A stretch of 64,000 bases of DNA from positions 248,001 to 312,000 of the forward strand of contig NZ_JARXUZ010000001.1 in NCBI RefSeq assembly GCF_029893365.1, read 5' to 3'. This document shows positions 1-64,000 of this stretch, piece after piece. A model generated the notes under the pieces. It was not told the origin of the DNA. It saw nothing but the letters and a program-made list of their open reading frames with translations, and searched no databases. The translations under genes were made by a program, and so were the position numbers. Positions within the stretch are counted from its first letter, which is position 1. The number at the start of each line of letters is the position of its first letter. The DNA is from Cryobacterium sp. CG_9.6. Its GTDB lineage: Bacteria; Actinomycetota; Actinomycetes; Actinomycetales; Microbacteriaceae.

Positions 1-552
1 GGAAACCACCCGGGCGGAGAGCTGCCGCACACTCGGCACCTCGGGGTTCAGGTCACCGGGACCATCGTCACGGATGCGAATGAGCAGGTTACTACCGTCG
101 CAGTCCCACTGAACCCGAACCTTGGCGACACCGCTCTGTTCCACCAGCGCGAGCACCGCTCCACGCACGATGGCGCGGGCTTCGTGGGCCACCTCGCCCG
201 GCAGTGCGCGCCCGTTAATCGGGGGCTCAATGAACTGCACGTCCAGGTCGCCGAAGCGCACGAGGGGTCGGAGGTCATCGCGCAGGCGCTCGAACGCGCG
301 CGCCACGGGTTCTTCGGTGAGTGAGCGGTCACGGTCGCTCACCGCGCGCAGCGCCACCATGGCCGACGCCGCGAGATCGGTGGCCGTCTGCCGGGCCGCT
401 TTGTCACTCGTTGAACTCGACCTCAGCACGGCGAGGAGTGACTCCAGGGTCGTTGCATGATTGTCGGTGAGATCGGCGATGATTCTGCTTCTCTCGGCGG
501 CGGCCAGGCGTGAGGCCTGACCCGAGTCGTGGGCGGGTAGGGGGGAAGTCAT
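1..552 (-). CDS. Histidine-kinase-like ATPase regulator, partial (3' end outside window)
   Basis: The frame is open from ATG at 552 to the window edge, giving 184 visible codons. The visible part has a helical N-terminal half (about residues 10-80) and then a stretch resembling the GHKL/HATPase_c fold of NarL-type sensor kinases, with a G1-like box DDGPGD near residue 166. The expected N-box asparagine is not obvious (HEARAIVRGAVLALVEQ), so ATP binding is uncertain. Similar actinobacterial proteins continue into a LuxR-type helix-turn-helix; whether this one does cannot be seen. It is divergent from hxlBA with about 100 bp between, so it is the obvious candidate regulator of formaldehyde fixation. 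That role is inferred from position. Confidence 0.6.
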   Translation of the reverse strand, partial: MTSPLPAHDSGQASRLAAAERSRIIADLTDNHATTLESLLAVLRSSSTSDKAARQTATDLAASAMVALRAVSDRDRSLTEEPVARAFERLRDDLRPLVRFGDLDVQFIEPPINGRALPGEVAHEARAIVRGAVLALVEQSGVAKVRVQWDCDGSNLLIRIRDDGPGDLNPEVPSVRQLSARVVS

Positions 553-560
553 GAACCCAG

Positions 561-605
561 CCTACCCGATAGGCGCTCTAACCACCCGAACGGGTAGGTA
601 ACCTA
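561..605. promoter_or_regulatory. Cluster of short palindromes between divergent regulator and hxlB
   Basis: Three adjacent dyads are visible: CCTA-N5-TAGG at 561-573, ACCCG-AA-CGGGT at 584-595 and TAGGT-A-ACCTA at 595-605. They lie in the only space available for the two divergent promoters and look like operator sites. The binding protein is unknown; the partial regulator at 1-552 is a candidate. Confidence 0.45.
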
Positions 606-654
606 GCCATTAGGTGGGCGGCAGGCCCGCCCGAAGGAGTAGAGGATAGTAAAC

Positions 655-1248
655 ATGAACGCAACGACAACTACCCCGACTCACGTCGCGACAACAGACG
701 CCCTTGGCGCTATTCTCGCCGAGAACGTGGGCGTCGTCGAGCAGCTGCAGTCGACATCCGCTGTTTCACTCGAAGCTGCGGCCGAGAGCCTGCGCACGGC
801 GGATCGCATCTTCGTGCTGGGTGCCGGCCGCTCCGGTCTCGCACTGAAGATGACGGCCATGCGCCTCATGCACCTCGGTCTCGACGTGCATGTGGTTGGC
901 GAAGTCACCGCACCGGCCATCACGGGTGGCGACGTGCTGCTCGTGGCCAGCGGCAGCGGAACAACGGGTGCCATTGTGCGCGCCGCTGAAACCGCGTCCG
1001 CGCTGGGCGTGACAATCGTGGCACTGACAACGGATGCCGCATCCACGCTGGCGAAGCTGGCGCAGGTGACGGTCGTTATTCCGGCTGCTGCCAAGCAAGA
1101 CCACGGTGGCCCCCTCTCGGTGCAGTACTCCGGTGGTTTGTTTGAGCAGAGCGTTCTTTTGGTTGGTGACTCTCTCTTCCACACGCTGTGGAAAGACTCC
1201 GGCGCTACGGCCGAGCAGCTGTGGCCCCGCCATGCCAACCTCGAATAA
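655..1248 (+). CDS. hxlB: 6-phospho-3-hexuloisomerase
   Basis: This SIS-domain isomerase converts D-arabino-3-hexulose 6-phosphate to fructose 6-phosphate, the second step of ribulose monophosphate formaldehyde assimilation or detoxification. The 197-residue protein has the usual family length. The sugar-phosphate loop VLGAGRSG lies near residue 53, and a second SIS loop VASGSGTTG near 101; the C-terminal stretch with SLFHTLW is typical of the family. ATG 655 has an AGAGGA ribosome site 8 bases upstream. hxlA follows after 58 bp on the same strand, so the pair is almost certainly one operon, in the order isomerase then synthase. Confidence 0.93.
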   Translation: MNATTTTPTHVATTDALGAILAENVGVVEQLQSTSAVSLEAAAESLRTADRIFVLGAGRSGLALKMTAMRLMHLGLDVHVVGEVTAPAITGGDVLLVASGSGTTGAIVRAAETASALGVTIVALTTDAASTLAKLAQVTVVIPAAAKQDHGGPLSVQYSGGLFEQSVLLVGDSLFHTLWKDSGATAEQLWPRHANLE

Positions 1249-1306
1249 GTACAACACCCCCTAAATTTTCACACTCCACATTTACGAATAACAGAAAGAA
1301 GACACC

Positions 1307-1930
1307 ATGAAGCTTCAGGTAGCAATGGACGTACTGACCACCGAGGCCGCACTCGAGCTCGCCGCTCAGGTTGCACCTCACGTCGACATCATTGAGCTCG
1401 GCACCCCGCTGATCAAGGCTGAGGGCCTGCGCGCCGTCACCGCGATCAAGGCCGCGCACCCCGACAAGATTGTCTTCGCTGACCTCAAGACGATGGATGC
1501 CGGCGAGCTCGAAGCCGACATCGCCTTCGCCGCCGGCGCCGACCTCGTGACCGTTCTGGGCACCGCCGGAGACAGCACCATCATCGGTGCCGTCGCCGCC
1601 GCGACGAAGCACGGCAAGGGCATCGTTGTTGACCTGATCGGCGTCGCCGACAAGGTCACCCGCGCCCGTGAGGTCACCGCACTCGGAGCACAGTTCGTTG
1701 AGATGCACGCCGGTCTTGACGAGCAGGCCGAAGAGGGCTTCAGCCTCGACACGCTGCTGAACCAGGGCGAGACCTCCAAGGTTCCGTTCTCGCTCGCTGG
1801 TGGCGTGAACCTCTCCACCATCGCCTCGGTGCAGCGCGCCGGTGCAACCGTTGCCGTCGCCGGTGGCGCTATCTATGGTGCAGAAGACCCCGCAGCAGCA
1901 GCCGCAGCACTGCGCGCCGCGATCATCTAA
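1307..1930 (+). CDS. hxlA: 3-hexulose-6-phosphate synthase
   Basis: This enzyme condenses formaldehyde with ribulose 5-phosphate to give hexulose 6-phosphate. It belongs to the orotidine-phosphate-decarboxylase-like (beta/alpha)8 family. The 207-residue protein starts MKLQVAMDVL and contains IIELGTPLIK near residue 29 and the catalytic-type ADLKTMDAGE near residue 58, both characteristic of HPS rather than KGPDC. It ends with a phosphate-binding GGAIYGAEDP near 187. It is followed directly by a strong intrinsic terminator, so the hxlBA unit ends here. The cytoplasmic role is probably formaldehyde detoxification; no methanol dehydrogenase is in view. Confidence 0.94.
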   Translation: MKLQVAMDVLTTEAALELAAQVAPHVDIIELGTPLIKAEGLRAVTAIKAAHPDKIVFADLKTMDAGELEADIAFAAGADLVTVLGTAGDSTIIGAVAAATKHGKGIVVDLIGVADKVTRAREVTALGAQFVEMHAGLDEQAEEGFSLDTLLNQGETSKVPFSLAGGVNLSTIASVQRAGATVAVAGGAIYGAEDPAAAAAALRAAII

Positions 1931-1949
1931 ATCGCACCACACGAAAAAT

Positions 1950-1980
1950 GCCGTCCTCACTCGTTGAGGGCGGCTTTTTT
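1950..1980 (+). terminator. Intrinsic terminator after hxlA
   Basis: GCCGTCCTCA and TGAGGGCGGC form a 10-bp stem with one G-U pair, a CTCGT loop and a run of T at 1975-1980. It ends the hxlBA transcript. Confidence 0.9.
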
Positions 1981-2066
1981 GTGTGCCGGCGCTCCGGGCA
2001 CCGAGGGCCGCGCGGTGCGAGCACCTGTCGGCTCGGTAAAACCCGTCATGGCCGCGGAGCATCGTG

Positions 2067-3026
2067 ATGGTGTTGACTGTGCGTATGGCGCAGAGATGGA
2101 TTGCTACAGACTTTGGCGGACTCGACGTGTTCGAGCAGGTGGAGACCGACGTGCCGACACCGGGACCGGGCGAGGTCACCATCGAGGTGCAGGCTGCCGG
2201 CATGAATCCGGCCGACTTCAAACATGTTGCCGGCGGCCAGGACCGGAACGCACTGCCCGTTGCGGTTGGCTACGAGGTGTCCGGTGTCATCTCGGCCCTC
2301 GGTTCCGACACCCAGATTGCCTCCGGCGGTGGTGCCATCGGTGACTCGGTGATCGCATTTCGGGTTGCGGGAGGTTACGCCTCCGCGATCACGGTGCCCG
2401 CGACGGATGTTTTTGCCAAGCCCGCGATTCTCAGTTTTCCCGAGGCCGCGAATCTGCTTCTTGCCGGTACGACCGCGGCCGAAATGCTGCACGTCACCGG
2501 CGTCACCCGTGGCGAGACGATTCTGGTGCACGGCGCATCGGGGGCAGTGGGGGTGAGCGTGCTGCAGCAGGCCAAGATCATGGGGGTTCACGTGATTGGC
2601 ACCTCGAGTGAAGCTAACTTTCATGTGGTTGCGAAGTTCGGCGGTCAGCCCGTGCTGTACGGCGAGGATCTCCGTGCGCGGGTACAGCGTGCGGCCCCGG
2701 ATGGCGTCGTCGCCGCGCTGGACTGCGTGGGCACGGACGAAGCCATTGACGTGTCGCTCGCGCTCGTGTCCGACCGCGCGCGCATCGTGAGCATCGCAGC
2801 CTTTGGGCGCGCGGAGCGTGATGGTTTTCGTATTATCGCCGGGGCCATTCCGGCCAGCACCGCATTTCGAAACGAGGCGCGGGCGCGCATCCTCGAGCTA
2901 GCGGATGCCGGCGACCTCGTTGTGCCGATGGCCAGAACGTTTCCGCTCTCCGCGGCTCGCGACGCGCTGGAGTTTCTGAGCAGCCAGCACCCCGGGGGCA
3001 AGCTTGCGCTGATTCCGGAGCGCTGA
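2067..3026 (+). CDS. Zinc-independent NADPH:quinone oxidoreductase-like (MDR family)
   Basis: This is a medium-chain dehydrogenase/reductase of the quinone oxidoreductase type. The N-terminal GroES-like half contains AAGMNPADFK, and the nucleotide-binding half has ILVHGASGAVGVSVLQQAK near residue 155. No structural zinc cysteine cluster is present, which fits the quinone-reductase branch. I chose ATG 2067 because GGAG lies 7 bases upstream; GTG 2064 and ATG 2085 are in frame alternatives. It is convergent with the MarR gene, and its substrate is unknown. Redox-active compounds are plausible given that neighbour. Confidence 0.85.
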   Translation: MVLTVRMAQRWIATDFGGLDVFEQVETDVPTPGPGEVTIEVQAAGMNPADFKHVAGGQDRNALPVAVGYEVSGVISALGSDTQIASGGGAIGDSVIAFRVAGGYASAITVPATDVFAKPAILSFPEAANLLLAGTTAAEMLHVTGVTRGETILVHGASGAVGVSVLQQAKIMGVHVIGTSSEANFHVVAKFGGQPVLYGEDLRARVQRAAPDGVVAALDCVGTDEAIDVSLALVSDRARIVSIAAFGRAERDGFRIIAGAIPASTAFRNEARARILELADAGDLVVPMARTFPLSAARDALEFLSSQHPGGKLALIPER

Positions 3027-3047
3027 CGCGAGGGTTGGACGCGAGCG

Positions 3048-3527
3048 TCAGGCCCGGTGTGTGGCCTCGAGGCCGCCGAGGATCGCGTCGGCGATCCGCC
3101 CGAGATCCTCGAGTTGCTGCGGAGTCAAGACGTTGACGACGCTCTGGCGAATGGCCTGCTCGTGGTGACTGCGGGCATCCGCTGCACTCTGTCGGCCCTT
3201 GTCGGTGAGCCGAATGAAGGAGCCGCGGTTGTCTTCGGGGCAGCCCTCTCGGCTGACGAGGCCGCGCGTCTCCATGCGGCGCAGCTGATGCGAGAGTCGG
3301 CTCTTCTCCCATTCGAGGCCGCAGCGCAGCGCCATGGCCCGCACGGACGCCTGGGGTGACTCCGACAGGGCCAGCAGAATCTCGTAGTCGGCTTCGGAGA
3401 GTCCGGTGTGCCGGGTCAGCTCCCGATTGAGATGACCGCCCAGCTGGGCGCGCAGTCGCTGGTAGCTCGCCCACGAGGCGGTTTGCGCTGCGGTAAGCGG
3501 CGAATCTGTCGGCTGCGAGTCGGTCAT
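3048..3527 (-). CDS. MarR-family transcriptional regulator
   Basis: A winged-helix repressor of about 160 residues. The recognition region (QASVRAMALRCGLEWEKSRLSHQLRRME) and the wing ending in GLVSREG are typical of MarR, followed by the C-terminal dimerisation helix. ATG 3527 (MTDSQ) was chosen; ATG 3536 is 3 codons upstream, and longer frames would run through the operators. Two matching palindromes lie just upstream, so autoregulation and control of the divergent transcript starting at 3601 are likely. The divergent target is now a remnant plus a flavin-dependent oxidoreductase. Confidence 0.87.
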   Translation of the reverse strand: MTDSQPTDSPLTAAQTASWASYQRLRAQLGGHLNRELTRHTGLSEADYEILLALSESPQASVRAMALRCGLEWEKSRLSHQLRRMETRGLVSREGCPEDNRGSFIRLTDKGRQSAADARSHHEQAIRQSVVNVLTPQQLEDLGRIADAILGGLEATHRA

Positions 3528-3540
3528 ACCGTCCATATTA

Positions 3541-3584
3541 GTTGATAAGTCAACCGAATGGCATAGAGTGGTTGACAGGTCAAC
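3541..3584. promoter_or_regulatory. Two MarR operator palindromes
   Basis: GTTGATAAGTCAAC (3541-3554) and GTTGACAGGTCAAC (3571-3584) share the pattern GTTGAYARGTCAAC and start 30 bp apart, about three helical turns. They lie between the MarR gene and the divergent transcript, covering both promoters. Confidence 0.75.
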
Positions 3585-3600
3585 TAAGGAGAACAACACG

Positions 3601-3687
3601 GTGACAACTCTGGGTATCCTCGGCGCGGGTCGCGTGGGGTCGGCAATCGCCCGCACCGCGCTGAAGGCCGGCTACACCCGCTCCTAA
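3601..3687 (+). pseudogene. N-terminal remnant of a Rossmann-fold NAD(P)H oxidoreductase
   Basis: GTG 3601 has a good AAGGAG ribosome site 9 bases upstream and opens a 28-codon frame ending in TAA at 3685. The peptide VTTLGILGAGRVGSAIART is the nucleotide-binding start of NADPH-dependent F420-reductase-like or prephenate-dehydrogenase-like proteins (GxGxxG), which normally run about 200 residues. The rest is missing. The promoter, operator and ribosome site survive, so the likely history is an internal deletion that joined this start to the following gene's upstream region. Confidence 0.6.
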
Positions 3688-3725
3688 GACTTACCCCACA
3701 CCCTCGACACGGCATTGGAATCCCC

Positions 3726-4760
3726 ATGGAAATAGGCGTCTACAGTTTTGGCGACACCCCGCGTAATCCCGACGGCTCGTTTCGATCCACGGCGGAGGCC
3801 ATCCGCAACCTGTTCGATGGGATAGTTCACGCCGACAAGGTGGGCCTGGACTTTTTCGGCGTGGGTGAGCACCACACCGTCGACATGCCCGCGTCTTCCC
3901 CGGCCGCGTTGATTTCGGCCGCGGCCGGTGCCACCACGCAGATTCGGCTCGGCAGCGCCGTCAGTGTTCTCAGCACGGATGACCCTGTACGCGTTTTTCA
4001 GCAGTTCGCCACAGCGGATGCCGTCTCGGGCGGACGCGTGGAAATCACCGCCGGCCGGGGATCGTCGGTGGAGTCGTATCCGCTGTTCGGCTACGACCTG
4101 CAGGACTACGACCGTCTCTATGAGGAGAAGCTCGATCTGCTTCTGACCATTAATGAGAACGAACGGGTCACCTGGTCGGGGAGTGTGCGTCCCGCGTTGA
4201 ATGACCTCGTGGTTGTGCCGCGGCCCGTCAATGGCCGGCTACCCATTTGGGTCGCCACCGGTGGAAGCGCGCCCTCCTCGGCCCGGGCCGGACGGCTCGG
4301 CCTACCGGTGGCCTACGCCATCATCGGCGGCGAGCCCGCCCGGTTTGCACCGCTCGCCGAGCTGTATCGGCGTTCGGCCGCTCAGGCCGGACACACCGGG
4401 GAGAACATCAAGGTGTCGGTCGCCGCATTCGGGCTTATCGCGCCCACGCGGCAGGAAGCGCTCGAACGGTTCTACCCGGGCTGGTACAACCTCAACCTCG
4501 AGATGGGCAAGCTTCGCGGCTGGCCCGCCCCGCAGCGTCGGCAATTTGAGCTGCAGGCGGAAGCGCCGGGGGCCTACTACGTGGGCTCTCCCGACGATAT
4601 TGCCGAGCGCATCGTGCACCTGCACGGCTATTTGGGTCACATGCGGCATTTCCTGCAAATGGACTTTGGTGGACTCCAGCAGGAGTACTTCCTCGAATCC
4701 ATTACCCTGCTGGCCACCGAAGTGAAACCCCGCGTGGCCCGCCTGCTCGCCGCAAAATAA
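3726..4760 (+). CDS. LLM-class flavin-dependent oxidoreductase
   Basis: A 344-residue bacterial-luciferase-like protein using FMN or F420. Family features include GVGEHH near residue 45, the strand TTQIRLGSAVSVLSTDDPVRVFQQFA, and ITAGRGSSVESYPLFG near 108. PIWVATGG near residue 178 is the usual second half signature. It is probably co-transcribed from the MarR-controlled promoter through the short remnant upstream, whose stop lies 38 bp away. No strong Shine-Dalgarno sequence is visible before ATG 3726. Substrate unknown. Confidence 0.87.
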   Translation: MEIGVYSFGDTPRNPDGSFRSTAEAIRNLFDGIVHADKVGLDFFGVGEHHTVDMPASSPAALISAAAGATTQIRLGSAVSVLSTDDPVRVFQQFATADAVSGGRVEITAGRGSSVESYPLFGYDLQDYDRLYEEKLDLLLTINENERVTWSGSVRPALNDLVVVPRPVNGRLPIWVATGGSAPSSARAGRLGLPVAYAIIGGEPARFAPLAELYRRSAAQAGHTGENIKVSVAAFGLIAPTRQEALERFYPGWYNLNLEMGKLRGWPAPQRRQFELQAEAPGAYYVGSPDDIAERIVHLHGYLGHMRHFLQMDFGGLQQEYFLESITLLATEVKPRVARLLAAK

Positions 4761-4772
4761 GCCGCATCGCAG

Positions 4773-4806
4773 CCGCTGGTGACCACCGAGTCAGGGTCAC
4801 CGGCGG
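4773..4806. terminator. Bidirectional hairpin between convergent genes
   Basis: CCGCTGGTGACC (4773-4784) pairs with GGTCACCGGCGG (4795-4806), 12 bp with one G-U pair and a 10-base loop. It lies between the stops of the convergent LLM and HAD genes. There is no T tract. Confidence 0.6.
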
Positions 4807-4809
4807 GGA

Positions 4810-5478
4810 CTAACCCAGAAGCAGCTTGCCCAGCCTGTCGGTGGAGTGAACAATGGCGAAGGCGTCAGCGGCTTCCGCCGGCGAACCGTAACCCCACTCC
4901 ACCAGAATGGCCGGCACGTTGTTCGCGGCGGCGCCCACCACGTCGTGGCTGCGGTCACCCACGAGCACGGCGGTCGTGACATCCGCACCGGTTTCGCCCA
5001 GGCGACGGAGTGCCTCGGCCACGATGTCGGCCTTGGTGATGCGGGAGCCGTCCGTGGACGCTCCGACCGTCACCGTGAAGAACCGGTTCAGGTCGAAGTG
5101 CGTCAGAATGTCGATGGCTTGCTGCTCGGGCTTGCTCGTGGCGAGAGCCAGGGGAATCCCGGCCTCGCTGATGCGCTCCAGCAGTCCGGCGATGCCCGGG
5201 TACACCGCAGTGTCGAGGGCGGCGGCACCGTGGTACTCGGAGCGATACACGAGAACGGCCGCAGCGGCCTCTTCCGGGCTCATTCCGGCGTAGTCCTGAA
5301 AGGCAGAGATCAGCGGAGGGCCGACGTATTCGAGCAGGTCGTGGTCGGAGGGAACGGGACGGCCGAGCAGAGCAAAGGTACGGGCCAACGAGCTGGTAAT
5401 GGCCGGGGCGGAATCGGTAATCGTTCCGTCGAGGTCGAAAAGAATCGCGCTCCAGGTGCGCGTTAAGGTGGGGTTCAC
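4810..5478 (-). CDS. HAD-family phosphatase, phosphoglycolate-phosphatase-like
   Basis: A 222-residue haloacid-dehalogenase hydrolase. Motif I is FDLDGTITDS near residue 13, motif II is LATSKP near 109, the motif III lysine lies in RITKADIV near 138, and motif IV is VLVGDRSHD near 162. The small helical cap resembles Gph/PpaX proteins. GTG 5478 is the first start that fits the family N-terminus, although an open frame continues further upstream. The substrate is probably a small phosphomonoester such as phosphoglycolate; this is inferred from the family. Confidence 0.85.
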   Translation of the reverse strand: MNPTLTRTWSAILFDLDGTITDSAPAITSSLARTFALLGRPVPSDHDLLEYVGPPLISAFQDYAGMSPEEAAAAVLVYRSEYHGAAALDTAVYPGIAGLLERISEAGIPLALATSKPEQQAIDILTHFDLNRFFTVTVGASTDGSRITKADIVAEALRRLGETGADVTTAVLVGDRSHDVVGAAANNVPAILVEWGYGSPAEAADAFAIVHSTDRLGKLLLG

Positions 5479-5697
5479 TTGCCTATCGTACGTGCGCGTG
5501 AGATAAAAGCCCCCATACACCCATGGTCTACCGGGTTGCTCGGGTTTGCGGCACGGCGGCCACGCCCCCAAAAATTCATCTCTGACCGGCCACGCGTGCG
5601 CGCCACGCACCCGCAGGTCTGGCACAATTCAGCAGAGTGTCATTTGTTGAGAGTTGGCCGATCCCGCGTGCCGGGTGGTTGTGGGAAAGGTCCTTGT

Positions 5698-6696
5698 ATG
5701 CGGCACTGGTGGCGACGGCCTGACGTTTTGATGGTGGGGGCGAGCGCTCCGGCATATGTCGCAACCCGCGAGGCGCTCACGGTTTTGTCACCGCAGGACC
5801 TCACGTCCCTGCGCTTTCTCGGCGCGGCTGCGATTCTCGGGCTCTACCTGCTCGTGACCAGGCAGCGCCTGCGGATCACCCGCCGGCACGTGCCGCGGGT
5901 ACTGGCCGTTGCACTGTGCGGCTACGGCGGGTACGGCCTGCTGCTGAGCCTCGGCCAGTCAACCGTTCCGGCCGGCACCACCAGCCTGCTGCTGAATATT
6001 TCTCCGGTCTTCGCGTTCATTCTGGGGTACTTCGTGCTCGTGGAGCGAACCACCACGCTCGGCTATCTGGGCATGCTCGTGGCAGTCGGTGGCGTCGTGA
6101 TCATCACCTTCGGTGACAGCACTGCCGGAGGTTTCGACGAGAACGCGCTCCTGATTGTGGGAGCAGCCCTGCTTCTGTCCGTCTTCCTCATCGTGCAGCA
6201 GCCTTTGCTGGCCCGGTTGCCACCGGTGGAGATCGTCTTCTGGGGGTGCGGTATTGGCGGCCTGCTCACACTGCCGCTGGCCACCTTTGACGCTGACCCG
6301 ACGCAGTTCACCATGAACTTCTGGGTAGCGATCACGGTGCTGGTGGTTCTGAGCACGGTGATCGGCTACTCATTGTGGAACGTGACCCTCAAGCACACCA
6401 GTGTGGCGGAGGGTGGCTCGCTTCTGCTGATCGTGCCCATTTTCTCGGTTCTTCTGGGCTGGCTGGTGCTCGGCGAGGTTCCCAGCGTCACCGCCGTGCT
6501 GGGCGGCGGCATCGCCCTCACCGGAGTGGTCATGCTCTCGCGCGCGACCTCTCGGCGCAAGTTGGCTGGCCCCGGCCTGCTCACCGGTGCTATTCCCATC
6601 ATCGACGTGCATCCGGGACTGCCACCTAGTGTGACGACGCCGCTCACCCTCGATGACCTGCCGCACCTCGAGTTGGTCACCACAGACATCCGCTAG
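5698..6696 (+). CDS. EamA/DMT-family transporter
   Basis: A 332-residue inner-membrane protein with about ten predicted membrane segments arranged as two EamA repeats; the second repeat ends at GLALTGVVML-type sequence near residue 280. A hydrophilic tail of about 45 residues follows. ATG 5698 has GGAAAGG 7 bases upstream; the frame is open further upstream but codes for non-family sequence. Solute unknown; DMT exporters commonly export amino acids or metabolites. Its stop overlaps the stop of the convergent gene by 4 bp. Confidence 0.85.
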   Translation: MRHWWRRPDVLMVGASAPAYVATREALTVLSPQDLTSLRFLGAAAILGLYLLVTRQRLRITRRHVPRVLAVALCGYGGYGLLLSLGQSTVPAGTTSLLLNISPVFAFILGYFVLVERTTTLGYLGMLVAVGGVVIITFGDSTAGGFDENALLIVGAALLLSVFLIVQQPLLARLPPVEIVFWGCGIGGLLTLPLATFDADPTQFTMNFWVAITVLVVLSTVIGYSLWNVTLKHTSVAEGGSLLLIVPIFSVLLGWLVLGEVPSVTAVLGGGIALTGVVMLSRATSRRKLAGPGLLTGAIPIIDVHPGLPPSVTTPLTLDDLPHLELVTTDIR

Positions 6697-7133
6697 CCGC
6701 GCGGCTGGAGCGTGCTCCTCGCCTGACGAATCGAGGCCTCGATGCTGTACATGTGACAGGCGAAGTCGTGCCGGTTCACGAGGCCGCTGGAGAAGACGAA
6801 GCGCAGCAGTTCGGAGCAGACGGCCACCTGCACCCGCCGCTCGGCCAGCTCTGCTGCCAGCCAGGGGGGCTCCAGAAAGAGGCCGATCACAAAGATGAGG
6901 TCGCCGGCATGCATGGTGCGGGCCATGGCGTTGTCGGGCGCGAACTCCCGCTCGGCCAGCAGTAGCTCCTGATCCGCCGTCATGAGAATTGCGGGGCCGT
7001 CCAGTTCGAGGCACACGTACAGGTGCGCTTCCACCTGGTTGATACGGCGAAGGGCAACGCCCTTTTTGCGCGCCCGGTAGGCGTTGAAGAAGGAGTCGAG
7101 AATGTCATTAATGTGGGGTTCGTGAGTATTCAT
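6693..7133 (-). CDS. Hypothetical protein
   Basis: A 146-residue soluble protein starting MNTHEPHIND, which I do not recognise. It has no signal peptide or membrane segment. The middle (FVIGLFLEPPWLAAELAERRVQVAVCSE, read in parts) is moderately hydrophobic and probably folded. Codon use matches neighbours, so it is a real gene rather than a shadow. It lies 51 bp downstream of nucS on the same strand and may be co-transcribed. Confidence 0.65.
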   Translation of the reverse strand: MNTHEPHINDILDSFFNAYRARKKGVALRRINQVEAHLYVCLELDGPAILMTADQELLLAEREFAPDNAMARTMHAGDLIFVIGLFLEPPWLAAELAERRVQVAVCSELLRFVFSSGLVNRHDFACHMYSIEASIRQARSTLQPRG

Positions 7134-7184
7134 GCCCACACTGTGACAGCCACCACCGACACTCACGGTGGCCACGAAAACGCC

Positions 7185-7880
7185 CTAGAAGAGGCGAGTT
7201 TTTGTGTCGTCGATGCCGCGCATGGCATCGTAGTCGAGCAGCAGGCAGCGGATGCCCCGGTCCTCGGCCAAGCGCCGAGCCTGCGGCTTAATCTCCTGTG
7301 CGGCGAACACCCCGAGCACCGGGGCAAGGTGGGGATCGCGGTTCATCAGCTCGAGGTACCGAGTGAGCTGTTCCACGCCGTCAATGTCTCCACGCCGCTT
7401 CAATTCCACGGCCACCGAGTGCCCGCTGGCATCCTGAGCGAGGATATCGACCGGACCGATCGCCGTCATATATTCGCGACGCACCAGGGTGTGGCCCTCG
7501 CCGAGCAGGTGAATATGTTCGGCCAACAGCTGTTGCAGGTGGGCCTCGACGCCCTCTTTAATGAGTCCCGGGTCGATGCCCAGTTCATGGGCGGAGTCAT
7601 GCTGCACATCGAAGATGCTCACCACCAGTTCGTCGGCGGTCTTCAGGTGCGTCACCGTCCACAGTGCGGTGATTCCCGCAGCGGCCTGGTCGGCGTCAGG
7701 CTCCTGCACCGACATTGCGCACGGAGGGCTCATCCAGTTCAGCGGCTTGTAGGAGCCGCCGTCAGAGTGAATGAGCAGACTTCCATCCGCTTTGATCATG
7801 AGCAGCCGGGTGGCCAGCGGCAGATGCGCATTGAGCCTTCCGGCGTAGTCAACGGAGCAATTCGCAATAACAAGGCGCAC
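7185..7880 (-). CDS. nucS: Mismatch-specific endonuclease NucS
   Basis: NucS/EndoMS cuts both strands at mismatches and replaces MutS/MutL in many actinobacteria. The 231-residue protein has the usual size. It shows the N-terminal DNA-binding half ([16 protein letters not shown]), then the RecB-like nuclease motif VDILAQD...VAVELKRRG near residues 145-160 with the catalytic Asp, Glu and Lys. It ends TKTRLF, like the short C-terminal beta-clamp-binding tail known in mycobacterial NucS. It acts on DNA in the cytoplasm. A hypothetical gene follows on the same strand. Confidence 0.95.
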
Positions 7881-7942
7881 AGGTGAAGTTTAACCGGCTG
7901 AGCGACGCCCCCGCGCACAGCGGTGGTCGTGTCGGGGGCCGG

Positions 7943-7979
7943 CCCGACGCATCCGCTCACGGCAAGCGGATGCGTCGGG
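7943..7979 (-). terminator. Perfect 15-bp hairpin after the dha operon
   Basis: CCCGACGCATCCGCT (7943-7957) and its exact complement (7965-7979) enclose a 7-base loop. It starts 6 bases beyond the stop of the last operon gene at 7986. No clear T tract, but the position suggests termination or 3'-end protection. Confidence 0.7.
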
Positions 7980-7985
7980 AACGGT

Positions 7986-8387
7986 TTACAGTGCCCCGAC
8001 GCCGGCCTCAGCCACGGTCTGGTCCTGCTCGCCGCTGCCACTGCTCACACCGATCGCACCGATGACGCTGCCGTCACGACTAATCGGGATTCCGCCGGCA
8101 AAGATCATGATTCGGCCCTGATTGCTGTTGTGAATGCCGTAGAACTGGTCGCCGGGCTGGGAGTGATCGGACAGATCCTTGGTGGACATCTCAAAGGCCC
8201 GTGCGGTGAAGGCCTTGTTGATCGAAATATCGATGCTGCCGAGCATTCCGCCGTCCATGCGCACGTGCGCAACGAGGTTACCCCCGCCGTCCACGACGGC
8301 AATATTCATGGGTTGTCCGATTTCGTCGGCGCGGATCTCGGCGGCCGCGATAACGCGTCGTGCGTCGGCCAGGGTGAGTGTGCTCAT
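7986..8387 (-). CDS. GlcG/HbpS-family (DUF336) protein
   Basis: A 133-residue protein of the heme-degrading/HbpS-like fold. Family signatures are NIAVVDGGGNLVAH near residue 28, FYGIHNS near 82, and IFAGGIPI followed by GAIGVSSGSGEQDQ near 95-118. ATG 8387 has AGGAGAA 5 bases upstream. No signal peptide is seen, unlike secreted HbpS of Streptomyces. It is the last gene of the dhaL-dhaK operon. DUF336 proteins often accompany diol and glycerol catabolism genes; the function here is not known. Confidence 0.87.
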   Translation of the reverse strand: MSTLTLADARRVIAAAEIRADEIGQPMNIAVVDGGGNLVAHVRMDGGMLGSIDISINKAFTARAFEMSTKDLSDHSQPGDQFYGIHNSNQGRIMIFAGGIPISRDGSVIGAIGVSSGSGEQDQTVAEAGVGAL

Positions 8388-8444
8388 CAAAGTTCTCCTG
8401 TCTGGATGGAACGGTGAGTGGAACGGGTGGAACCGGGGAGTGGA

Positions 8445-9440
8445 TCAGAAAACGCGCATCGCAATCTCGGCGGGAGCGGCGAGCAGGGTCTCGATCTCGT
8501 CATCGAGCCGCACGAGCGTGATGGAGGCTCCGGCCATGTCGAGGGAGGTGCAGTATTCGCCCACATAGTTGCGGCCCACGGTCATGCCGAGGGCGGTGAG
8601 GCGCTTGTGGATGATCCCGTAGAGAATGTACAGCTCGCTGATCGGGGTGCCGCCGAGACCGTTGACCATCACGGCCACCCGGTCTCCGCTAACGAAGGGC
8701 AGATCGGGAACGATGGCGCCCAGCAGCTCGTCGACGAGGTCGTCGGCCGGCATCCACTTGGCTCGGCGTCGACCGGGTTCCCCGTGAATGCCCACGCCGA
8801 TCTCGATCTCGTCGTCGCCGAGCTCGAAGAGCGGTTCGCCGCGGGAGGGCGGCGTGCACGCCGTGAGCGCCACACCCATGGTGCGGGTGACCGAGTTCAC
8901 CTTCTCGCCAATACGCACCAACTCGTCGAGGTCGGCACCGGTCTCGGCTGCAGCGCCGACGGCCTTCATCACGAAGAAGTTGCCCGCCACTCCGCGACGG
9001 CCCACGGTGTAGGTGGAGTCCTGAACGGAGACGTCATCGTCAATGAACAGGGTGCGCACCTTGACGCCGTCTGCGCTGGCGGCCTCCTCGGCCATTTCGA
9101 AGGCCATCCGGTCACCGGTGTAGTTGTTCACCAGCAGCAGCACACCCTTGTCGGAGGCGAGGAGTTTGGTGGACTCAATGATGTAGTCGATCGGCGGCGC
9201 GGCGAACACGTCTCCGGGACAGGCGCCGTCCAGCATGCCCTTGCCCACCGTCATCACGTGGGCGGGTTCGTGGCCGGAGCCCGAACCCTGAATGATGGTG
9301 ACCTTGTTGTGGTTGGGCGCGTCGGCGCGGTGGATGAGGTGGTACGCCGGAACGTAGCGCAGCGTGTCGGGGTTCGCGAGTGCGATGCCCTCGAGCATTT
9401 CGGGTACGAACTGTTTGGGATCGTTGATGAACTTTTTCAT
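8445..9440 (-). CDS. dhaK: Dihydroxyacetone kinase subunit DhaK-like
   Basis: The 331-residue protein is the substrate-binding half of a two-subunit ketose kinase, which holds dihydroxyacetone or a related ketone as a hemiaminal on a histidine. GSGSGHEPAH lies near residue 52, NNYTGDR near 105 and the catalytic-type GIHGEPG near 215. In E. coli DhaK, as I recall, the NYTGD motif is preceded by Lys104; here that residue is Asn. The start overlaps dhaL by 4 bp, so translation is coupled. No DhaM phosphotransferase gene is nearby, so ATP rather than PTS phosphate is the likely donor. Confidence 0.88.
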   Translation of the reverse strand: MKKFINDPKQFVPEMLEGIALANPDTLRYVPAYHLIHRADAPNHNKVTIIQGSGSGHEPAHVMTVGKGMLDGACPGDVFAAPPIDYIIESTKLLASDKGVLLLVNNYTGDRMAFEMAEEAASADGVKVRTLFIDDDVSVQDSTYTVGRRGVAGNFFVMKAVGAAAETGADLDELVRIGEKVNSVTRTMGVALTACTPPSRGEPLFELGDDEIEIGVGIHGEPGRRRAKWMPADDLVDELLGAIVPDLPFVSGDRVAVMVNGLGGTPISELYILYGIIHKRLTALGMTVGRNYVGEYCTSLDMAGASITLVRLDDEIETLLAAPAEIAMRVF

Positions 9441-10117
9441 GCTGTCTCCACGTCGTTGTCGGAATGGGTGGCGGAAAGGGGGTCTGGGGCGGGCCAGGTG
9501 CGGGCGAGGCGCTCGGCCAGCACCGCGATGGCGATGGCGCCGGCGTCGGGTGAGCCGATGCTGCGCTCGCCGGTGTAACTCGCGCGGCCTCGTCGCGCCT
9601 GAAGGGTGCTGGTGGCCTCGGCGGCGTCCCGGGCGGCCAGCGCCATCTTGTCGAGCGCCATCTTCGTATCGTCGCCGCCCTCGAGTGCGCTCTCAAGCGC
9701 ATCCGCTGCGGGGACCAGCGCATCGAGAAGAGTCTTGTCGCCCACGTCGGACTTGCCGCGATGCTTGATGCCCTCGATGGCGGCGCGCAGAGCGGCAACG
9801 GTGTTCACCGTGGTGATCTCGTCCAGGCCCTTCAGCTGCGTGCCGGCGCGGAGGAACGCCGTGCCCCACAGTGGGCCGGAGGTGCCACCGATGGTGCTCG
9901 TAATCACCATGGCGATCTTGCTGAGGAACACGCCGGGGTCGGTGCGGTCCACGTCATCCCAACCGGACAGCACCACCTCGAACCCCCGGGCCAGGGAATA
10001 TCCAAAGTCCCCGTCCCCCACGACGGAGTCAAGTTCCCCGAAGTACTTCTCGTTGTCGAGCGCTTCCTCCGCGATGGAGCGCACAACAAATTCCGTGGTG
10101 TCCTGAGATCTGGTCAT
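9437..10117 (-). CDS. dhaL: Dihydroxyacetone kinase subunit DhaL-like
   Basis: A 226-residue nucleotide-binding partner of DhaK. VVGDGDFGYS near residue 32 supplies the aspartates that bind Mg-nucleotide. TSGPLWG near 80 and SDVGDKTLLDAL near 120 are family motifs, and GRASYTGERSIGSPDAGA near 180 is the usual C-terminal motif. ATG 10117 overlaps the upstream HAD gene's stop by 4 bp (ATGA) and is preceded by GAGGAAGA. The protein should form a DhaK-DhaL complex in the cytoplasm. Confidence 0.9.
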   Translation of the reverse strand: MTRSQDTTEFVVRSIAEEALDNEKYFGELDSVVGDGDFGYSLARGFEVVLSGWDDVDRTDPGVFLSKIAMVITSTIGGTSGPLWGTAFLRAGTQLKGLDEITTVNTVAALRAAIEGIKHRGKSDVGDKTLLDALVPAADALESALEGGDDTKMALDKMALAARDAAEATSTLQARRGRASYTGERSIGSPDAGAIAIAVLAERLARTWPAPDPLSATHSDNDVETA

Positions 10118-10905
10118 GATTCTTCCTCCTGGTTCGGGGAATGCAGTAACGAGTCGATGTCGTGCAGCATGACGGCGCCGTGCGGCACCACGCCGGCCGG
10201 GGAACGCAGCACGGTCGCAGATTCGCCGTCCGGGTCGCCGAGCGAGGAGACCACGAGGGCGGCGGTGGTGAAGTCCTCCGCTGCCGTGTAACTGCTCACC
10301 GTCACGATGGTGCGCAGCCCCGCGGCGCGGGCAGCGCGCAGGCCATTGTTGCTGTCTTCGATGACCACGGCCTCGTCCCGGGTGAGGCCCAGGTGCTCGA
10401 GGGCGTAGAGGTAGATGTCCGGCGCGGGCTTTTTGGCAGCCACGATATCCCCCGCAAAAACCTGAAACTGTGCGGCCAGGACATCCCCCACGCAGTGTTG
10501 GAGCACCGCACGCACAGACGGTTCGGCCGAGGTCGAGGCGACCGCGAGCATCCACCCCGCGGCAGCGGCTTCGGTGACGAGCCGCGCGATTCCCGCCCGC
10601 GCCGGGAGCGCTCCACTCATGATGAGGTCGGTGTAGATCTGTGTCTTGCGCCGGTGCCAGGAGGCGACCGCCTCCTGCTGGGCGGCGAGGTCGGTGGGCA
10701 GCCCGGCGGCCTGCACGAATTCGGGGGTGAGCAGGCTGGAGAGGCGTTCCTTCCCGCCGCCAATGTGCAGCTTCTCGGCGTACTCCTCCTCGCTCCACTG
10801 CACGGGCAGGCCGAATTCCGTGAACGTGGCATTGAAGGCCGGAAGGTGTCCGTGACGTTCGGTGTCGGCGAGCACGCCGTCACAATCAAAGATCAGCGCG
10901 GGCAT
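10114..10905 (-). CDS. CbbY-like HAD-superfamily phosphatase
   Basis: The 263-residue HAD hydrolase has motif I FDCDGVLADTE at residue 6, motif II VASTSAEP near 125, the motif III lysine in AAKKPAPDIY near 158, and motif IV VIEDSNNGLRAA near 184. ERHGHLPAFN after motif I and GGGKERL in the cap resemble CbbY, the xylulose-1,5-bisphosphate phosphatase. A C-terminal extension of about 35 residues follows the core. It starts 3 bases after the aldolase stop, so it belongs to the same transcript. It may remove a dead-end sugar bisphosphate made by the aldolase or kinase; this is inference. Confidence 0.85.
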   Translation of the reverse strand: MPALIFDCDGVLADTERHGHLPAFNATFTEFGLPVQWSEEEYAEKLHIGGGKERLSSLLTPEFVQAAGLPTDLAAQQEAVASWHRRKTQIYTDLIMSGALPARAGIARLVTEAAAAGWMLAVASTSAEPSVRAVLQHCVGDVLAAQFQVFAGDIVAAKKPAPDIYLYALEHLGLTRDEAVVIEDSNNGLRAARAAGLRTIVTVSSYTAAEDFTTAALVVSSLGDPDGESATVLRSPAGVVPHGAVMLHDIDSLLHSPNQEEES

Positions 10906-10908
10906 TGC

Positions 10909-11769
10909 TCACCAGGCCTTGTCGGCGGAACCAAACGTTCGAGCCAGACCCTCGGTCAGCTCCATGACATCGCCGGTCACGGCACGAAAGAGGGTGGGCG
11001 GGTCCCACTTGTCTGCCTCTTCGGCTCGGCGAAGGTGGGTCAGGGTGGACTTCAGGTACGTCATCTTCAGCGCCGTGGAGATGTTCACCTTGGAACAGCC
11101 GCGCTGAATCAGGTCGTGGAATTGGGCATCCGTCATTCCACTGCCACCGTGCAGGGCGATGGGGAGCGGATGCGCCGCCACGAGGTCGCTCACTCGGTCA
11201 AAGTCGAGGGTCGGTGCGGAGGTGTACACGCCGTGGGCGTTGCCGATGGATGGCGCGAACACGTCGACACCGGTTGCCTCAATGAACGCCAGGGAGACAT
11301 CGAGGGTCTGCCGCGCCGCCGTTTGATCGGAACCGACACCGTCCTCGACGCCGGTGATGGATTCGATCTCACCCTCCACGTGCGCGCCGTAGCCGCGGGC
11401 CTCCCGCACCACTTCGATGGTTTGGCGCTGATTCTCCGCCACGGGTAGCTCCGAGGCATCGAAGAGCACCGAGTTCCAGCCGATGGCGAGACACTCGCTA
11501 ATCACCTCGCGGTCGGGGCAATGGTCAAGGTGGAGAGCAACGGGAACGGCGATGTCGGCCGTCATGGACTCCCACATGGCGAAGAGCACTTTCGCGCCGA
11601 TCGACCGCACCGTCTTCACCGAGGTCTGCACGATAATCGGGGAGTTCACCTTCACCGCTGCGTTCAGCACGCCCTGCATGGTGAGGTCATTGAACACATT
11701 GACGGCGGGCACCCCGTAACGAGCATCAAATGCTCGATCGACGATTTCTTTCAGTGAAACGACTGGCAC
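10909..11769 (-). CDS. Class II ketose-bisphosphate aldolase
   Basis: A 286-residue zinc aldolase of the fructose/tagatose-bisphosphate group. HLDHCPD near residue 80 carries the catalytic Asp and a zinc His. HVEGEIESI near 129, GNAHGVY near 174 and ALHGGSG near 201 give the remaining zinc and phosphate ligands, with KVNISTALK near 224. It is the first gene of a five-gene minus-strand operon with a kinase and phosphatase, so it probably splits or forms a bisphosphorylated ketose from dihydroxyacetone phosphate. The exact sugar cannot be told from sequence. Confidence 0.87.
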   Translation of the reverse strand: MPVVSLKEIVDRAFDARYGVPAVNVFNDLTMQGVLNAAVKVNSPIIVQTSVKTVRSIGAKVLFAMWESMTADIAVPVALHLDHCPDREVISECLAIGWNSVLFDASELPVAENQRQTIEVVREARGYGAHVEGEIESITGVEDGVGSDQTAARQTLDVSLAFIEATGVDVFAPSIGNAHGVYTSAPTLDFDRVSDLVAAHPLPIALHGGSGMTDAQFHDLIQRGCSKVNISTALKMTYLKSTLTHLRRAEEADKWDPPTLFRAVTGDVMELTEGLARTFGSADKAW

Positions 11770-11886
11770 GACGGCCCCCTTTGGCTTGCGTCAACGGTAT
11801 CCAGCCACCGTCGGGCGCGCTATCGGGGGTTTCCCCGGGGGACTGGGGGAAGTCCCCTGCTCGGCGCCGAGCTGCGTCGGTGCGAC

Positions 11887-13194
11887 CTATCTGGCGTGCG
11901 CCAACCCCGCCAGCATTGTTCGATTGGCGGCTCCGGTTTTCTTCAGGATTGTTCCCACGTGGTTCTCCACCGTCTTGGCCGAGATGCCGAGTTCAATGCC
12001 GATCTGCTTGTCGCGCAGTCCGCGCTCGACGAGCCCGCGCACCTCACGCTCGCGCAGCGTCAAGTGGTCGGGATCGGGCGGCGCCGCACCCCAGCGGTCC
12101 ACGAGAACGCCCGAGAGCACGGCGTCCCCGGCGGCGGCCGAGCTCACGGCCCGCACCAGCGCGTGTCCGTCGGCGGAGCGTTCCAAGAAGCCCCGTGCGC
12201 CGGCGCGGGCTGCCCGGCGGATCCGTTCGTCGTCGGGGTCACCCACGAGGAGCACCACGGCGGTGCCCGGGCTGCTCTGCGCCAGTGCCTCGATCAGGTT
12301 CGTGCCCGGCAGGTCGAGAAGTTCAATGTCGGTGACGACAACATCGGGGTGCAGGTAGGTGGCCGCAGCGAGTGCTCCGCTGGCATCATCGACCTCGGCC
12401 ACGACATCGATGCCGGTGCCCTCGTGCGCGAGCAGATGCACCAGGCCGGCTCGGGTCAGCGGCTGCGGGTGGAGCACGAGCACGCGATGATGGGCTGACT
12501 CGTGCTGCTGGTCACGCACGGTTCCCCGCGAGCCGTGCTGATGCTCGCCGCCGGAGAGACCAAAATCGTGGGCCAGAGCCGCACGCTCGGTCTGATGAAG
12601 CTCGGTCACACTGATGCTGAGCTCGATGGCAACGGTGTGCTGCCGAAAGTCTGCGATGGCGCGGGCCGCCTGAGTGGCAAAGACCTCCAGTAACTGGGCA
12701 TCGCGGCCGGTGAAGAGGCGTTCGGCAGAATTGGCGAAAACCACGCACGCGCCGATCAGGCGCGACTCGAACCGGATCGGTACCCCGATGACGGAACGCT
12801 GGTAGCGGGCGTCGTCCTGGCCGAGATGACCGCCCGGCACCTGCGAATACTCGGTGAAGACCACCGCTCCGCCGGCGCGCACGACCGCTCCGGTCACCCC
12901 CTCGTCGAGCGAAAAAACCTGGCCCACGCGGCACTCAGCGCCGAGGTCCACCTCCTTGCGGTACACCTGCGCGGTCTCATCGATGGTGCAGATCGATCCC
13001 ATGCCACACCCGAGCAGCTGCGCGGCACTGACGAGGATCCGTTCGAGAAGCGAGCCGAGCCCCATGTCGCCGGGTCGGCCATCGGCCACGAAGACCGCCA
13101 GAGCGCTGCCGGTGCCGCTGCCGGCGCTGTCGGGAGGAAAGCTGGTCGGCCAGACGCTCGTCTGATCAGGATTTGTGCTCGAAAAGGGCTGCAT
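11887..13194 (-). CDS. GAF / pseudo-receiver / LuxR-type regulator
   Basis: An N-terminal GAF domain (about residues 40-185, around LLERILVSAAQLLGC and SVIGVPIRFESRLIGACVV) is followed by a receiver-like domain starting VLVLHPQPL. A LuxR/NarL helix-turn-helix ends the protein (LTLREREVRGL and ISAKTVENHVGTIL). The receiver keeps a candidate phospho-Asp (VVVTDIEL) but lacks the acidic pair, and the conserved Lys site reads GFLERS, so phosphorylation is doubtful. Ligand sensing by GAF is more likely. ATG 13194 is preferred over GTG 13251, because the latter lies inside a perfect palindrome that looks like an operator. It is located directly upstream of the aldolase-dhaLK operon. Confidence 0.82.
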   Translation of the reverse strand: MQPFSSTNPDQTSVWPTSFPPDSAGSGTGSALAVFVADGRPGDMGLGSLLERILVSAAQLLGCGMGSICTIDETAQVYRKEVDLGAECRVGQVFSLDEGVTGAVVRAGGAVVFTEYSQVPGGHLGQDDARYQRSVIGVPIRFESRLIGACVVFANSAERLFTGRDAQLLEVFATQAARAIADFRQHTVAIELSISVTELHQTERAALAHDFGLSGGEHQHGSRGTVRDQQHESAHHRVLVLHPQPLTRAGLVHLLAHEGTGIDVVAEVDDASGALAAATYLHPDVVVTDIELLDLPGTNLIEALAQSSPGTAVVLLVGDPDDERIRRAARAGARGFLERSADGHALVRAVSSAAAGDAVLSGVLVDRWGAAPPDPDHLTLREREVRGLVERGLRDKQIGIELGISAKTVENHVGTILKKTGAANRTMLAGLAHAR

Positions 13195-13237
13195 CGGATT
13201 CTCGTCTCTGAGTCTGATGAAATGGACGTGACTTTCG

Positions 13238-13251
13238 GTGACCACGGTCAC
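13238..13251. promoter_or_regulatory. GTGACC-AC-GGTCAC palindrome
   Basis: Perfect 6-bp arms with a 2-base centre, about 44 bp upstream of the regulator's preferred start. Likely an operator, perhaps autoregulatory. No second copy was seen before the aldolase gene. Confidence 0.45.
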
Positions 13252-13363
13252 GATCCGCCCAAGGCTAGCGGTCTTGCATGCGCTGTGGCCGGGAGCCAGC
13301 GGTTAACCACCTCTGTGCCCCCGCACGGGGGTGTGGCGCGGGCGGCGCATCCGCTTGATGCAC

Positions 13364-14596
13364 CTAGCGCGAAACGGATGCCCTCGGCCGCGCCGCGGGG
13401 GCCGCCAGCCCGGCGAGCACCATCAGCGCCAAAATCACATACAGCGCATTCAGAATGCCCCAGGATTCGGCCAGCAAGCCCAGAACCGGCGGACCCACGA
13501 GGAAGGCGAAATAGCCGATCATGGCCACGGCACTTACCCGGGCGGCCGCGTTTCTGGCGTCGTCGGCCGCCGCGGACATGCCCACCGGGAAGCCGAGGGA
13601 GGCGCCCAGACCCCAGAGGATGACGCCCAGATACACGAGCCAGGTGACCGGTGCCAGGATGAAGACCACGAGCCCGACGATTCCCACCACCGCGCTGGCA
13701 CGCAGCACGGCCACGCGGCCGAAGCGATCCAGGACGGGCCCCCCGAGCACCCGGCCCACGGTCATGGCGGCCACGAACACACCAAAGACAATGGCGCCCG
13801 AGGCGTTGGAGAATCCGTGACCGTCAACGGCGGCGAGGGCGAGCCAGTCGTTGGCCGAGCCCTCGGCAAAGGTCATGCCGAGCACGATCACGCCGATCAG
13901 CAGCAGCGTGCGGTCACGCCACACCGTGAGGTTCTGCGCCAGCCGTTCGCGCCAGGAGCCGGCCGGCTCGGCCGGGGCGTCGTCGCCGAGTTCGTGACGC
14001 AGTGGCAGAAAGCGCACCGCCGCCACAACGGTACCGAGCACCAGAACGGCGATCAGCAGGAGGTGCCAGAACACCGAAATCTGCAGAACGGATGCCGCGG
14101 CACCGCCGAGCGCCCCCACCACGGTGCCCAGGCTGAAGCACGCGTGCATCAGCGGCATGAGCGTCTTGCCCACCTCACGCTCGGCCGCGGCACCCTCCAC
14201 GTTCATCATCACGTCGAGCGAACCCACGCCGAAGCCGAATATGGCCAGGGCGCAAAAAACAAAGGGTGCGGACGGAAAGAGGCTGACCCCGGTCCCCATC
14301 AGCACGAGGCCCACCGCTGCCAGAGACATGCTGAGCGTCATGGCGCGCCGGGCGCCGAGGCGGGCCAACAGCCAGGCGGCAAGAACCAGGCCGATGACCG
14401 ACCCGGCGGAGAGGCCGAAGATGAGCAGGCCCACCTGGGTCTTATCCAGTCCGAGACTGTCTCGCACGGCGGGAATGCGGCTCATCCAGGAGGCGAGGCC
14501 GAGGCCACTGACAAAAAAAGTGGCAAACACGGCGTTGCGCCACTGCAGCAGGGCAAGCCGGTCGCGGGACTGGGTGAGGGAAGCGGAGCTCGACAC
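13364..14596 (-). CDS. Major facilitator superfamily transporter
   Basis: A 410-residue inner-membrane protein with about twelve membrane segments. The motif-A-like loop between segments 2 and 3 reads LLARLGARRAMTLS near residue 80. The start LLQWRNAVFATFFVSGLGLASWMSRIP, read in parts, resembles the YbjJ/fucose-permease-like branch. The matching loop in the second half (GGPVLDRFGRVAVLRAS) lies near 296. Solute unknown. It stands alone between the regulator's promoter and the iron transport operon and is divergent from the latter. Confidence 0.88.
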   Translation of the reverse strand: MSSSASLTQSRDRLALLQWRNAVFATFFVSGLGLASWMSRIPAVRDSLGLDKTQVGLLIFGLSAGSVIGLVLAAWLLARLGARRAMTLSMSLAAVGLVLMGTGVSLFPSAPFVFCALAIFGFGVGSLDVMMNVEGAAAEREVGKTLMPLMHACFSLGTVVGALGGAAASVLQISVFWHLLLIAVLVLGTVVAAVRFLPLRHELGDDAPAEPAGSWRERLAQNLTVWRDRTLLLIGVIVLGMTFAEGSANDWLALAAVDGHGFSNASGAIVFGVFVAAMTVGRVLGGPVLDRFGRVAVLRASAVVGIVGLVVFILAPVTWLVYLGVILWGLGASLGFPVGMSAAADDARNAAARVSAVAMIGYFAFLVGPPVLGLLAESWGILNALYVILALMVLAGLAAPAARPRASVSR

Positions 14597-14704
14597 GTAG
14601 TTTCCAAACAGTGAGGGCGTCGATCCGGTCGGACGCTCTTAAAGGCTATCGGGTGCGGCCGCCACGGGCGATTTTTTCCGCCTCGATTGGCGCTGATTCA
14701 ACGG

Positions 14705-14723
14705 TTAGATTAGCCTTACCTTA
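14705..14723 (+). promoter_or_regulatory. IdeR/DtxR-type iron box
   Basis: TTAGATTAGCCTTACCTTA matches 15 of 19 positions of the IdeR/DtxR consensus TTAGGTTAGGCTAACCTAA as I know it. It lies 30 bp before the start of an iron-type ABC binding protein, where iron-loaded repressor would block transcription. Confidence 0.75.
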
Positions 14724-14752
14724 GTTGCTCGTTTTACCTTCCAGGAGACCTC

Positions 14753-15802
14753 ATGCGCCTTTCGATTCCACTCACCGCCCTTGCCGCCGGTGTGACTGCA
14801 CTTGCCCTCGTCGGCTGCTCGACGACATCTGCAACCACGCCCACCGACACCGCAGCGAGCTCGGAAGCCGACGGCTCCTTCACGCTTTACTCCGGCCGCG
14901 ACGAGGTGCTCGTGCAGCCGCTGATCGACATGTTCGAAGAGGAGACCGGCATCTCGGTCGAGGTGCGTTACGGCAACACGGCCGAGCTCGGTGCGCTGCT
15001 GCTCGAAGAGGGTGACCGCACCCCGGCGCAGGTCTTTCTCTCTCAGGATGCGGGAGCTCTCGGCGCCCTGAGTAATGCCGACCTGTTCGCCACGCTTCCC
15101 GCCGAGACAACGGATGCCGTTCCGGCCGGCTTCACTTCCACCGACGACACCTGGGTGGGCGTCACCGGTCGGGCCCGGGTCATTGCCTACGACGGCGAGA
15201 AGCTGTCGGCCGACGAGGTGCCGACATCTGTTGATGCCTTCACCGAACCGGAGTGGTCGGGCCGCGTGGCCATTGCGCCCACCAACGCCAGCTTCCAGGC
15301 TTTCGTCACGGCCTACCGCGTGCTCAACGGCGAGGCTGCCGCCGACGCCTGGGTCGCCGACCTCGTGGCCAACAGCCCGCAGATCTTCGATAACAACCGG
15401 GCCATTCTCTCGGCCGTAAACGAGGGCGTCGTCGATGTGGGGCTCCTCAACCACTACTACTGGTTCGCTCAGGCCGCCGAGGCCGGCGCCGAGAACATGC
15501 GCGCCCAGCTCTCCTACCCCGAGGCCGGCGACGCCGGATCGATTGTGAACGTAACGGGTGCCGGCGTCCTCAAGGGCGCGGCGAACGACGCCGACGCGCT
15601 CGAATTCGTGAACTTCCTCGTGTCGCCCATGGCCCAGGAGTACTTCGTCGAAGAGACCTATGAGTACCCCCTCGTTGCTGGCATCGATGCCCCGGCCGGA
15701 CTGCCCGCGCTCGACTCGCTCGTGAACCCCGATCTGGATCTCGCCGACCTTGAGTCGCTCTCCGAGACCCAGGCGCTGCTTGGAAAGTATGGCCTGATCT
15801 AA
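14753..15802 (+). CDS. Iron(III) ABC transporter substrate-binding lipoprotein
   Basis: A 349-residue lipoprotein with the signal MRLSIPLTALAAG and lipobox LVGC at residues 20-23. It resembles FbpA/FutA ferric-binding proteins: FTLYSGRDEVLVQPL follows the linker, and the Tyr pair HYYWF near residue 229 is typical of iron coordination. The iron box upstream and the permease and ATPase downstream support ferric iron import. A strong CAGGAG ribosome site precedes ATG 14753. Confidence 0.92.
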   Translation: MRLSIPLTALAAGVTALALVGCSTTSATTPTDTAASSEADGSFTLYSGRDEVLVQPLIDMFEEETGISVEVRYGNTAELGALLLEEGDRTPAQVFLSQDAGALGALSNADLFATLPAETTDAVPAGFTSTDDTWVGVTGRARVIAYDGEKLSADEVPTSVDAFTEPEWSGRVAIAPTNASFQAFVTAYRVLNGEAAADAWVADLVANSPQIFDNNRAILSAVNEGVVDVGLLNHYYWFAQAAEAGAENMRAQLSYPEAGDAGSIVNVTGAGVLKGAANDADALEFVNFLVSPMAQEYFVEETYEYPLVAGIDAPAGLPALDSLVNPDLDLADLESLSETQALLGKYGLI

Positions 15803-15817
15803 GTGCTGATAGCGGAT

Positions 15818-15845
15818 GGGCGGGGTCGCTTCGGGGGCCTCGCCC
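15818..15845 (+). terminator. Intercistronic hairpin after the binding protein
   Basis: GGGCGGGG (15818-15825) pairs with CCTCGCCC (15838-15845), with one G-U pair. Lacking a T tract and lying between the binding-protein and permease genes, it may reduce read-through so that more binding protein is made. Confidence 0.45.
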
Positions 15846-15873
15846 TACCCGCAAGCGCCCCAAGAGGCGCATC

Positions 15874-17481
15874 GTGAGCGTGCTCGTGCCGGAGACGGTG
15901 CAGAAGACGGTGCTGACAGGTGCGCAGACAATCGCACCCCACGTGCGCCGCGCCGGTTCCCGGTATCGCTTCGGAGCGCCCGGCTGGCTGCTCGCTCTGG
16001 CGACAATCTGTGCCGCGGCCGCCACCATCCCGCTGGTCTACCTCGTGGTGCGCACGAGCGAGGCCGGCCTCGGTGAACTCGTCGACACCCTGCTGCGCGC
16101 CCGGGTGCTGCAGCTCACCCTCAACTCCGTTCTCCTCGCCGTGACCGTCACCGTGTCGTGCCTGATTCTCGGTACGGCCAGCGCGTGGGTGCTCACTCGC
16201 GTGCGGCTTGCCGGCGGCCGCACGCTGCTCCTTCTGGCCGCGCTCCCGCTCGCGGTGCCAAGTTATCTCGCGGCCTACGGCTGGCTGGTGTGGTTCCCCG
16301 GGCTGAACGGTTTCGGTGCAGCGTGGTTTGTGATGACGGCAGTGTGTACCCCCTACGTCACGTTGCCGGTCGCGGCGGCGCTCCGCGGCGCATCCGGTGA
16401 TCTGCAAGCCGTAGCCCGCACTCTTGGACGCGGGCCGGTCAGCGCGTTCTGGGCGGCGACTTGGCCGCAGATTCGGCCGGCAGCCATCTCGGGCGCGCTG
16501 CTGGTGTGCCTGTACTCGCTCTCCGACTTTGGTCTTGTCGCCATGCTGCGTTTTCAGACGCTCACCTGGGGAATCAACGCGGCCTACGGTGCAAGCTTTG
16601 ACCGCAACCAGGCAGCTCTGTTGGCGCTCGTTCTGGTGGTTCTGGCGCTTGTGGTGGTGGCGGGGGAGCGCAAGAGTCGTGGCCAGGTGGAGCGCGGCGG
16701 CGGACGCAGCACCCTTCCGGTTCTCGCTCCCGGGCGCTGGCGGACCCCCCTCGTGACGCTCGTTCTGCTGGCACCGCTTGCGGGTATCGCCGTGCCGATC
16801 CTGGGCCTGCTCAGTCGGTTGCTCGATGCCGCGACACTACGGGCCGTTGATGTGCCGCGATTGATGGAAGCCGTCGGGGCTACCCTCGCGTTGGCTCTGG
16901 GGGCCGCGCTGGTGGCGGCGTTGCTCGCGCTGCCCATTGCGGCCCTCGCTGCCCGTTACCGCGGACGCCTGGTGAGCGCGATCGAGGCCGTGGGTTTTCT
17001 GGGTCACGGTCTGCCGGGAATCGTCGTGGGCCTCGCGCTGGTTTTCTTTGCCCTCGCGGCCGTTCCGGCGCTGTATCAGACCTCGATCGTGCTGGTGTTT
17101 GCCTACGTGGTGCTTTTCATGCCCCGGGCCATTGGCAGTATGCGCAGCGGCATCGCGGCCGTGCCCGGCAGCCTCACCGACGTGTCCCGCATGCTCGGAT
17201 ATTCCCCGCTCGTCACGTGGTGGCGGGTCACGGCGAGGCTGGCACTGCCGGGTATCGGCGTGGGCGCTCTGCTTGTTGCCATCTCGGTCATGAAAGAATT
17301 GCCAGCAACACTGTTGCTGCGTCCCACCGGGGTTGCCACGCTTGCGACCGAACTCTGGAGCCGCACCGCGGTCTTCGAGTTTGGCGCTGCGGCGCCCTAT
17401 GCCGCAGCTCTGGTGTTACTGGCCGCCGTTCCCACGGTGATTTTGTCAGGCATCCGTGGAGTGGCCAAGGAGGAATCGTAG
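15874..17481 (+). CDS. Iron ABC transporter permease (fused FbpB-type)
   Basis: A 535-residue membrane protein with about twelve segments, containing two fused binding-protein-dependent permease units as in FbpB. The first EAA-type loop lies near ARTLGRGPVSAFWAATWPQIRP, about residue 182; the second lies near SRMLGYSPLVTWWRVTARLALP, about residue 435. Start GTG 15874 has AAGAGG about 9 bases upstream. The stop TAG shares one base with the ATPase start, and AAGGAGG at the gene end serves the next gene. Confidence 0.92.
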   Translation: MSVLVPETVQKTVLTGAQTIAPHVRRAGSRYRFGAPGWLLALATICAAAATIPLVYLVVRTSEAGLGELVDTLLRARVLQLTLNSVLLAVTVTVSCLILGTASAWVLTRVRLAGGRTLLLLAALPLAVPSYLAAYGWLVWFPGLNGFGAAWFVMTAVCTPYVTLPVAAALRGASGDLQAVARTLGRGPVSAFWAATWPQIRPAAISGALLVCLYSLSDFGLVAMLRFQTLTWGINAAYGASFDRNQAALLALVLVVLALVVVAGERKSRGQVERGGGRSTLPVLAPGRWRTPLVTLVLLAPLAGIAVPILGLLSRLLDAATLRAVDVPRLMEAVGATLALALGAALVAALLALPIAALAARYRGRLVSAIEAVGFLGHGLPGIVVGLALVFFALAAVPALYQTSIVLVFAYVVLFMPRAIGSMRSGIAAVPGSLTDVSRMLGYSPLVTWWRVTARLALPGIGVGALLVAISVMKELPATLLLRPTGVATLATELWSRTAVFEFGAAAPYAAALVLLAAVPTVILSGIRGVAKEES

Positions 17482-18536
17482 TGGGCGTCACCATTGAAGG
17501 ACTGCGTGTTGCCTACGGCGAAACGACTGTGCTCGACGGTGTTGACCTGTCGATTCCTCGCGGCAGTCTCGTGGCCGTGCTCGGGCCGAGCGGCTGCGGC
17601 AAGACCACCCTGCTGCGTGCGGTGGCCGGACTTCTCCCGGCGCTGGGTGGATCCATTAGTGTGGCGGGTCGGCTCGTGTCGTCGCCGACCGTGCAGGTAG
17701 CCCCGGAGAAGCGCGGCATGGGCTGGGTACCGCAGGACGCCTCACTGTTTCCGCACCTCACCGTGGGTGAAAACATCGGCTTCGGCCTGCCGAAGGGCTC
17801 GCGTGGCACCCGTTCGGCACGGGCCGAGCGTATTCGCGCGCTCGCCGAACTCGTGGGTTTGACCGAACAGGTGGACCGCGCTCCCTCGCAGCTGTCCGGC
17901 GGGCAGGCGCAGCGCGTGTCGCTCGCGCGTGCGCTGGCCGCCCGCCCCGATCTGATGCTGCTCGACGAGCCGTTCGCCGCCCTCGATCCGCTGCTCCGAG
18001 CGGAACTGCGCGCCGAGGTGGCCGCCCTGCTCCACCAGCAGCAGAGCACGAGCCTGCTCGTGACGCATGATCAGGAAGAGGCTCTCTCGCTCGCGGACTA
18101 TGTGGCGGTCATGCGTGGCGGTCGCATCCTGCAGTTCGGCACGCCCGGTGACGTGTACGAGCGACCCGTCGACCCGTGGGTTGCTGCGTTCGTGGGCGAC
18201 ACGGTGGAGCTCGACGGCCGCTGGGTCGCTGGCGCAGACGGTAACCAGGTTGATTGTGCTCTCGGGCGCATCGACTGCACCTGGATGGGCACTGTCCCCA
18301 TCGACGGCGATGCGGTGCGCATCATGCTCCGCCCGGAGTGGTTGTGCTTTGGCCAGGAGGGAACTTCCGCCCTCGCCACGTCGATTGCCTACGCGGGCCA
18401 CGATGCGCTCGTTACCTGCACGCTCGCCGAGGGCACCACCGTGCGAGCTCGAATCGCCGCGCCCGAACTGCCGCAGCGCGGCGCTCGCGTTTCCATCGGT
18501 GTGCGCCAACAGGCCCTCGCCTACCCGCTCGGCTGA
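17481..18536 (+). CDS. Iron ABC transporter ATP-binding protein
   Basis: A 351-residue ABC ATPase. Walker A is GPSGCGKTT near residue 36, the signature is LSGGQAQR near 135, Walker B is LMLLDEPFAALD near 156, and the switch His lies in VTHDQEEAL. The C-terminal 110 residues form a TOBE-like regulatory part, as in FbpC. GTG 17481 follows AAGGAGG and overlaps the permease stop by one base; a longer frame exists but lies inside the permease gene. It energises ferric iron import at the cytoplasmic face. Confidence 0.93.
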   Translation: MGVTIEGLRVAYGETTVLDGVDLSIPRGSLVAVLGPSGCGKTTLLRAVAGLLPALGGSISVAGRLVSSPTVQVAPEKRGMGWVPQDASLFPHLTVGENIGFGLPKGSRGTRSARAERIRALAELVGLTEQVDRAPSQLSGGQAQRVSLARALAARPDLMLLDEPFAALDPLLRAELRAEVAALLHQQQSTSLLVTHDQEEALSLADYVAVMRGGRILQFGTPGDVYERPVDPWVAAFVGDTVELDGRWVAGADGNQVDCALGRIDCTWMGTVPIDGDAVRIMLRPEWLCFGQEGTSALATSIAYAGHDALVTCTLAEGTTVRARIAAPELPQRGARVSIGVRQQALAYPLG

Positions 18537-18542
18537 CTCCCC

Positions 18543-18652
18543 GGCGCCAAACGCACCTTCCCGGGCTCCGGGAGGGTGCGAACGCCGCCGGGCGGCCGGT
18601 CCCTGGCGCCAATGACACCTTCCCGGGCTCCACGAAGGTGCGAAGGCCGCCG
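18543..18652. repeat. Two tandem copies of a REP-like palindromic unit
   Basis: Units start GGCGCCAA at 18543 and 18605, a 62-bp period. The first carries a 13-bp hairpin, CGCACCTTCCCGG (18552-18564) with CCGGGAGGGTGCG (18568-18580). The second has CACCTTC (18616-18622) with GAAGGTG (18634-18640). A third copy of the unit lies at 38191-38235. The locus separates two convergent genes. Confidence 0.75.
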
Positions 18653-18685
18653 GCGAGTGGGGGCGGCAGGCGCAGAGAGCAGATG

Positions 18686-20095
18686 TCAGCGCGCGCCGAC
18701 CACCATCCAGCGCGCCGACCGGGCGCGCAGCCCGAGCGTGACCGCGCGAGCACCCAGGTAACCGAGGGCGAACGCGGCCATCAGCAGGGCCAGGCCGGTG
18801 GATCCGTTCGGCGCCCAGACCAGTACGGCGAGGGCCAGGGGAACGAACGCGGCGAGGTTTACCAGACCGGTCAGGGCGAGGTACCGCGCGTCTCCGGCAC
18901 CGATCAGCACCCCGTCGAGCACGAAGACCACTCCGCCGAGCGGCACCGAGAGCCCGAGGATCACCAGGGTGGCCGGCAGCAGGTCGGTGACCGCCGGGGA
19001 GTTCGTAAACAGATGCCCAAGCACGCCACTGGACGCGATCACGACAACGGCGAGTCCCGCTCCACCCAGTACGCCCCACTCGAGGCAGCGGCGCAGTACG
19101 GCTCGCACCGACGCCACGTCCCCGGCCCCCAGGCCACGGCCTACCAGCGCCTGCGCGGCAATGGCCAGGGCGTCGAGGGTGAAGGCAAGCGTGGCGAAGA
19201 GGGTCATGGCGATCTGAAAGGCGGCGAGTTCGGGCGAGCCGAGCTGCGCCGCCACGAAGACTGCCAGCAGCATCGCCGCCCGCAGGCTCAGCGTGCGCAC
19301 GAACAGCCAGCCACCGCTGCGCGCACCGAGCAGCAGCCCCGCGCGGTGGGGGCGCAGCGGTGCGTTTTCGCGGCGGGCGTGGCGCACGACCACCGTGAGA
19401 TACACCAGCACCATGCCCCACTGGGCGACGACCGTGCCCACCGCGGAGCCGGCGATCCCCCAGCCGAGCAGGTAGATGAAGACGTAGTTGAGCACAATGT
19501 TCACCCCGAAGCCGATTCCCGCTACGAAGAGCGGCGTGCGGGTGTCTTGCAGTCCGCGCAGCAACCCGGTCGCGGCAAAGACCAGCAGCATGGCCGGTAA
19601 GCCGAACATGGAGATGCCGAGGTAGGTGGCGGCATCCGCTGTCACGGACGCTTCGGCCCCAAACGCGCCGACCAGCGCCGGCGTTGCGGCGCGTCCCACC
19701 ACGGCGAGCACGATACCCAGGCCCAGGGCGAGCCAGAGTCCGTCGATGCCCACGCTCACCGCCCGGCGGGTGTCGCCGGCACCCAGCCAGCGCGCTACGG
19801 CGGGGGTGGTGCTGTAGGCGAGAAAAACCATGAGGCCAATGATCGTCTGCAGCACGGCGCTGGCGAGTCCGAGGCCGGCCAGGGGTGTGGTGCCCAGGTG
19901 ACCCACCATGGCGGAATCGGCCAGCAGGAAGAGTGGCTCGGCGATAAGCGCCCCGAGGGCGGGTACGGCGAGGCGCAGAATGTCGCGGTCAATGGCCTGA
20001 GGCCTGAAAAGTCTGATGATCTTGACTCTAGTTCGCTGCTGACCCGCACCAAAACGGCTGAGCGAGCGTACTCTCAGCGCTATGAACGCTGTCAT
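18686..20095 (-). CDS. MATE-family efflux transporter (DinF-like)
   Basis: A 469-residue multidrug and toxin extrusion protein with about twelve membrane segments. The family opening RDILRLAVPALGALIAEPLFLLADSAMVGHLG, read in parts, starts near residue 38; a second repeat begins near residue 255. The only usable in-frame start before the first membrane segment is ATG 20095, so the gene's 5' end overlaps the divergent ABC gene by 14 bp. The extra N-terminal 37 residues are Arg-rich and may be partly non-native if an unusual start is used. Likely proton- or sodium-driven drug export. Confidence 0.85.
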   Translation of the reverse strand: MTAFIALRVRSLSRFGAGQQRTRVKIIRLFRPQAIDRDILRLAVPALGALIAEPLFLLADSAMVGHLGTTPLAGLGLASAVLQTIIGLMVFLAYSTTPAVARWLGAGDTRRAVSVGIDGLWLALGLGIVLAVVGRAATPALVGAFGAEASVTADAATYLGISMFGLPAMLLVFAATGLLRGLQDTRTPLFVAGIGFGVNIVLNYVFIYLLGWGIAGSAVGTVVAQWGMVLVYLTVVVRHARRENAPLRPHRAGLLLGARSGGWLFVRTLSLRAAMLLAVFVAAQLGSPELAAFQIAMTLFATLAFTLDALAIAAQALVGRGLGAGDVASVRAVLRRCLEWGVLGGAGLAVVVIASSGVLGHLFTNSPAVTDLLPATLVILGLSVPLGGVVFVLDGVLIGAGDARYLALTGLVNLAAFVPLALAVLVWAPNGSTGLALLMAAFALGYLGARAVTLGLRARSARWMVVGAR

Positions 20096-21011
20096 TGCGG
20101 CGCAGGGTCTTCAGAAGAGGTTCGGGCATGTGGAGGCCCTCACCGACCTGGACCTTGAGGTGACCGAGGGCGAGATCCATGGGTTCCTCGGCCCCAATGG
20201 TGCGGGTAAGTCCACGACGATCCGCATTCTGCTGGGTCTCGTGCGGGCCACCGCGGGTACAGCGACAGTGCTCGGTCGCAATCCATGGACGGATGCCGCG
20301 GGCATCCACCAACGCATGGGGTACGTACCGGGGGATGTGAGCGTGTGGCCGAGCCTGTCCGGTGGCGAAACCATTGACGTGCTCTGTCGCCTGCGCGGCG
20401 TGCGGCCCGGTGCGAATGCCGCCCGCCGGCAACACCTGATCGACGTTTTTCAACTTGATCCCACCAAGAAGGGACGCACGTATTCCACGGGCAATCGGCA
20501 GAAGGTGGCGCTCATTGCCGCTCTCGCAGCCCCGGCCGACCTGCTGATTCTCGACGAACCCACCGCCGGGCTGGATCCACTGATGGAGGCTGTGTTTCGT
20601 CAGGAAGTGCAGGCCGCAAGCGAGAATGGGGTGACCGTGTTGCTGTCCAGTCACATCCTCTCGGAGGTCGAGCGGCTGTGCGATCGCGTCACCATCATTC
20701 GTCGGGGTGTCACGATCGAGACGGGATCCCTCGCGCAGTTGCGCCACCTCACCCGCACTCAGGTGAGTTTCTCCGCGTCCAGCCTCGGCCCGCTCACGGT
20801 TACCGCCTTTCAGAACCACATGCCGCGCGCCCATGATGTGACCCTCGACGCGGGGCGCATCACCTTCACAACCGACAGCGACCGTTTGCCCGACGTGCTC
20901 CCGATTTTGGCCACTCTGCGTGTGGAGGGACTCACCGTGGCGCCACCCTCTCTGGAGGAGCTTTTTCTCCGCCACTACCGCGACGACCCGGCCGTGCGAG
21001 AGCACCCGTGA
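20082..21011 (+). CDS. ABC exporter ATP-binding protein
   Basis: A 309-residue ATPase of the DrrA/multidrug type. Walker A is GPNGAGKSTT near residue 38, the signature region is YSTGNRQKVAL near 136, Walker B is LLILDEPTAGLDPLM near 154, and the switch His is in SSHILSE. A C-terminal domain of about 90 residues follows. No Shine-Dalgarno is visible before ATG 20082, so a leaderless transcript is possible. It overlaps the permease gene by 4 bp (GTGA) and the divergent MATE gene by 14 bp at its start. Confidence 0.9.
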   Translation: MNAVIAAQGLQKRFGHVEALTDLDLEVTEGEIHGFLGPNGAGKSTTIRILLGLVRATAGTATVLGRNPWTDAAGIHQRMGYVPGDVSVWPSLSGGETIDVLCRLRGVRPGANAARRQHLIDVFQLDPTKKGRTYSTGNRQKVALIAALAAPADLLILDEPTAGLDPLMEAVFRQEVQAASENGVTVLLSSHILSEVERLCDRVTIIRRGVTIETGSLAQLRHLTRTQVSFSASSLGPLTVTAFQNHMPRAHDVTLDAGRITFTTDSDRLPDVLPILATLRVEGLTVAPPSLEELFLRHYRDDPAVREHP

Positions 21012-22648
21012 ACACCATCGGCACCCTTTGCTGGCTGCGCGCACGGCGTGACGGCGGGCACCTCACCGTGTGGATCACCGCGCTGGCCGTGCTCGTGTCG
21101 TTGAGTGTGCCGGCAGTGACGGTGAGCTTCGGAAGCACTGCCGACCGGGAGGCCCTCGTGCGTCTGGCGATCGGCGCGCCGAGTGTGCTGATGCTGCGTG
21201 GCATACCCCAGGGAGCAAATGTTGATGCTCTCCTTTTCTTTCAACTGTTCACGTTCCTGGCCGTGATGGTTGCCCTCATGAACACCTTTCTCGCCGTGCG
21301 GCACAGCCGGGCGGAGGAAGAGTCGGGGCGAGCCGACCTGGTGGGCGCAACATCGGCTGGTCGTCTGAAACCTCTGATCGCAACCGTGCTGCACGGGGTG
21401 GGCACGAATGTTCTGACGGGCACAGTGGTGGCGGGCGGCTTCGTGGCGGCCGGTCTCCAGGTGCGGGGAGCGCTCGTAAGCGGCCTGGCCCTCGGGGCGA
21501 CCGGGTTGGTCTTTCTGGCCGTGGGTCTGCTGTCATCGCAGGTGATGCGCACCAGCCGCGGCGCCAACGGACTCGCCGCAGCCCTGGTGGGCGTGGCCTA
21601 CGCGCTGCGCGCCGCAGGGGATGCTGCGGGCAGCATCAATCCCGACGGCCTCAGCATGACCAGTGCCTGGCCGAGCTGGCTCTCACCGATTGGCTGGGGT
21701 CAGCAGACGAGCGCCTTCACGGCAAACGACGCCACACCTCTACTGCTTGATCTGGCCCTGGCCGCGGTGCTGCTTGCCACCGTGGGGGCGCTGCAGTCGA
21801 GACGGGACCTCGGCGCCAGTCTCCTCTCCGGGCGGGCAGGCCGAGCACATGCCGCGGACTCTTTGCGCGGCTCGGCGAGTCTGATCTGGCGACTGCACTG
21901 GCCGGCGGTTGCCGGCTGGTGCGTGGTCGGCCTGGTCTTCGGGCTGCTGGCGGGCACGCTCGGAGAGACCGTTCGTGACCTCGTGCGGTCCAATGCAGAT
22001 ATGCTCGCTGCCCTCAGCAGCATTACCGACGGTCCAACACCCGCCGGCACGGTGAGCGACGGCACCATCGTTGATGTGTTTGTCGCCGCCATGTTCAGCA
22101 TCGTGGGCGTGGTGGCGGCCGCCGCCGCCACCCAAACCATGATTCGGATGCGGCAGGACGAGGTGAATCGTACGGCCGAGCTGCTGCTGGCCACGGGGCT
22201 CACACGCATCCGCTGGCTGCTTGACTACGTGCTCGTGGGCGTCATCGCCAGTAGTGCTGTGCTCCTCGTGGCGGTGATCGGCGGAAGCGTGGGGCTCCTC
22301 CGGTCTCCCGGTCCAGCCGAACGACTCGGGAGTGTGCTCGCCGCGGGCGTTGCCCAGCTTCCCGCGGCCCTCCTCATTCTCACGATCGCGGCAGCCCTCT
22401 TCACCTATGTACCGCTGTGGTGCATGGGGCTCAGTTGGGCCGTTCTCGTGAGCTCCGTGTTTATTGGCCAATTCGGTGGCCTCCTCGGGTTGTCGGAGGC
22501 GATTCGTGCGCTCTCGCCATTCACCCACACGCCGCTCGTTGCCGTACCGGGCACCGACTGGAGCGGGGCGGGGGTGATGCTTGCGCTGGCCGTGGCCGTC
22601 GCCCTGCTCGCGAGTCTGGGAATGCGTCGCCGCGAGCTATCGACCTAA
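21008..22648 (+). CDS. ABC exporter permease (polyketide-antibiotic-exporter type)
   Basis: A 546-residue membrane protein with about twelve segments in two halves. It resembles actinobacterial exporter permeases paired with DrrA-like ATPases: a conserved cytoplasmic loop HSRAEEESGRADLV near residue 98 is repeated in the second half as IRMRQDEVNRTAELLLATGLTR, near 378. GTG 21008 overlaps the ATPase stop, so translation is coupled. The exported compound is unknown. Confidence 0.87.
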   Translation: MNTIGTLCWLRARRDGGHLTVWITALAVLVSLSVPAVTVSFGSTADREALVRLAIGAPSVLMLRGIPQGANVDALLFFQLFTFLAVMVALMNTFLAVRHSRAEEESGRADLVGATSAGRLKPLIATVLHGVGTNVLTGTVVAGGFVAAGLQVRGALVSGLALGATGLVFLAVGLLSSQVMRTSRGANGLAAALVGVAYALRAAGDAAGSINPDGLSMTSAWPSWLSPIGWGQQTSAFTANDATPLLLDLALAAVLLATVGALQSRRDLGASLLSGRAGRAHAADSLRGSASLIWRLHWPAVAGWCVVGLVFGLLAGTLGETVRDLVRSNADMLAALSSITDGPTPAGTVSDGTIVDVFVAAMFSIVGVVAAAAATQTMIRMRQDEVNRTAELLLATGLTRIRWLLDYVLVGVIASSAVLLVAVIGGSVGLLRSPGPAERLGSVLAAGVAQLPAALLILTIAAALFTYVPLWCMGLSWAVLVSSVFIGQFGGLLGLSEAIRALSPFTHTPLVAVPGTDWSGAGVMLALAVAVALLASLGMRRRELST

Positions 22649-22704
22649 CCTGCCAGATGCTCGAAGGGCACCCGGCGCCCAGCACACCGCAATAGGGTGG
22701 AGGT

Positions 22705-24669
22705 ATGACTGATCAGGTGAGCGCATCCGGAATCGACCGTACTGAACTTGACCCGGAGACCCGGCCGCAAGACGATCTCTTTCGACACGTGAACGGAAAG
22801 TGGATCTCACGCAGCGAAATTCCCGCCGACAAGGCGCGCTGGGGTTCTTTCACGCTTCTGGCCGAAGAATCGGAGAAGGCGGTGCGTGACATCATTGTCG
22901 AGGCGCAGAGCGCTGAGACGGGCACGTTAGAGCGCAAATTTGGAGATCTCTTCACGAGTTTTCTCGACGAGGAGCGCATTGAGGCGCTGGGTGCCACACC
23001 TCTGGTGGCCGACCTCGCCACCGTCGACGCCATCACCTCCATCTCCGAGCTGCTCGCCGACCTCGGTCGGCTCGAGCGCGCGGGCGTGAGCGGTGCGTTC
23101 CACCTCTTTGTCGACAATGACCCGGGAGATCCCGAGCGGTACCGCGTGTTCATCGAGCAGGGTGGCCTCGGGCTCCCCGACGAGTCCTACTATCGCGAAG
23201 AGAAGTTTGCCTCCATTCGCGAGGCCTACGTGCCCTTCGTGGAGCGGATGTTTACCCTCGCGGGCCTCGACCAGGCCGCCGATCGTGCGCAGCGCGTGTT
23301 TGAGCTGGAGACCGAGCTTGCCGTTCACCACTGGAGCAAGGTGGAAACTCGCGACAGCGAGAAGACCTACAACCTGCGCACCTGGGGCCAGGTCTCGGCG
23401 CTCGCCGCGGGCGCCGACATCGACCTCTGGCTGGAAGGCATCGACGCCCCGGCCGGCACGCTGGATGAGGTTATTGTGCGCGAACCGAGCTTCATCGTGG
23501 GGCTTGCCGCCACCATGACCGAGGAACGCCTCGAAGCCTGGCAGGACTGGCTGCGTTGGCAGATCATCCGCTCGAGCGCCTCATATCTCTCCGGTGATTT
23601 CGTGGAGACCAGCTTTGACTTCTACGGCCGTACGCTGAGTGGCACGCCGCAACTGCGCGAGCGCTGGAAGCGCGGCGTCTCCCTCGTGGAGGGCGCGCTC
23701 GGCGAGGCAGTGGGCCGCATCTACGTGGATCGCCACTTCCAGCCCAGCGCCAAGGAAAGCATGGATGTGCTGGTGGAGCACCTCGTGGAGGCGTACCGCC
23801 AGAGCATCTCCACGCTGGAGTGGATGACCGAGGAGACGCGCGGTCGTGCCCTCGAGAAGCTCACGAAGTTCACCCCCAAGATCGGCTACCCGGTGAAGTG
23901 GCGCGACTACTCGAACCTCGAGATGACGCCCGACGACCTGATCCGCAATATTCGTGCCACCAACGAATTCGAGTTCCAGCGGGAACTGGGCAAGATCGGC
24001 AAGCCGCTCGACCGCGACGAGTGGTTCATGACGCCGCAGACCATCAACGCGTACTACAACCCTGGGTTCAACGAGATCGTGTTCCCCGCCGCCATTTTGC
24101 AGTTCCCATTCTTTGTAGCCGAGCGGGATGCCGCAGCAAACTACGGCGCCATCGGTGCGGTTATCGGTCACGAGATCGGTCACGGCTTTGATGATCAGGG
24201 TTCCAAGTACGACGGCGATGGGCGCCTCACCGACTGGTGGACCGAGGAAGACCGTGCCGCCTTCGAACAGCGCACGAGCTCACTCATCGCGCAGTATGAC
24301 GGCCTCTTTCCGCTGCAGGTGCCCGAGCACCACGTGAACGGCGCCCTCACGATCGGTGAGAACATTGGCGACCTGGGTGGCCTGTCCATCGCCTGGAAGG
24401 CTTATCTTCTGTCCCTGGAGGGCGCGGAGCCGCCCGTCGTGGACGGCCTCACCGGCGCCGAGCGGTTCTTCTTCTCCTGGGCTCAGGCGTGGCAGATGAA
24501 GCTGCGCGATGCCGAGGCGATCCGTCTGCTCTCCATCGACCCGCACTCCCCGAACGAGTTCCGGTGCAACCAGATCGTGCGCAACCTGGAACCGTTCTAC
24601 GCCGCCTTCGGCGTGACCGAAGCGGATGCGCTGTGGCTTGCCCCCGAGGAACGGGTCACGATCTGGTAG
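22705..24669 (+). CDS. pepO: M13-family zinc metallopeptidase (PepO-like)
   Basis: A 654-residue neprilysin-type oligopeptidase. The zinc motif HEIGH sits in VIGHEIGHGFDDQG near residue 490. The third ligand lies in GENIGDLGGLSIAW near 551, and NAYYNP (substrate binding) near 448. The C-terminal RCNQIVRNLEPFYAAFGV and final tryptophan are family hallmarks. There is no signal peptide or membrane anchor, so it should act in the cytoplasm on peptides. It appears monocistronic; ATG 22705 follows GGAGG closely. Confidence 0.95.
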   Translation: MTDQVSASGIDRTELDPETRPQDDLFRHVNGKWISRSEIPADKARWGSFTLLAEESEKAVRDIIVEAQSAETGTLERKFGDLFTSFLDEERIEALGATPLVADLATVDAITSISELLADLGRLERAGVSGAFHLFVDNDPGDPERYRVFIEQGGLGLPDESYYREEKFASIREAYVPFVERMFTLAGLDQAADRAQRVFELETELAVHHWSKVETRDSEKTYNLRTWGQVSALAAGADIDLWLEGIDAPAGTLDEVIVREPSFIVGLAATMTEERLEAWQDWLRWQIIRSSASYLSGDFVETSFDFYGRTLSGTPQLRERWKRGVSLVEGALGEAVGRIYVDRHFQPSAKESMDVLVEHLVEAYRQSISTLEWMTEETRGRALEKLTKFTPKIGYPVKWRDYSNLEMTPDDLIRNIRATNEFEFQRELGKIGKPLDRDEWFMTPQTINAYYNPGFNEIVFPAAILQFPFFVAERDAAANYGAIGAVIGHEIGHGFDDQGSKYDGDGRLTDWWTEEDRAAFEQRTSSLIAQYDGLFPLQVPEHHVNGALTIGENIGDLGGLSIAWKAYLLSLEGAEPPVVDGLTGAERFFFSWAQAWQMKLRDAEAIRLLSIDPHSPNEFRCNQIVRNLEPFYAAFGVTEADALWLAPEERVTIW

Positions 24670-24738
24670 GTCACCCACTCGTGCGTTAGGGTATTTGCGG
24701 GGAATGCCCTTGCGAAGAGAGGCTCGTCGAGAGTGGTT

Positions 24739-25641
24739 ATGGCAGTTCGGGATTCGGAGAAGCGCTCGAGGCACCTGGCCGAGAATCACGGCAAGCACCG
24801 CGGCTCTGAGGTGCCCGAAAACTTTTCCCGCGGATTCGAAGCGCTTGCCGGCCTGGCCGTGAGTGGTGTGCAGGTGTCGGCGCGGGCTACCGATCTCACC
24901 ACTGGCCGGGTGCTGTTTTCGGTGGATGACCACGTGGTCATGCCCACGTCGCACATTGGCACCGTGCTGCTGCTCATCGAGGTGGCCGCCAAGCTGCGTG
25001 AGTCCGATTTTGACGCGTACACGATTCTGGACCGCACCGCCTCGGACTCCGTCTCGGGTGCCGGCATCTGGCAACATCTGCAGGCCCCGTCGCTGCCGAT
25101 CGCCGACCTCGCGGCGCTCGTGGGGTCGACGAACGACAGCCTCGCCACGAACGTGCTCATTCGTGCGGTGGGCCTCGACGCGGTGCATGCTCGCACGGAG
25201 AAGTTGGGCCTAACGCGATCGGCTTTGCTCGATCGCGTCCGCGACACGCGTGGCCCCGACGATGCTCCCCAGCTGTCGGTTGGGAGCGCCAAGGAACTCA
25301 CTTGGCTCTTCACCGCGCTCGCGCGGGGTGAGATCATTGACGCCGAAACCAGTGCGCGGGTGCTGAGCTGGCTCTCGCTCAACACGGATCTCACACTGGT
25401 TGCCGGCGCGTTTGGTCTCGACCCCTTCGCTCACCGTGAGGGAGACCACGGACTGCTGCTGGTGAACAAAACCGGAACGACAGTTGGTGTGCGGAGCGAA
25501 GTGGGAATTCTGCGTGGACCCCGCGCCGGTGTCACGTACGCCGTGGCGATGTCGTTCATGGACACGGCCCTACCCGTGCGTTTGGCCGTACACGAGGGCC
25601 TCCGCTCCATTGGCGTGGACCTGCTCGAGTACGTGCACTGA
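24739..25641 (+). CDS. Class A beta-lactamase-like protein with degenerate active site
   Basis: A 300-residue soluble protein of the serine-hydrolase (class A beta-lactamase/PBP) fold. The KTG motif is present (VNKTGTT near residue 242). The S-x-x-K site reads MPTSHIGTVLLLIE: no serine is followed three residues later by lysine, and an ungapped comparison with active actinobacterial relatives puts His at the Ser position and Thr at the Lys position. The SDN site reads STNDSLATN. No signal peptide is seen. It is therefore probably a cytoplasmic pseudoenzyme or binding protein. It is convergent with the protease-inhibitor genes. ATG 24739 preferred; GTG 24733 possible. Confidence 0.78.
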   Translation: MAVRDSEKRSRHLAENHGKHRGSEVPENFSRGFEALAGLAVSGVQVSARATDLTTGRVLFSVDDHVVMPTSHIGTVLLLIEVAAKLRESDFDAYTILDRTASDSVSGAGIWQHLQAPSLPIADLAALVGSTNDSLATNVLIRAVGLDAVHARTEKLGLTRSALLDRVRDTRGPDDAPQLSVGSAKELTWLFTALARGEIIDAETSARVLSWLSLNTDLTLVAGAFGLDPFAHREGDHGLLLVNKTGTTVGVRSEVGILRGPRAGVTYAVAMSFMDTALPVRLAVHEGLRSIGVDLLEYVH

Positions 25642-25682
25642 CCCGCGTACATTGACCCGCGGTCATCCAGATGCGGCGGCAC

Positions 25683-26012
25683 TCACTCCGGCATCACATT
25701 AACCTCAATCTCCACGGATTCGATGGGCTCGTCTTCCCAGGGGCGAACGAGGGTGAGTCTCAATCGCCCTGACCCGTCTGCGACGGCCTGAAATGTGAGG
25801 ATTCGCCCGGCTGCAGCGCCGGGCAAGCCTCCGCGAAAGTGATCGAGTCGGTCGTCGTCGAGCCGTACATTGGTCGGTTCCGCAGCCACCTTCCAGAGGT
25901 ATCCAGCACCCCCGATCTGGTTCAGGCGAATCTCGAGCGTGTCGCCAACCGGAAGGTCGACGACAGCGCCCGAGACCGGGTTATCCAGAATGCGATGGGC
26001 CACACTCACCAC
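25683..26012 (-). CDS. Chagasin-family (I42) cysteine protease inhibitor
   Basis: A 109-residue protein with the three loops that plug papain-type active sites. The first loop is LNQIGGAGYLWKV near residue 31 (chagasin NPTTGYxW). A Gly-rich loop GLPGAAAGRILTF lies near 62, and the RPW loop LVRPWEDE near 88. No signal peptide, so it should be cytoplasmic, unlike most bacterial chagasins. The start is GTG 26012 or, with a GTGA overlap on the upstream stop, GTG 26009. It is the last gene after a papain-family protease, which is its probable target. Confidence 0.85.
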   Translation of the reverse strand: MVSVAHRILDNPVSGAVVDLPVGDTLEIRLNQIGGAGYLWKVAAEPTNVRLDDDRLDHFRGGLPGAAAGRILTFQAVADGSGRLRLTLVRPWEDEPIESVEIEVNVMPE

Positions 26013-26437
26013 ACGTACATCGTGTTGAGCGTGCCCGCCGGGTTCTCATCCACATACGGCGCGGACCCCACGGCTCGGGCGTGTGCCGAGAGCAGCGTGA
26101 GAGCCGTGGATCCGGTGTCGGTGAGGGGGTCCAGTCGCTTCCAACCGGCGGTCTGCAGAAACACCCACGCGTTGCGGTTGCTCTGCTCCGCCCAGAGCGC
26201 GGTGATCAGCTGGCCGCTGATCGCGACACGGGCCGCGTCCCGGGCAAAGAGTGAACCCGGAGGGCTCATATCGGGCTCGGTCGCGGGCGCAGCCTCCACC
26301 TCAATCTCGGCCACGTTCAGTGCGAACAGGTCGGCGAGGTCCTCGGCCGAGAGCTGCCGGGGCATCGTGTCGGTGGGTCGTGGCGCCGCTATGGGGGTGG
26401 AACGGTGGGAATTCGATCGGTCGTTGGTGATCGTCAT
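26006..26437 (-). CDS. Small protein sharing the C-terminal domain of the adjacent papain-like protease
   Basis: A 143-residue protein with a disordered start (Ser, Pro and Arg rich, about 30 residues), a short acidic helix region near LSAEDLADLFALN, and a compact C-terminal domain from about residue 80. That domain (RNAWVFLQTAGWKRLDPLT, ending TMYVW) aligns without large gaps with the end of the protease next door (RNGWIYVQDNGWLRVGGLT, ending QTYTY). ATG 26437 has AAGGAG 7 bases upstream; ATG 26443 is too close. It is 26 bp after the protease and overlaps the inhibitor start. It may be a decoy, regulator or substrate carrier; the function is unknown. Confidence 0.72.
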   Translation of the reverse strand: MTITNDRSNSHRSTPIAAPRPTDTMPRQLSAEDLADLFALNVAEIEVEAAPATEPDMSPPGSLFARDAARVAISGQLITALWAEQSNRNAWVFLQTAGWKRLDPLTDTGSTALTLLSAHARAVGSAPYVDENPAGTLNTMYVW

Positions 26438-26463
26438 GATCATGCTCCTTCGTGGTGTGGCGA

Positions 26464-27579
26464 TCAATAGGTGTAGGTCTGGGTGACGACGCCGTCGTCG
26501 GAGAAGGCGTTGATATACGCGCTCTTCTCCTTGGCCGTGAGGAGGTCCGCGAACATGGCGAGGTGGGACGTTCCAGTGAGACCGCCAACGCGCAGCCAGC
26601 CGTTGTCCTGCACGTAGATCCAGCCATTGCGATCGTGCCCGGTGGCGTAGGCTCCCAGAACCTTCTTGCCCGCCGTCCAGGTGCGCAGGTGCACGCCGGT
26701 GACGCCCACGTTCGACCACGTGTCGATCCAGACCTCGCCGTACTTGATGTAGCCGAAGCCGTTCATGCCCCAGCTGGTTCCCCAGCTGTTCTTCACGATC
26801 CACGCGCCGAGGGTGTCGTCATAGCCGACAATAGCGACGCAGTGTCCGCCCTCCTGTACCCCCGAGACGTGCTGGTACACGCCCGAGTGGTAGCTGAAGA
26901 AGTCGGTGTAAACCACGAAACAGCCGGTGACCGGACCGTAGGTGGTGAGGTGATTTTTCAGCGACTGGATGTTGTTGGTCACGTCGGCTGTGGCCGTCGC
27001 CTTGCCGCGGTGCTGCTCCCAGGTGGAGGGTAAGGATCCGCCGTTGGAGTTACCGGGGGAGTATGCCCACTCCGACTCGTAGGTCACTCCGCGATTGACC
27101 GCGAAGGTCAGCGCGGGGATCGGCATCCACCCGGTGTTGCAGTCAACGCCTACGGTGGAGCCCCAGCCGTAGAACAGGTGCGCTTCCGACAGATCCACGT
27201 CGAGGGTGGGGGTGCCGCGGGTGAAGCGGGCTGTTCCTTCCAGCACCGCAACGGAGCCGAAGGCCACGCACGATCCACAGTTGAGCTGGTTGCGCACCCC
27301 CGAGACGTAGCTCACCCCGCCACGATCGTTCAGGTTGAACTGTGCGGGAAGACCCGCGGCGTCTCGGGCGTCGGCCTTCGCAACCTCTGCTCGAATCTTC
27401 TTGCCGCGCGAATTGAGCTTGTTCTGCTCCTCCTCATCGGGGAGCGGCACGCCGAGCAAGACCGCGCGCTGGCTCTTCGACAGGCGGGTGAGGGCATTTT
27501 CGCTCGCTTCCCAGGGGCTGTCTTCCTTGGTGAGTGCCGCTCTGACGGCATCCACATCAAACTTTTCTGACTCAGCCAT
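26464..27579 (-). CDS. Papain-family (C1) cysteine protease
   Basis: A 371-residue protease. The catalytic Cys lies in QLNCGSCVAFGSV near residue 107, the His in EGGHCVAIVGYDD near 254 and the Asn in VKNSWGTSWGMNGFGYIKYG near 273, all in papain order. About 85 residues precede the core, with a short motif LTRLSKSQRAVLLGVPLP near 31 that resembles a prosegment; about 60 residues follow it as a separate domain. No signal peptide is visible, so the enzyme appears cytoplasmic or exported non-classically. The next two genes encode a protein with the same C-terminal domain and a chagasin inhibitor. Confidence 0.9.
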   Translation of the reverse strand: MAESEKFDVDAVRAALTKEDSPWEASENALTRLSKSQRAVLLGVPLPDEEEQNKLNSRGKKIRAEVAKADARDAAGLPAQFNLNDRGGVSYVSGVRNQLNCGSCVAFGSVAVLEGTARFTRGTPTLDVDLSEAHLFYGWGSTVGVDCNTGWMPIPALTFAVNRGVTYESEWAYSPGNSNGGSLPSTWEQHRGKATATADVTNNIQSLKNHLTTYGPVTGCFVVYTDFFSYHSGVYQHVSGVQEGGHCVAIVGYDDTLGAWIVKNSWGTSWGMNGFGYIKYGEVWIDTWSNVGVTGVHLRTWTAGKKVLGAYATGHDRNGWIYVQDNGWLRVGGLTGTSHLAMFADLLTAKEKSAYINAFSDDGVVTQTYTY

Positions 27580-27688
27580 TTTCGATCCCTTCCGCGACAG
27601 GCTGCCTGTAGCTGGGTTCGCACTCAGCCTCGGAGCATCCCATCACGGGGGCCGTTACCGGTGCGTTATCGGCCTGCCTGGAACGGGA

Positions 27689-28624
27689 TCAGCTGGTGAG
27701 ATAGTTTTCGAGCTGGGGGGTGCGGAGCATCGCCAGAGCGCGCTTCTCGAGCTGTCGCACCCGCTCGCGCGTGACTCCGTGAGTCGTGGCGAGCTGATCG
27801 AGTGTGCGGGGTTCCTCACCGTCCAGGCCGAAGCGCGCCTCCACGATAGAGCGCTCGCGCGCCGGCAGTGCGGCGAGAGCTCGAATGATGTCGTGCGTCT
27901 GCATGGACTGCACGGCGCACTCGTCGGGTTGCGGCAGATCGTCGTCCACAATCAGTTCAGAGATGACGCCCGAACCGTCACCCACCGGTGTCTGGAGGGA
28001 CAGGGGTTCCAGATCGTAGCGAAGCAGCTTGGTAATTTCGTCGGTGTGGAGATTCGTGGCGATCGCAAGTTCTGCCGGAGCAGGAATGCGGTCAAGGGAG
28101 ACTCGGAGTTCTTGCTGGGCGCGTTTGATGCGGCTGAGTTTTTCTGCCGTGTGCGCGGGGATGCGAATGATGCGCGCCTTGTTGTCGATGCCCCGATGAA
28201 TGGCCTGTCGAATCCACCAGGTTGCATAGGTCGAAAACTTGTAGCCCGAGGTGAAGTCGTATTTCTCCACCGCTCTCACGAGGCCGATATTGCCGTCCTG
28301 AATGATGTCCATGATCGGTGTGCCGTGTCCGGCATAGGGCTTGGCAAGGCTCACGACCAGGCGCAGATTGCACTCAATGAAACGGTCGCGGGCCCGGTGC
28401 CCGTCCTGCACTAGCCAGGCCAAATCCCGCTCCGCGAGTCGATCCTGCGGATACCGAGACAATCGTGCGTCGGCGAAGAGCCCCACCTCGATTCGACGGG
28501 CCAGGTTCACCTCCTCCTCCGCGCTGAGGAGCACGCCGGTGCTGAGTCGCTGCAGGTACGCCCCAAACGCATCCGTTGCGGCGTAGTCGTTGCCCGACCC
28601 GGAGCGGGCCGTGAAGGCGGTCAT
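27689..28624 (-). CDS. RNA polymerase sigma-70 family factor (group 2-like)
   Basis: A 311-residue sigma factor. Region 1.2 (DAFGAYLQRLSTGVLLSAEEE), region 2 with GLVRAVEKYDFTSGYKFSTYATWWIRQAI, read in parts, near residues 115-145, region 3, and the region 4 helix-turn-helix TLDQLATTHGVTRERVRQLEKRAL near 277 are all present. It lacks the long region 1.1 of the housekeeping factor, so it is an alternative stress or stationary-phase type. No ribosome site is visible before ATG 28624, suggesting a leaderless message. A DosR-like palindrome lies 36 bp upstream. The protease cassette follows 109 bp downstream. Confidence 0.92.
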   Translation of the reverse strand: MTAFTARSGSGNDYAATDAFGAYLQRLSTGVLLSAEEEVNLARRIEVGLFADARLSRYPQDRLAERDLAWLVQDGHRARDRFIECNLRLVVSLAKPYAGHGTPIMDIIQDGNIGLVRAVEKYDFTSGYKFSTYATWWIRQAIHRGIDNKARIIRIPAHTAEKLSRIKRAQQELRVSLDRIPAPAELAIATNLHTDEITKLLRYDLEPLSLQTPVGDGSGVISELIVDDDLPQPDECAVQSMQTHDIIRALAALPARERSIVEARFGLDGEEPRTLDQLATTHGVTRERVRQLEKRALAMLRTPQLENYLTS

Positions 28625-28659
28625 GGTTTGAGTGTCGTCACTGGCCGTTCACCGAGCTA

Positions 28660-28673
28660 GGGCCTAAGGACCC
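28660..28673 (-). promoter_or_regulatory. DosR/DevR-like box upstream of sigma gene
   Basis: On the minus strand the site reads GGGTCCTTAGGCCC, matching 11 of 14 core positions of the dormancy-regulator consensus GGGACTWWAGTCCC as I know it. Its centre is about 42 bp before ATG 28624. If the message is leaderless, that is the usual activator position. Confidence 0.45.
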
Positions 28674-28735
28674 GGTTCGTGGCGCCCCCGGCAGATTCCG
28701 GGTTTCGGCACGCCTTCCGCCACGGTTTCACTCAC

Positions 28736-28987
28736 TCACTCGGCCAGGGCCAGGTCCGGCTCTGACGGGCGCAGCTCGGCCTGGAACTGCTGCACCTCGG
28801 CGAGGAGCCGGGTCTTCGACGTGTGTTCGACCAGGATGGAGATGTACTGCCGGATCGGCCGGCCCTCAAAAACCTCGTACTCGCTCGCCACCACGTACTC
28901 GATGCGTTCTCGGGCAATGCCAGGTAAGCGCAGAACAAGCTTTGCGACGACGTCCCGCACAATATGTCCTTCATTCATTGAAGTCAT
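28736..28987 (-). CDS. Three-helix-bundle dimerisation domain protein (DUF3562-like)
   Basis: An 83-residue protein made of an N-terminal helix with RDVVAKLVLRLPGI and the motif ARERIEYVVASEYEVFEGRPIRQYI, read in parts, then a final helix pair. It matches small actinobacterial proteins described only by this fold. ATG 28978 is an alternative start. It lies about 110 bp upstream of the sigma factor gene on the same strand. Such proteins often occur near stress and dormancy genes; the function is unknown. Confidence 0.75.
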   Translation of the reverse strand: MTSMNEGHIVRDVVAKLVLRLPGIARERIEYVVASEYEVFEGRPIRQYISILVEHTSKTRLLAEVQQFQAELRPSEPDLALAE

Positions 28988-29180
28988 GTGAGAACGGTAC
29001 CGTCGAAAGTTGGACTCCGAAAGTGCCCACCCCTTGGGCCGACAGCCCCCACTTCAGGGGTCACGGCAGTCGATGATCGCCACACCGTCGCTGACTGACT
29101 CGGTGAATGCCCGGTTGCGGCTCGAATCTAGGAGCACCGTTAGGCTGGGCCGACAGCCGGTTTCGAAGGGGTAACCACAC

Positions 29181-30581
29181 ATGAGCGCACGCAGAACAGT
29201 GGCCGGGGTCGATTCGTCGACGCAGAGTTGCAAGATTGTCACCGTGGATGCCGACACCGGTGAGCAGCTCACGCTGCGCAGCGCGCCGCATCCCGATGGC
29301 ACGAGCATCGACCCGGCTAAGTGGTGGGACGCCTTTGTCGAAGCCGGCGGATCGGAGCTCGCGGGCGTTGCGGCGCTGGGCGTGAGCGCGCAGCAGCACG
29401 GCATGGTGGCCCTCGACGCCGCAGGCCAGCCGGTTCACGACGCCCTGCTCTGGAATGATGTGCGCAGTGCACCACAGGCCGCCGCGCTCACCGCGCAGTT
29501 TGGTGCCGAGATGTGGGCCACCGAGGTGGGGGTCGTCCCCGTTGCCTCGTTCACCATCACCAAGCTGGCCTGGCTGCGCGAAAACGCTCCGGAGCTCGCA
29601 GCGACGGTGGAGCAGGTGCTGCTGCCGCACGACTGGCTCACCTGGAACATTCTCGGGCGCCCGGAGCAGGCCACCACCGACCGCAGCGACGCCTCGGGCA
29701 CCGGCTATTTCTCCGTGCACACCAACAGCTATCGCCCGGACCTTCTCGAAGCAGCCCTCGGCCACGAAGCGCGTGTTCCCCGGGTTCTCGGGGCGTCCGA
29801 GCGCGCCGGCGTCACGGCCGGTGGTGTCGTGGTGTCAGCTGGCGCCGGTGACAATGCGGCGGCGGCCCTGGGGCTGGGCATTGCTGAGGGCGACGTGGTG
29901 GTGTCCATCGGCACGAGCGGCACCGTTTTTGCCAGCACCGCGGCTCACATAGCGGATGCCTCCGGCTCGGTCGCCGGGTTCGCCGACGCCGCCGGGGGCC
30001 AGCTGCCCCTGATCGCCACGATCAATGGCGCCCGCACGCTGGTGGCCACGGCCCGAATGCTGGGAGTGGACATTGAGCGCTTCGGTACCCTCGCCCTGGC
30101 TGCGCCCGCGAATGCCGACGGACTGCTGATGCTGCCCTACCTCGACGGGGAACGCACTCCTAACCTGCCCGAGGCCACCGGCTCACTCACCGGCATGCGC
30201 CGGGCGAACATGACGCCCGAGAACCTGGCGCAGGCATCCGTTCTGGGACTCGTCTGCAGCCTCGCCGACGCGCTGGATCACCTGCGGGCCCAGGGTGTGG
30301 TCGTGCGGCAGGTGCTGCTGATCGGCGGCGGTTCGCAGTCGCCCGCCGTGCAGAAGATTGCAGCGGATGTCTTTGGCGTGCCGGTCGTGCTGCCTGCGCC
30401 CGGCGAATACGTGGCCCTGGGGGCCGCGCGCCAGGCCGCGTGGGCGCTCGACGGCGGCACCGAGTTTCCGAGCTGGGTACGAAAGATTGCCCGGGAATTC
30501 GAACCCGCCGCTGACCGGTCGTGGGCCACCGAGGTGCGGGCACGCTACGCCGAAAGTCGACGCGCCCTGTACGGCGTGTGA
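29181..30581 (+). CDS. xylB: Xylulokinase
   Basis: A 466-residue FGGY-family kinase that phosphorylates D-xylulose to xylulose 5-phosphate. VAGVDSSTQSCKIV at the start is the first phosphate loop. SAQQHGMVALD near 72 and ALLWNDVRS near 92 are substrate-site motifs; SIGTSGTVFAS near 239 and LIGGGSQSPAVQKIAADVFG near 377, read in parts, are the nucleotide-binding motifs. GAAGGGG lies before ATG 29181. Neither xylA nor a sugar transporter is nearby, so the gene is a lone kinase here. It ends 10 bp from the convergent gene. Confidence 0.92.
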   Translation: MSARRTVAGVDSSTQSCKIVTVDADTGEQLTLRSAPHPDGTSIDPAKWWDAFVEAGGSELAGVAALGVSAQQHGMVALDAAGQPVHDALLWNDVRSAPQAAALTAQFGAEMWATEVGVVPVASFTITKLAWLRENAPELAATVEQVLLPHDWLTWNILGRPEQATTDRSDASGTGYFSVHTNSYRPDLLEAALGHEARVPRVLGASERAGVTAGGVVVSAGAGDNAAAALGLGIAEGDVVVSIGTSGTVFASTAAHIADASGSVAGFADAAGGQLPLIATINGARTLVATARMLGVDIERFGTLALAAPANADGLLMLPYLDGERTPNLPEATGSLTGMRRANMTPENLAQASVLGLVCSLADALDHLRAQGVVVRQVLLIGGGSQSPAVQKIAADVFGVPVVLPAPGEYVALGAARQAAWALDGGTEFPSWVRKIAREFEPAADRSWATEVRARYAESRRALYGV

Positions 30582-30591
30582 CCGCGGATGG

Positions 30592-31587
30592 TTACGGGCG
30601 GCTGAGGAAGGTGTCTTCGGCCGCGTAGCGAAACCAGTCGCGCTCGCCGTGCCGGCCCGCGGTGTACGGGAACACGTGGCGCCAGGTGTCGCCGCGTTCC
30701 TGGGCGTGAGTCACGGCATCCGTTGCCCAGCGGATGTCGGCGGCGAGGCTGTCCACATAGCTGATCGCCGGTCGATACCCGAGTTGGTCCCGCGCGGCCG
30801 CCATGCTGAGCACCTCGGACTGCCCGCGATCCCACGGGCTTGCTCCCACCCCGTCACGGGGCGGCCCGGCAAAGGTGTGCACCTCGGCGTCGTGCTGCAT
30901 CAGGGCAAAGATCAGTCGGGCCATCTCGGCGGGGGAGTGTGGCTGCTCATCCACCGCGTTCAGCACGCGGCGCCCCGGCTGTTCGGCGCACAGCCGCACG
31001 AGTTCGGCCACGTTGGCCGTGGCGGAGGTGCTGAGCGGCCGACCCCCATGGTCGGCCAGGAGCACGTTGTGGCGCCCATCAAAGACCCGCTTGATGAAAA
31101 ACCACTCGCGCAGCTCGGTCGTGTGCGCACCATGAATGGCGCCCGGCCGCAGAATGCTCACCGGCAGATCCTCTACCGCGAGCAGCGCCTTCTCGAGCCG
31201 CACCTTGGCGGCCGGATAGCTCATGCCCGAGGCAGCGATCACCGGTGCATCCTCGGCGAGAGGTTCGGCGTCGGGCGCTCGCTCGTACAGCATGCCGGTG
31301 GAGATCACCACGAGGGAGCCCACATCGCCGGCGAGGCCCGCGAGCTGCGTGGCGTTGTCGGAATCGAAGGCGGCCGTGTCGAGCACCAGATCCCGGCCGC
31401 GCGCGGCAGCAAGGAGGGCTTCGGAGTCGGCATGATCCAAACGGATGCTGCGGCTGGCGCCCCGCAGATCGGCCGGTGCCTCGCCGCGGTGGGTGACGGT
31501 CACGTCCCACCCGGCTCGCGTCAATCTGGCCGCGGCTGCGACGCCGAGCTGACCGGTTCCTCCGATGATCAGTGCCGATGTGCCCAT
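30592..31587 (-). CDS. NAD-dependent epimerase/dehydratase-family protein
   Basis: A 331-residue extended short-chain dehydrogenase. The NAD loop IIGGTGQLGVAAA lies at residues 7-17 and LDTAAFDS near 67. The usual YxxxK appears as SYPAAKVRLEKAL near 127, and RPGAIHG near 152 follows. ATG 31587 (MGTSALIIGG) was chosen over the longer frame. The sequence resembles nucleoside-sugar epimerases or reductases, but the substrate is not identifiable. It is convergent with xylB. Confidence 0.83.
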   Translation of the reverse strand: MGTSALIIGGTGQLGVAAAARLTRAGWDVTVTHRGEAPADLRGASRSIRLDHADSEALLAAARGRDLVLDTAAFDSDNATQLAGLAGDVGSLVVISTGMLYERAPDAEPLAEDAPVIAASGMSYPAAKVRLEKALLAVEDLPVSILRPGAIHGAHTTELREWFFIKRVFDGRHNVLLADHGGRPLSTSATANVAELVRLCAEQPGRRVLNAVDEQPHSPAEMARLIFALMQHDAEVHTFAGPPRDGVGASPWDRGQSEVLSMAAARDQLGYRPAISYVDSLAADIRWATDAVTHAQERGDTWRHVFPYTAGRHGERDWFRYAAEDTFLSRP

Positions 31588-31665
31588 GAAACAACCGTAG
31601 GGCACGCCCCCGTTTGTCAGGCGGGGGACGTGCCCTACGGCATCCGTTTCACAGCTTGGGGGCGC

Positions 31666-31875
31666 TCAGCAGCAGCGGCCCTGGGGGTTCTTGTCCTGGC
31701 GGTCGGTCTGGTCACGCCAGAACTCGCGCTCGGTCATGGGCGGTGCTTCGTCTGCACTCGCGTGACGTGACGCGTGGTGGGCCGCGTACTTGTCGTACGC
31801 GTCCTCGCCGAGCAGGGCACGCAGGTACCAGGCGGTGCTGCTGGCACCCTTGCGCACCCGGTCGAGCACGCTCAT
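31666..31875 (-). CDS. YbdD/YjiX-family small protein
   Basis: A 69-residue protein (MSVLDRVRKG start) with the family motif ALLGEDAYDKYAAHHASRH and EREFWRDQTDRQDKNPQGRCC, read in parts. Such proteins are always found after cstA/btsT-type transporters. Its ATG shares one base with the cstA stop (TGATG), so translation is coupled. A role in peptide or pyruvate uptake with CstA is probable; the mechanism is not known. Confidence 0.9.
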   Translation of the reverse strand: MSVLDRVRKGASSTAWYLRALLGEDAYDKYAAHHASRHASADEAPPMTEREFWRDQTDRQDKNPQGRCC

Positions 31876-34160
31876 CAGTGACCCGTTCGGGCGGGCTTCT
31901 TGTCCGCCGGCAGTGCGTTCCACTGCTTGTCGAGCGCCTTCTCGGCCGGTGTGGCGATGAAGCCCGCCGGACCGTAGATGTGCGACTGCACGGGCGGGTC
32001 TTCGTTGCTCGAATTCGACCCGGTGAGGTAGGCGCGACGGGTGGCCTGAATTGCGGTGAGAATCACAATGATGGCAAGAACCACGAACAGAATCGAGAGG
32101 AGACCCTGAATCATGGTGTTGCGCACCACGGCTTCCATCGCGAGAACGGACGTCGCGGTGCCGAAGCTCGTTTCGCCGGCGGCCAGTGCCTCAGAGAACG
32201 CCCTGTTCTGGGCGAAGTAGCCGATGCCGGGAACGGTGGAGAAGATCTTCAGGAACGAGGCATAGATCGTGATGATGGCCGTGAACCCCAGGGGAATGGC
32301 GACGACGCAGATGTACTTGAACAGCCCGCGCTTGGCGACGATGGCCATGCACACGGCCAGCGCAATCGCGGCCAGAAGCTGGTTTGCGATTCCGAAGAGC
32401 GGGAACAGGGTGTTGATGCCACCGAGCGGATCGGTGACTCCCATGAGGAGCACAGCTCCCCACGCGGCCACCATGATCGCTGTTGCCAGCCAGGCACCGG
32501 GGCGCCAGCTCGTGTTCTTGAACTTCGGGAAGAAGTTGCCCAGGGTGTCCTGAAGCATGAAGCGAGCCACGCGGGTGCCGGCGTCGACGGCCGTGAGGAT
32601 GAAGAGCGCCTCAAACATGATGGCGAAGTGGTACCAGAAGGACATCATGGCCGGGCCGCCAACGAGCTGCTGCATGATGTGGGCGAGTCCCACGGCGAGC
32701 GTCGGTGCGCCGCCGGTGCGGGAGACGATGCTGGCTTCCCCGACATCCTTGGCGGTTTGGGCGAGCATCTCTGCCGTCACGTTGACGCCGGCCATTCCCA
32801 GGCCGTTCACGAAGGCGACAGCACCCTGAATCGTGCCACCGGTTGCGGCTGCCGAGGAGTTCATGGCGAAGTAGATTCCGCGGTCAATCGACAGCGCTGC
32901 AACCAGCGCCATGATGGCCACGAAGGACTCCATGAGCATTCCGCCGTAGCCGATGAAGCGACTCTGACGCTCTTTTTGAATGAGCTTGGGTGTGGTGCCC
33001 GAGGCGATCAGTGCGTGGAATCCCGAGAGGGCACCACACGCGATGGTCACGAAGAGGAAGGGAAAGAGCGTGCCGCTCACGACGGGGCCGGCGCCGGTCG
33101 TGGCGAACTCGCTGACGGCCGGTGCGGTGATCTCGGGGCGAATGATGATGATCGCCGCCGCGAGCATGCCGATGGTGCCGATCTTCATGAACGTGGAGAG
33201 GTAGTCGCGCGGGGCGAGAAGCAGCCACACGGGCAGAATGGCGGCAATGAAACCGTAGATGATGATGCCCCAGGCGATGGTGACCTTGTCGAGCGTGAAG
33301 ACGGCCGTGCCCCACTCGGTGTCGGCAATCATGCCACCGCCGACGATGGCGGCGATCAGGAGCACGAAACCGATGATGGAGATTTCGCTGATCTTGCCGG
33401 GCCGGAAGAAGCGCAGGTAGCAGCCCATGAAGAGCGCGATCGGAATGGTCATCCCCACCGAGAAGACGCCCCAGGGGCTCTCGGCCAGCGCGTTTGTCAC
33501 CACGAGGGCGAGGATCGCCACGATGATGATCATGATCACGAGGGTGGCAATCAGGGCGGCGGTGCCGCCGATGAGGCCAAGTTCGTCGCGGGCCATCTGG
33601 CCCAGTGAGCGTCCGCCGCGGCGCATGGAGAAATACAGAATGAGGTAGTCCTGCACGGCACCGGCGGCAACGACGCCGACGATGATCCAGATTGTGCCCG
33701 GAAGGTAGCCCATCTGGGCGGCGAGGACGGGGCCCACGAGGGGACCGGCGCCAGCAATGGCGGCGAAGTGGTGACCGAAGAGCACGCGACGGTCGGTGAC
33801 GGCGTAGTCCTTGCCGTCGGCCTTGTACTCAGCGGGGGTGGCGCGCCGATCATCGGGCTTGAGCAGGTGCTTCTCAATGAACTTGGAGTAGAAGCGGTAG
33901 CCAATGAGATAGGTGCAGATGGCTGCGAACACGAACCAGATTGCGTTCACCGTTTCGCCACGCACGATGGCGAGCATGGTCCAGCTCGCACCACCGAGCA
34001 GGGCAATGGCAGACCAGATCGCGATCTTCAGCGGGGTCCAGTTGCGTTCTTCGGCCTCGTGAATTTCCGGGTCGAGGGCGACGGCAAGCTGGCCGGGAAC
34101 CCGTTCCAGCTGGTCTGCCTTTTCGGCTGATTCCTTCGGTGTGCTGGACACGGCGCCCAT
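31875..34160 (-). CDS. cstA: Carbon starvation protein CstA
   Basis: A 761-residue membrane transporter of the CstA/BtsT family, with about sixteen to eighteen segments. Key landmarks are HHFAAIAGAGPLVGPVLAAQMGYLPG, read in parts, near residue 127 and CGALSGFHALIASGTTPKLI near 385. Members import pyruvate or peptides under carbon limitation. AAAGGAGAG precedes ATG 34160. ybdD follows with a 1-base overlap. The leader contains a perfect tandem repeat of GCTGACTA at 34177-34192. Confidence 0.94.
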   Translation of the reverse strand: MGAVSSTPKESAEKADQLERVPGQLAVALDPEIHEAEERNWTPLKIAIWSAIALLGGASWTMLAIVRGETVNAIWFVFAAICTYLIGYRFYSKFIEKHLLKPDDRRATPAEYKADGKDYAVTDRRVLFGHHFAAIAGAGPLVGPVLAAQMGYLPGTIWIIVGVVAAGAVQDYLILYFSMRRGGRSLGQMARDELGLIGGTAALIATLVIMIIIVAILALVVTNALAESPWGVFSVGMTIPIALFMGCYLRFFRPGKISEISIIGFVLLIAAIVGGGMIADTEWGTAVFTLDKVTIAWGIIIYGFIAAILPVWLLLAPRDYLSTFMKIGTIGMLAAAIIIIRPEITAPAVSEFATTGAGPVVSGTLFPFLFVTIACGALSGFHALIASGTTPKLIQKERQSRFIGYGGMLMESFVAIMALVAALSIDRGIYFAMNSSAAATGGTIQGAVAFVNGLGMAGVNVTAEMLAQTAKDVGEASIVSRTGGAPTLAVGLAHIMQQLVGGPAMMSFWYHFAIMFEALFILTAVDAGTRVARFMLQDTLGNFFPKFKNTSWRPGAWLATAIMVAAWGAVLLMGVTDPLGGINTLFPLFGIANQLLAAIALAVCMAIVAKRGLFKYICVVAIPLGFTAIITIYASFLKIFSTVPGIGYFAQNRAFSEALAAGETSFGTATSVLAMEAVVRNTMIQGLLSILFVVLAIIVILTAIQATRRAYLTGSNSSNEDPPVQSHIYGPAGFIATPAEKALDKQWNALPADKKPARTGH

Positions 34161-34234
34161 TTCTCTCCTTTGAGAAGCTGACTAGCTGACTAGGCCTCTT
34201 AATGCCAACCTAGCAGTAAGCCTCAAGGAGATGG

Positions 34235-34283
34235 GGTGCCGGCGGCAGACTGGTGACGCGCACCGCGTCATCCGCTCGGCACC
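34235..34283. terminator. Nested palindrome, probable original dps terminator
   Basis: An outer stem, GGTGCCG (34235-34241) with CGGCACC (34277-34283), encloses an inner one, GTGACGCG (34253-34260) with CGCGTCAT (34264-34271). Before the insertion element arrived this lay about 36 bp past the dps stop. There is no T tract. Confidence 0.4.
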
Positions 34284-34319
34284 CCCGCCGTGTGGTGCTT
34301 GCTATCGTGCTGCGCTTAG

Positions 34320-34335
34320 CCTCGATCCACCGGTC
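34320..34335 (+). repeat. Left inverted repeat of the IS
   Basis: CCTCGATCCACCGGTC; exact complement of 35953-35968. Confidence 0.92.
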
Positions 34336-34439
34336 GAGTTAGGGTCGTAGCGGCGCGTTAAACAGAGAATGCCACTCGGATCAGGAAAAATAGAACTTAC
34401 TTAGGGTTCATTTCAACCGATTCGAGAGGCATCTCGTAG

Positions 34440-35834
34440 ATGCAACTTTTCCACAGTTCCAGCCGCTTGTCAGCCACCTTCGATGACACGAATCTCGTGT
34501 CGTCCGCGGGGCTTGTCCCCGCGATGGCGTTGGCGGTGAAAACCGGCCTCAGCGACCTCGCCGATGCATGGCTGACCTTGCCGGGGTACTTCGGCGCGAA
34601 CTCGGGGTTGAAAGTCACCGCGTTGGTCGCGGGGATGCTCGCTGGTGCCGATTCGATCGATGACATGGCGTTGCTGCGGCACGGCGGTATGAAGAAACTC
34701 TTCGTCGGGACGTATGCCCCGTCGACGTTGGGGTCGTTCCTGCGGTCGTTCACGTTTGGTCACGTCCGGCAGCTGGACGCCGTCGCCTGGCGGTGGCTGG
34801 TCAACGTCGCCGCACACACCCCGATCGTGACGGGAATCGACGACTATGCGCTGGTGGACATCGACGACACGATCAAGGAAGTCCACGGTTACCAGAAGCA
34901 AGGCTCCGGTTACGGCTACTCCGGAGTGCGCGGTTTAAACGCCCTGATCGGCATCGTCTCCACACGCAAGGCGGCGCCGATCATCATCGGGTCCCGACTG
35001 CGGAAAGGCGCGGCCGGTTCCCCGCGCGGCGCGGGAAAGTTCGTCGGGGATGTCCTCGCCACCGTGAAACGCCTCCGCAGCCAGACGGCCGGCGGCCTGG
35101 TGCTGCTGCGCGCGGACAGCGCGTTCTATGGGCACGCGGTCGTCGCCGCCGCGCACCGGGCTGGCGCAAAAGTGTCCATCACAGCCCGCATGGACCCGGC
35201 CGTTAAGCGCGCCATCGGCACGATCACCGATGACCAATGGACGACCATCAACTACACCGATGCGATCCGGGACGAGGCCACCGGCGCGTGGATCTCGTCC
35301 GCCGAGGTCGCGGAAGTCGTGTTCACCGCTTTCAGCTCACGCAAAAAGGCCGAACGCATCGTGGGGCGCCTGGTCGTGCGCCGGATCCCGGAGCTGAATC
35401 AGAAGGCCACCGAAGGGCAACCGACGCTGTTCGACACGCACCGGTTCCACGCGTTCTTCACCACCAGCGACCTGGACACCGTCACCGCGGACCAGACCCA
35501 CCGGCAGCACGCCATCATCGAGCAGATTAACGCCGACCTTAAGGACAGCGCGCTGGCGCACCTGCCATCAGGTGTGTTCACGGCCAACGCGGCCTGGCTC
35601 GTGCTGGCCACGATCGCCTTCAACCTTTCGCGCGCCGTTGGTTCGCTGGCCGGCAGCGATCTCGGCAAGGCACGCAGCGGCACCATTCGTCGCAAACTCA
35701 TCAGCATCCCCGCCCGCATCTCCACCTCGGCACGCAGGATCACCCTGCACCTCCCCGCCAACTGGCCATGGAAACCCGGATGGACGACCGCGTTCGCGGC
35801 GGCCTGCGGCCCGCCGCAAACCGCCACCACCTAA
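34440..35834 (+). CDS. IS1380-family transposase
   Basis: A 464-residue DDE transposase. The first catalytic Asp region is VDIDDTIKEVHGYQKQGSGYGY, read in parts, near residue 140. The second is LLRADSAFYGHAV near 222, and the Glu region is IEQINADLKDSALAHLPSG near 362, in the order and spacing of IS1380. A conserved N-terminal DNA-binding part precedes them. The gene is uninterrupted, so the element could be mobile. Codon use is like the host, suggesting a source of similar composition. Confidence 0.93.
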   Translation: MQLFHSSSRLSATFDDTNLVSSAGLVPAMALAVKTGLSDLADAWLTLPGYFGANSGLKVTALVAGMLAGADSIDDMALLRHGGMKKLFVGTYAPSTLGSFLRSFTFGHVRQLDAVAWRWLVNVAAHTPIVTGIDDYALVDIDDTIKEVHGYQKQGSGYGYSGVRGLNALIGIVSTRKAAPIIIGSRLRKGAAGSPRGAGKFVGDVLATVKRLRSQTAGGLVLLRADSAFYGHAVVAAAHRAGAKVSITARMDPAVKRAIGTITDDQWTTINYTDAIRDEATGAWISSAEVAEVVFTAFSSRKKAERIVGRLVVRRIPELNQKATEGQPTLFDTHRFHAFFTTSDLDTVTADQTHRQHAIIEQINADLKDSALAHLPSGVFTANAAWLVLATIAFNLSRAVGSLAGSDLGKARSGTIRRKLISIPARISTSARRITLHLPANWPWKPGWTTAFAAACGPPQTATT

Positions 35835-35952
35835 CCACCAGCCACCCGGCGAACGAAGACTTGGAACACCACCGGCAGCAAGGCCGGCAGCCTCGCCCTG
35901 CCCGCCACCAAAAACCACGATCTGAATTCAGTGACGCCGATCAGTCAAGGCA

Positions 35953-35968
35953 GACCGGTGGATCGAGG
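35953..35968 (-). repeat. Right inverted repeat of the IS
   Basis: GACCGGTGGATCGAGG; exact complement of 34320-34335. The target copy CTTAG follows at 35969-35973. Confidence 0.92.
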
Positions 35969-35969
35969 C

Positions 35970-36482
35970 TTAGGCGCGTGCTGCCACGCGGTTCTCAGCA
36001 CTGATCATCCAGGCGTACTGCTCAAGAGCAGTGATGACCGTGTGCAGAATGTCGGCGCTCGTGGGGTCTTCGTCGTCGACCTGATCGTGAACCTCGCGCA
36101 TGGTGCCCACGGTTGCGTTGAGGCGCTCGGTGATGAGGTCGACCGTCTCGGCGGTGTCCACCTCGCCCTCGGGATACCCTGCGAGGGTGGTGGTCTCGGA
36201 CACCGTTGCGCTACGGCCGTCGGGTGTGGCCTGAAGGGCGCGCATCCGCTCGGCAATCACATCGCTGAACTCGCGGGCGTCATCAACAATTTCATCGAGC
36301 TGAAGGTGCAGATCGCGAAAGTTCTTGCCGACAACGTTCCAGTGTGCTTGCTTGCCCTGAAGGTGCAGTTCAATCAGGTCCACGAGCACGCGCTGCAGGC
36401 TCGTCGCGAGCTCCGGTGAGGCGACGAATCCGCTGTTGCCCCGTGTGCGTACGGCGGTCTTGGTGTGGGATGTGGTGGTCAT
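35970..36482 (-). CDS. dps: Dps-family DNA-protecting ferritin
   Basis: A 170-residue Dps protein forming a ferritin-like dodecamer that stores iron and shields DNA. The ferroxidase signature QAHWNVVGKNFRDLHLQLDEIVDDAREFSD, read in parts, spans residues 45-75 with His, Asp and Glu ligands. A basic tail of about 15 residues at the N-terminus (TSHTKTAVRTRG) could bind DNA. Its stop codon lies within the target duplication of the adjacent insertion element, which regenerated the stop, so the protein is intact but its original 3' flank has been displaced by 1.65 kb. Confidence 0.94.
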   Translation of the reverse strand: MTTTSHTKTAVRTRGNSGFVASPELATSLQRVLVDLIELHLQGKQAHWNVVGKNFRDLHLQLDEIVDDAREFSDVIAERMRALQATPDGRSATVSETTTLAGYPEGEVDTAETVDLITERLNATVGTMREVHDQVDDEDPTSADILHTVITALEQYAWMISAENRVAARA

Positions 36483-36704
36483 GGCTTCCCTCGTGTCTTC
36501 TCAGGTATATTGTTCGTTCTTTCCACTGTAAGCCGACGTGCGCGGCTTCGCACCCTGGGCCGCCGAGTCTGGGAGTTAGCCTGTTTGTGCGGCCCGAAAG
36601 GGGCGTTTGGCGGCGGGAATCGTCTGCGGCGGAGGGAGCGCCTAAAATAGAAGGATTGCCCTTCGGGCAGCAACCCCATTCCACCTTCGACCATTGGAGC
36701 CACC

Positions 36705-38090
36705 GTGGCCGCCCCCACTCGTCTCGACGCCGTCATCGCCCTTGCCCGCCACCGCGGGTTCGTCTTTCAGGCTGGTGAAATTTACGGCGGATCTCGCTCA
36801 GCCTGGGACTACGGACCCCTGGGTGTCGAGCTCAAAGAGAACATTAAGAAGCAGTGGTGGCGTTCGATGGTCACGAGCCGCGATGACGTTGTCGGCCTCG
36901 ACTCCAGCGTGATTCTGCCCCGGGCGGTCTGGGAGGCATCCGGTCACGTGGAGGTCTTCAGCGACCCGCTGATCGAGTGCACGAGCTGCCACAAGCGTTT
37001 TCGCGCCGACCACCTCGAAGAAGAGTATGAGGAGAAGAAGGGCCGCGCTCCCGAGAACGGCCTGGACGACATCGCCTGCCCCAACTGCGGCAACCGTCAC
37101 ACCTGGACCGAGCCGCGCGCCTTCTCTGGTCTGCTGAAGACCTACCTCGGCCCGGTCGACGACGAGGCGGGCATGCACTACCTGCGCCCCGAGACCGCAC
37201 AGGGCATCTTCGTGAACTTTGCGAACGTGCTGCAGGCCTCACGGTCGAAGCCTCCGTTCGGCATCGGCCAGATCGGTAAGAGCTTCCGTAACGAGATCAC
37301 ACCCGGAAACTTCATTTTCCGTACCCGTGAGTTCGAGCAGATGGAGATGGAATTCTTCGTCGAGCCCGGCACGGACGAGACCTGGCACCAGTACTGGATC
37401 GATACCCGCATGGCCTGGTACACCGGCCTCGGCATTCGCATTGAGAACCTGCGCCTCTTCGAACACCCCGCCGAGAAGCTGTCCCACTACTCCAAGCGCA
37501 CCGTCGACATCGAGTACCGCTTCGGCTTCGCCGGCGGCGAGTTCGGCGAGCTCGAAGGTGTGGCCAACCGTGGCGACTTCGACCTGTCGACACACGCGAA
37601 GGCATCCGGTAAGGATCTGTCCTACTTCGATCAGACGAAGAACGAGCGCTGGACGCCCTATGTGATCGAGCCGGCCGCCGGCCTCACCCGCTCGCTCATG
37701 GCCTTCCTGGTGGACGCGTACCACGAGGAGGAAGTGCCCAACGCTAAGGGTGGCGTGGACAAGCGCACCGTTCTCAAGCTCGACCCGCGCCTGGCGCCGG
37801 TGAAGGCCGCGATTCTGCCGCTGTCCCGCAACGAGCGCCTCTCGCCGATGGCGCGCGAGCTCGCGGCACGTCTGCGCGAGTCGTGGAACGTGGACTTCGA
37901 CGACGCGGGTGCCATTGGCCGCCGGTACCGTCGTCAGGACGAGATCGGAACCCCGTACTGCATCACGGTGGACTTCGACTCGCTCGATGACCAGGCCGTG
38001 ACCGTGCGTGACCGCGACACCATGCTGCAGGAGCGCGTGCCGCTCGCCGAACTCGACGCGTACCTCGCGGTTCGCCTGCGCGGTGCCTAG
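36705..38090 (+). CDS. glyS: Glycyl-tRNA synthetase (alpha2 type)
   Basis: A 461-residue class II synthetase of the dimeric type. [18 protein letters not shown] near residue 23 binds glycine. A zinc-finger-like insert has CTSCHKRF near 92 and CPNCGNRH near 125. [17 protein letters not shown] near 159, motif 2 [23 protein letters not shown], read in parts, near 190, and the C-terminal anticodon domain follow. Start GTG 36705 has TGGAG upstream. A small hairpin (TGCCC-TTC-GGGCA at 36657-36669) lies in the leader, and TAAAAT at 36642 is a possible -10 element. Confidence 0.96.
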
Positions 38091-38112
38091 ACCCAAGCTT
38101 CGGTAGAGCCAA

Positions 38113-38143
38113 AAACACCCTCCCGTCTATCGGGAGGGTGTTT
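38113..38143. terminator. Strong terminator after glyS
   Basis: AAACACCCTCCCG and CGGGAGGGTGTTT form a perfect 13-bp stem with loop TCTAT, working in both directions. Confidence 0.9.
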
Positions 38144-38190
38144 CTGTCTCCACTCAACGTGGGGTTGGCCTGTCCGGCGGCCCGAGTGGC

Positions 38191-38235
38191 GATCAACGCA
38201 CCTTCCCGGGCGGCCGGAAGGTGCGAAGCGCGCCG
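38191..38235. repeat. Third copy of the REP-like unit
   Basis: CGCACCTTCC (38197-38206) and GGAAGGTGCG (38216-38225) form a perfect 10-bp stem. Flanks GGCGATCAA and AAGCGCGCC match the units at 18543-18652. Confidence 0.75.
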
Positions 38236-38265
38236 GTTACACGAGAACGGATGCCGCGGCGCCGG

Positions 38266-39321
38266 TCACGCGGCGGGCGCGACCTCGATCAGGGTCACGC
38301 CCGGAGTGCGGTTGGGCAGGGACATGGCCGCCAGCGCGGCGGGTGCCTCCGACAGAGGGATTCTGCTCTCGATCAGGTCCTGCGGACGCAGCCGGCCGCT
38401 CAGCACCAGCTCGAGCAGTGCCGGGTAGTCCCGGGCCGGCATGCCGTGACTGCCCAGAATGGCGAGTTCCCGGGCCACCACGAGTCCGAGCGGAAGACGC
38501 GGGTCCTCCTCGAGTAGACCAATCTGCACATGGCGTCCGCGAATGGCGAGGGAGCGGATGGCGATGCTCACCGTGTTGCCGTGCCCAAGCGCCTCCACGG
38601 CCACCTGCGCTCCCGAATCATCTGGAGTGAGTGCCCGAATCCGGGCCACGACCTCGGCATCATCGAGCCCGGAGGCGTTCACCGTGTGGGTCGCACCCGC
38701 CCGCGTTGCCGCCTCGAGGGCGGCGTCGCTGATGTCGACGGCAATCACATCGGCACCCAGGGCGCGGCCGATCATCACCGCAGACAGGCCAACGCCGCCG
38801 CAGCCCACCACGACAAGAGTTTCGTCGGGCTGCAGACGAGCCTGGTGCACGAGGCCGCGGTATGAGGTGGCAAAGCGGCAGCCGAGCAGGGCGGCCGCGC
38901 CGGCGTCGAGGTCGTCGGGAATCGCGATCAGGTTGAAGTCCGCCTGATGCAGGGCCACCCGCTCGGCGTAGGAACCCCAGTGGGTGAAGCCGGGCTGGGT
39001 CTGGTTTCGACACACCTGACCGTTGCCGCTGTCGCACTCCGGGCATTCGCCACACGCGCAGACGAACGGAACGGTCACGCGTTGGCCCACGCGAAAGCGG
39101 CGCACGAGCGGACCGATCGCGTCGATCGTGCCCACAAGTTCGTGCCCCGGAACATGCGGCAGCGCAATGTCTGCGTCATGGCCCATCCAGCCGTGCCAAT
39201 CACTGCGGCAGAGGCCGGTGGCTTCGACCCGCACAATGACGCCCGCGGCGCTCAGGAGGGGTTCGGGAACCTCACGCACGACCGGCAGCTCGCCGAATTC
39301 CTCGAAATAGACCGCTTTCAT
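38266..39321 (-). CDS. Zinc-dependent alcohol dehydrogenase
   Basis: A 351-residue medium-chain alcohol dehydrogenase. Catalytic zinc ligands lie in TGLCRSDWHGW near residue 35 and VPGHELVG near 57. The structural zinc lobe is CACGECPECDSGNGQVC near 87, read with four cysteines, and the NAD loop VVGCGGVGLSAV near 169. ATG 39321 starts the family N-terminus MKAVYFEEFG. It appears monocistronic and is convergent with glyS. The substrate is unknown; formaldehyde or aliphatic alcohols would be consistent with the family. Confidence 0.9.
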   Translation of the reverse strand: MKAVYFEEFGELPVVREVPEPLLSAAGVIVRVEATGLCRSDWHGWMGHDADIALPHVPGHELVGTIDAIGPLVRRFRVGQRVTVPFVCACGECPECDSGNGQVCRNQTQPGFTHWGSYAERVALHQADFNLIAIPDDLDAGAAALLGCRFATSYRGLVHQARLQPDETLVVVGCGGVGLSAVMIGRALGADVIAVDISDAALEAATRAGATHTVNASGLDDAEVVARIRALTPDDSGAQVAVEALGHGNTVSIAIRSLAIRGRHVQIGLLEEDPRLPLGLVVARELAILGSHGMPARDYPALLELVLSGRLRPQDLIESRIPLSEAPAALAAMSLPNRTPGVTLIEVAPAA

Positions 39322-39397
39322 GTCCCTAGTCTGCCTGATCCCCCTGTCAGCGCGGTGTTTGCTCACCGTGGTGACCGCCGCACGGGTGCCGAGAGGC

Positions 39398-39469
39398 TGT
39401 CGCGGCACTTGTTTGGCAGCGCGGCACTCGTTCACACGAGTGCCGCGCGCCTGGACGAGTGCCGCGACG
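39398..39469. repeat. Nested double palindrome
   Basis: The inner pair GCGCGGCACTCGT (39419-39431) and its exact complement (39436-39448) has a 4-base loop. An outer pair, TGTCGCGGCACTTGT (39398-39412) with ACGAGTGCCGCGACG (39455-39469), matches at 13 of 15. The four arms share CGCGGCACTYGT. The locus lies between divergent genes. Confidence 0.75.
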
Positions 39470-39584
39470 AGAAATAGAGCCCGGCAGACGGCCCCGGCCA
39501 ACCACGCTACTGACCAGCCCGAATGCAGCCGAGACGGTTACAGTTGCCACATCGCATCACCCACCTGACCGAAGGACAAGATTC

Positions 39585-40271
39585 ATGAGCAGGCAATTCG
39601 AGGTCGTTTTCGAGGGTGAATTTCCCGGCACACCCGAGCAGGTCTGGGAGGCCGTCACCACACAGGCGGGGGCGTGGCTGTTCCCGTCCGAAGGGATGGA
39701 GGGTACGGACATGATCTCCGAGCGCCCCCACCACCGCATCAACCGCATGGACGGACCCGACGGCTGGTTCAACGTGCTTGAGCAGGTCATTGAGGAGCGT
39801 CCCCATGGCCACTCCTTCATGCGCTGGGTGCACAGCGGCGTGTTCCTCGACGGGCAGGACGAGCAGAACACGGCCATCCAGCTGCACACGAACTTCTACA
39901 TGCACACCCTCGCGCAGTATCTCCAATACTTCGCGGGCCGCCCGGCCGTATTCGCCGATATTCAGGGACCCGACGCGTCCGCGGACCAGGATGCGTTCGA
40001 GGTTGTGCGGGCCGCACTCGGCCTGGACGCTGGCACCATTGCCGGGGATTCAACCTATATGGCGCTCCCCGGCGAATCCAATCCCGGTGCCTTCGTCGAC
40101 CACGCGAGTGAGCACTTCATCGGGCTCCGCACCGACACCGCGCTCTACCGCTTCTTTGGGCGCAACGCGTTCGGTGGCACGGTCGGCATGACCGTTCATC
40201 ACTTCGGCGGTGCCGACGAGACTTTGATCGAGCATGAGTGGCACGAATGGCTCGGTTCCCTCTTCGACTAG
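39585..40271 (+). CDS. SRPBCC/AHSA1-like domain protein
   Basis: A 228-residue soluble protein. The start FEVVFEGEFPGTPEQVWEAVTTQ, read in parts, and WLFPSEGMEG near residue 31 are typical of the START/AHSA1 hydrophobic-pocket fold; the second half is unfamiliar. GAAGGACAAG lies before ATG 39585. It probably binds a small hydrophobic ligand; no pathway can be assigned. It is divergent from the alcohol dehydrogenase and convergent with hemA. Confidence 0.75.
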   Translation: MSRQFEVVFEGEFPGTPEQVWEAVTTQAGAWLFPSEGMEGTDMISERPHHRINRMDGPDGWFNVLEQVIEERPHGHSFMRWVHSGVFLDGQDEQNTAIQLHTNFYMHTLAQYLQYFAGRPAVFADIQGPDASADQDAFEVVRAALGLDAGTIAGDSTYMALPGESNPGAFVDHASEHFIGLRTDTALYRFFGRNAFGGTVGMTVHHFGGADETLIEHEWHEWLGSLFD

Positions 40272-40314
40272 CGAAGGTTCCCGGCCCGGTTGCGAAGCAG
40301 GTTCGCCCGCCGGG

Positions 40315-41703
40315 TCAGGAGGCTGCGGGAATGGCGTCCTCAGCGGCATCCGCTGCTGCGGCCGCGGACGCGTCTGACGACGCCTCGAGGTCGACCTTCA
40401 CACCGAAAAGTGCGTCCAAGCCCGTGAGGTACGCCTCCTGCTCGCCCGCGCGAGCGAGCTCACGAGCACGAACCATGGGGGTATGCAGAAGCACTCCGGT
40501 GAGGTGACGAAGCGCTTGCTCGGTCTGTTCGCTCGAGTCGCCACGGCTGCGTGCCCGGGCAATCTCGGCGTCACGCAGTTCAAAAATGTAGGTGCGCAGC
40601 GCCACGACGGCCGGAGCGAGGCTCTGTTCTTCGGCTACGGCCGAGAACTTGCGAGCGGCGCGACTCACCAGCTCGCGAGCCTCATCGGTGGCGTTGAGTT
40701 CCTCAAGCGGTGCGTGGATGCTGATGGTCTCGAGGTCGAGAAGTTCAACTCCCAGCACATCCACCACGTTCGGTGCCACGTTGCGCGGCAGACCCAGGTC
40801 GATGATGAGCTGCGGCGGGGCCTCCGGAGCGGCGTCGGCCGGACAGAGTGAGACGACGTCGCCTGCAGTTTCGAGGCGGCGGGCGTTCACGCCCACAGCG
40901 GCGCGTCCCGTGAGGATAAGGTCGGCATCAATGACGTGGTCTTCGCTGAGCGTGCAGGTGACCACCACATCGGCGCGGGCAACCTCGCCGGCGAAGTCGG
41001 CCGTCAGAACGGCCTCAATACCGTGCGACAGCGCGAACTTCTGTGCCCGACCGGACGGCGAGTAGACGCGCACGTTCTCGGCCCCACGGTCGCGGAGAGC
41101 AGCCAGGGAAGCGCCGGCGTAGCGGCCGGTACCCACGAGCAGAACACGCGCCTCGGCCCAGTCACTGACCCGGCTCTCGGCAAGCTCCAGCGCGAGCCGC
41201 ACGAGCGAGCGTCCGGCCGAACCTAGACCGGTACGGTTTTTCACGCCGCGCGATGTCTGCGAGGCGCGCTGAAACAGTCGCTCCAGCTCGGGACTCGTCG
41301 TACCGGCTGCCCGGGCCTGCTCGAGGGAGCGGCGCACCTGACCGGCAATCTCGCCCTCACCCACAACGACGGATTCGAGTCCACTGGTGACGGCGAACAG
41401 GTGCTCGGCAACGTCATTGCCATGCACCAGTGTGAGTGTGTCGCGCAGAACATCTTCGGAGACTCCCGTGTTCGCGCTCACGGCCTCAATTGCCGCATCC
41501 ACAGCGGGGAGATGCGAGACACCAAATGGCGCATTGAGATCGAGGTAGGCCTCGAAGCGGTTGCATGTTGCCACGATCACCGCGCCGCTGAGGGCAGTGT
41601 GCTTGGACACGATGTGACTGGCTGTCTCATCTCCGCCCACAGACAGCATCTCCAGCACGTCGAAGCTGGAGTTCTTGTGGCTGGCGGAGAGCAAAATTAG
41701 CAC
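40315..41703 (-). CDS. hemA: Glutamyl-tRNA reductase
   Basis: A 462-residue enzyme making glutamate-1-semialdehyde from glutamyl-tRNA, the first committed step of heme synthesis. The catalytic Cys lies in [12 protein letters not shown] near residue 48. [20 protein letters not shown], read in parts, near 110 and [10 protein letters not shown] near 163 are family motifs. The NADPH region [17 protein letters not shown] follows near 186. Start GTG 41703. An Ala-rich tail of about 25 residues ends the protein. It is divergent from hemE with 72 bp between, so both promoters are in that gap. Confidence 0.95.
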
Positions 41704-41775
41704 TCTTGAAGTGTAGAGCGTGACCCTGTGAGCTTCGACTCGTTGATTTCAGGGTTCTTTGAGAGAATGTAGCCG

Positions 41776-42897
41776 ATGATCCTCGACGCGCAGCACCCTC
41801 TGTCCTCCGGCGTCACCGCCGATTCCCGCCTGATCCGGGCCTATCAGGGTACCCGCCCCGACGTGACACCCGTGTGGTTCATGCGTCAGGCCGGTCGATC
41901 GCTGCCCGAATACCGCGACCTGCGCGTGGGAACACGCATGCTCGACGTGTGCCTCGACCCCGAGCTTGCGAGCGAAATCTCGTTGCAGCCGGTACGCCGC
42001 CACAACGTTGACGCGGGCATCTTCTTCAGCGACATTGTTGTTCCGCTCAAGCTCGTAGGCGTCGACGTGGAAATCGTTCCCGGCAAGGGTCCTGTTCTTG
42101 GCAAGGCCGTTCGGACGACAGCGGATGTCGACGAGCTGACCGCCCTCGACCCGGCGGTTCTCGATGAGGCACTGGCTCCCATCCGAGAGGCCGTCGGCCT
42201 CGCGGTGGCCCAGCTCGGTTCCACTCCCCTGATTGGATTCGCTGGCGCCCCCTTCACGCTGGCGGCCTACCTCGTGGAGGGTGGCCCGTCCAAGGACCAC
42301 ATGCACGCACGCTCCCTCATGCACTCCGACCCGGCCGCCTGGGAGAAGCTCATGCAGTGGACCGCGGATGTGACCGGCCGTTTCCTGCGTGCCCAGGTGG
42401 TTGCCGGCGCCAGCGCTGCGCAGTTGTTTGACTCGTGGGCCGGAGCGCTGTCTCTGGCCGACTACACGGCATCCGTGGCCCCGGCCTCGGCCGCCGCCCT
42501 CGCTCACGTGCGTGGCCTCGGCTACACCGAGCACGGTGCGGGCGACGGTGCGGTGGAACGCACCGTTCCCATCGTGCACTTTGGTGTTGGCACCGGCGAA
42601 CTGCTGAAGGCAATGCACGACATTGGCGCGGATGTGGTGGGAGTGGACTACCGCGTACCCCTCGATGAGGCCAACCGTCGGCTCGGTGGCGGTGTGCCGA
42701 TACAGGGCAACGTTGACCCGGCCCTGCTGATGGCACCGTGGCCCGTGCTGGAAGCGCACGTGCGCGACGTGCTCGAACGCGGTCGCACCGCACCATCTCA
42801 CGTGCTGAATCTCGGCCACGGTGTTCCCCCGGAGACCGACCCCGACGTGCTGACCCGGCTGGTCTCGCTCGTGCACTCCGTGAGCGCCGAGAACTAG
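41776..42897 (+). CDS. hemE: Uroporphyrinogen decarboxylase
   Basis: A 373-residue enzyme removing four carboxyls from uroporphyrinogen III to give coproporphyrinogen III. The hallmark PVWFMRQAGRSLPEYR, read in parts, lies near residue 37. GFAGAPFTLAAYLVEGG near 155 and GNVDPALL near 315 complete the active site. It leads the plus-strand heme operon, with cgoX starting 6 bases after its stop. Confidence 0.96.
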   Translation: MILDAQHPLSSGVTADSRLIRAYQGTRPDVTPVWFMRQAGRSLPEYRDLRVGTRMLDVCLDPELASEISLQPVRRHNVDAGIFFSDIVVPLKLVGVDVEIVPGKGPVLGKAVRTTADVDELTALDPAVLDEALAPIREAVGLAVAQLGSTPLIGFAGAPFTLAAYLVEGGPSKDHMHARSLMHSDPAAWEKLMQWTADVTGRFLRAQVVAGASAAQLFDSWAGALSLADYTASVAPASAAALAHVRGLGYTEHGAGDGAVERTVPIVHFGVGTGELLKAMHDIGADVVGVDYRVPLDEANRRLGGGVPIQGNVDPALLMAPWPVLEAHVRDVLERGRTAPSHVLNLGHGVPPETDPDVLTRLVSLVHSVSAEN

Positions 42898-42903
42898 ACC
42901 GCC

Positions 42904-44373
42904 ATGTACGACGTTGTCGTCATCGGCGGAGGAATTGCGGGCCTCGTCGCTGCGCGCGCCTGTGCCCGCCTTGGCCTCAGCGTCGACATCCTTGAGGCAG
43001 CGGATGTCGTGGGCGGCCCGGTTGCCGGCCACGAGGTGGCTGGACTCCGCCTCGACAGCGGCGCGGAGAGCTTCGCCGTGCGGGGCGGAACGGTGGCGGC
43101 CTTTGTCGAAGAGCTGGGCCTCACCGACGAGATTGTGTACCCGAATGTTGCCGGAGCCTGGCTGCACCTGCCCGCGCTGAAGAATAGGGGAGCGCGCTCG
43201 GTGAGCGTGCCGTTGCCCAAGGCCGGCGTGCTCGGCATTCCCGGTTCTCCGCTGGCTGACGACGTGCGACGCGTGGTGGGGTGGAGTGGCGCGCTGCGCG
43301 CCTACGCTGACCGGCTCATGCCCGTGCTCACCATTGGACGCGAACACAGCCTCGGTGACCTCGTGGGCAAACGCATGGGACGCCGAGTTCTGGACCGCCT
43401 GGTGGAACCGGTCGCCTCCGGCGTGTACACAACCACGAGCCGTGAACTTGAGATTGACGTGGTCGCCCCCGGACTCAACCGTGCGCTCACGACCGCAGGT
43501 TCGCTCAGTGGCGCCGTCTCCGCCCTGCGGGCAGGTGCCCCGGCCGGGTCCAACGTGGGTGGGCTGCGGGGCGGCATGTCGCGACTGCCCGCCGCACTGG
43601 CCGCCGACCTCGAACATTTCGGTGCGGTGATCGAAACCGGTCGCTCGGTGACGAGTCTGCGGCGCCGAGACGCCGACGCCGACGGAAGCTGGGTGATTGC
43701 GCTGACCCCGTCCGACGAGGCCACCAGCCCCAGCACCGATGAGATGGAGCGCACAGCGCGCTTTGTGATCGTAGCGACCCAGGGTAAACAGGCGCTTCGG
43801 CTTCTGGCCCCGCTCGGTGAACACCTCGATGCGCTCAGTGAACTGGACTGGCCGGGACCAACCGCTGTGACGCTGGCCACACTCGTTCTTGACGCTCCCG
43901 AACTCGATGCTCAGCCACGCGGAACCGGTGTGCTTGTGGCTGCCAATGCTCCGGATGTGACGGCGAAGGCGCTCACCCATGTCACCGCAAAATGGGATTG
44001 GGTGGCGGAGGCCGCCGGTGCCGGACGCCACGTTGTGCGATTGTCCTACGGACGCGCCGGTCAGGCCAATCCGGCCGAGACGCTGACCGACGAGGACTTT
44101 CAGGAGCTTGCCCTCCGCGATGCCTCCACTCTTTTGGGTGCATCGCTGTCGGCGAGCATGGTGCGGGGCTTCGCCCGCACGGAGTGGCGCGATGCGATCT
44201 CGCCCGCCACCATCGGGGCACCGGAGCGGGTGGCGATCGTGCGCGAGGCGCTGGCCGACACTCCCGGGCTGGAGGTTACGGGCGCCTGGCTGGCCGGAAC
44301 GGGACTGGCATCGGTGATACCGGATGCCCTCGCCGCCGCGGCCCGCATCCGACAGGCATCGCTCGGTCTCTGA
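42904..44373 (+). CDS. cgoX: Coproporphyrinogen III / protoporphyrinogen oxidase
   Basis: A 489-residue FAD enzyme (older name hemY/hemG). The dinucleotide fold VVIGGGIAGLVAARACARLG lies at residue 5. In actinobacteria this enzyme oxidises coproporphyrinogen III to coproporphyrin III, consistent with hemQ and a ferrochelatase in the same cluster. Family motifs VGGPVAGHEVAGLRLDSGAESF, read in parts, lie near residue 36. The C-terminal FAD site is TGAWLAGTGLASVIPDALAAA near 459. Confidence 0.93.
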   Translation: MYDVVVIGGGIAGLVAARACARLGLSVDILEAADVVGGPVAGHEVAGLRLDSGAESFAVRGGTVAAFVEELGLTDEIVYPNVAGAWLHLPALKNRGARSVSVPLPKAGVLGIPGSPLADDVRRVVGWSGALRAYADRLMPVLTIGREHSLGDLVGKRMGRRVLDRLVEPVASGVYTTTSRELEIDVVAPGLNRALTTAGSLSGAVSALRAGAPAGSNVGGLRGGMSRLPAALAADLEHFGAVIETGRSVTSLRRRDADADGSWVIALTPSDEATSPSTDEMERTARFVIVATQGKQALRLLAPLGEHLDALSELDWPGPTAVTLATLVLDAPELDAQPRGTGVLVAANAPDVTAKALTHVTAKWDWVAEAAGAGRHVVRLSYGRAGQANPAETLTDEDFQELALRDASTLLGASLSASMVRGFARTEWRDAISPATIGAPERVAIVREALADTPGLEVTGAWLAGTGLASVIPDALAAAARIRQASLGL

Positions 44374-44490
44374 GTCGCACCTGGCGGCGTGCTCCCCGGT
44401 CAGCGGCCCTCGTTTCGGCCTCATATGCCGTGCATTATTCTGGCCACTGGCGTTATTGTGGGTAACTGAACCTCGAAGAATGGAGTCTCA

Positions 44491-44796
44491 ATGCGTGGAA
44501 AGCTTCTGTTCATCATGGGCGGACTAGTTGGTTACGTGCTGGGTGCACGCGCCGGCCGCAAACGTTACGACCAGATTAAAGCCGGTGCTACCGACCTCTG
44601 GAACGCCCCGCCGGTTCAGCGTCGAGTGACCGAAGCGCGCGACTTGGGCCTCGAGCTTGTGGGCGACGTTCCCGGTGTGCTCTACGACGCCGGCAAAAAG
44701 ATCGTCACCTCTGTGGCCGGAAAGTCCTCGTCGAAGAACACTGCGACCGGCACCTCCGCCACTGGCACCTCCGCCACTGAGCCCAGCGGCCGCTGA
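44491..44796 (+). CDS. YtxH-like small envelope protein
   Basis: A 101-residue protein with one N-terminal membrane segment (LLFIMGGLVGYVLGARAGRKRYDQI, read in parts), as in YtxH/general-stress proteins. A helical region follows, and a low-complexity tail ATGTSATGTSATE forms a 5-residue repeat. TGGAG precedes ATG 44491. It is the first of three small envelope-type genes set inside the heme cluster. No enzymatic role is expected. Confidence 0.75.
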   Translation: MRGKLLFIMGGLVGYVLGARAGRKRYDQIKAGATDLWNAPPVQRRVTEARDLGLELVGDVPGVLYDAGKKIVTSVAGKSSSKNTATGTSATGTSATEPSGR

Positions 44797-44817
44797 CTCG
44801 AGCGGCGCATCACTGCG

Positions 44818-44877
44818 CACCGAGTTCAGTACCACCGAGCTCAGCACCATCTTGTTCAGTACCACCTCGTTCATCGC
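44818..44877. repeat. Four tandem 15-bp repeats
   Basis: CACCGAGTTCAGTAC, CACCGAGCTCAGCAC, CATCTTGTTCAGTAC and CACCTCGTTCATCGC follow one another with no gap between two genes. The 15-bp period also appears in the end of the preceding gene (44745-44779). Confidence 0.75.
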
Positions 44878-44894
44878 ACCGGGAAGGGTCATCC

Positions 44895-45311
44895 GTGACT
44901 ACTAGTGGGTTCAACCCGAAGAGCAAACGATCCTTGATCACCCTGCTCGCAGAGCTTCCTGGGCAGATCAGTGATCTGGTCAAGGCCGAACTCGACGCCT
45001 TCAAGGCCGAATTCGCCAGTAAGGCCAAGAATTTCGGCGTCGGAGCCGTGCTCTTTATCGTGGCCGCCGCAATTGGGTTCTTCGCGCTCGGAGTGCTGAT
45101 CGCCCTGCTAATCATTGTTTTCGATCTGTTCCTGCCGCTGTGGCTTGCCACCCTCATCGTGTTCGCTCTGCTGCTCGCGATGGCAGCCGTGCTTGTGCTC
45201 GTGGGAATCAACCGGGTCAAGGCCGCAACCGCGCCTGACCCCGCGGGTGTGCATGCGAGCCTCCGCAACGACGTTGACGCACTCAAAGGGGTTGGACGTT
45301 ATGAAAACTGA
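44895..45311 (+). CDS. Phage-holin-family (Holin-X, DUF1469-like) membrane protein
   Basis: A 138-residue protein. An amphipathic N-terminal region (SLITLLAELPGQISDLVKAELDAFKAEF, read in parts) is followed by two membrane segments near residues 50-75 and 80-105, the usual actinobacterial Holin-X arrangement. Despite the name it is a chromosomal envelope protein, not a prophage gene. Start GTG 44895. It overlaps the next gene by 11 bp. Confidence 0.82.
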   Translation: MTTSGFNPKSKRSLITLLAELPGQISDLVKAELDAFKAEFASKAKNFGVGAVLFIVAAAIGFFALGVLIALLIIVFDLFLPLWLATLIVFALLLAMAAVLVLVGINRVKAATAPDPAGVHASLRNDVDALKGVGRYEN

Positions 45312-45627
45312 GAACACACCCGGCAAGCCCGCCGTGAACAAGCCCGGCACCGACCTTTCTGCTGCCACTCATTCGCAGAGCACAGCGGAGCTTCGAGCGG
45401 AAGCGATGCACGCCAGAGCGCAGCTCGCGAGCACGCTTGACGCGATCGAACTCAAGCTCAATCTTCCGAAACAGCTGAGAATCAAAAAGCGACGCTTTCA
45501 CCTGTCTATGCTTCGGCTCGGTGACGATAATCCGGTTGCCCTCGCTGGAATTGCCCTCGGTACCGCGCTGTCAGTAGGTACCGTCGTGTGGTTGGGTGCG
45601 CGAGCGGTGCTGTCCAAGCGCTTCTAG
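45301..45627 (+). CDS. DUF3618-like membrane protein
   Basis: A 108-residue protein. The N-terminal half carries the family helix AELRAEAMHARAQLASTLDAIELKLN, read in parts, with a basic stretch RIKKRR, and one membrane segment lies near residues 80-100. DUF3618 proteins habitually follow Holin-X genes. ATG 45301 is inside the upstream gene's end, so the two are translationally coupled. Function unknown, probably envelope structure. Confidence 0.8.
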   Translation: MKTENTPGKPAVNKPGTDLSAATHSQSTAELRAEAMHARAQLASTLDAIELKLNLPKQLRIKKRRFHLSMLRLGDDNPVALAGIALGTALSVGTVVWLGARAVLSKRF

Positions 45628-45729
45628 GCATCCGTTTGATGGCCGTGGAGCCATAACTTTGCCTGTGAAGGTGTGCGGTGCGTGAAGATCGCATTTTGTC
45701 GCTGGACCCTTTCGGAGCAGACTAGGGTT

Positions 45730-46482
45730 ATGACTCACCCGGCTGCCGGAGAGGCAGTAGACCCTACCCAGACCGCACCTTCCACAACTAGCGACGCTCC
45801 CGAAGCTTCGCCTCAGGGATTCACTCTCTTCACGGTGTTGCGCAAAGATCCGCACAACCCCGACGACCTCGACGGTCACGATGTTCCGCGCGCCGTCGCC
45901 GAGCTTGATGACATTGTCGCGCTGGTAGAAGCCGAGGGTGTGACCGTGCGTGGCTTCTACGACGTGTCCGGTCTCAAGGCCGATTCCGACCTGATGGTGT
46001 GGACTCACGCCCCCGAGGCCGAGACCCTGCAGTGGGCCAATCGCGAACTACGCCGCAGCCGCCTGCTCAAGAGCCTGCTGCCTACGTGGAACGCCATGGG
46101 TGTTCACCGTGAAGCCGAATTCAACAAGAGCCACGTTCCGGCCTTCCTGCGCGGTGAGGCTCCCCGAGCCTGGCTCACCGTGTACCCGTTCGTGCGCAGC
46201 TTTGAGTGGTATCTGCTCCCTGACGCCGACCGCAGTCGCATGCTTGCCGATCACGGTCGCAAGGGTGCCGCCTACCGCGGCGCACTCGCCAACACCGTGT
46301 CGTCCTTCGCGCTCGGCGACTACGAGTGGATCCTTCCCATCGAAAGCGACGAGCTGGTTGAGCTTGTTGACCTCATGCGCGGCCTGCGCGACACCGAAGC
46401 GCGCCGCCATGTGCGTGAGGAAATTCCGTTCTATACCGGTCGTCGTATTACGACAGCCGAACTCGTGGAGGTGCTTCAGTAA
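45730..46482 (+). CDS. hemQ: Coproheme decarboxylase HemQ
   Basis: A 250-residue chlorite-dismutase-family enzyme that turns coproheme into heme b, the last step in the coproporphyrin-dependent pathway. The core starts after about 35 residues of low-complexity leader (GFTLFTVLRKD). The active-site Tyr lies in TVYPFVRSFEWYLL near residue 152, and the heme-ligand His in MLADHGRKG near 174. ATG 45730 was chosen; the frame is open further upstream. The stop overlaps the cpfC start by one base. Confidence 0.94.
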   Translation: MTHPAAGEAVDPTQTAPSTTSDAPEASPQGFTLFTVLRKDPHNPDDLDGHDVPRAVAELDDIVALVEAEGVTVRGFYDVSGLKADSDLMVWTHAPEAETLQWANRELRRSRLLKSLLPTWNAMGVHREAEFNKSHVPAFLRGEAPRAWLTVYPFVRSFEWYLLPDADRSRMLADHGRKGAAYRGALANTVSSFALGDYEWILPIESDELVELVDLMRGLRDTEARRHVREEIPFYTGRRITTAELVEVLQ

Positions 46483-47576
46483 TGACTGAGTACGACGCTA
46501 TTCTTCTCGCCGGCTTCGGCGGACCCGAGGGACAAGACGATGTCATTCCCTTCCTGCGCAACGTAACCCGCGGTCGCGGTATCCCCGAGAACCGCCTCGA
46601 GGCTGTGGCTGTTCACTACCGCCACTTCGGCGGCGTGAGCCCCATCAACGACCAGAACCGTGTGCTTCAGATTGCCCTTCAAGCCGAGCTCGACGCACGC
46701 GGCATTGCTCTGCCCGTGATCTGGGGTAACCGCAACTGGGCACCGTACCTAAAAGACACCATCAGCGAGGCGCACGATGCGGGCCAAGACCGTCTCCTCG
46801 CCATCGCCACGAGCGCGTACAGTTCCTACTCCGGCTGCCGCCAGTACCGTGAGGACTTCGCTGCCGCGCTCACCGACACCAACCTCGAAGGCGTCGTTCA
46901 CATCGACAAGGTGCGCCAGTTCTTCGACCACCCCGGCTTTGTCGCTCCGTTCGTCACCGGAGTGCAGCAGGGCCTGGCGGATGTTGCCGCTCAGCTTCCC
47001 GGCATCGACCTGGCTACCGAGGTGGAGGTGTTGTTCTCCACCCACTCGATCCCCATGACCGACGCCAACAAGAGTGGTCCGCCCGAGCGTGGATTCGGTG
47101 AGGGTGGCGCCTATGCCGCCCAGCACATGGCCGTGGCGCAGACGGTCATGAAGGGCCACACCACGCCGTGGCAGCTGGTGTACCAGTCCCGCAGCGGGCC
47201 GCCCACCATGCCCTGGCTCGAGCCCGACATCAACGACGCCATTGCGCTGTTGCCGGCGCGCGGCATCCGTGCGGTGGTTATTGTTCCGCTCGGCTTCGTG
47301 AGCGACCACATGGAAGTGATGTGGGATCTCGACAACGAAGCCATGGAATCCAGTGAGAAGCACGGCATCTTTGCCGTCCGCGTTCCCACACCCGGCGTTT
47401 CTCACGAGTTCGTCAGCGGCCTCATCGACCTCGTTGAGGAACGCCTGAACGACACCCCCAATGAGGAACGCAAGTCGGTCACTGATTTGGGTCCCTGGTA
47501 CGACGTGTGTCGGCCCGGTTGTTGCGAGAACGTGCGCTTCGGATTCAAGCCGGCCGTTGCAGGAATGGTTCCGTGA
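46482..47576 (+). CDS. cpfC: Coproporphyrin ferrochelatase
   Basis: A 364-residue chelatase (older name hemH) inserting Fe(II) into coproporphyrin III. LLAGFGGPEGQDDVIPFL begins the protein, and the metal-site His is in LFSTHSIPMTD near residue 183. QSRSGPPTMPWLEPDI near 236, read in parts, and VVIVPLGFVSDHMEVMWDLD, read in parts, near 264 carry the conserved Glu and aromatic residues. C-terminal cysteines near CRPGCCENV may bind a [2Fe-2S] cluster as in other actinobacteria. The start overlaps hemQ by one base. Confidence 0.95.
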   Translation: MTEYDAILLAGFGGPEGQDDVIPFLRNVTRGRGIPENRLEAVAVHYRHFGGVSPINDQNRVLQIALQAELDARGIALPVIWGNRNWAPYLKDTISEAHDAGQDRLLAIATSAYSSYSGCRQYREDFAAALTDTNLEGVVHIDKVRQFFDHPGFVAPFVTGVQQGLADVAAQLPGIDLATEVEVLFSTHSIPMTDANKSGPPERGFGEGGAYAAQHMAVAQTVMKGHTTPWQLVYQSRSGPPTMPWLEPDINDAIALLPARGIRAVVIVPLGFVSDHMEVMWDLDNEAMESSEKHGIFAVRVPTPGVSHEFVSGLIDLVEERLNDTPNEERKSVTDLGPWYDVCRPGCCENVRFGFKPAVAGMVP

Positions 47577-48526
47577 GTGTAATTCGCGTTGGAACACGCA
47601 GTAGCGCTCTCGCGCTGGCGCAGACGACGACGATCGCCAACCGCATCGCCAACTCGTCGGGGTCCGAGGTGCAGATCGTGCCGATCGTCACCCACGGTGA
47701 CACGTCGACCGACTCGCTCTCGAGCCTCGGCGGGACGGGTGTGTTTGCGAGCGCGCTGCGTGAGGCGCTGCTGAACGACGAGTGCGACCTCGTCGTGCAC
47801 TCGCTCAAGGACCTTCCGACGGATGCCTACCCGGGCCTCTCCCTCGGCGCCATCCCGAAGCGAGCGGATGCCCGCGACGTGCTGTGCGCCCGTTCGGGCT
47901 TCACGCTCGACACGCTTCCGGAGGGTGCGCGCGTGGGAACAGGTTCGCCGCGCCGGATGGCGCAGCTTCGGGAGCGTCGCCCGGACCTCACCATTGTGGA
48001 TATTCGTGGCAACATCGACACCCGACTCGGACGCGTCGTTGAGGGTGACCTCGACGCCGTCGTGCTGGCAGCAGCCGGCCTCGGCCGTCTGGGCAAGCTC
48101 GACGCTGCGCAGTCTGAAATTCTGGAACTCTCGGACTGGCCCACCGCTCCGGGCCAGGGAGCCCTCGGCATTGAGGTGCGCAGCGGCAAGCTCGATCGGG
48201 TGCTCGCGTCGGCGCTGCAGTCCATCAACCACGTGTCCACGGAGGCCGTCGTCTCGGCTGAGCGGCTCGTACTGGCGCGGCTTGAAGCGGGCTGCGCCGC
48301 ACCGGTCGGTGCCACCGCAGTGCTCGACACCGGACTGTTCTTTCTCACCGCCACGGTCTACAGCCCCGATGGCAGTCGACGCATCACCAGCTCGCACGCG
48401 GCCACACCCGAGTCCCACTCCGCTGCGCACCTGCACGACGCGGCACAGGACATTTCCGAACGTGTCGCAGTCGACCTGCTGGCCGGTGGCGCGGCCGAAT
48501 TCGCCCCACTGAAAGTGACCACGTGA
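47573..48526 (+). CDS. hemC: Porphobilinogen deaminase
   Basis: A 317-residue enzyme joining four porphobilinogens into hydroxymethylbilane. VGTRSSALALAQT near residue 6, the catalytic Asp region VVHSLKDLPT near 74, GTGSPRRMAQLR near 123, and the dipyrromethane cofactor Cys in LEAGCAAPVGA near 240 are all present. GTG 47573 overlaps the cpfC stop by 4 bp; a longer frame lies inside cpfC and was rejected. Confidence 0.95.
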   Translation: MSVIRVGTRSSALALAQTTTIANRIANSSGSEVQIVPIVTHGDTSTDSLSSLGGTGVFASALREALLNDECDLVVHSLKDLPTDAYPGLSLGAIPKRADARDVLCARSGFTLDTLPEGARVGTGSPRRMAQLRERRPDLTIVDIRGNIDTRLGRVVEGDLDAVVLAAAGLGRLGKLDAAQSEILELSDWPTAPGQGALGIEVRSGKLDRVLASALQSINHVSTEAVVSAERLVLARLEAGCAAPVGATAVLDTGLFFLTATVYSPDGSRRITSSHAATPESHSAAHLHDAAQDISERVAVDLLAGGAAEFAPLKVTT

Positions 48527-49326
48527 ATCCTCGACATTCTCTGCCCAAGCCCCTCGCCGGATGGCGAGTCCTCGTCCCGCGCGGCGGGCCCTGGGGCGAC
48601 CAGGTTGCTGCCAACCTGAGGTCCAAGGGTGCGCACCCGATCGTGGCCCCCATGATCAACTTTGCGGCGACGGACGATGCTCCGGCCCTGAACGAGGCGC
48701 TGGCGCGTCTCGCCGCTGGTGAGTTCGACTGGATGACCATCACGAGTGCCACCACCGTGGATGTTTTGCAGTCCCACCGTGCCGTGGTCGGCCCCGGCAC
48801 CCGCATCGCTGCCGTGGGTGAAACAACGGCAGCGGCGCTCGTTGCGGCCGGATACCACGTGGATATCGTTCCCTCCGAGGACAACTCGGCCCGCGGACTG
48901 CTCGCCGAGTGGGAGAGTGCCACCGCCGGCGTCATCCCCCTGCGGGTGCTCACGCTGCGCAGCGAGATCGCCAAGCCGCTCCTCACCGAGGGGCTCCGAC
49001 GCATTGGACACGATGTGGAATCCGTCGTGGCGTATCGCACCGTTGGCGTTCCCGTGAGCGACCAGGTCGTCGCCGACGTGAAGGCTGGCCTTGTGCAGGC
49101 GGTGCTCGTGACGAGCGGCAGTGTCGCCCGCCAGGTTCAGGATCAGTTCGGCTCTATCCCCGAGAACACCCTGGTGGCCTGCATTGGTCCGCAAACCGCC
49201 AAGGATGCGCGGGTCATGGGTCTGCGCGTTGACGTGATCGCGACGGATCGCACCGCCGAATCGCTCATTGAGGCGCTCGTAACCGCGGCCGTTGCAACGG
49301 CCGTCTCCGCGGTTGACGCGCACTGA
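48523..49326 (+). CDS. hemD: Uroporphyrinogen-III synthase
   Basis: A 267-residue enzyme closing hydroxymethylbilane with inversion of ring D. The family is weakly conserved; landmarks are GWRVLVPRGG near residue 9, DWMTITSATTVDVL near 69, GPGTRIAAVGETTAAAL near 88, and VLVTSGSVARQVQD near 189. GTG 48523 overlaps the hemC stop by 4 bp. Its position in the operon supports the assignment. Confidence 0.9.
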   Translation: MNPRHSLPKPLAGWRVLVPRGGPWGDQVAANLRSKGAHPIVAPMINFAATDDAPALNEALARLAAGEFDWMTITSATTVDVLQSHRAVVGPGTRIAAVGETTAAALVAAGYHVDIVPSEDNSARGLLAEWESATAGVIPLRVLTLRSEIAKPLLTEGLRRIGHDVESVVAYRTVGVPVSDQVVADVKAGLVQAVLVTSGSVARQVQDQFGSIPENTLVACIGPQTAKDARVMGLRVDVIATDRTAESLIEALVTAAVATAVSAVDAH

Positions 49327-49413
49327 CAGCGCGCGCCGACCCTGTGCGCGCGACGTGCATCAGCTGGGGAAACACGCAGGGGGCGTGCAGCCCGGGGTCG
49401 TAGGGTTAGAGGC

Positions 49414-50397
49414 GTGAGTAACCCCGTTATCCGCCCGCGACGCCTGCGTACCACCCCCGCGCTTCGTCGCCTGGCCAGTGAAATCCGCGTCCACCCCGCC
49501 GAGCTCGTTCTTCCCATGTTCGTGCGGGAAGGCAGCGCGGCCATGCCTATCCAGTCCATGCCCGGCGTCGTTCAGCACAGCGTCGACAGTGCCCGCCGCG
49601 CGGTTGTTGCGGCCGCCGAGGCGGGCATCGGTGGGGTGATGCTGTTCGGAGTGCCCGAGGTGCGCGATGCCACCGGAACGGGAGCAACCGATCCGAACGG
49701 AATTCTCAACGTGGCCACGCGAGCTCTCGTCGAGGAGATCGGCGACACCCTCGTCGTACAGACCGACCTCTGTCTGGATGAGTTCACTGACCATGGACAC
49801 TGCGGTGTGCTTGCCGAGGATGGTCGCGTGGACAACGACGCCACCCTGCTGCGTTACAGCGAGATGGCCCTCGCCCAGGCCTCGGCCGGCTCAGCCCTCC
49901 TCGGCCTGAGCGGCATGATGGACGGCCAGGTTGCCGCCGTGCGCTCCACCCTGGATGCGGCCGGTTTCGAAGACACCGCAGTGCTCGCCTACTCGGCCAA
50001 GTACGCATCGGCCTACTACGGCCCGTTTCGGGAAGCCGTCGCCTCCACCCTGGTGGGGAACCGTCGCACGTACCAGCTCGACCCGGCCAACCGCCGCGAG
50101 GGCGTGCGTGAAGCCCAGATCGACATCGATGAGGGCGCCGATATCGTGATGGTCAAACCGGCCGGAAGTTATCTCGACGTTCTGGCCGAGGTCGCCGCCA
50201 TGAGCTCGGTCCCCGTCTGGGCTTATCAAGTCTCGGGTGAATACGCCATGATCGAAGCCGCTGCCGCCCAAGGGTGGATCGACCGGCGCCGCGCCGTCGA
50301 AGAATCTGTTTTGAGTATCCGTCGGGCCGGTGCTGATGCCGTGCTCACCTACTGGGCTGTAGAGCTCGCTACCTGGCTGAATGAGGAACGCGCATGA
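49414..50397 (+). CDS. hemB: Delta-aminolevulinic acid dehydratase
   Basis: A 327-residue enzyme condensing two aminolevulinate molecules to porphobilinogen. The metal region reads [16 protein letters not shown] near residue 117: one Cys and an Asp replace parts of the three-Cys zinc site of animal and E. coli enzymes. The two Schiff-base lysines lie in [15 protein letters not shown] near 193 and [12 protein letters not shown] near 246. An 87-bp gap separates it from hemD. It overlaps hemL by 4 bp (ATGA). Confidence 0.95.
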
Positions 50398-51710
50398 CCA
50401 ACAATGATGAACTCTTCGAGCGTGCCCAGCGGTCCATCCCCGGTGGTGTGAACTCGCCCGTGCGAGCTTTTCGCTCCGTGGGTGGCACCCCGCTCTTTCT
50501 CGTCAAGGCACTCGGTGCATACGTCACCGATGCCGACGGTCGCGACTATGTCGACCTAGTGAGCTCGTGGGGTCCCGCCATTCTGGGCCACGCTCATCCG
50601 GATGTCGTGAAGGCGGTTCAGGACGCCGCCGAGCTCGGACTCTCCTTCGGAGCATCGACTCCGGCCGAGACCGAACTCGCTGAGCTCGTGAAAGGGCGAG
50701 TGGGCGCGATCGAAAAGTTGCGCCTTGTGTCCACCGGCACGGAAGCCACCATGACGGCTATTCGTCTGGCGCGTGGATTCACCGGCCGTGATCTGCTGAT
50801 TAAGTTTGCGGGTCACTACCACGGACACTCGGATGGACTGCTGGCCGAGGCCGGTTCCGGTTTGGCCACCCTTGCCCTGCCGGGTTCCGCCGGGGTCACG
50901 GCAGCCACCGCTGCGCAGACGCTTGTGCTGCCCTACAACGATTTGGACGCCGTCCGCGCCGCCTTCGAGGCGCACCCCGGTCGCATTGCGGCCCTCATCA
51001 CCGAGGCTGCCGCCGCCAACATGGGCGTCGTGGCCCCGGACCCGGGATTCAACGTGGGCCTCGCCGCCATCGTGCACGAGCACGGTGCCCTGCTCATCTT
51101 TGATGAGGTGCTCACCGGTTTCCGCGTGGCTCCGGGCGGCTACTGGGGCCTGGAAAACGCCACAGACGACCGCTACAAGCCCGACCTGCTCACTTTCGGC
51201 AAGATCATTGGCGGTGGGCTCCCCGTAGCCGCGCTCGGTGGTCGTGCCGACGTGATGGACTACCTGGCTCCTCTCGGCCCGGTGTATCAGGCCGGAACGC
51301 TCTCGGGTAACCCGGTGGCCGTTGCTGCCGGAATCGCCACCCTCAAGGCAGTGGATGCTGCGGTGTACGAACACATTGACGCCACATCACTGCTCTTGTC
51401 CGAAGCGGTCTCTGCAGCACTGTCGGCGGAGGGCGTTGCCCACCGGGTGCAGCGAGCCGGAAACCTGTTCAGCTTCGTGTTCGGTGCGGAGGCCGCCGCC
51501 CAGGCACCGCGGACCTACGCCGAGGTTTTGCGCCAGGAAGCATTTCGCTATGCACCGTTCTTTCACGCGATGCTCGATGGCGGAGTGTCACTGCCGCCGT
51601 CGGTGTTCGAGGCCTGGTTCGTGTCCAACGCGCACGACGAGACGGCCATCGGTCGCATTTTCGACGCGCTCCCCGCGGCGGCGCGCGCGGCGGCTGCAGC
51701 CACCGTCTAG
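50394..51710 (+). CDS. hemL: Glutamate-1-semialdehyde 2,1-aminomutase
   Basis: A 438-residue PLP enzyme producing 5-aminolevulinate from the HemA product. The N-terminal [12 protein letters not shown] near residue 15 is diagnostic. The PLP lysine lies in [15 protein letters not shown] near 265, and [17 protein letters not shown] near 233 binds the ring nitrogen. It is the last gene of the heme operon, translationally coupled to hemB. Confidence 0.96.
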
Positions 51711-51812
51711 GGCAGCTGATGTGGCACCGACAACGAACCGTTCGAGGTGCCCGCAGCAACCAATTGTGGGTGTCGGCACAACGGATGCCGTCCGAACCGG
51801 CAGACTAGAGTC

Positions 51813-52166
51813 ATGGCTTCACTGAGTGTTCACCCCGATCGGCTTGAGATCCACCTCACCCGCACCGAGAGAACGTTAGCGGTGCGGCGGGAGTCGATCG
51901 TGGTGAGCCGGGAGAGCATTCGCTCGGTGATCATTGCGGAGGATCCGTGGATCTGGCTGCGCGGCATCCGCTCACCCGGCACGTTCATTCCGCTCGTTCT
52001 GGCGGCAGGTACCTGGAAGTTTCACGGCGGTAAGGACTTCGTGTCCATCAAGAGGCAGCGTCAAGCCGTGGTGATCGACCTGGTGGACGAAGAATTCTCG
52101 CGCCTCATCCTCACGAGCCAGCACGCACCCGACCTGATCGCCTCGCTCAAGCTCGACCCCAAGTAG
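51813..52166 (+). CDS. Small PH-like domain protein, function unknown
   Basis: A 117-residue soluble protein with alternating strands (LEIHLTRTERTLAV; SIVVSRESIRSVIIAED) and a final helix. This resembles bacterial PH-like domains found in actinobacterial hypothetical proteins. No catalytic motif is seen. ATG 51813 matches the start of folded sequence; a 22-residue upstream extension in frame looks non-coding. Monocistronic. Confidence 0.65.
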   Translation: MASLSVHPDRLEIHLTRTERTLAVRRESIVVSRESIRSVIIAEDPWIWLRGIRSPGTFIPLVLAAGTWKFHGGKDFVSIKRQRQAVVIDLVDEEFSRLILTSQHAPDLIASLKLDPK

Positions 52167-52206
52167 CCTCGCGCGCCGCCGCACCCGCGGTGAGTGCTCC
52201 CCGCAC

Positions 52207-52596
52207 TCAGGTGAAGAGCGCGACGATGAACAGGACGAAGCTGATGAGGGGCAGGGTGCCCTGAACGACCGCGGCCCGAGTGTAGCTCGGACCGGAGGTG
52301 CGCAGCACGATCGCGGCAAGCACCATGCAGGCCGTCGTGAACAGAATCAGGGTCACGCCGGGGATCCACAGACCCCCGAAGTACAGGCCCAGACCAAAGA
52401 CAGCGCCGAAACCGAGGAACAGGTTGTAGAAGCCCTGGTTGTACGCCATGGGCTTGATGGTGTTGGCGGCGGCCTGATTTTTCACACCGAAGCGCTTCCA
52501 CACCTCCGGCCGGGCCCACCAGAAACTCTCCATGAAAAAGATGTACCCGTGCAACAGTGCAGCGAGGGCAACGAAGAACGCAGCAATATAGGCCAT
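52207..52596 (-). CDS. DUF1304-family membrane protein
   Basis: A 129-residue protein with four membrane segments. The conserved start HGYIFFMESFWWARPEVWKRFGV, read in parts, and MAYNQGFYNLFLGFG near residue 50 mark the family. Function is unknown. The start codon and first codons are inside a 13-bp inverted repeat. It lies 60 bp downstream of the monooxygenase gene on the same strand. Confidence 0.88.
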   Translation of the reverse strand: MAYIAAFFVALAALLHGYIFFMESFWWARPEVWKRFGVKNQAAANTIKPMAYNQGFYNLFLGFGAVFGLGLYFGGLWIPGVTLILFTTACMVLAAIVLRTSGPSYTRAAVVQGTLPLISFVLFIVALFT

Positions 52597-52632
52597 GGCC
52601 TCAGCCTAGAGGGCTGGGTCATGGCCTATATT
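52585..52632 (-). promoter_or_regulatory. Inverted repeat covering the DUF1304 start codon
   Basis: AATATAGGCCATG (52585-52597) and its exact complement (52620-52632) enclose 22 bases that contain a second short stem (CAGCC/GGCTG). In the minus-strand message the start codon and first four codons would be paired. It may be a translation-blocking hairpin, an attenuator, or an operator. Confidence 0.55.
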
Positions 52633-52656
52633 TCGGCGGTAGGTCCACAGCGAACT

Positions 52657-54048
52657 TTACGGCGTGAGCGTCGCGTTGGCGGTCTCGAGTCGGTAACCCG
52701 CGCCCCGGTGCTCGGCCGGCAGTCGGTCTCCGCGACCGTGCAGCTTGTTACGCAGGCTGCCCTCCGTGTAACCCTCCGGGTAGGCGCCGCGCTTGCGCAG
52801 CTCGGGAATGACGAATTCGATCACGTCTTCAAAGGTTCCGGGCGTGATGGCGTACGCGAGGTTGAAGCCGTCCACGTCGGTGTCGGCCACCCAGTCCTGC
52901 AGGTGGTCGGCCACCTCGACGCCGGAACCCACAACGATGGGTCCGAGGCCGCCAATGGCACCCTGGCGGGCAATGTCGCGCACGGTCCACTCCTTGCCTT
53001 CGCCCCCGGCGCCCTGCACATTGGCCACGGCAGACTGAATGGCGTTGCTCTTCACGTTGCCGATCGGCTCATCGAGGTCGTAGGTGGACAGATCGATGCC
53101 CATCCAGCCCGACATGAAGACCAGTGCACCCTCCTCGCTCGCGTAGGTGAGGTACTCCTGGTATTTCGCCTGAGCTTTCTCGGGTGTCTCATCGGTGATG
53201 ATGGTGAGCAGCGTGTAGATCTTGGCGGAGTAGCGGTCTCGGCCCTGAGCCTCGAGGGCATCACGAATCTTCTTAACCGTCGCCTTGAGCTGCGGTTTCG
53301 TGGACGCCGCCACAAAAATCGCCTCAGCATTCTCGGCCGCAAACTTGATGCCGCGCGGCGACGCTCCCGCCTGGTAAATGACGGGACTGCGCTGCGTGGA
53401 CGGTTCGGCCAGGTGAATTCCGGGCACCGTGAAGTGCTTGCCCGCGTGCCCAATCTCGTGCACCTTCGTTGGGTCAGTGAACACACCTGCCTCGCGGTCG
53501 CGCACAACCGCGTCGTCCTCCCACGAGCCCTCCCACAGCTTGTAGAGAACCTCCAGGTACTCGTCGGCCACGTCATAGCGGTCATCGTGCTCAAGCTGGT
53601 CGTCGTGACCCATGTTGCGCGCGGCTGAGGGGAGGTAGCCGGTGACGACGTTCCAGCCGACGCGACCGTTAGTGAGGTGGTCGAGCGTGGACATGCGCCG
53701 AGCAAAGGGGTACGGGTGCTCGTAGGACGTTCCGGCCGTGACGCCGAAGCCGAGGTTTTCGGTGACGCTGGCCATGGCCGAGATGAGCAGAATGGGGTCG
53801 CCCACCGGAACCTGCGCGCCGTGGCGGATGGCCGCTTCGTTGCTGCCGCCGTAGACGTCATAGGTTCCGAGCACGTCGGCGATGAAGATACCGTCAAAGC
53901 TTCCCGCCTCGAGCAGTTTGGCGAGGTCGGTCCAGTACCGGAGGTCCTTGTATCGCCAGCCCTGATCATCCGGGTGGCGCCAGAGGCCGGCTGACTGGTG
54001 GGCGACACAGTTCATGTCGAAGGCGTTGAAGCGAATCTCTCGGGTCAT
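52657..54048 (-). CDS. NtaA/DmoA-family FMN-dependent monooxygenase
   Basis: A 463-residue luciferase-like monooxygenase of the nitrilotriacetate/dimethylsulfide/long-chain-alkane group. Key stretches are FDGIFIADVLGTYDVYGG near residue 50, GRVGWNVVTGYLPSAARNMG, read in parts, near 128, and VIYQAGASPRGIKFAAENAEAIFV, read in parts, near 222. ATG 54048 (MTREIRFNAF) was chosen over the longer frame. The enzyme needs a separate flavin reductase, not seen here. Neighbouring sulfur-handling genes hint at an organosulfur substrate; that is inference. Confidence 0.88.
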   Translation of the reverse strand: MTREIRFNAFDMNCVAHQSAGLWRHPDDQGWRYKDLRYWTDLAKLLEAGSFDGIFIADVLGTYDVYGGSNEAAIRHGAQVPVGDPILLISAMASVTENLGFGVTAGTSYEHPYPFARRMSTLDHLTNGRVGWNVVTGYLPSAARNMGHDDQLEHDDRYDVADEYLEVLYKLWEGSWEDDAVVRDREAGVFTDPTKVHEIGHAGKHFTVPGIHLAEPSTQRSPVIYQAGASPRGIKFAAENAEAIFVAASTKPQLKATVKKIRDALEAQGRDRYSAKIYTLLTIITDETPEKAQAKYQEYLTYASEEGALVFMSGWMGIDLSTYDLDEPIGNVKSNAIQSAVANVQGAGGEGKEWTVRDIARQGAIGGLGPIVVGSGVEVADHLQDWVADTDVDGFNLAYAITPGTFEDVIEFVIPELRKRGAYPEGYTEGSLRNKLHGRGDRLPAEHRGAGYRLETANATLTP

Positions 54049-54120
54049 GACCCCATGCTGCACTGTGCCGGCGCACACTGCACGCGGCAGTGCAACAAAC
54101 CGTTACACGCGAGGCAGCGC

Positions 54121-55356
54121 TTATGGCTGCTGCAGAAAGTCTTCGAGACCCACCAGAAGGCGCTCTATCTCGCCGGCTGTGGTGTACGCCGCGAGGCCGA
54201 TGCGTAGACCCCCCGCGTCACCGAGCCCGAGTACTCTGCTCGCTTCGAGCGCATAAAATGATCCGGCCGGCGCGAGAACCTTGCGCTCGATGAGAAACAG
54301 TGACGCGTCGGCCGCGGAATGGTTTGCAAAGGTGATCAACAGCGTTGGCGTGCGGTTGGCCGCTCGAGAGTGGATGGTCACACCCGGCAACTCCGCCAGG
54401 CCCGATTCCAGCCGCGCGCGAAGCGCCGCCTCATGCTCTTCGAGGGCCGCAAAGGATGCCAGCAGCTGCTCGCGACGCGAGGGTGCGGCGGCACCCGCTG
54501 CGGCGGCATCCGCTCCCGCCGGCACGAGGGCGGCGAGAAAATCAATCGCTGCCGTGACGCCGACCATCGTCTCGTAGGGCAGGGTGCCGAACTCGAATCG
54601 CTCGGGACTGGCATCCGTTGACGCCACCAGCTTGTCGGGGTGCAGGGTTTCGAGGAGTTCGGGAGCGGCGGCGAGCACACCGCAGTGCGGGCCGAGAAAC
54701 TTGTATGCCGAACACACATAGAAATCGGCTCCGAGGGTCTGCACGTCCACGCTCGCGTGCGGAGTGTTATGAACCCCGTCCACCCAGAGGAGCGCGTCCA
54801 CCGCATGCACGAGAGCAGCAATGGCGGTGATGGGTGGGCGAGTGCCGATGAGGTTACTCGCGGCGGTGACGGCCACCAGGCGGGTCTTCGACGTGAGAAC
54901 GGCCGCGACCATGGCGGCGGTGAGCTCACCCGTAGCGGGATCGAAGTCCACCCAGCGCACGGTGGCACCAACGCGTTCGGCGGCCTGAACCCAGGGGCTG
55001 ATGTTCGCGTCGTGGTCGAGTCGGGTGACCACAATCTCGTCGCCGGGCCCCCAGTGCTGGGACAGATGGTGAGAGAAGTCATAGGTAAGAGCAGTGGCGC
55101 TGCGCCCGTAGATGATTCCGCGGGGATCCGCACCGAGCAGGTCTGCGCAGGCCTGGCGAAAACCCTGCACGGCGGCCTCGGCGTTGCGCTCCGGCAGGCT
55201 CCGAGTGCCGCGGATGGTGAGCGGTCGGGTGAGGGTGAGGGCGATGGCCGCACCAACCTGACGCGGCGTTTGCGTGCCGCCGGGCCCATCGAAATGGGCC
55301 AGACCCGCGGTGAGGGCAGGAAAGTGGGATCGGATGGCAATCGCGTTGTAGGTCAC
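54121..55356 (-). CDS. Cysteine desulfurase-like aminotransferase class V protein
   Basis: A 411-residue PLP enzyme of the subfamily often named cysteine desulfurase-like. HFDGPGGTQTPRQV near residue 22 is its typical opening. DALLWVDGVHNTPHASVDV, read in parts, near 188 holds the PLP Asp and His, and the PLP lysine is in CSAYKFLGPHCG near 218. No clear catalytic Cys loop is seen in the usual place, so true desulfurase activity is uncertain. GTG 55356 was preferred; TTG 55368 is in frame. It is on the same strand as the monooxygenase. Confidence 0.83.
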   Translation of the reverse strand: MTYNAIAIRSHFPALTAGLAHFDGPGGTQTPRQVGAAIALTLTRPLTIRGTRSLPERNAEAAVQGFRQACADLLGADPRGIIYGRSATALTYDFSHHLSQHWGPGDEIVVTRLDHDANISPWVQAAERVGATVRWVDFDPATGELTAAMVAAVLTSKTRLVAVTAASNLIGTRPPITAIAALVHAVDALLWVDGVHNTPHASVDVQTLGADFYVCSAYKFLGPHCGVLAAAPELLETLHPDKLVASTDASPERFEFGTLPYETMVGVTAAIDFLAALVPAGADAAAAGAAAPSRREQLLASFAALEEHEAALRARLESGLAELPGVTIHSRAANRTPTLLITFANHSAADASLFLIERKVLAPAGSFYALEASRVLGLGDAGGLRIGLAAYTTAGEIERLLVGLEDFLQQP

Positions 55357-55426
55357 CCCTGAATCCAATCACAGGAACCGGTCCCACCATTTTTTCGAAT
55401 GTGGCGCTGCGCCGATGAACCGCCGC

Positions 55427-56323
55427 TTAGGCGTTCACGAGACAGGAGGGAACGGCGAGAGCCACGCACTCCTCGCAGACCACAAGCTGCTCGCGACACA
55501 AGAAATCACGGCAATTGAGCATGTGGCGCGTGGGATCACCGCACTCCTGACACCGCCCAAGCACCGCGGTGTGATCACTGAAGTTCACCGCCATGCGCTG
55601 ATCGAACACGTAGAGCGACCCGTCCCACAGGCCATCATCGCCGAAGGCCTCACCGTAGCGGGCAATGCCGCCCTCCAACTGGTACACCTCGCCGAACCCG
55701 CGCGACTTCATGAGACCACTCAACACCTCACAGCGGATGCCGCCGGTGCAGTAGGTCACCACCGGCTTGCCCTTGAGGTGGTCATACTTGCCACTGTCGA
55801 GCTCGGCGACGAACTCTCGGGTGTCCACCACATCGGGAATCACCGCGTTGCGAAAACGACCAATCTCCGCCTCGAAGGCGTTGCGCCCATCGAAGAACAC
55901 CACGTCGTCACCGCGCTCGGCCACGAGTTGGTGCAGAGCCACGGGATCGAGTCTGGTTCCGCCGCCGATCACGCCCGAGGCATCCACTCGGAGCTCGCCC
56001 GGAGCGCCAAAGCTCACGATCTCGTCGCGTACTTTCACGACAAGTCGGGGAAAATCGAGGCTGAGGCCAGACTCGTCGACGCCCGTACCCTCGCTCCACT
56101 TAAAGTCAATGTGCCGGAAGGCGGGGTAGTCGCGTGTTTTGCGAATGTAGCGCTTCAGGATGGGAAGGTCGCCGCCAAGGGTGCCGTTGAGGCCATCTTT
56201 CGACACAATAATGCGTCCACGCAGCCCCAGGCTCTCGCACAGATCGCGCTGCCAGAGCCGCACGGCATCGGGGTCGGCGAGGGGCGTGAAGGCGTAGTAG
56301 AGGAGGATCTTCGGAATGGCCAC
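55427..56323 (-). CDS. trhO: tRNA uridine 5-hydroxylation protein TrhO (rhodanese-related)
   Basis: A 298-residue YceA/TrhO protein. An N-terminal acylphosphatase-like part has [17 protein letters not shown] near residue 35. The rhodanese domain carries [15 protein letters not shown] near 145 and the active Cys in [12 protein letters not shown] near 186. A C-terminal cysteine-rich tail ([16 protein letters not shown]) could bind zinc. TrhO oxidises tRNA U34 to 5-hydroxyuridine in the cytoplasm. It stands 58 bp or more from the aminotransferase gene. Confidence 0.92.
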
Positions 56324-56398
56324 CCGTTATTTTAGCCGCTGGTTGTCAGCCGACGTGTGGTCTACCCCCGTAGGCTTCGGGCAATACTTGGAGGCAAC

Positions 56399-56938
56399 AT
56401 GACTATCGACCCACTCGCACGATTCGGCGAAGTGCCGCAGTTCACGCTCACGAGCACCGACATGACGGATGCCGCGCCCCTGTTCGCCCCGCAGTACGGA
56501 GCCGCCTCGGGCGGCGAGGACCACTCTCCAGAACTCACCTGGACCGGTTTCCCGCCCGAGACGAAGAGCTTTGCCGTCACGATGTATGACCCGGATGCCC
56601 CCACGGGTAGTGGTTTCTGGCACTGGGCGATTTATAACCTGCCGGTGTCCGTGACCTCCCTCGCCGCTGGTGCGGGTGCAGCGGCCAGTCCGCTGTTGCC
56701 GCCCGAGGCGCGCACGCTGCCCAATGAGACCAGGCAGCGCTCTTTCGTGGGCGCTGGACCGCCTCCCGGAACCGGTACGCATCGCTACCAGTTCATCGTG
56801 CATGCCCTCGACGTGGAGTCGCTCGAGCTGGACCCGGAGTCAACCCCGGCCGTGCTCGGTTTCAACGCTCATTTTCATGTTCTGGGCCGCGCAGTGCTCG
56901 AGGCCACGGGCGTCGCAGGTGGAGCTGACCCGCAGTAA
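56399..56938 (+). CDS. YbhB/YbcL-family (PEBP-like) protein
   Basis: A 179-residue phosphatidylethanolamine-binding-protein homologue. SPELTWTGFPPETKSFAVTMYDPDAPTGSGFWHWAIYNLP, read in parts, near residues 44-84 contains the anion-pocket DPDAP and HW motifs; GTHRYQFIVHALD near 125 follows. GGAGG precedes ATG 56399 by 5 bases. No signal peptide. Biochemical role in bacteria is unclear. Confidence 0.92.
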   Translation: MTIDPLARFGEVPQFTLTSTDMTDAAPLFAPQYGAASGGEDHSPELTWTGFPPETKSFAVTMYDPDAPTGSGFWHWAIYNLPVSVTSLAAGAGAAASPLLPPEARTLPNETRQRSFVGAGPPPGTGTHRYQFIVHALDVESLELDPESTPAVLGFNAHFHVLGRAVLEATGVAGGADPQ

Positions 56939-57039
56939 CACGCGTACGTGAGTCGCGGTGTTTTCGGCGCCGGGCCGTTCGGTGTTATCTCGGTTCGCTG
57001 TATTGCCGTTTGTCCCCTGAATGGGGGGCTTACAGGCTC

Positions 57040-57067
57040 TGTGGGGGTGATTCCCAGCGCCCCCACA
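57040..57067 (+). other. Hairpin in the gap before the esterase gene
   Basis: TGTGGGGG (57040-57047) and CCCCCACA (57060-57067) are perfect arms with a 12-base loop, 24 bp before GTG 57091. It could terminate the preceding gene or shape the esterase leader. Confidence 0.4.
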
Positions 57068-57090
57068 CAAACGCGAGGCAACCTCAGTGA

Positions 57091-58095
57091 GTGCGACAGT
57101 TCCGTAATTCTGCGAAGGAAACCGGTCTCTCCCGGGTTCCGGTCTGGGTGTGGCGGGCTCTCATGCTGCGCCTGCCCGAAAACGGTGCCACCCTCTTGCA
57201 GGCCAAATCCATCGACACGGTGGAGTACCACCTCGACATCGATTACGCCGGAGACGGTGCGCGGGATCACCGTCTCGATGTGCTGGTACCGCGAGATGCA
57301 GCCGAGTCCCTCCCCGTCTACGTGTACTTTCACGGTGGCGGCTGGACGTCGGGAGACAAATCTCCGCTGACGAAATACTGTGCCAGTCAGGCTGCCGAGG
57401 GCATGATTGTGGTCAATGCCAACTACCGCATGGCCACGCGCTTTCAGCTGTCCCACATGATGCAGGACGGCAATGACGTGTTGGACTGGGTTGCCCGCAA
57501 CATCAGTGACTTCGGCCGCGACCCGACCCGTATTGTGCTCGGTGGAGACTCCGCCGGTGGTCACATCGCAGCGCTTCTCACCGCCTCAACTTTTGAACCC
57601 GAACTCGCCGCGCACTACAACATCAGCCCCCGGGTGGACCGCACCAATCTGCTTGGGTTGGTTCAGCACTGCAGCATCGCCGATTTTTCGGTGATGTTTG
57701 AGCGTGGCTTCGTCCTGAGCCTCAACTTCTTGCGCATGCTCTTGCCGGAGCGGGGTCGAGGCCTTCATCTGCGCACGGCGGCGCGGTTCATGTCGCCCAT
57801 CGAGTGGCTCGATGGTGGTTTTCCACCGGTGTTCATCACCACCTCTGAGCGAGATTACTTCTATCGCGCGAACCTCAACTTCATCGCGGCGCTACGCAGT
57901 AAATCCATCCGCGTTGACACCATGATCTACGGGCGAAATCAAGTGAACACCCGGCATACCTGGCAGCAGCATTCCCGCCACCCCGAGTCGCAGGAAGTGT
58001 ATAAACGGCTGGGCGAGTTCGTGCGCCGCGTGGCGCCGCGTTCCGAGGCCGCCCTCCCCGTCGGTGCCGTCGCCGTCACTCCCGCAGCGGTGTAG
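57091..58095 (+). CDS. Alpha/beta hydrolase, HSL-like esterase
   Basis: A 334-residue esterase. The oxyanion motif is YFHGGGWTSGD near residue 79 and the nucleophile Ser lies in LGGDSAGGHIAALL near 149. The acid and His are probably in FITTSERDYFYRANL near 249 and the RHTWQQH stretch near 290. No signal peptide. Start GTG 57091 is the best fit although its ribosome site is weak. Substrate unknown; short acyl esters are usual for the family. Confidence 0.85.
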   Translation: MRQFRNSAKETGLSRVPVWVWRALMLRLPENGATLLQAKSIDTVEYHLDIDYAGDGARDHRLDVLVPRDAAESLPVYVYFHGGGWTSGDKSPLTKYCASQAAEGMIVVNANYRMATRFQLSHMMQDGNDVLDWVARNISDFGRDPTRIVLGGDSAGGHIAALLTASTFEPELAAHYNISPRVDRTNLLGLVQHCSIADFSVMFERGFVLSLNFLRMLLPERGRGLHLRTAARFMSPIEWLDGGFPPVFITTSERDYFYRANLNFIAALRSKSIRVDTMIYGRNQVNTRHTWQQHSRHPESQEVYKRLGEFVRRVAPRSEAALPVGAVAVTPAAV

Positions 58096-58152
58096 CGCAG
58101 CCCTCGGAGACCGGCAGGGGTGTCGCACACGACGCTCCGCCGTGATCAGTTG

Positions 58153-59376
58153 CTAACCGGTGAATAACGACATGGCGCCTCCTCCGGCGGCTCCGACCAA
58201 CACCACGGCCCACGCGGGGATCCTCCACACGATGAGCAATACGAAGCAGATGACCGCCAGAACGAACGGTCCGGCGGCGGTGATCGCGGTGGTGAAGACC
58301 GGGTCGTAGAGTGCGGCGGCGAGAAGGCCCACCACGGCCGCGTTTGCGCCGCGCATGAGTGCCTGGGCCGAGGCGCGCGAGCGGAGTACGTTCCAGAACG
58401 GAAGTACCCCGGTGAGAAGAAGGAAACCGGGGAGGAACACTCCAGTGAGGGCGATTGCTGCGCCCACAACCCCGCCGGGCCCGACCGTCGATAGCGTGCC
58501 CAGATACGCGGCGAAAGTGAACAGGGCCCCGGGAACAGCCTGCGCTGCGCCGTAGCCGGCGAGAAACTGGTCCGGGCTCACCCAGCCGGTGTCAACAACA
58601 CCGGCCTGCAACAACGGCAGGACCACGTGGCCGCCGCCGAAGACCAGGGCTCCTGCCCGGTAGAACGCGTCGAACGGCTGCAGGCCTCCCCACTGTGTCG
58701 CGGCCGCGGCGACCGGGAGTGCGACGAGCAGCCCCACGAACACGGCGAGGCAGGTGATGCCGGCTGCGCGCGTAACGGGGAAGCGCACCATGGCCATAGC
58801 CGGATTGACTGAGTCACGGCAGAGGAGCAGCCCGGCGATTGCACCGAGAACGATGGCGCCAATCTGCCCGATTGTTCCCGGCAGAAGAAGAGCGCAAGCG
58901 GCAGCGAGCACGGCGATGGATGCTCGGACCCGGTCCGGGGTGAGAACGCGGGCCATTCCCCACACCGCTTGGGCGACGATAGCGACAGCGACGATCTTGA
59001 GGCCGGCGAGGATTCCTCCGCCGATGACACCCTGGAACAGTGGTGCTCCGTAGGCGAACGCGACCATCAGGGCCGCCGACGGCAGGGTGAAGGCAAGAAA
59101 AGCGGCGATCGCACCGACCGGCCCGGCGCGAAGCAGTCCCAGCCCAAAACCAACCTGGCTGGACGCTGGCCCGGGGAGAAATTGGCTCAGCGCGACCAGG
59201 TCACTGTATTCCGTGTCGCCCAGCCATTTTCGGCGCTGGATCACCTCGTCCCGAAAGTAGCCCAGGTGTGCGATGGGGCCACCGAACGAGCTCACGCCAA
59301 GCTTCAGAAAAACCCGGAGGACCTCCCACGCCGCACCCTGCCTGACGAGCGGCGGGGCAGTTGCGCCATCGGTCAT
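58153..59376 (-). CDS. chrA: Chromate efflux transporter ChrA
   Basis: A 407-residue CHR-family membrane protein with two fused CHR domains. The first has FGGPIAHLGYFRDEVI near residue 31 and QFLPGPASSQVGFGLG near 65. The second has VFGGGHVVLPLLQ near 246 and GYGAAQAVPGALFTFAAYLG, read in parts, near 275. It expels chromate across the inner membrane. It is divergent from prpD with 239 bp between. Confidence 0.93.
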   Translation of the reverse strand: MTDGATAPPLVRQGAAWEVLRVFLKLGVSSFGGPIAHLGYFRDEVIQRRKWLGDTEYSDLVALSQFLPGPASSQVGFGLGLLRAGPVGAIAAFLAFTLPSAALMVAFAYGAPLFQGVIGGGILAGLKIVAVAIVAQAVWGMARVLTPDRVRASIAVLAAACALLLPGTIGQIGAIVLGAIAGLLLCRDSVNPAMAMVRFPVTRAAGITCLAVFVGLLVALPVAAAATQWGGLQPFDAFYRAGALVFGGGHVVLPLLQAGVVDTGWVSPDQFLAGYGAAQAVPGALFTFAAYLGTLSTVGPGGVVGAAIALTGVFLPGFLLLTGVLPFWNVLRSRASAQALMRGANAAVVGLLAAALYDPVFTTAITAAGPFVLAVICFVLLIVWRIPAWAVVLVGAAGGGAMSLFTG

Positions 59377-59490
59377 TCGTCGGTTCCCTTCCCGGCCGAT
59401 AACCGATAACCGTGACGTGCCACCTCATCGGGCAGCCAATCCGTGACCATAAGTCAACGATATCGAATCCGGATAGCGGAATTTGATAGC

Positions 59491-59510
59491 CACGTGAACA
59501 GCACGTGAAC
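59491..59510. promoter_or_regulatory. Direct repeat CACGTGAAC x2
   Basis: Two identical 9-mers at 59491-59499 and 59502-59510, 11 bp apart (one helical turn), lie in the chrA-prpD gap. They suggest a tandem binding site. Near chrA, CCGATAA is also repeated in tandem (59396-59409). AT-rich sequence at 59557-59590 is the probable prp promoter zone. Confidence 0.45.
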
Positions 59511-59615
59511 CCCGCTGCGCTGTCATCGACGCTGCTCGCGAGGGTGGTGCCACGGCATAAAAAATCGGTAAAAATCTGTGCAGTATTTTCAGGGTTCCGC
59601 GGGTAGATTTCTACT

Positions 59616-61178
59616 GTGAAGTTTCACGATATTCGTGTGCATCGAAGCGACGAGAACCTGCCCCGCGGGGAGCAGCTCGCCTGGAAAATGGCGCAGGTCG
59701 CCACCGATCCGGTTCCCATCACGCCCGAGGTCACCGAGATGGTGATCAATCGCATCATCGACAACGCCGCCGTGGCCGCCGCCTCGCTCGTTCGTGATCC
59801 CGTGGTGGCCGCTCGCGCGCAGGCGCTGAGCCACCCGCGCTCCACGGGCGGTGATGGGGCCAACATTTTCGGAACGGATGCCGCCATCCGCGTCTCCCCG
59901 GAATGGGCCGCTTGGGCCAACGGTGTGGCCGTTCGTGAGTTGGACTTTCACGACACCTTCCTCGCTGCCGAATACTCGCACCCCGGAGACAATATTCCGC
60001 CCATTCTGGCCGTGGCCCAGCATCTGGCCGCCACCCGCGGGCTTAACGGTCACGATCTCCTCCGCGGCATCGTTACCGGCTACGAGATTCAAATTGACCT
60101 CGTGAAGGCCATCAATTTACACGAGCACAAGATCGACCATGTTGCCCACCTGGGACCATCGGTCGCTGCCGGCATTGGAACACTGTTGGGCCTCGGCGAG
60201 GAGTGCATTTTTCACGCTATCGGGCAGGCACTCCACACCACCACGAGCACCCGGCAGTCCCGCAAGGGTGAGATCTCCAGCTGGAAGGCTTATGCCCCGG
60301 CGTTTGCGGGAAAACTGGCGATCGAGGCCATCGATCGAGCGATGCGCGGACAGACCAGCCCCACTCCCATCTATGAGGGTGAAGATGGCGTCATCGCCTG
60401 GCTGCTTGACGGACCCGGCCACACCTACTCCGTGGGGCTTCCCGAACCGGGCGAGGCCAAACTCGCCATCCTCGACAGCTACACCAAGGAATACTCCGCG
60501 GAGTATCAGGCGCAGGCCTGGATCGATCTGGCGGGGCGGTTGCACCGCGAACACCCGGAGCTGAACCCCACCTCCGACGCCGAGCCGGGCGGCACAACGC
60601 CGCAGATCGCGTCGATTGTGCTGTACACCTCCCATCACACCCACGTCGTGATCGGGTCGGGAGCCCACGATCCGCAGAAATCCAACCCCGACGCCAGCCG
60701 CGAAACCCTCGACCACTCCATCAGCTATATCTTTGCCGTCGCGCTCCAAGACGGCCACTTTGACCACGTGGAGTCCTACCGTTCGCAGCGAACTCACCGG
60801 CCCGACACTGTGGATCTCTGGCACCGGATCACCACGGTCGAAGAGGCGGAGTGGACGCGCCGATACCATTCAAGCGACCTGCAGGAGAAGGCGTTTGGTG
60901 GCCGGGTGGTGATCACCCTCACCGACGGTCGCACAATCACCGATGAGATCGCGGTCGCCGACGCGCATCCGCTCGGGGCTCGTCCGTTTGGCCGTGAGCA
61001 GTATCTGGCCAAGTTCCGCAGCCTCGCGGAGCCCGCACTTGAAAACGATGAGATCGAGCGGTTTTTGGAGACGGTCCAGCGCCTCCCCAACCTCAGCGGA
61101 CCCGAGCTGCGCGGACTCACCGTCACGGCCCGGCGTGGGCTCGTGCACCCGGCAACCGACCCCAAGGGCCTGTTTTAG
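59616..61178 (+). CDS. prpD: 2-methylcitrate dehydratase
   Basis: A 520-residue MmgE/PrpD protein, slightly longer than usual. It dehydrates 2-methylcitrate in propionate catabolism. [26 protein letters not shown], read in parts, begins the protein. Conserved motifs include [29 protein letters not shown], read in parts, near residue 108 and the [23 protein letters not shown] stretch near 210. GTG 59616 has no clear ribosome site. prpC follows 30 bp downstream. No prpB is in view. Confidence 0.93.
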
Positions 61179-61208
61179 CCTCGTCGTCCACCCGTCGAAG
61201 GAAGCAGT

Positions 61209-62384
61209 ATGAGCAACTCAGAGACCGCAGAGCCGCACATTTTCAAGGGGCTGGCCGGGGTTCCCGTGGATGTCACGGCCATCTCCATGGTCAACTCCGA
61301 CACGAACTCCCTGCTCTATCGCGGCTACCCGGTGCAGCAGCTCGCGGCACGTTGCAGTGTGGAGCAGGTGGCGTTGCTGCTCTGGGATGGCGAGTTGCCG
61401 AGCGCCGAACGGCTCACCGCTTTTCAGGTGGAGGAACGGTCGAACCGGGCACTTGCAGACAGTGTGCGACGTGCCATTGACGACCTGCCCGTGACGACGC
61501 ATCCGATGGATGTCTGTCGCACCGCCGTGAGCATCATCGGGGCCAACGACCCGGATGCCGAATCCAACGACCCGCAACACAACAACCGTAAGGCGCGGCA
61601 TCTGTTTGCACAGCTGCCGGCGATCGTGGCCTACGACCAGCGCCGTCGGCATGGACTGCCGCTCGTGGAGCCGCGGAGTGACCTGAACTACACCGAGAAT
61701 TTTCTGTACATGACGCTGGGGGAGCTGCCGGTGCCCGAGGTTGTCGACGCCTTTCGCATTTCCCTCGTGCTCTATGCCGAGCACTCGTTCAACGCCTCCA
61801 CCTTCACGGCCCGGGTGATCACGTCCACCCTCTCCGATATGTACTCGGCGGTGACCGGTGCGATCGGCGCACTCAAGGGCGCGCTGCATGGCGGCGCCAA
61901 TGAGGCCGTGATGTACACGTTTGACGAGATTGGCACCCCCGATCGCGTGGACGCCTGGCTCGACGATGCGCTGGCCCACAAGCGCAAGATCATGGGCTTC
62001 GGCCACCGCGTGTATAAAAACGGGGATTCCCGGGTGCCCACAATGCGGGCGGCAATGGTGTCGATGCTTGAGCGCTTTCATCGCCCCGATCTGCTCGAGA
62101 TATCTACCCGACTCGAGGCGGGGATGAAGGAACGCACGGGGATCCTGCCGAACGTGGACTATCCCACGGGGCCCGCCTATCACGTGATGGGTTTTGATAC
62201 CGCAACCTTCACGCCCATCTTCGTGACGGCCCGGGTGATCGGCTGGACCGCCCACATCATGGAGCAAACGGCCTCGAACGCCCTGATCCGGCCGCTGTCG
62301 GTGTACGTCGGGGCTCCCGAGCGTGAGGTTCCCCTGTCTGCGGAGGTGAGCCAGGTGACCAAGGTGACCAAGGTCACCGAATAG
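61209..62384 (+). CDS. prpC: 2-methylcitrate synthase
   Basis: A 391-residue citrate-synthase-family enzyme condensing propionyl-CoA with oxaloacetate. Catalytic His residues lie in LKGALHGGANEAVM near residue 223 and GFGHRVYKNGDSRVP near 262; the Asp region follows near 313. The operon with prpD marks it as methylcitrate rather than citrate synthase. The C-terminus repeats VTKVTKVTE from a 9-bp tandem repeat at 62356-62376. GAAGGAAGC precedes ATG 61209. Confidence 0.92.
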   Translation: MSNSETAEPHIFKGLAGVPVDVTAISMVNSDTNSLLYRGYPVQQLAARCSVEQVALLLWDGELPSAERLTAFQVEERSNRALADSVRRAIDDLPVTTHPMDVCRTAVSIIGANDPDAESNDPQHNNRKARHLFAQLPAIVAYDQRRRHGLPLVEPRSDLNYTENFLYMTLGELPVPEVVDAFRISLVLYAEHSFNASTFTARVITSTLSDMYSAVTGAIGALKGALHGGANEAVMYTFDEIGTPDRVDAWLDDALAHKRKIMGFGHRVYKNGDSRVPTMRAAMVSMLERFHRPDLLEISTRLEAGMKERTGILPNVDYPTGPAYHVMGFDTATFTPIFVTARVIGWTAHIMEQTASNALIRPLSVYVGAPEREVPLSAEVSQVTKVTKVTE

Positions 62385-62409
62385 CTGGTGTCGCCGATAG
62401 CATCGCAGA

Positions 62410-62973
62410 ATGCATATGTTCTTCCGCACGCTCCTGCACGCCCTCCTGTCGCGCTTCGGCCCCAGAATCGGCCACTACGACGTGGCTCGCACTCGCTTCG
62501 TGACGTCACCGACCGACCTCGACATTCTGCGGCACATGAACAACGGCGTCTACCTCTCCATCATGGACGTCGCCCGCTTCGACATGCTGCATCGCACCGG
62601 AGTGTGGAAGATCTTCGTGCAACGCGGCTGGTATCCGGTGGTGGTGGCGGAAACCATCAGTTTTCGCAAGTCACTCACCGTGGGACAGCGATTTACGGTG
62701 GAGTCGCGCATTCTCGGCTTTGACGCAAAGGCCGTCTACGTGGAGCAGCGCTTTGTCCGGCCCGATGCGGCAGGGGCGCCCGAGATCTACGCTCACGGGT
62801 TCATTCGTGGCCGCTTTCTGAAGCGCACCGGTGGGGTCGTTCCCATCGAGGAACTGCTGGATGCCGTGGGCATGGCTCCCGAGAACGTCACCGTGCCGGC
62901 CTGGTTGCTGGAGTGGAGCGACGACGTGGCTATGCCGGCCACCCGCGCTCCCGCTCCCAGCATCTGGCAGTAG
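62410..62973 (+). CDS. Hot-dog-fold acyl-CoA thioesterase-like protein
   Basis: A 187-residue 4HBT-type thioesterase. The signature DLDILRHMNNGVYLSIMDVARFD, read in parts, lies near residue 36; the strand VVVAETISFRKSLTVGQRFTVES, read in parts, follows near 78. It should cleave an acyl-CoA in the cytoplasm. It lies 25 bp after prpC and may be co-transcribed, perhaps relieving propionyl- or acyl-CoA overload. That link is inference. Confidence 0.82.
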   Translation: MHMFFRTLLHALLSRFGPRIGHYDVARTRFVTSPTDLDILRHMNNGVYLSIMDVARFDMLHRTGVWKIFVQRGWYPVVVAETISFRKSLTVGQRFTVESRILGFDAKAVYVEQRFVRPDAAGAPEIYAHGFIRGRFLKRTGGVVPIEELLDAVGMAPENVTVPAWLLEWSDDVAMPATRAPAPSIWQ

Positions 62974-62985
62974 GTGCCGTCGCGC

Positions 62986-63525
62986 TCAGGATGCTGCTGG
63001 TGCTTGCTCTGAAGCGGTACTGACGGGACGCTTCGGAACAACGAGATCGCGGTACTGCGTGGCCAGCGCCGGATAGTAGGCATCCCATTGGCGGAAGGGT
63101 TTCCCGGTTCGGTAGGCGACGAGCCGGTCGAGATAGTAATCCCAGCCCGGCCCCACGGTGGCGACCTCAGCCGCAGTGCGCAGTCGCTGCCCCAGCGTCA
63201 CCGTGGTCATGCCGTTGCCCTCCACGAGATGAAACAGAGCGTGCCAGGCATCGTCATCTTCTCCGAAGTCGCCGCAGAAGCGGTGCGGAGCGTCGCACTC
63301 GAGGATGGTCACATACTGCCACGTCGAATCCGGGTCGGACGACATGCGAAACTTGACAGCCCCGGTGCTGGGCGAACCCGTGTATGTGCCGATCCATTTG
63401 GCTAACTCGGCAGGTTTAGTCATGCTGGCCCAGACATCTTCAATGGGGGCGCTGAACAGCCGATCGATCATGAAGTAGAGGCCGTCATCGCGGTAAGCGA
63501 GGCGTCCGGTGGGCTTGACTGTCAT
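62986..63525 (-). CDS. SRPBCC/AHSA1-domain protein
   Basis: A 179-residue soluble protein. APIEDVWASMTKPAELAKWIGTY near residue 27, read in parts, and the strand-rich middle ending VTLGQRLRT are typical of the AHSA1 pocket fold. ATG 63525 has a strong GGAGGAAA ribosome site; the extra eight upstream codons in the longer frame are not needed. It is convergent with the thioesterase. Ligand unknown. Confidence 0.85.
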   Translation of the reverse strand: MTVKPTGRLAYRDDGLYFMIDRLFSAPIEDVWASMTKPAELAKWIGTYTGSPSTGAVKFRMSSDPDSTWQYVTILECDAPHRFCGDFGEDDDAWHALFHLVEGNGMTTVTLGQRLRTAAEVATVGPGWDYYLDRLVAYRTGKPFRQWDAYYPALATQYRDLVVPKRPVSTASEQAPAAS

Positions 63526-63702
63526 GGTTTCCTCCGCGCTGAGTGACACTCGATTCCCTCCACAGGCTAGGCCTGTTTGCGGATTCTGGCCACTGTCTCA
63601 CCGCGCCAGCCCCCACGATGTCACCGGGAGTTTAGACGCGGTCCATATCCACCCCCTAGACAGGTGAGACAGCACGGTTCTTCCCAGACCCAGGAGACAC
63701 TC

Positions 63703-64000
63703 ATGATCGCATTCAAGCGCCCGCGTCACCACGTTCGTCCCCTCGTTCCCCGCACCGCACTGGCTCTCGGCCTTGCACTGGCGCTGGCCTGCGGACTCGC
63801 TGTTCCCGCGGCATCCGCTGCCGTGGTTGATGCGCCGATTTCCTCCTCGAGCGACGGCGCAGCAATCACCATGACGGCGCTCGGCAGCTACGACACCGGT
63901 GTCTTCGATGAATCGGCCGCTGAGATTGTGACGTACTTTGGTGGGCGCCTTTTCGTGGTGAACGCCGCTCAGGGCGCCATTGATGTGCTCGACATCGAAG
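63703..64000 (+). CDS. Secreted choice-of-anchor I-type protein, partial (3' end outside window)
   Basis: The visible 99 residues start with a Sec signal (basic HHVRPLVPR, hydrophobic stretch, cleavage after AASA near residue 39). The mature protein then shows TALGSYDTGVFDESAAEIV and FVVNAAQGAIDVLDIE. This opening matches large secreted beta-propeller proteins annotated as choice-of-anchor I, often combined with esterase or phosphatase domains. CAGGAG lies 7 bases before ATG 63703. The rest is outside the window. Confidence 0.72.
   Translation, partial: MIAFKRPRHHVRPLVPRTALALGLALALACGLAVPAASAAVVDAPISSSSDGAAITMTALGSYDTGVFDESAAEIVTYFGGRLFVVNAAQGAIDVLDIE

What the first reader, a model, noticed from the sequence alone, without database searches (positions are those of the whole stretch)
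25683..27579. Cytoplasmic papain-like protease operon with its own chagasin inhibitor
Three coupled minus-strand genes encode a C1 cysteine protease (Cys, His and Asn motifs intact), a small protein, and a chagasin-type I42 inhibitor (loops NQIGGAGYLW and RPWE). None has a visible signal peptide. Chagasins are known inhibitors of papain-family enzymes, and in bacteria are usually exported. A protease-inhibitor pair kept in one cytoplasm suggests a regulated or self-limiting proteolysis system, possibly a stress, defence or toxin-immunity device. The function is inference.
Basis: partly seen in the sequence, partly recalled or inferred. Interest (0 to 1): 0.85.

Follow-up and report, generated by a model that had tools for sequence, protein, structure and literature searches.

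The report
Guarded papain-like protease gene cassette
A bacterium, very likely a Cryobacterium, carries a small gene set for a papain-like protein-cutting enzyme, its own chagasin-type inhibitor and an undescribed partner protein that shares a domain with the enzyme; the same trio recurs in distant bacteria, which points to a real but uncharacterised protease-and-guard system.

Summary
On the minus strand lie a C1 protease (26464-27579), a small protein M (26006-26437) and a signal-less chagasin-type I42 inhibitor (25683-26012), with a co-travelling sigma factor upstream (27689-28624). The pairing reaches beyond this genome: in 296 genomes of the class, signal-less I42 genes lie beside a C1 gene in 13 of 16 places, exported ones in 0 of 37; the RxW inhibitory loop is kept in 15 of 16 and 0 of 37. 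New here: M and the protease's C-terminus are homologous OB-like domains (hhalign 98.1%). Protease, M and I42 are adjacent in 8 of 8 complete loci, one on a Deinococcus plasmid. All 127 M-family sequences retrieved carry PxxxPP and end in Trp. The protease model is procathepsin-like, pro-segment included. 'One cytoplasm' is doubtful: this clade keeps two cysteine pairs that other signal-less C1 subfamilies lack. Best reading: an inhibitor-guarded effector protease zymogen with M as docking partner, perhaps a substrate-like second inhibitor. Target, trigger and site of action are unknown. New variant of a known kind; interest 0.6.

The parts
26464..27579 (-). C1 papain-family protease, 371 aa: pro-segment-like aa 1-76, catalytic domain about aa 78-295, OB-like C-terminal domain about aa 303-371
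   Evidence: Pfam 2.4e-35; model pLDDT 94.8 aligned with procathepsins over residues 1-297
27268..27270 (-). catalytic Cys104 codon (His246 at 26842-26844, Asn264 at 26788-26790)
   Evidence: kept in 115, 116 and 117 of 117
26467..26673 (-). OB-like C-terminal domain of the protease (aa 303-371)
   Evidence: homologous to M: hhalign 98.1%, E 6.3e-13; blastp 3e-7
26006..26437 (-). small protein M, 143 aa (145 aa if started at 26443): N-terminal tail, PxxxPP motif, OB-like domain, terminal Trp
   Evidence: no Pfam, NCBIfam or PADLOC match; 452 relatives among 7995 scored
26258..26275 (-). PDMSPP motif of M
   Evidence: PxxxPP in 127 of 127 retrieved M-family sequences
25683..26012 (-). chagasin-type inhibitor I42, 109 aa, no signal peptide; L2-like stretch 25902-25922 (NQIGGAG), L6 RPW at 25737-25745
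   Evidence: Pfam 1.3e-13; best solved relatives are Amoebiasin-2 (E 0.0019) and an ICP (0.022)
27689..28624 (-). group-2 (SigB/RpoD-like) sigma factor, co-travelling with the trio in this genus
   Evidence: Pfam and NCBIfam; orthologue at 73-75% only in the other two trio holders of 57 genus genomes, at most 66% elsewhere

Best explanation
An inhibitor-guarded protease cassette that works like an effector-immunity pair. The C1 enzyme is made in the cytoplasm as a procathepsin-like zymogen (predicted fold only). The I42 protein caps enzyme that matures early, through its RPW loop (inferred from homology and conserved pairing). M docks on the protease through matching OB-like domains and may lay its P-x-[LM]-x-P-P segment in the active site as an uncleavable substrate mimic, hydrophobic residue at P2 and Pro at P1' (inferred). 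In this genus its own sigma factor probably switches it on (inferred from co-inheritance). The enzyme most likely meets its target only after leaving the producer by a non-Sec route such as lysis or a contractile injection system (inferred, weakest step).
Against: No activity, binding, toxicity or export is shown. No export route is demonstrated: the contractile system lies about 675 kb from the cassette, the four genomes that have it are close kin, G318 has it without the trio, and of six other genomes with protease or M only two have a sheath. A signal-less I42 can protect only the cytoplasm, whereas conserved cysteine pairs point outside; the two hints do not fit one simple picture. Protease and I42 distances do not co-vary (rho 0.27, p 0.33). 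One C1 relative, G064, has no I42 in the 15 kb examined. The window I42 lacks the classical NPTTG and GXGG motifs.
Confidence: 0.45

Rival explanations
1. Intracellular regulated proteolysis: a stress-induced cytoplasmic protease that processes the cell's own proteins, held in check by I42 and tuned by M.
For: No signal peptides; co-inherited sigma factor; other signal-less C1 subfamilies beside I42 have few cysteines, as expected of cytoplasmic enzymes.
Against: The window's clade keeps both cysteine pairs; the trio is in only 3 of 57 genus genomes and absent from close relative G318; sister C-terminal domains are of peptidoglycan-binding or DUF346 type.
Confidence: 0.25
2. Extracellular or lysis-released scavenging protease, with I42 merely protecting the cytoplasm before release.
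For: Conserved cysteine pairs; binding-type domains on sister enzymes.
Against: No Sec signal in any part, although Sec export would be the simple route for a scavenging enzyme.
Confidence: 0.12
3. Anti-phage or programmed-death device in which infection or stress releases the protease from its inhibitor.
For: Patchy, all-or-nothing presence; two caspase-family genes follow the trio in Deinococcus aetherius.
Against: No PADLOC match for protease, M or I42; the sigma factor matches the MzaA model only over its sigma part and far below the NCBIfam cut-off, 259.5 against 800 bits; the window flanks are ordinary metabolic genes.
Confidence: 0.12
4. Chance neighbourhood of unrelated genes.
For: In four of the eight loci I42 is on the opposite strand.
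Against: Recurrence from Cryobacterium to Deinococcus and the 13 of 16 versus 0 of 37 contrast.
Confidence: 0.03

Closest known systems
Chagasin/ICP with cruzipain-type C1 enzymes (MEROPS I42 and C1, protozoa)
   Same: Same inhibitor and enzyme families, RPW loop kept.
   Different: Bacterial, adjacent genes, no signals, classical NPTTG replaced by NQIGGAG, and an extra OB-like pair of domains.
Procathepsin B-type zymogens
   Different: No secretion signal; extra C-terminal OB-like domain; Cys220 and Cys247 at positions that are Ala in cathepsin B (alignment; their S2-pocket role is recalled).
Cip1, exported chagasin-like inhibitor of Pseudomonas syringae (PMC5014320, passages)
   Same: Bacterial protein with chagasin motifs that inhibits papain-family enzymes.
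   Different: Cip1 has a signal peptide and targets plant proteases; the window's I42 is signal-less and sits beside its presumed own enzyme.
Polymorphic-toxin papain-like peptidases with immunity proteins (PMC3482391, passages)
   Same: Papain-fold enzyme beside a presumed protector gene.
   Different: Different papain clades; 'chagasin' does not occur in the first 300,000 characters held of that text.

Membership tests
Peptidase family C1 (papain) | C1 profile match with catalytic Gln-Cys-His-Asn | tested here: met
   Pfam 2.4e-35; Q98, C104, H246, N264
Peptidase family C1 (papain) | Proteolytic activity | not testable with these tools
   needs an enzyme assay
Inhibitor family I42 (chagasin) | I42 profile match | tested here: met
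   51.4 bits, cut-off 27.2
Inhibitor family I42 (chagasin) | Loop L6 RPW/F (as given in PMC2607524) | tested here: met
   RPWE present
Inhibitor family I42 (chagasin) | Loop L2 NPTTG and loop L4 GXGG (as given in PMC2607524) | tested here: inconclusive
   NQIGGAG and GLPGAAAG stand at these places: divergent, not absent; neighbours in the survey vary too
Inhibitor family I42 (chagasin) | Inhibition of a C1 enzyme | not testable with these tools
   needs a binding or Ki assay
Effector-immunity pair | Effector and protector genes adjacent and conserved together | tested here: met
   8 of 8 trio loci; 13 of 16 signal-less I42
Effector-immunity pair | Delivery route | tested here: inconclusive
   sheath in 3 of 3 genus holders but in 2 of 6 others searched
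Effector-immunity pair | Toxicity relieved by the partner | not testable with these tools
   needs expression tests
OB fold of the AB5 B-subunit type (for M and the protease C-terminus) | Fold match | tested here: inconclusive
Known anti-phage system (PADLOC) | Match to a system-specific model | tested here: not met
   no match for protease, M or I42; sigma factor matches MzaA over its sigma part only

The most novel reading that the evidence does not exclude
An unnamed three-part protease control system: a papain zymogen, a chagasin guard, and a partner family (M) whose OB-like domain pairs with the enzyme's own C-terminal domain while its P-x-[LM]-x-P-P segment sits in the active site as an uncleavable pseudo-substrate; two cysteines at the S2 pocket could act as a redox switch, so that the enzyme wakes only after leaving the reducing cytoplasm.
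Probability: 0.2. Interest if true: 0.8.

Novelty: new variant of a known kind. Interest (0 to 1): 0.6.

Why it matters
Why bacteria carry chagasin-type inhibitors is, to my knowledge (recalled), largely open. In the class sampled here the survey separates two kinds: exported ones without the RxW loop and without a C1 gene nearby, and signal-less ones that keep the loop and mostly lie beside a C1 gene. That makes the question directly testable, and it points to a partner family (M) with two sharp sequence marks, PxxxPP and a terminal Trp, that can be mutated.

Tried and rejected
Chance or isolated oddity: rejected by the survey. Known defence system: no PADLOC match for the trio. Virus-borne module: M has no tblastn-confirmed relative in viral contigs; the C1 genes of 18 viral loci gave no OB-like-domain hit, and only L024 gave an I42 hit, with a three-sequence I42 profile. 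The genome-contig scan with the protease gave 1 distant locus. Plasmid search with the I42 alone: no match. Promoter: one promoter-like site against 0.5 expected in shuffles, not upstream of the protease; the alignment of the sigma-protease intergenic region of three genomes showed no clear shared promoter to my eye. Contractile-system papers (passages): PMC11297309 holds 'papain' and 'cysteine protease' only in its reference list; PMC8213781 has 0 hits for 'peptidase C1', 'cysteine protease' and 'protease'. PMC7159879 and PMC10318531 have 0 hits for 'chagasin'. No description of a C1-M-I42 unit showed up in the listings of searches; the library is partial.

Limits. The signal-less/exported split is a hydropathy rule (signal-less at most 1.6, exported at least 1.9) and I wrote the list after seeing which loci had a C1 gene. 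L085 was flagged by the lipobox pattern, upstream of its likely start. Two exported I42 (L093, L126) are masked or cut before loop L6. Some flanks end at contig ends. Related genomes are not independent. Of the eight trio loci one is the window, five were found with the protease and two with M. The weaker C1 hits in G254 and G016 were not examined for I42. The shared contig lengths (7 lengths common to 24 M and the first 32 of 120 C1 entries) are only indirect evidence of linkage.

Full report
What is there. Three minus-strand genes encode a C1 protease (26464-27579), a small protein M (26006-26437) and a chagasin-type I42 inhibitor (25683-26012), tightly spaced, with M's stop overlapping the I42 start. 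Pfam gives Peptidase_C1 at 2.4e-35, Inhibitor_I42 at 1.3e-13 and nothing for M. At E 0.001 the genome holds one match to this protease and one I42. Two genomes of the same genus carry the same unit. In a sample of 299 genomes of the family, the protease has a close match only in the window's own genome; three others match weakly.

A fourth gene. The sigma factor at 27689-28624 is SigB/RpoD-like, group 2. In 57 genus genomes the protease occurs in 3. A sigma factor at 73-75% identity occurs only in the two other holders; elsewhere matches reach at most 66%. In the close relative G318 the beta-lactamase-like and xylulokinase-like flanking genes lie about 0.2 kb apart with none of the four genes between them, against about 3.5 kb in the window. 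The four genes are thus present or absent together in what I examined. As G318 is nearer to the window than the other two holders (flank gene identity 89% versus 86%), loss in G318 is the simplest history.

The trio recurs. A Deinococcus aetherius plasmid has the same order; a caspase-family gene, a hypothetical gene and a second caspase-family gene follow. Profile scans of fetched loci show protease, M and I42 adjacent in 8 of 8 loci with a complete downstream side: window, L038, L039, L007, L040, L041, L173, L174. G391 is cut by its contig end. The I42 gene is on the same strand in four and convergent in four. In 297 genomes of the order M occurs in 4, all with the trio. G588 has M and I42 at a contig end with no protease visible. 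G377 has a second C1 protease, with a peptidoglycan-binding domain and no OB-like domain. Of the 8 genomes found with the protease profile in 394 of the class, all 7 that are not truncated have an I42 beside a C1. G064, a more distant C1, has none in the 15 kb examined.

Two kinds of I42. In 296 genomes of the class, 50 hold 53 I42 places. I examined 49 in fetched stretches and the other four in loci already in hand. Sixteen have no N-terminal hydrophobic signal, 37 do. A C1 gene lies in the fetched flanks of 13 of the 16 and of 0 of the 37 (Fisher 6.7e-10; not corrected for kinship, and the split was written with the C1 results in view). The three without are L086, L089 and the contig-end L105. 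The RxW of loop L6, which contributes to binding of some enzymes by chagasin (passages of PMC2607524: a 100-fold effect on cathepsin L, little on cruzipain), is kept in 15 of 16 and 0 of 37 (two of the 37 are cut or masked there; the exception among the 16 is G488). The neighbouring C1 genes belong to several subfamilies, so the pairing is wider than the trio.

M is a relative of the protease's own tail. BLAST gives 3e-7. The protease-tail profile hits M down to 6e-13 within the training set and 6e-11 in L041, which was not in it. hhalign gives 98.1% and E 6.3e-13, against a best of 4.7% in 20 column shuffles. A profile search finds 452 relatives among 7995 scored. All 127 sequences retrieved (24, 103 more from the list) carry PxxxPP and end in Trp; the motif lies 88-97 residues before the end and its third residue is L, M or V in 111 of 127. 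They were found with sequences that themselves bear these marks. None of 117 proteases has PxxxPP. Read as a papain-family substrate the motif puts a hydrophobic residue at P2 and Pro at P1', which would not be cut (recalled enzymology); hence the pseudo-substrate idea. Protease and M distances co-vary (rho 0.82 over 15 pairs with one Cryobacterium kept); protease and I42 distances do not (rho 0.27, p 0.33).

Where it acts. Nothing carries a visible signal. Yet Cys101 and Cys147 are both kept in 114 of 117, and so are Cys220 and Cys247. The first pair stands at the canonical papain disulfide (recalled); the second aligns with two alanines of cathepsin B, S2-pocket residues by recall. The other C1 subfamilies beside signal-less I42 lack these cysteines: L112, L090, L091, L096 and L127 in the alignment; L083, L084, L085 and L088 are aligned there only over their second half, and lack Cys101 by reading. 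L024, L047 and L008 keep the first pair but not the full second. Sister proteases carry peptidoglycan-binding or DUF346 domains. A contractile injection system (sheath, tube, spike and baseplate families, read on the G321 copy) is marked by a sheath gene in 4 of 57 genus genomes, including all 3 trio holders (1.4e-4 if genomes were independent). They are not: the four are close kin, and of six other genomes with protease or M two have a sheath and four do not. Work outside the cell is a reasonable but unproven reading.

Verdict. Best reading: a guarded effector protease with a double lock (pro-segment and I42) and possibly a third (M). Activity, binding, target and export are not shown.

Noticed in passing
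L182/L183 (window's own genome, about C1:948-958 kb); L184 (G321), L187 (G318): A contractile injection system: sheath gene in 4 of 57 genus genomes; tube, CIS_tube, Phage_base_V and Baseplate_J families read on the G321 copy.
   Followed up: partly
L086:7033-7290, L089:7050-7307: Signal-less I42 genes with RxW but no C1 gene in the fetched flanks; in L086 a neighbour ends in a GNVTGTAFQ-like motif that recalls bacterial amyloid signalling motifs (recalled).
   Followed up: no
L007:7904-13041: Two caspase-family genes follow the trio on the Deinococcus aetherius plasmid.
   Followed up: no
L024:979-5713: A viral contig with a 267-aa C1 gene, an I42 and a subtilase gene close together.
   Followed up: no
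L039:3358-5321: The M13 peptidase gene of G328 is split between two frames at about 4542.
   Followed up: no
P0041, P0043, P0067: Three of 117 protease sequences lack the catalytic Cys (S or G) or His (Q), so inactive members may exist.
   Followed up: no
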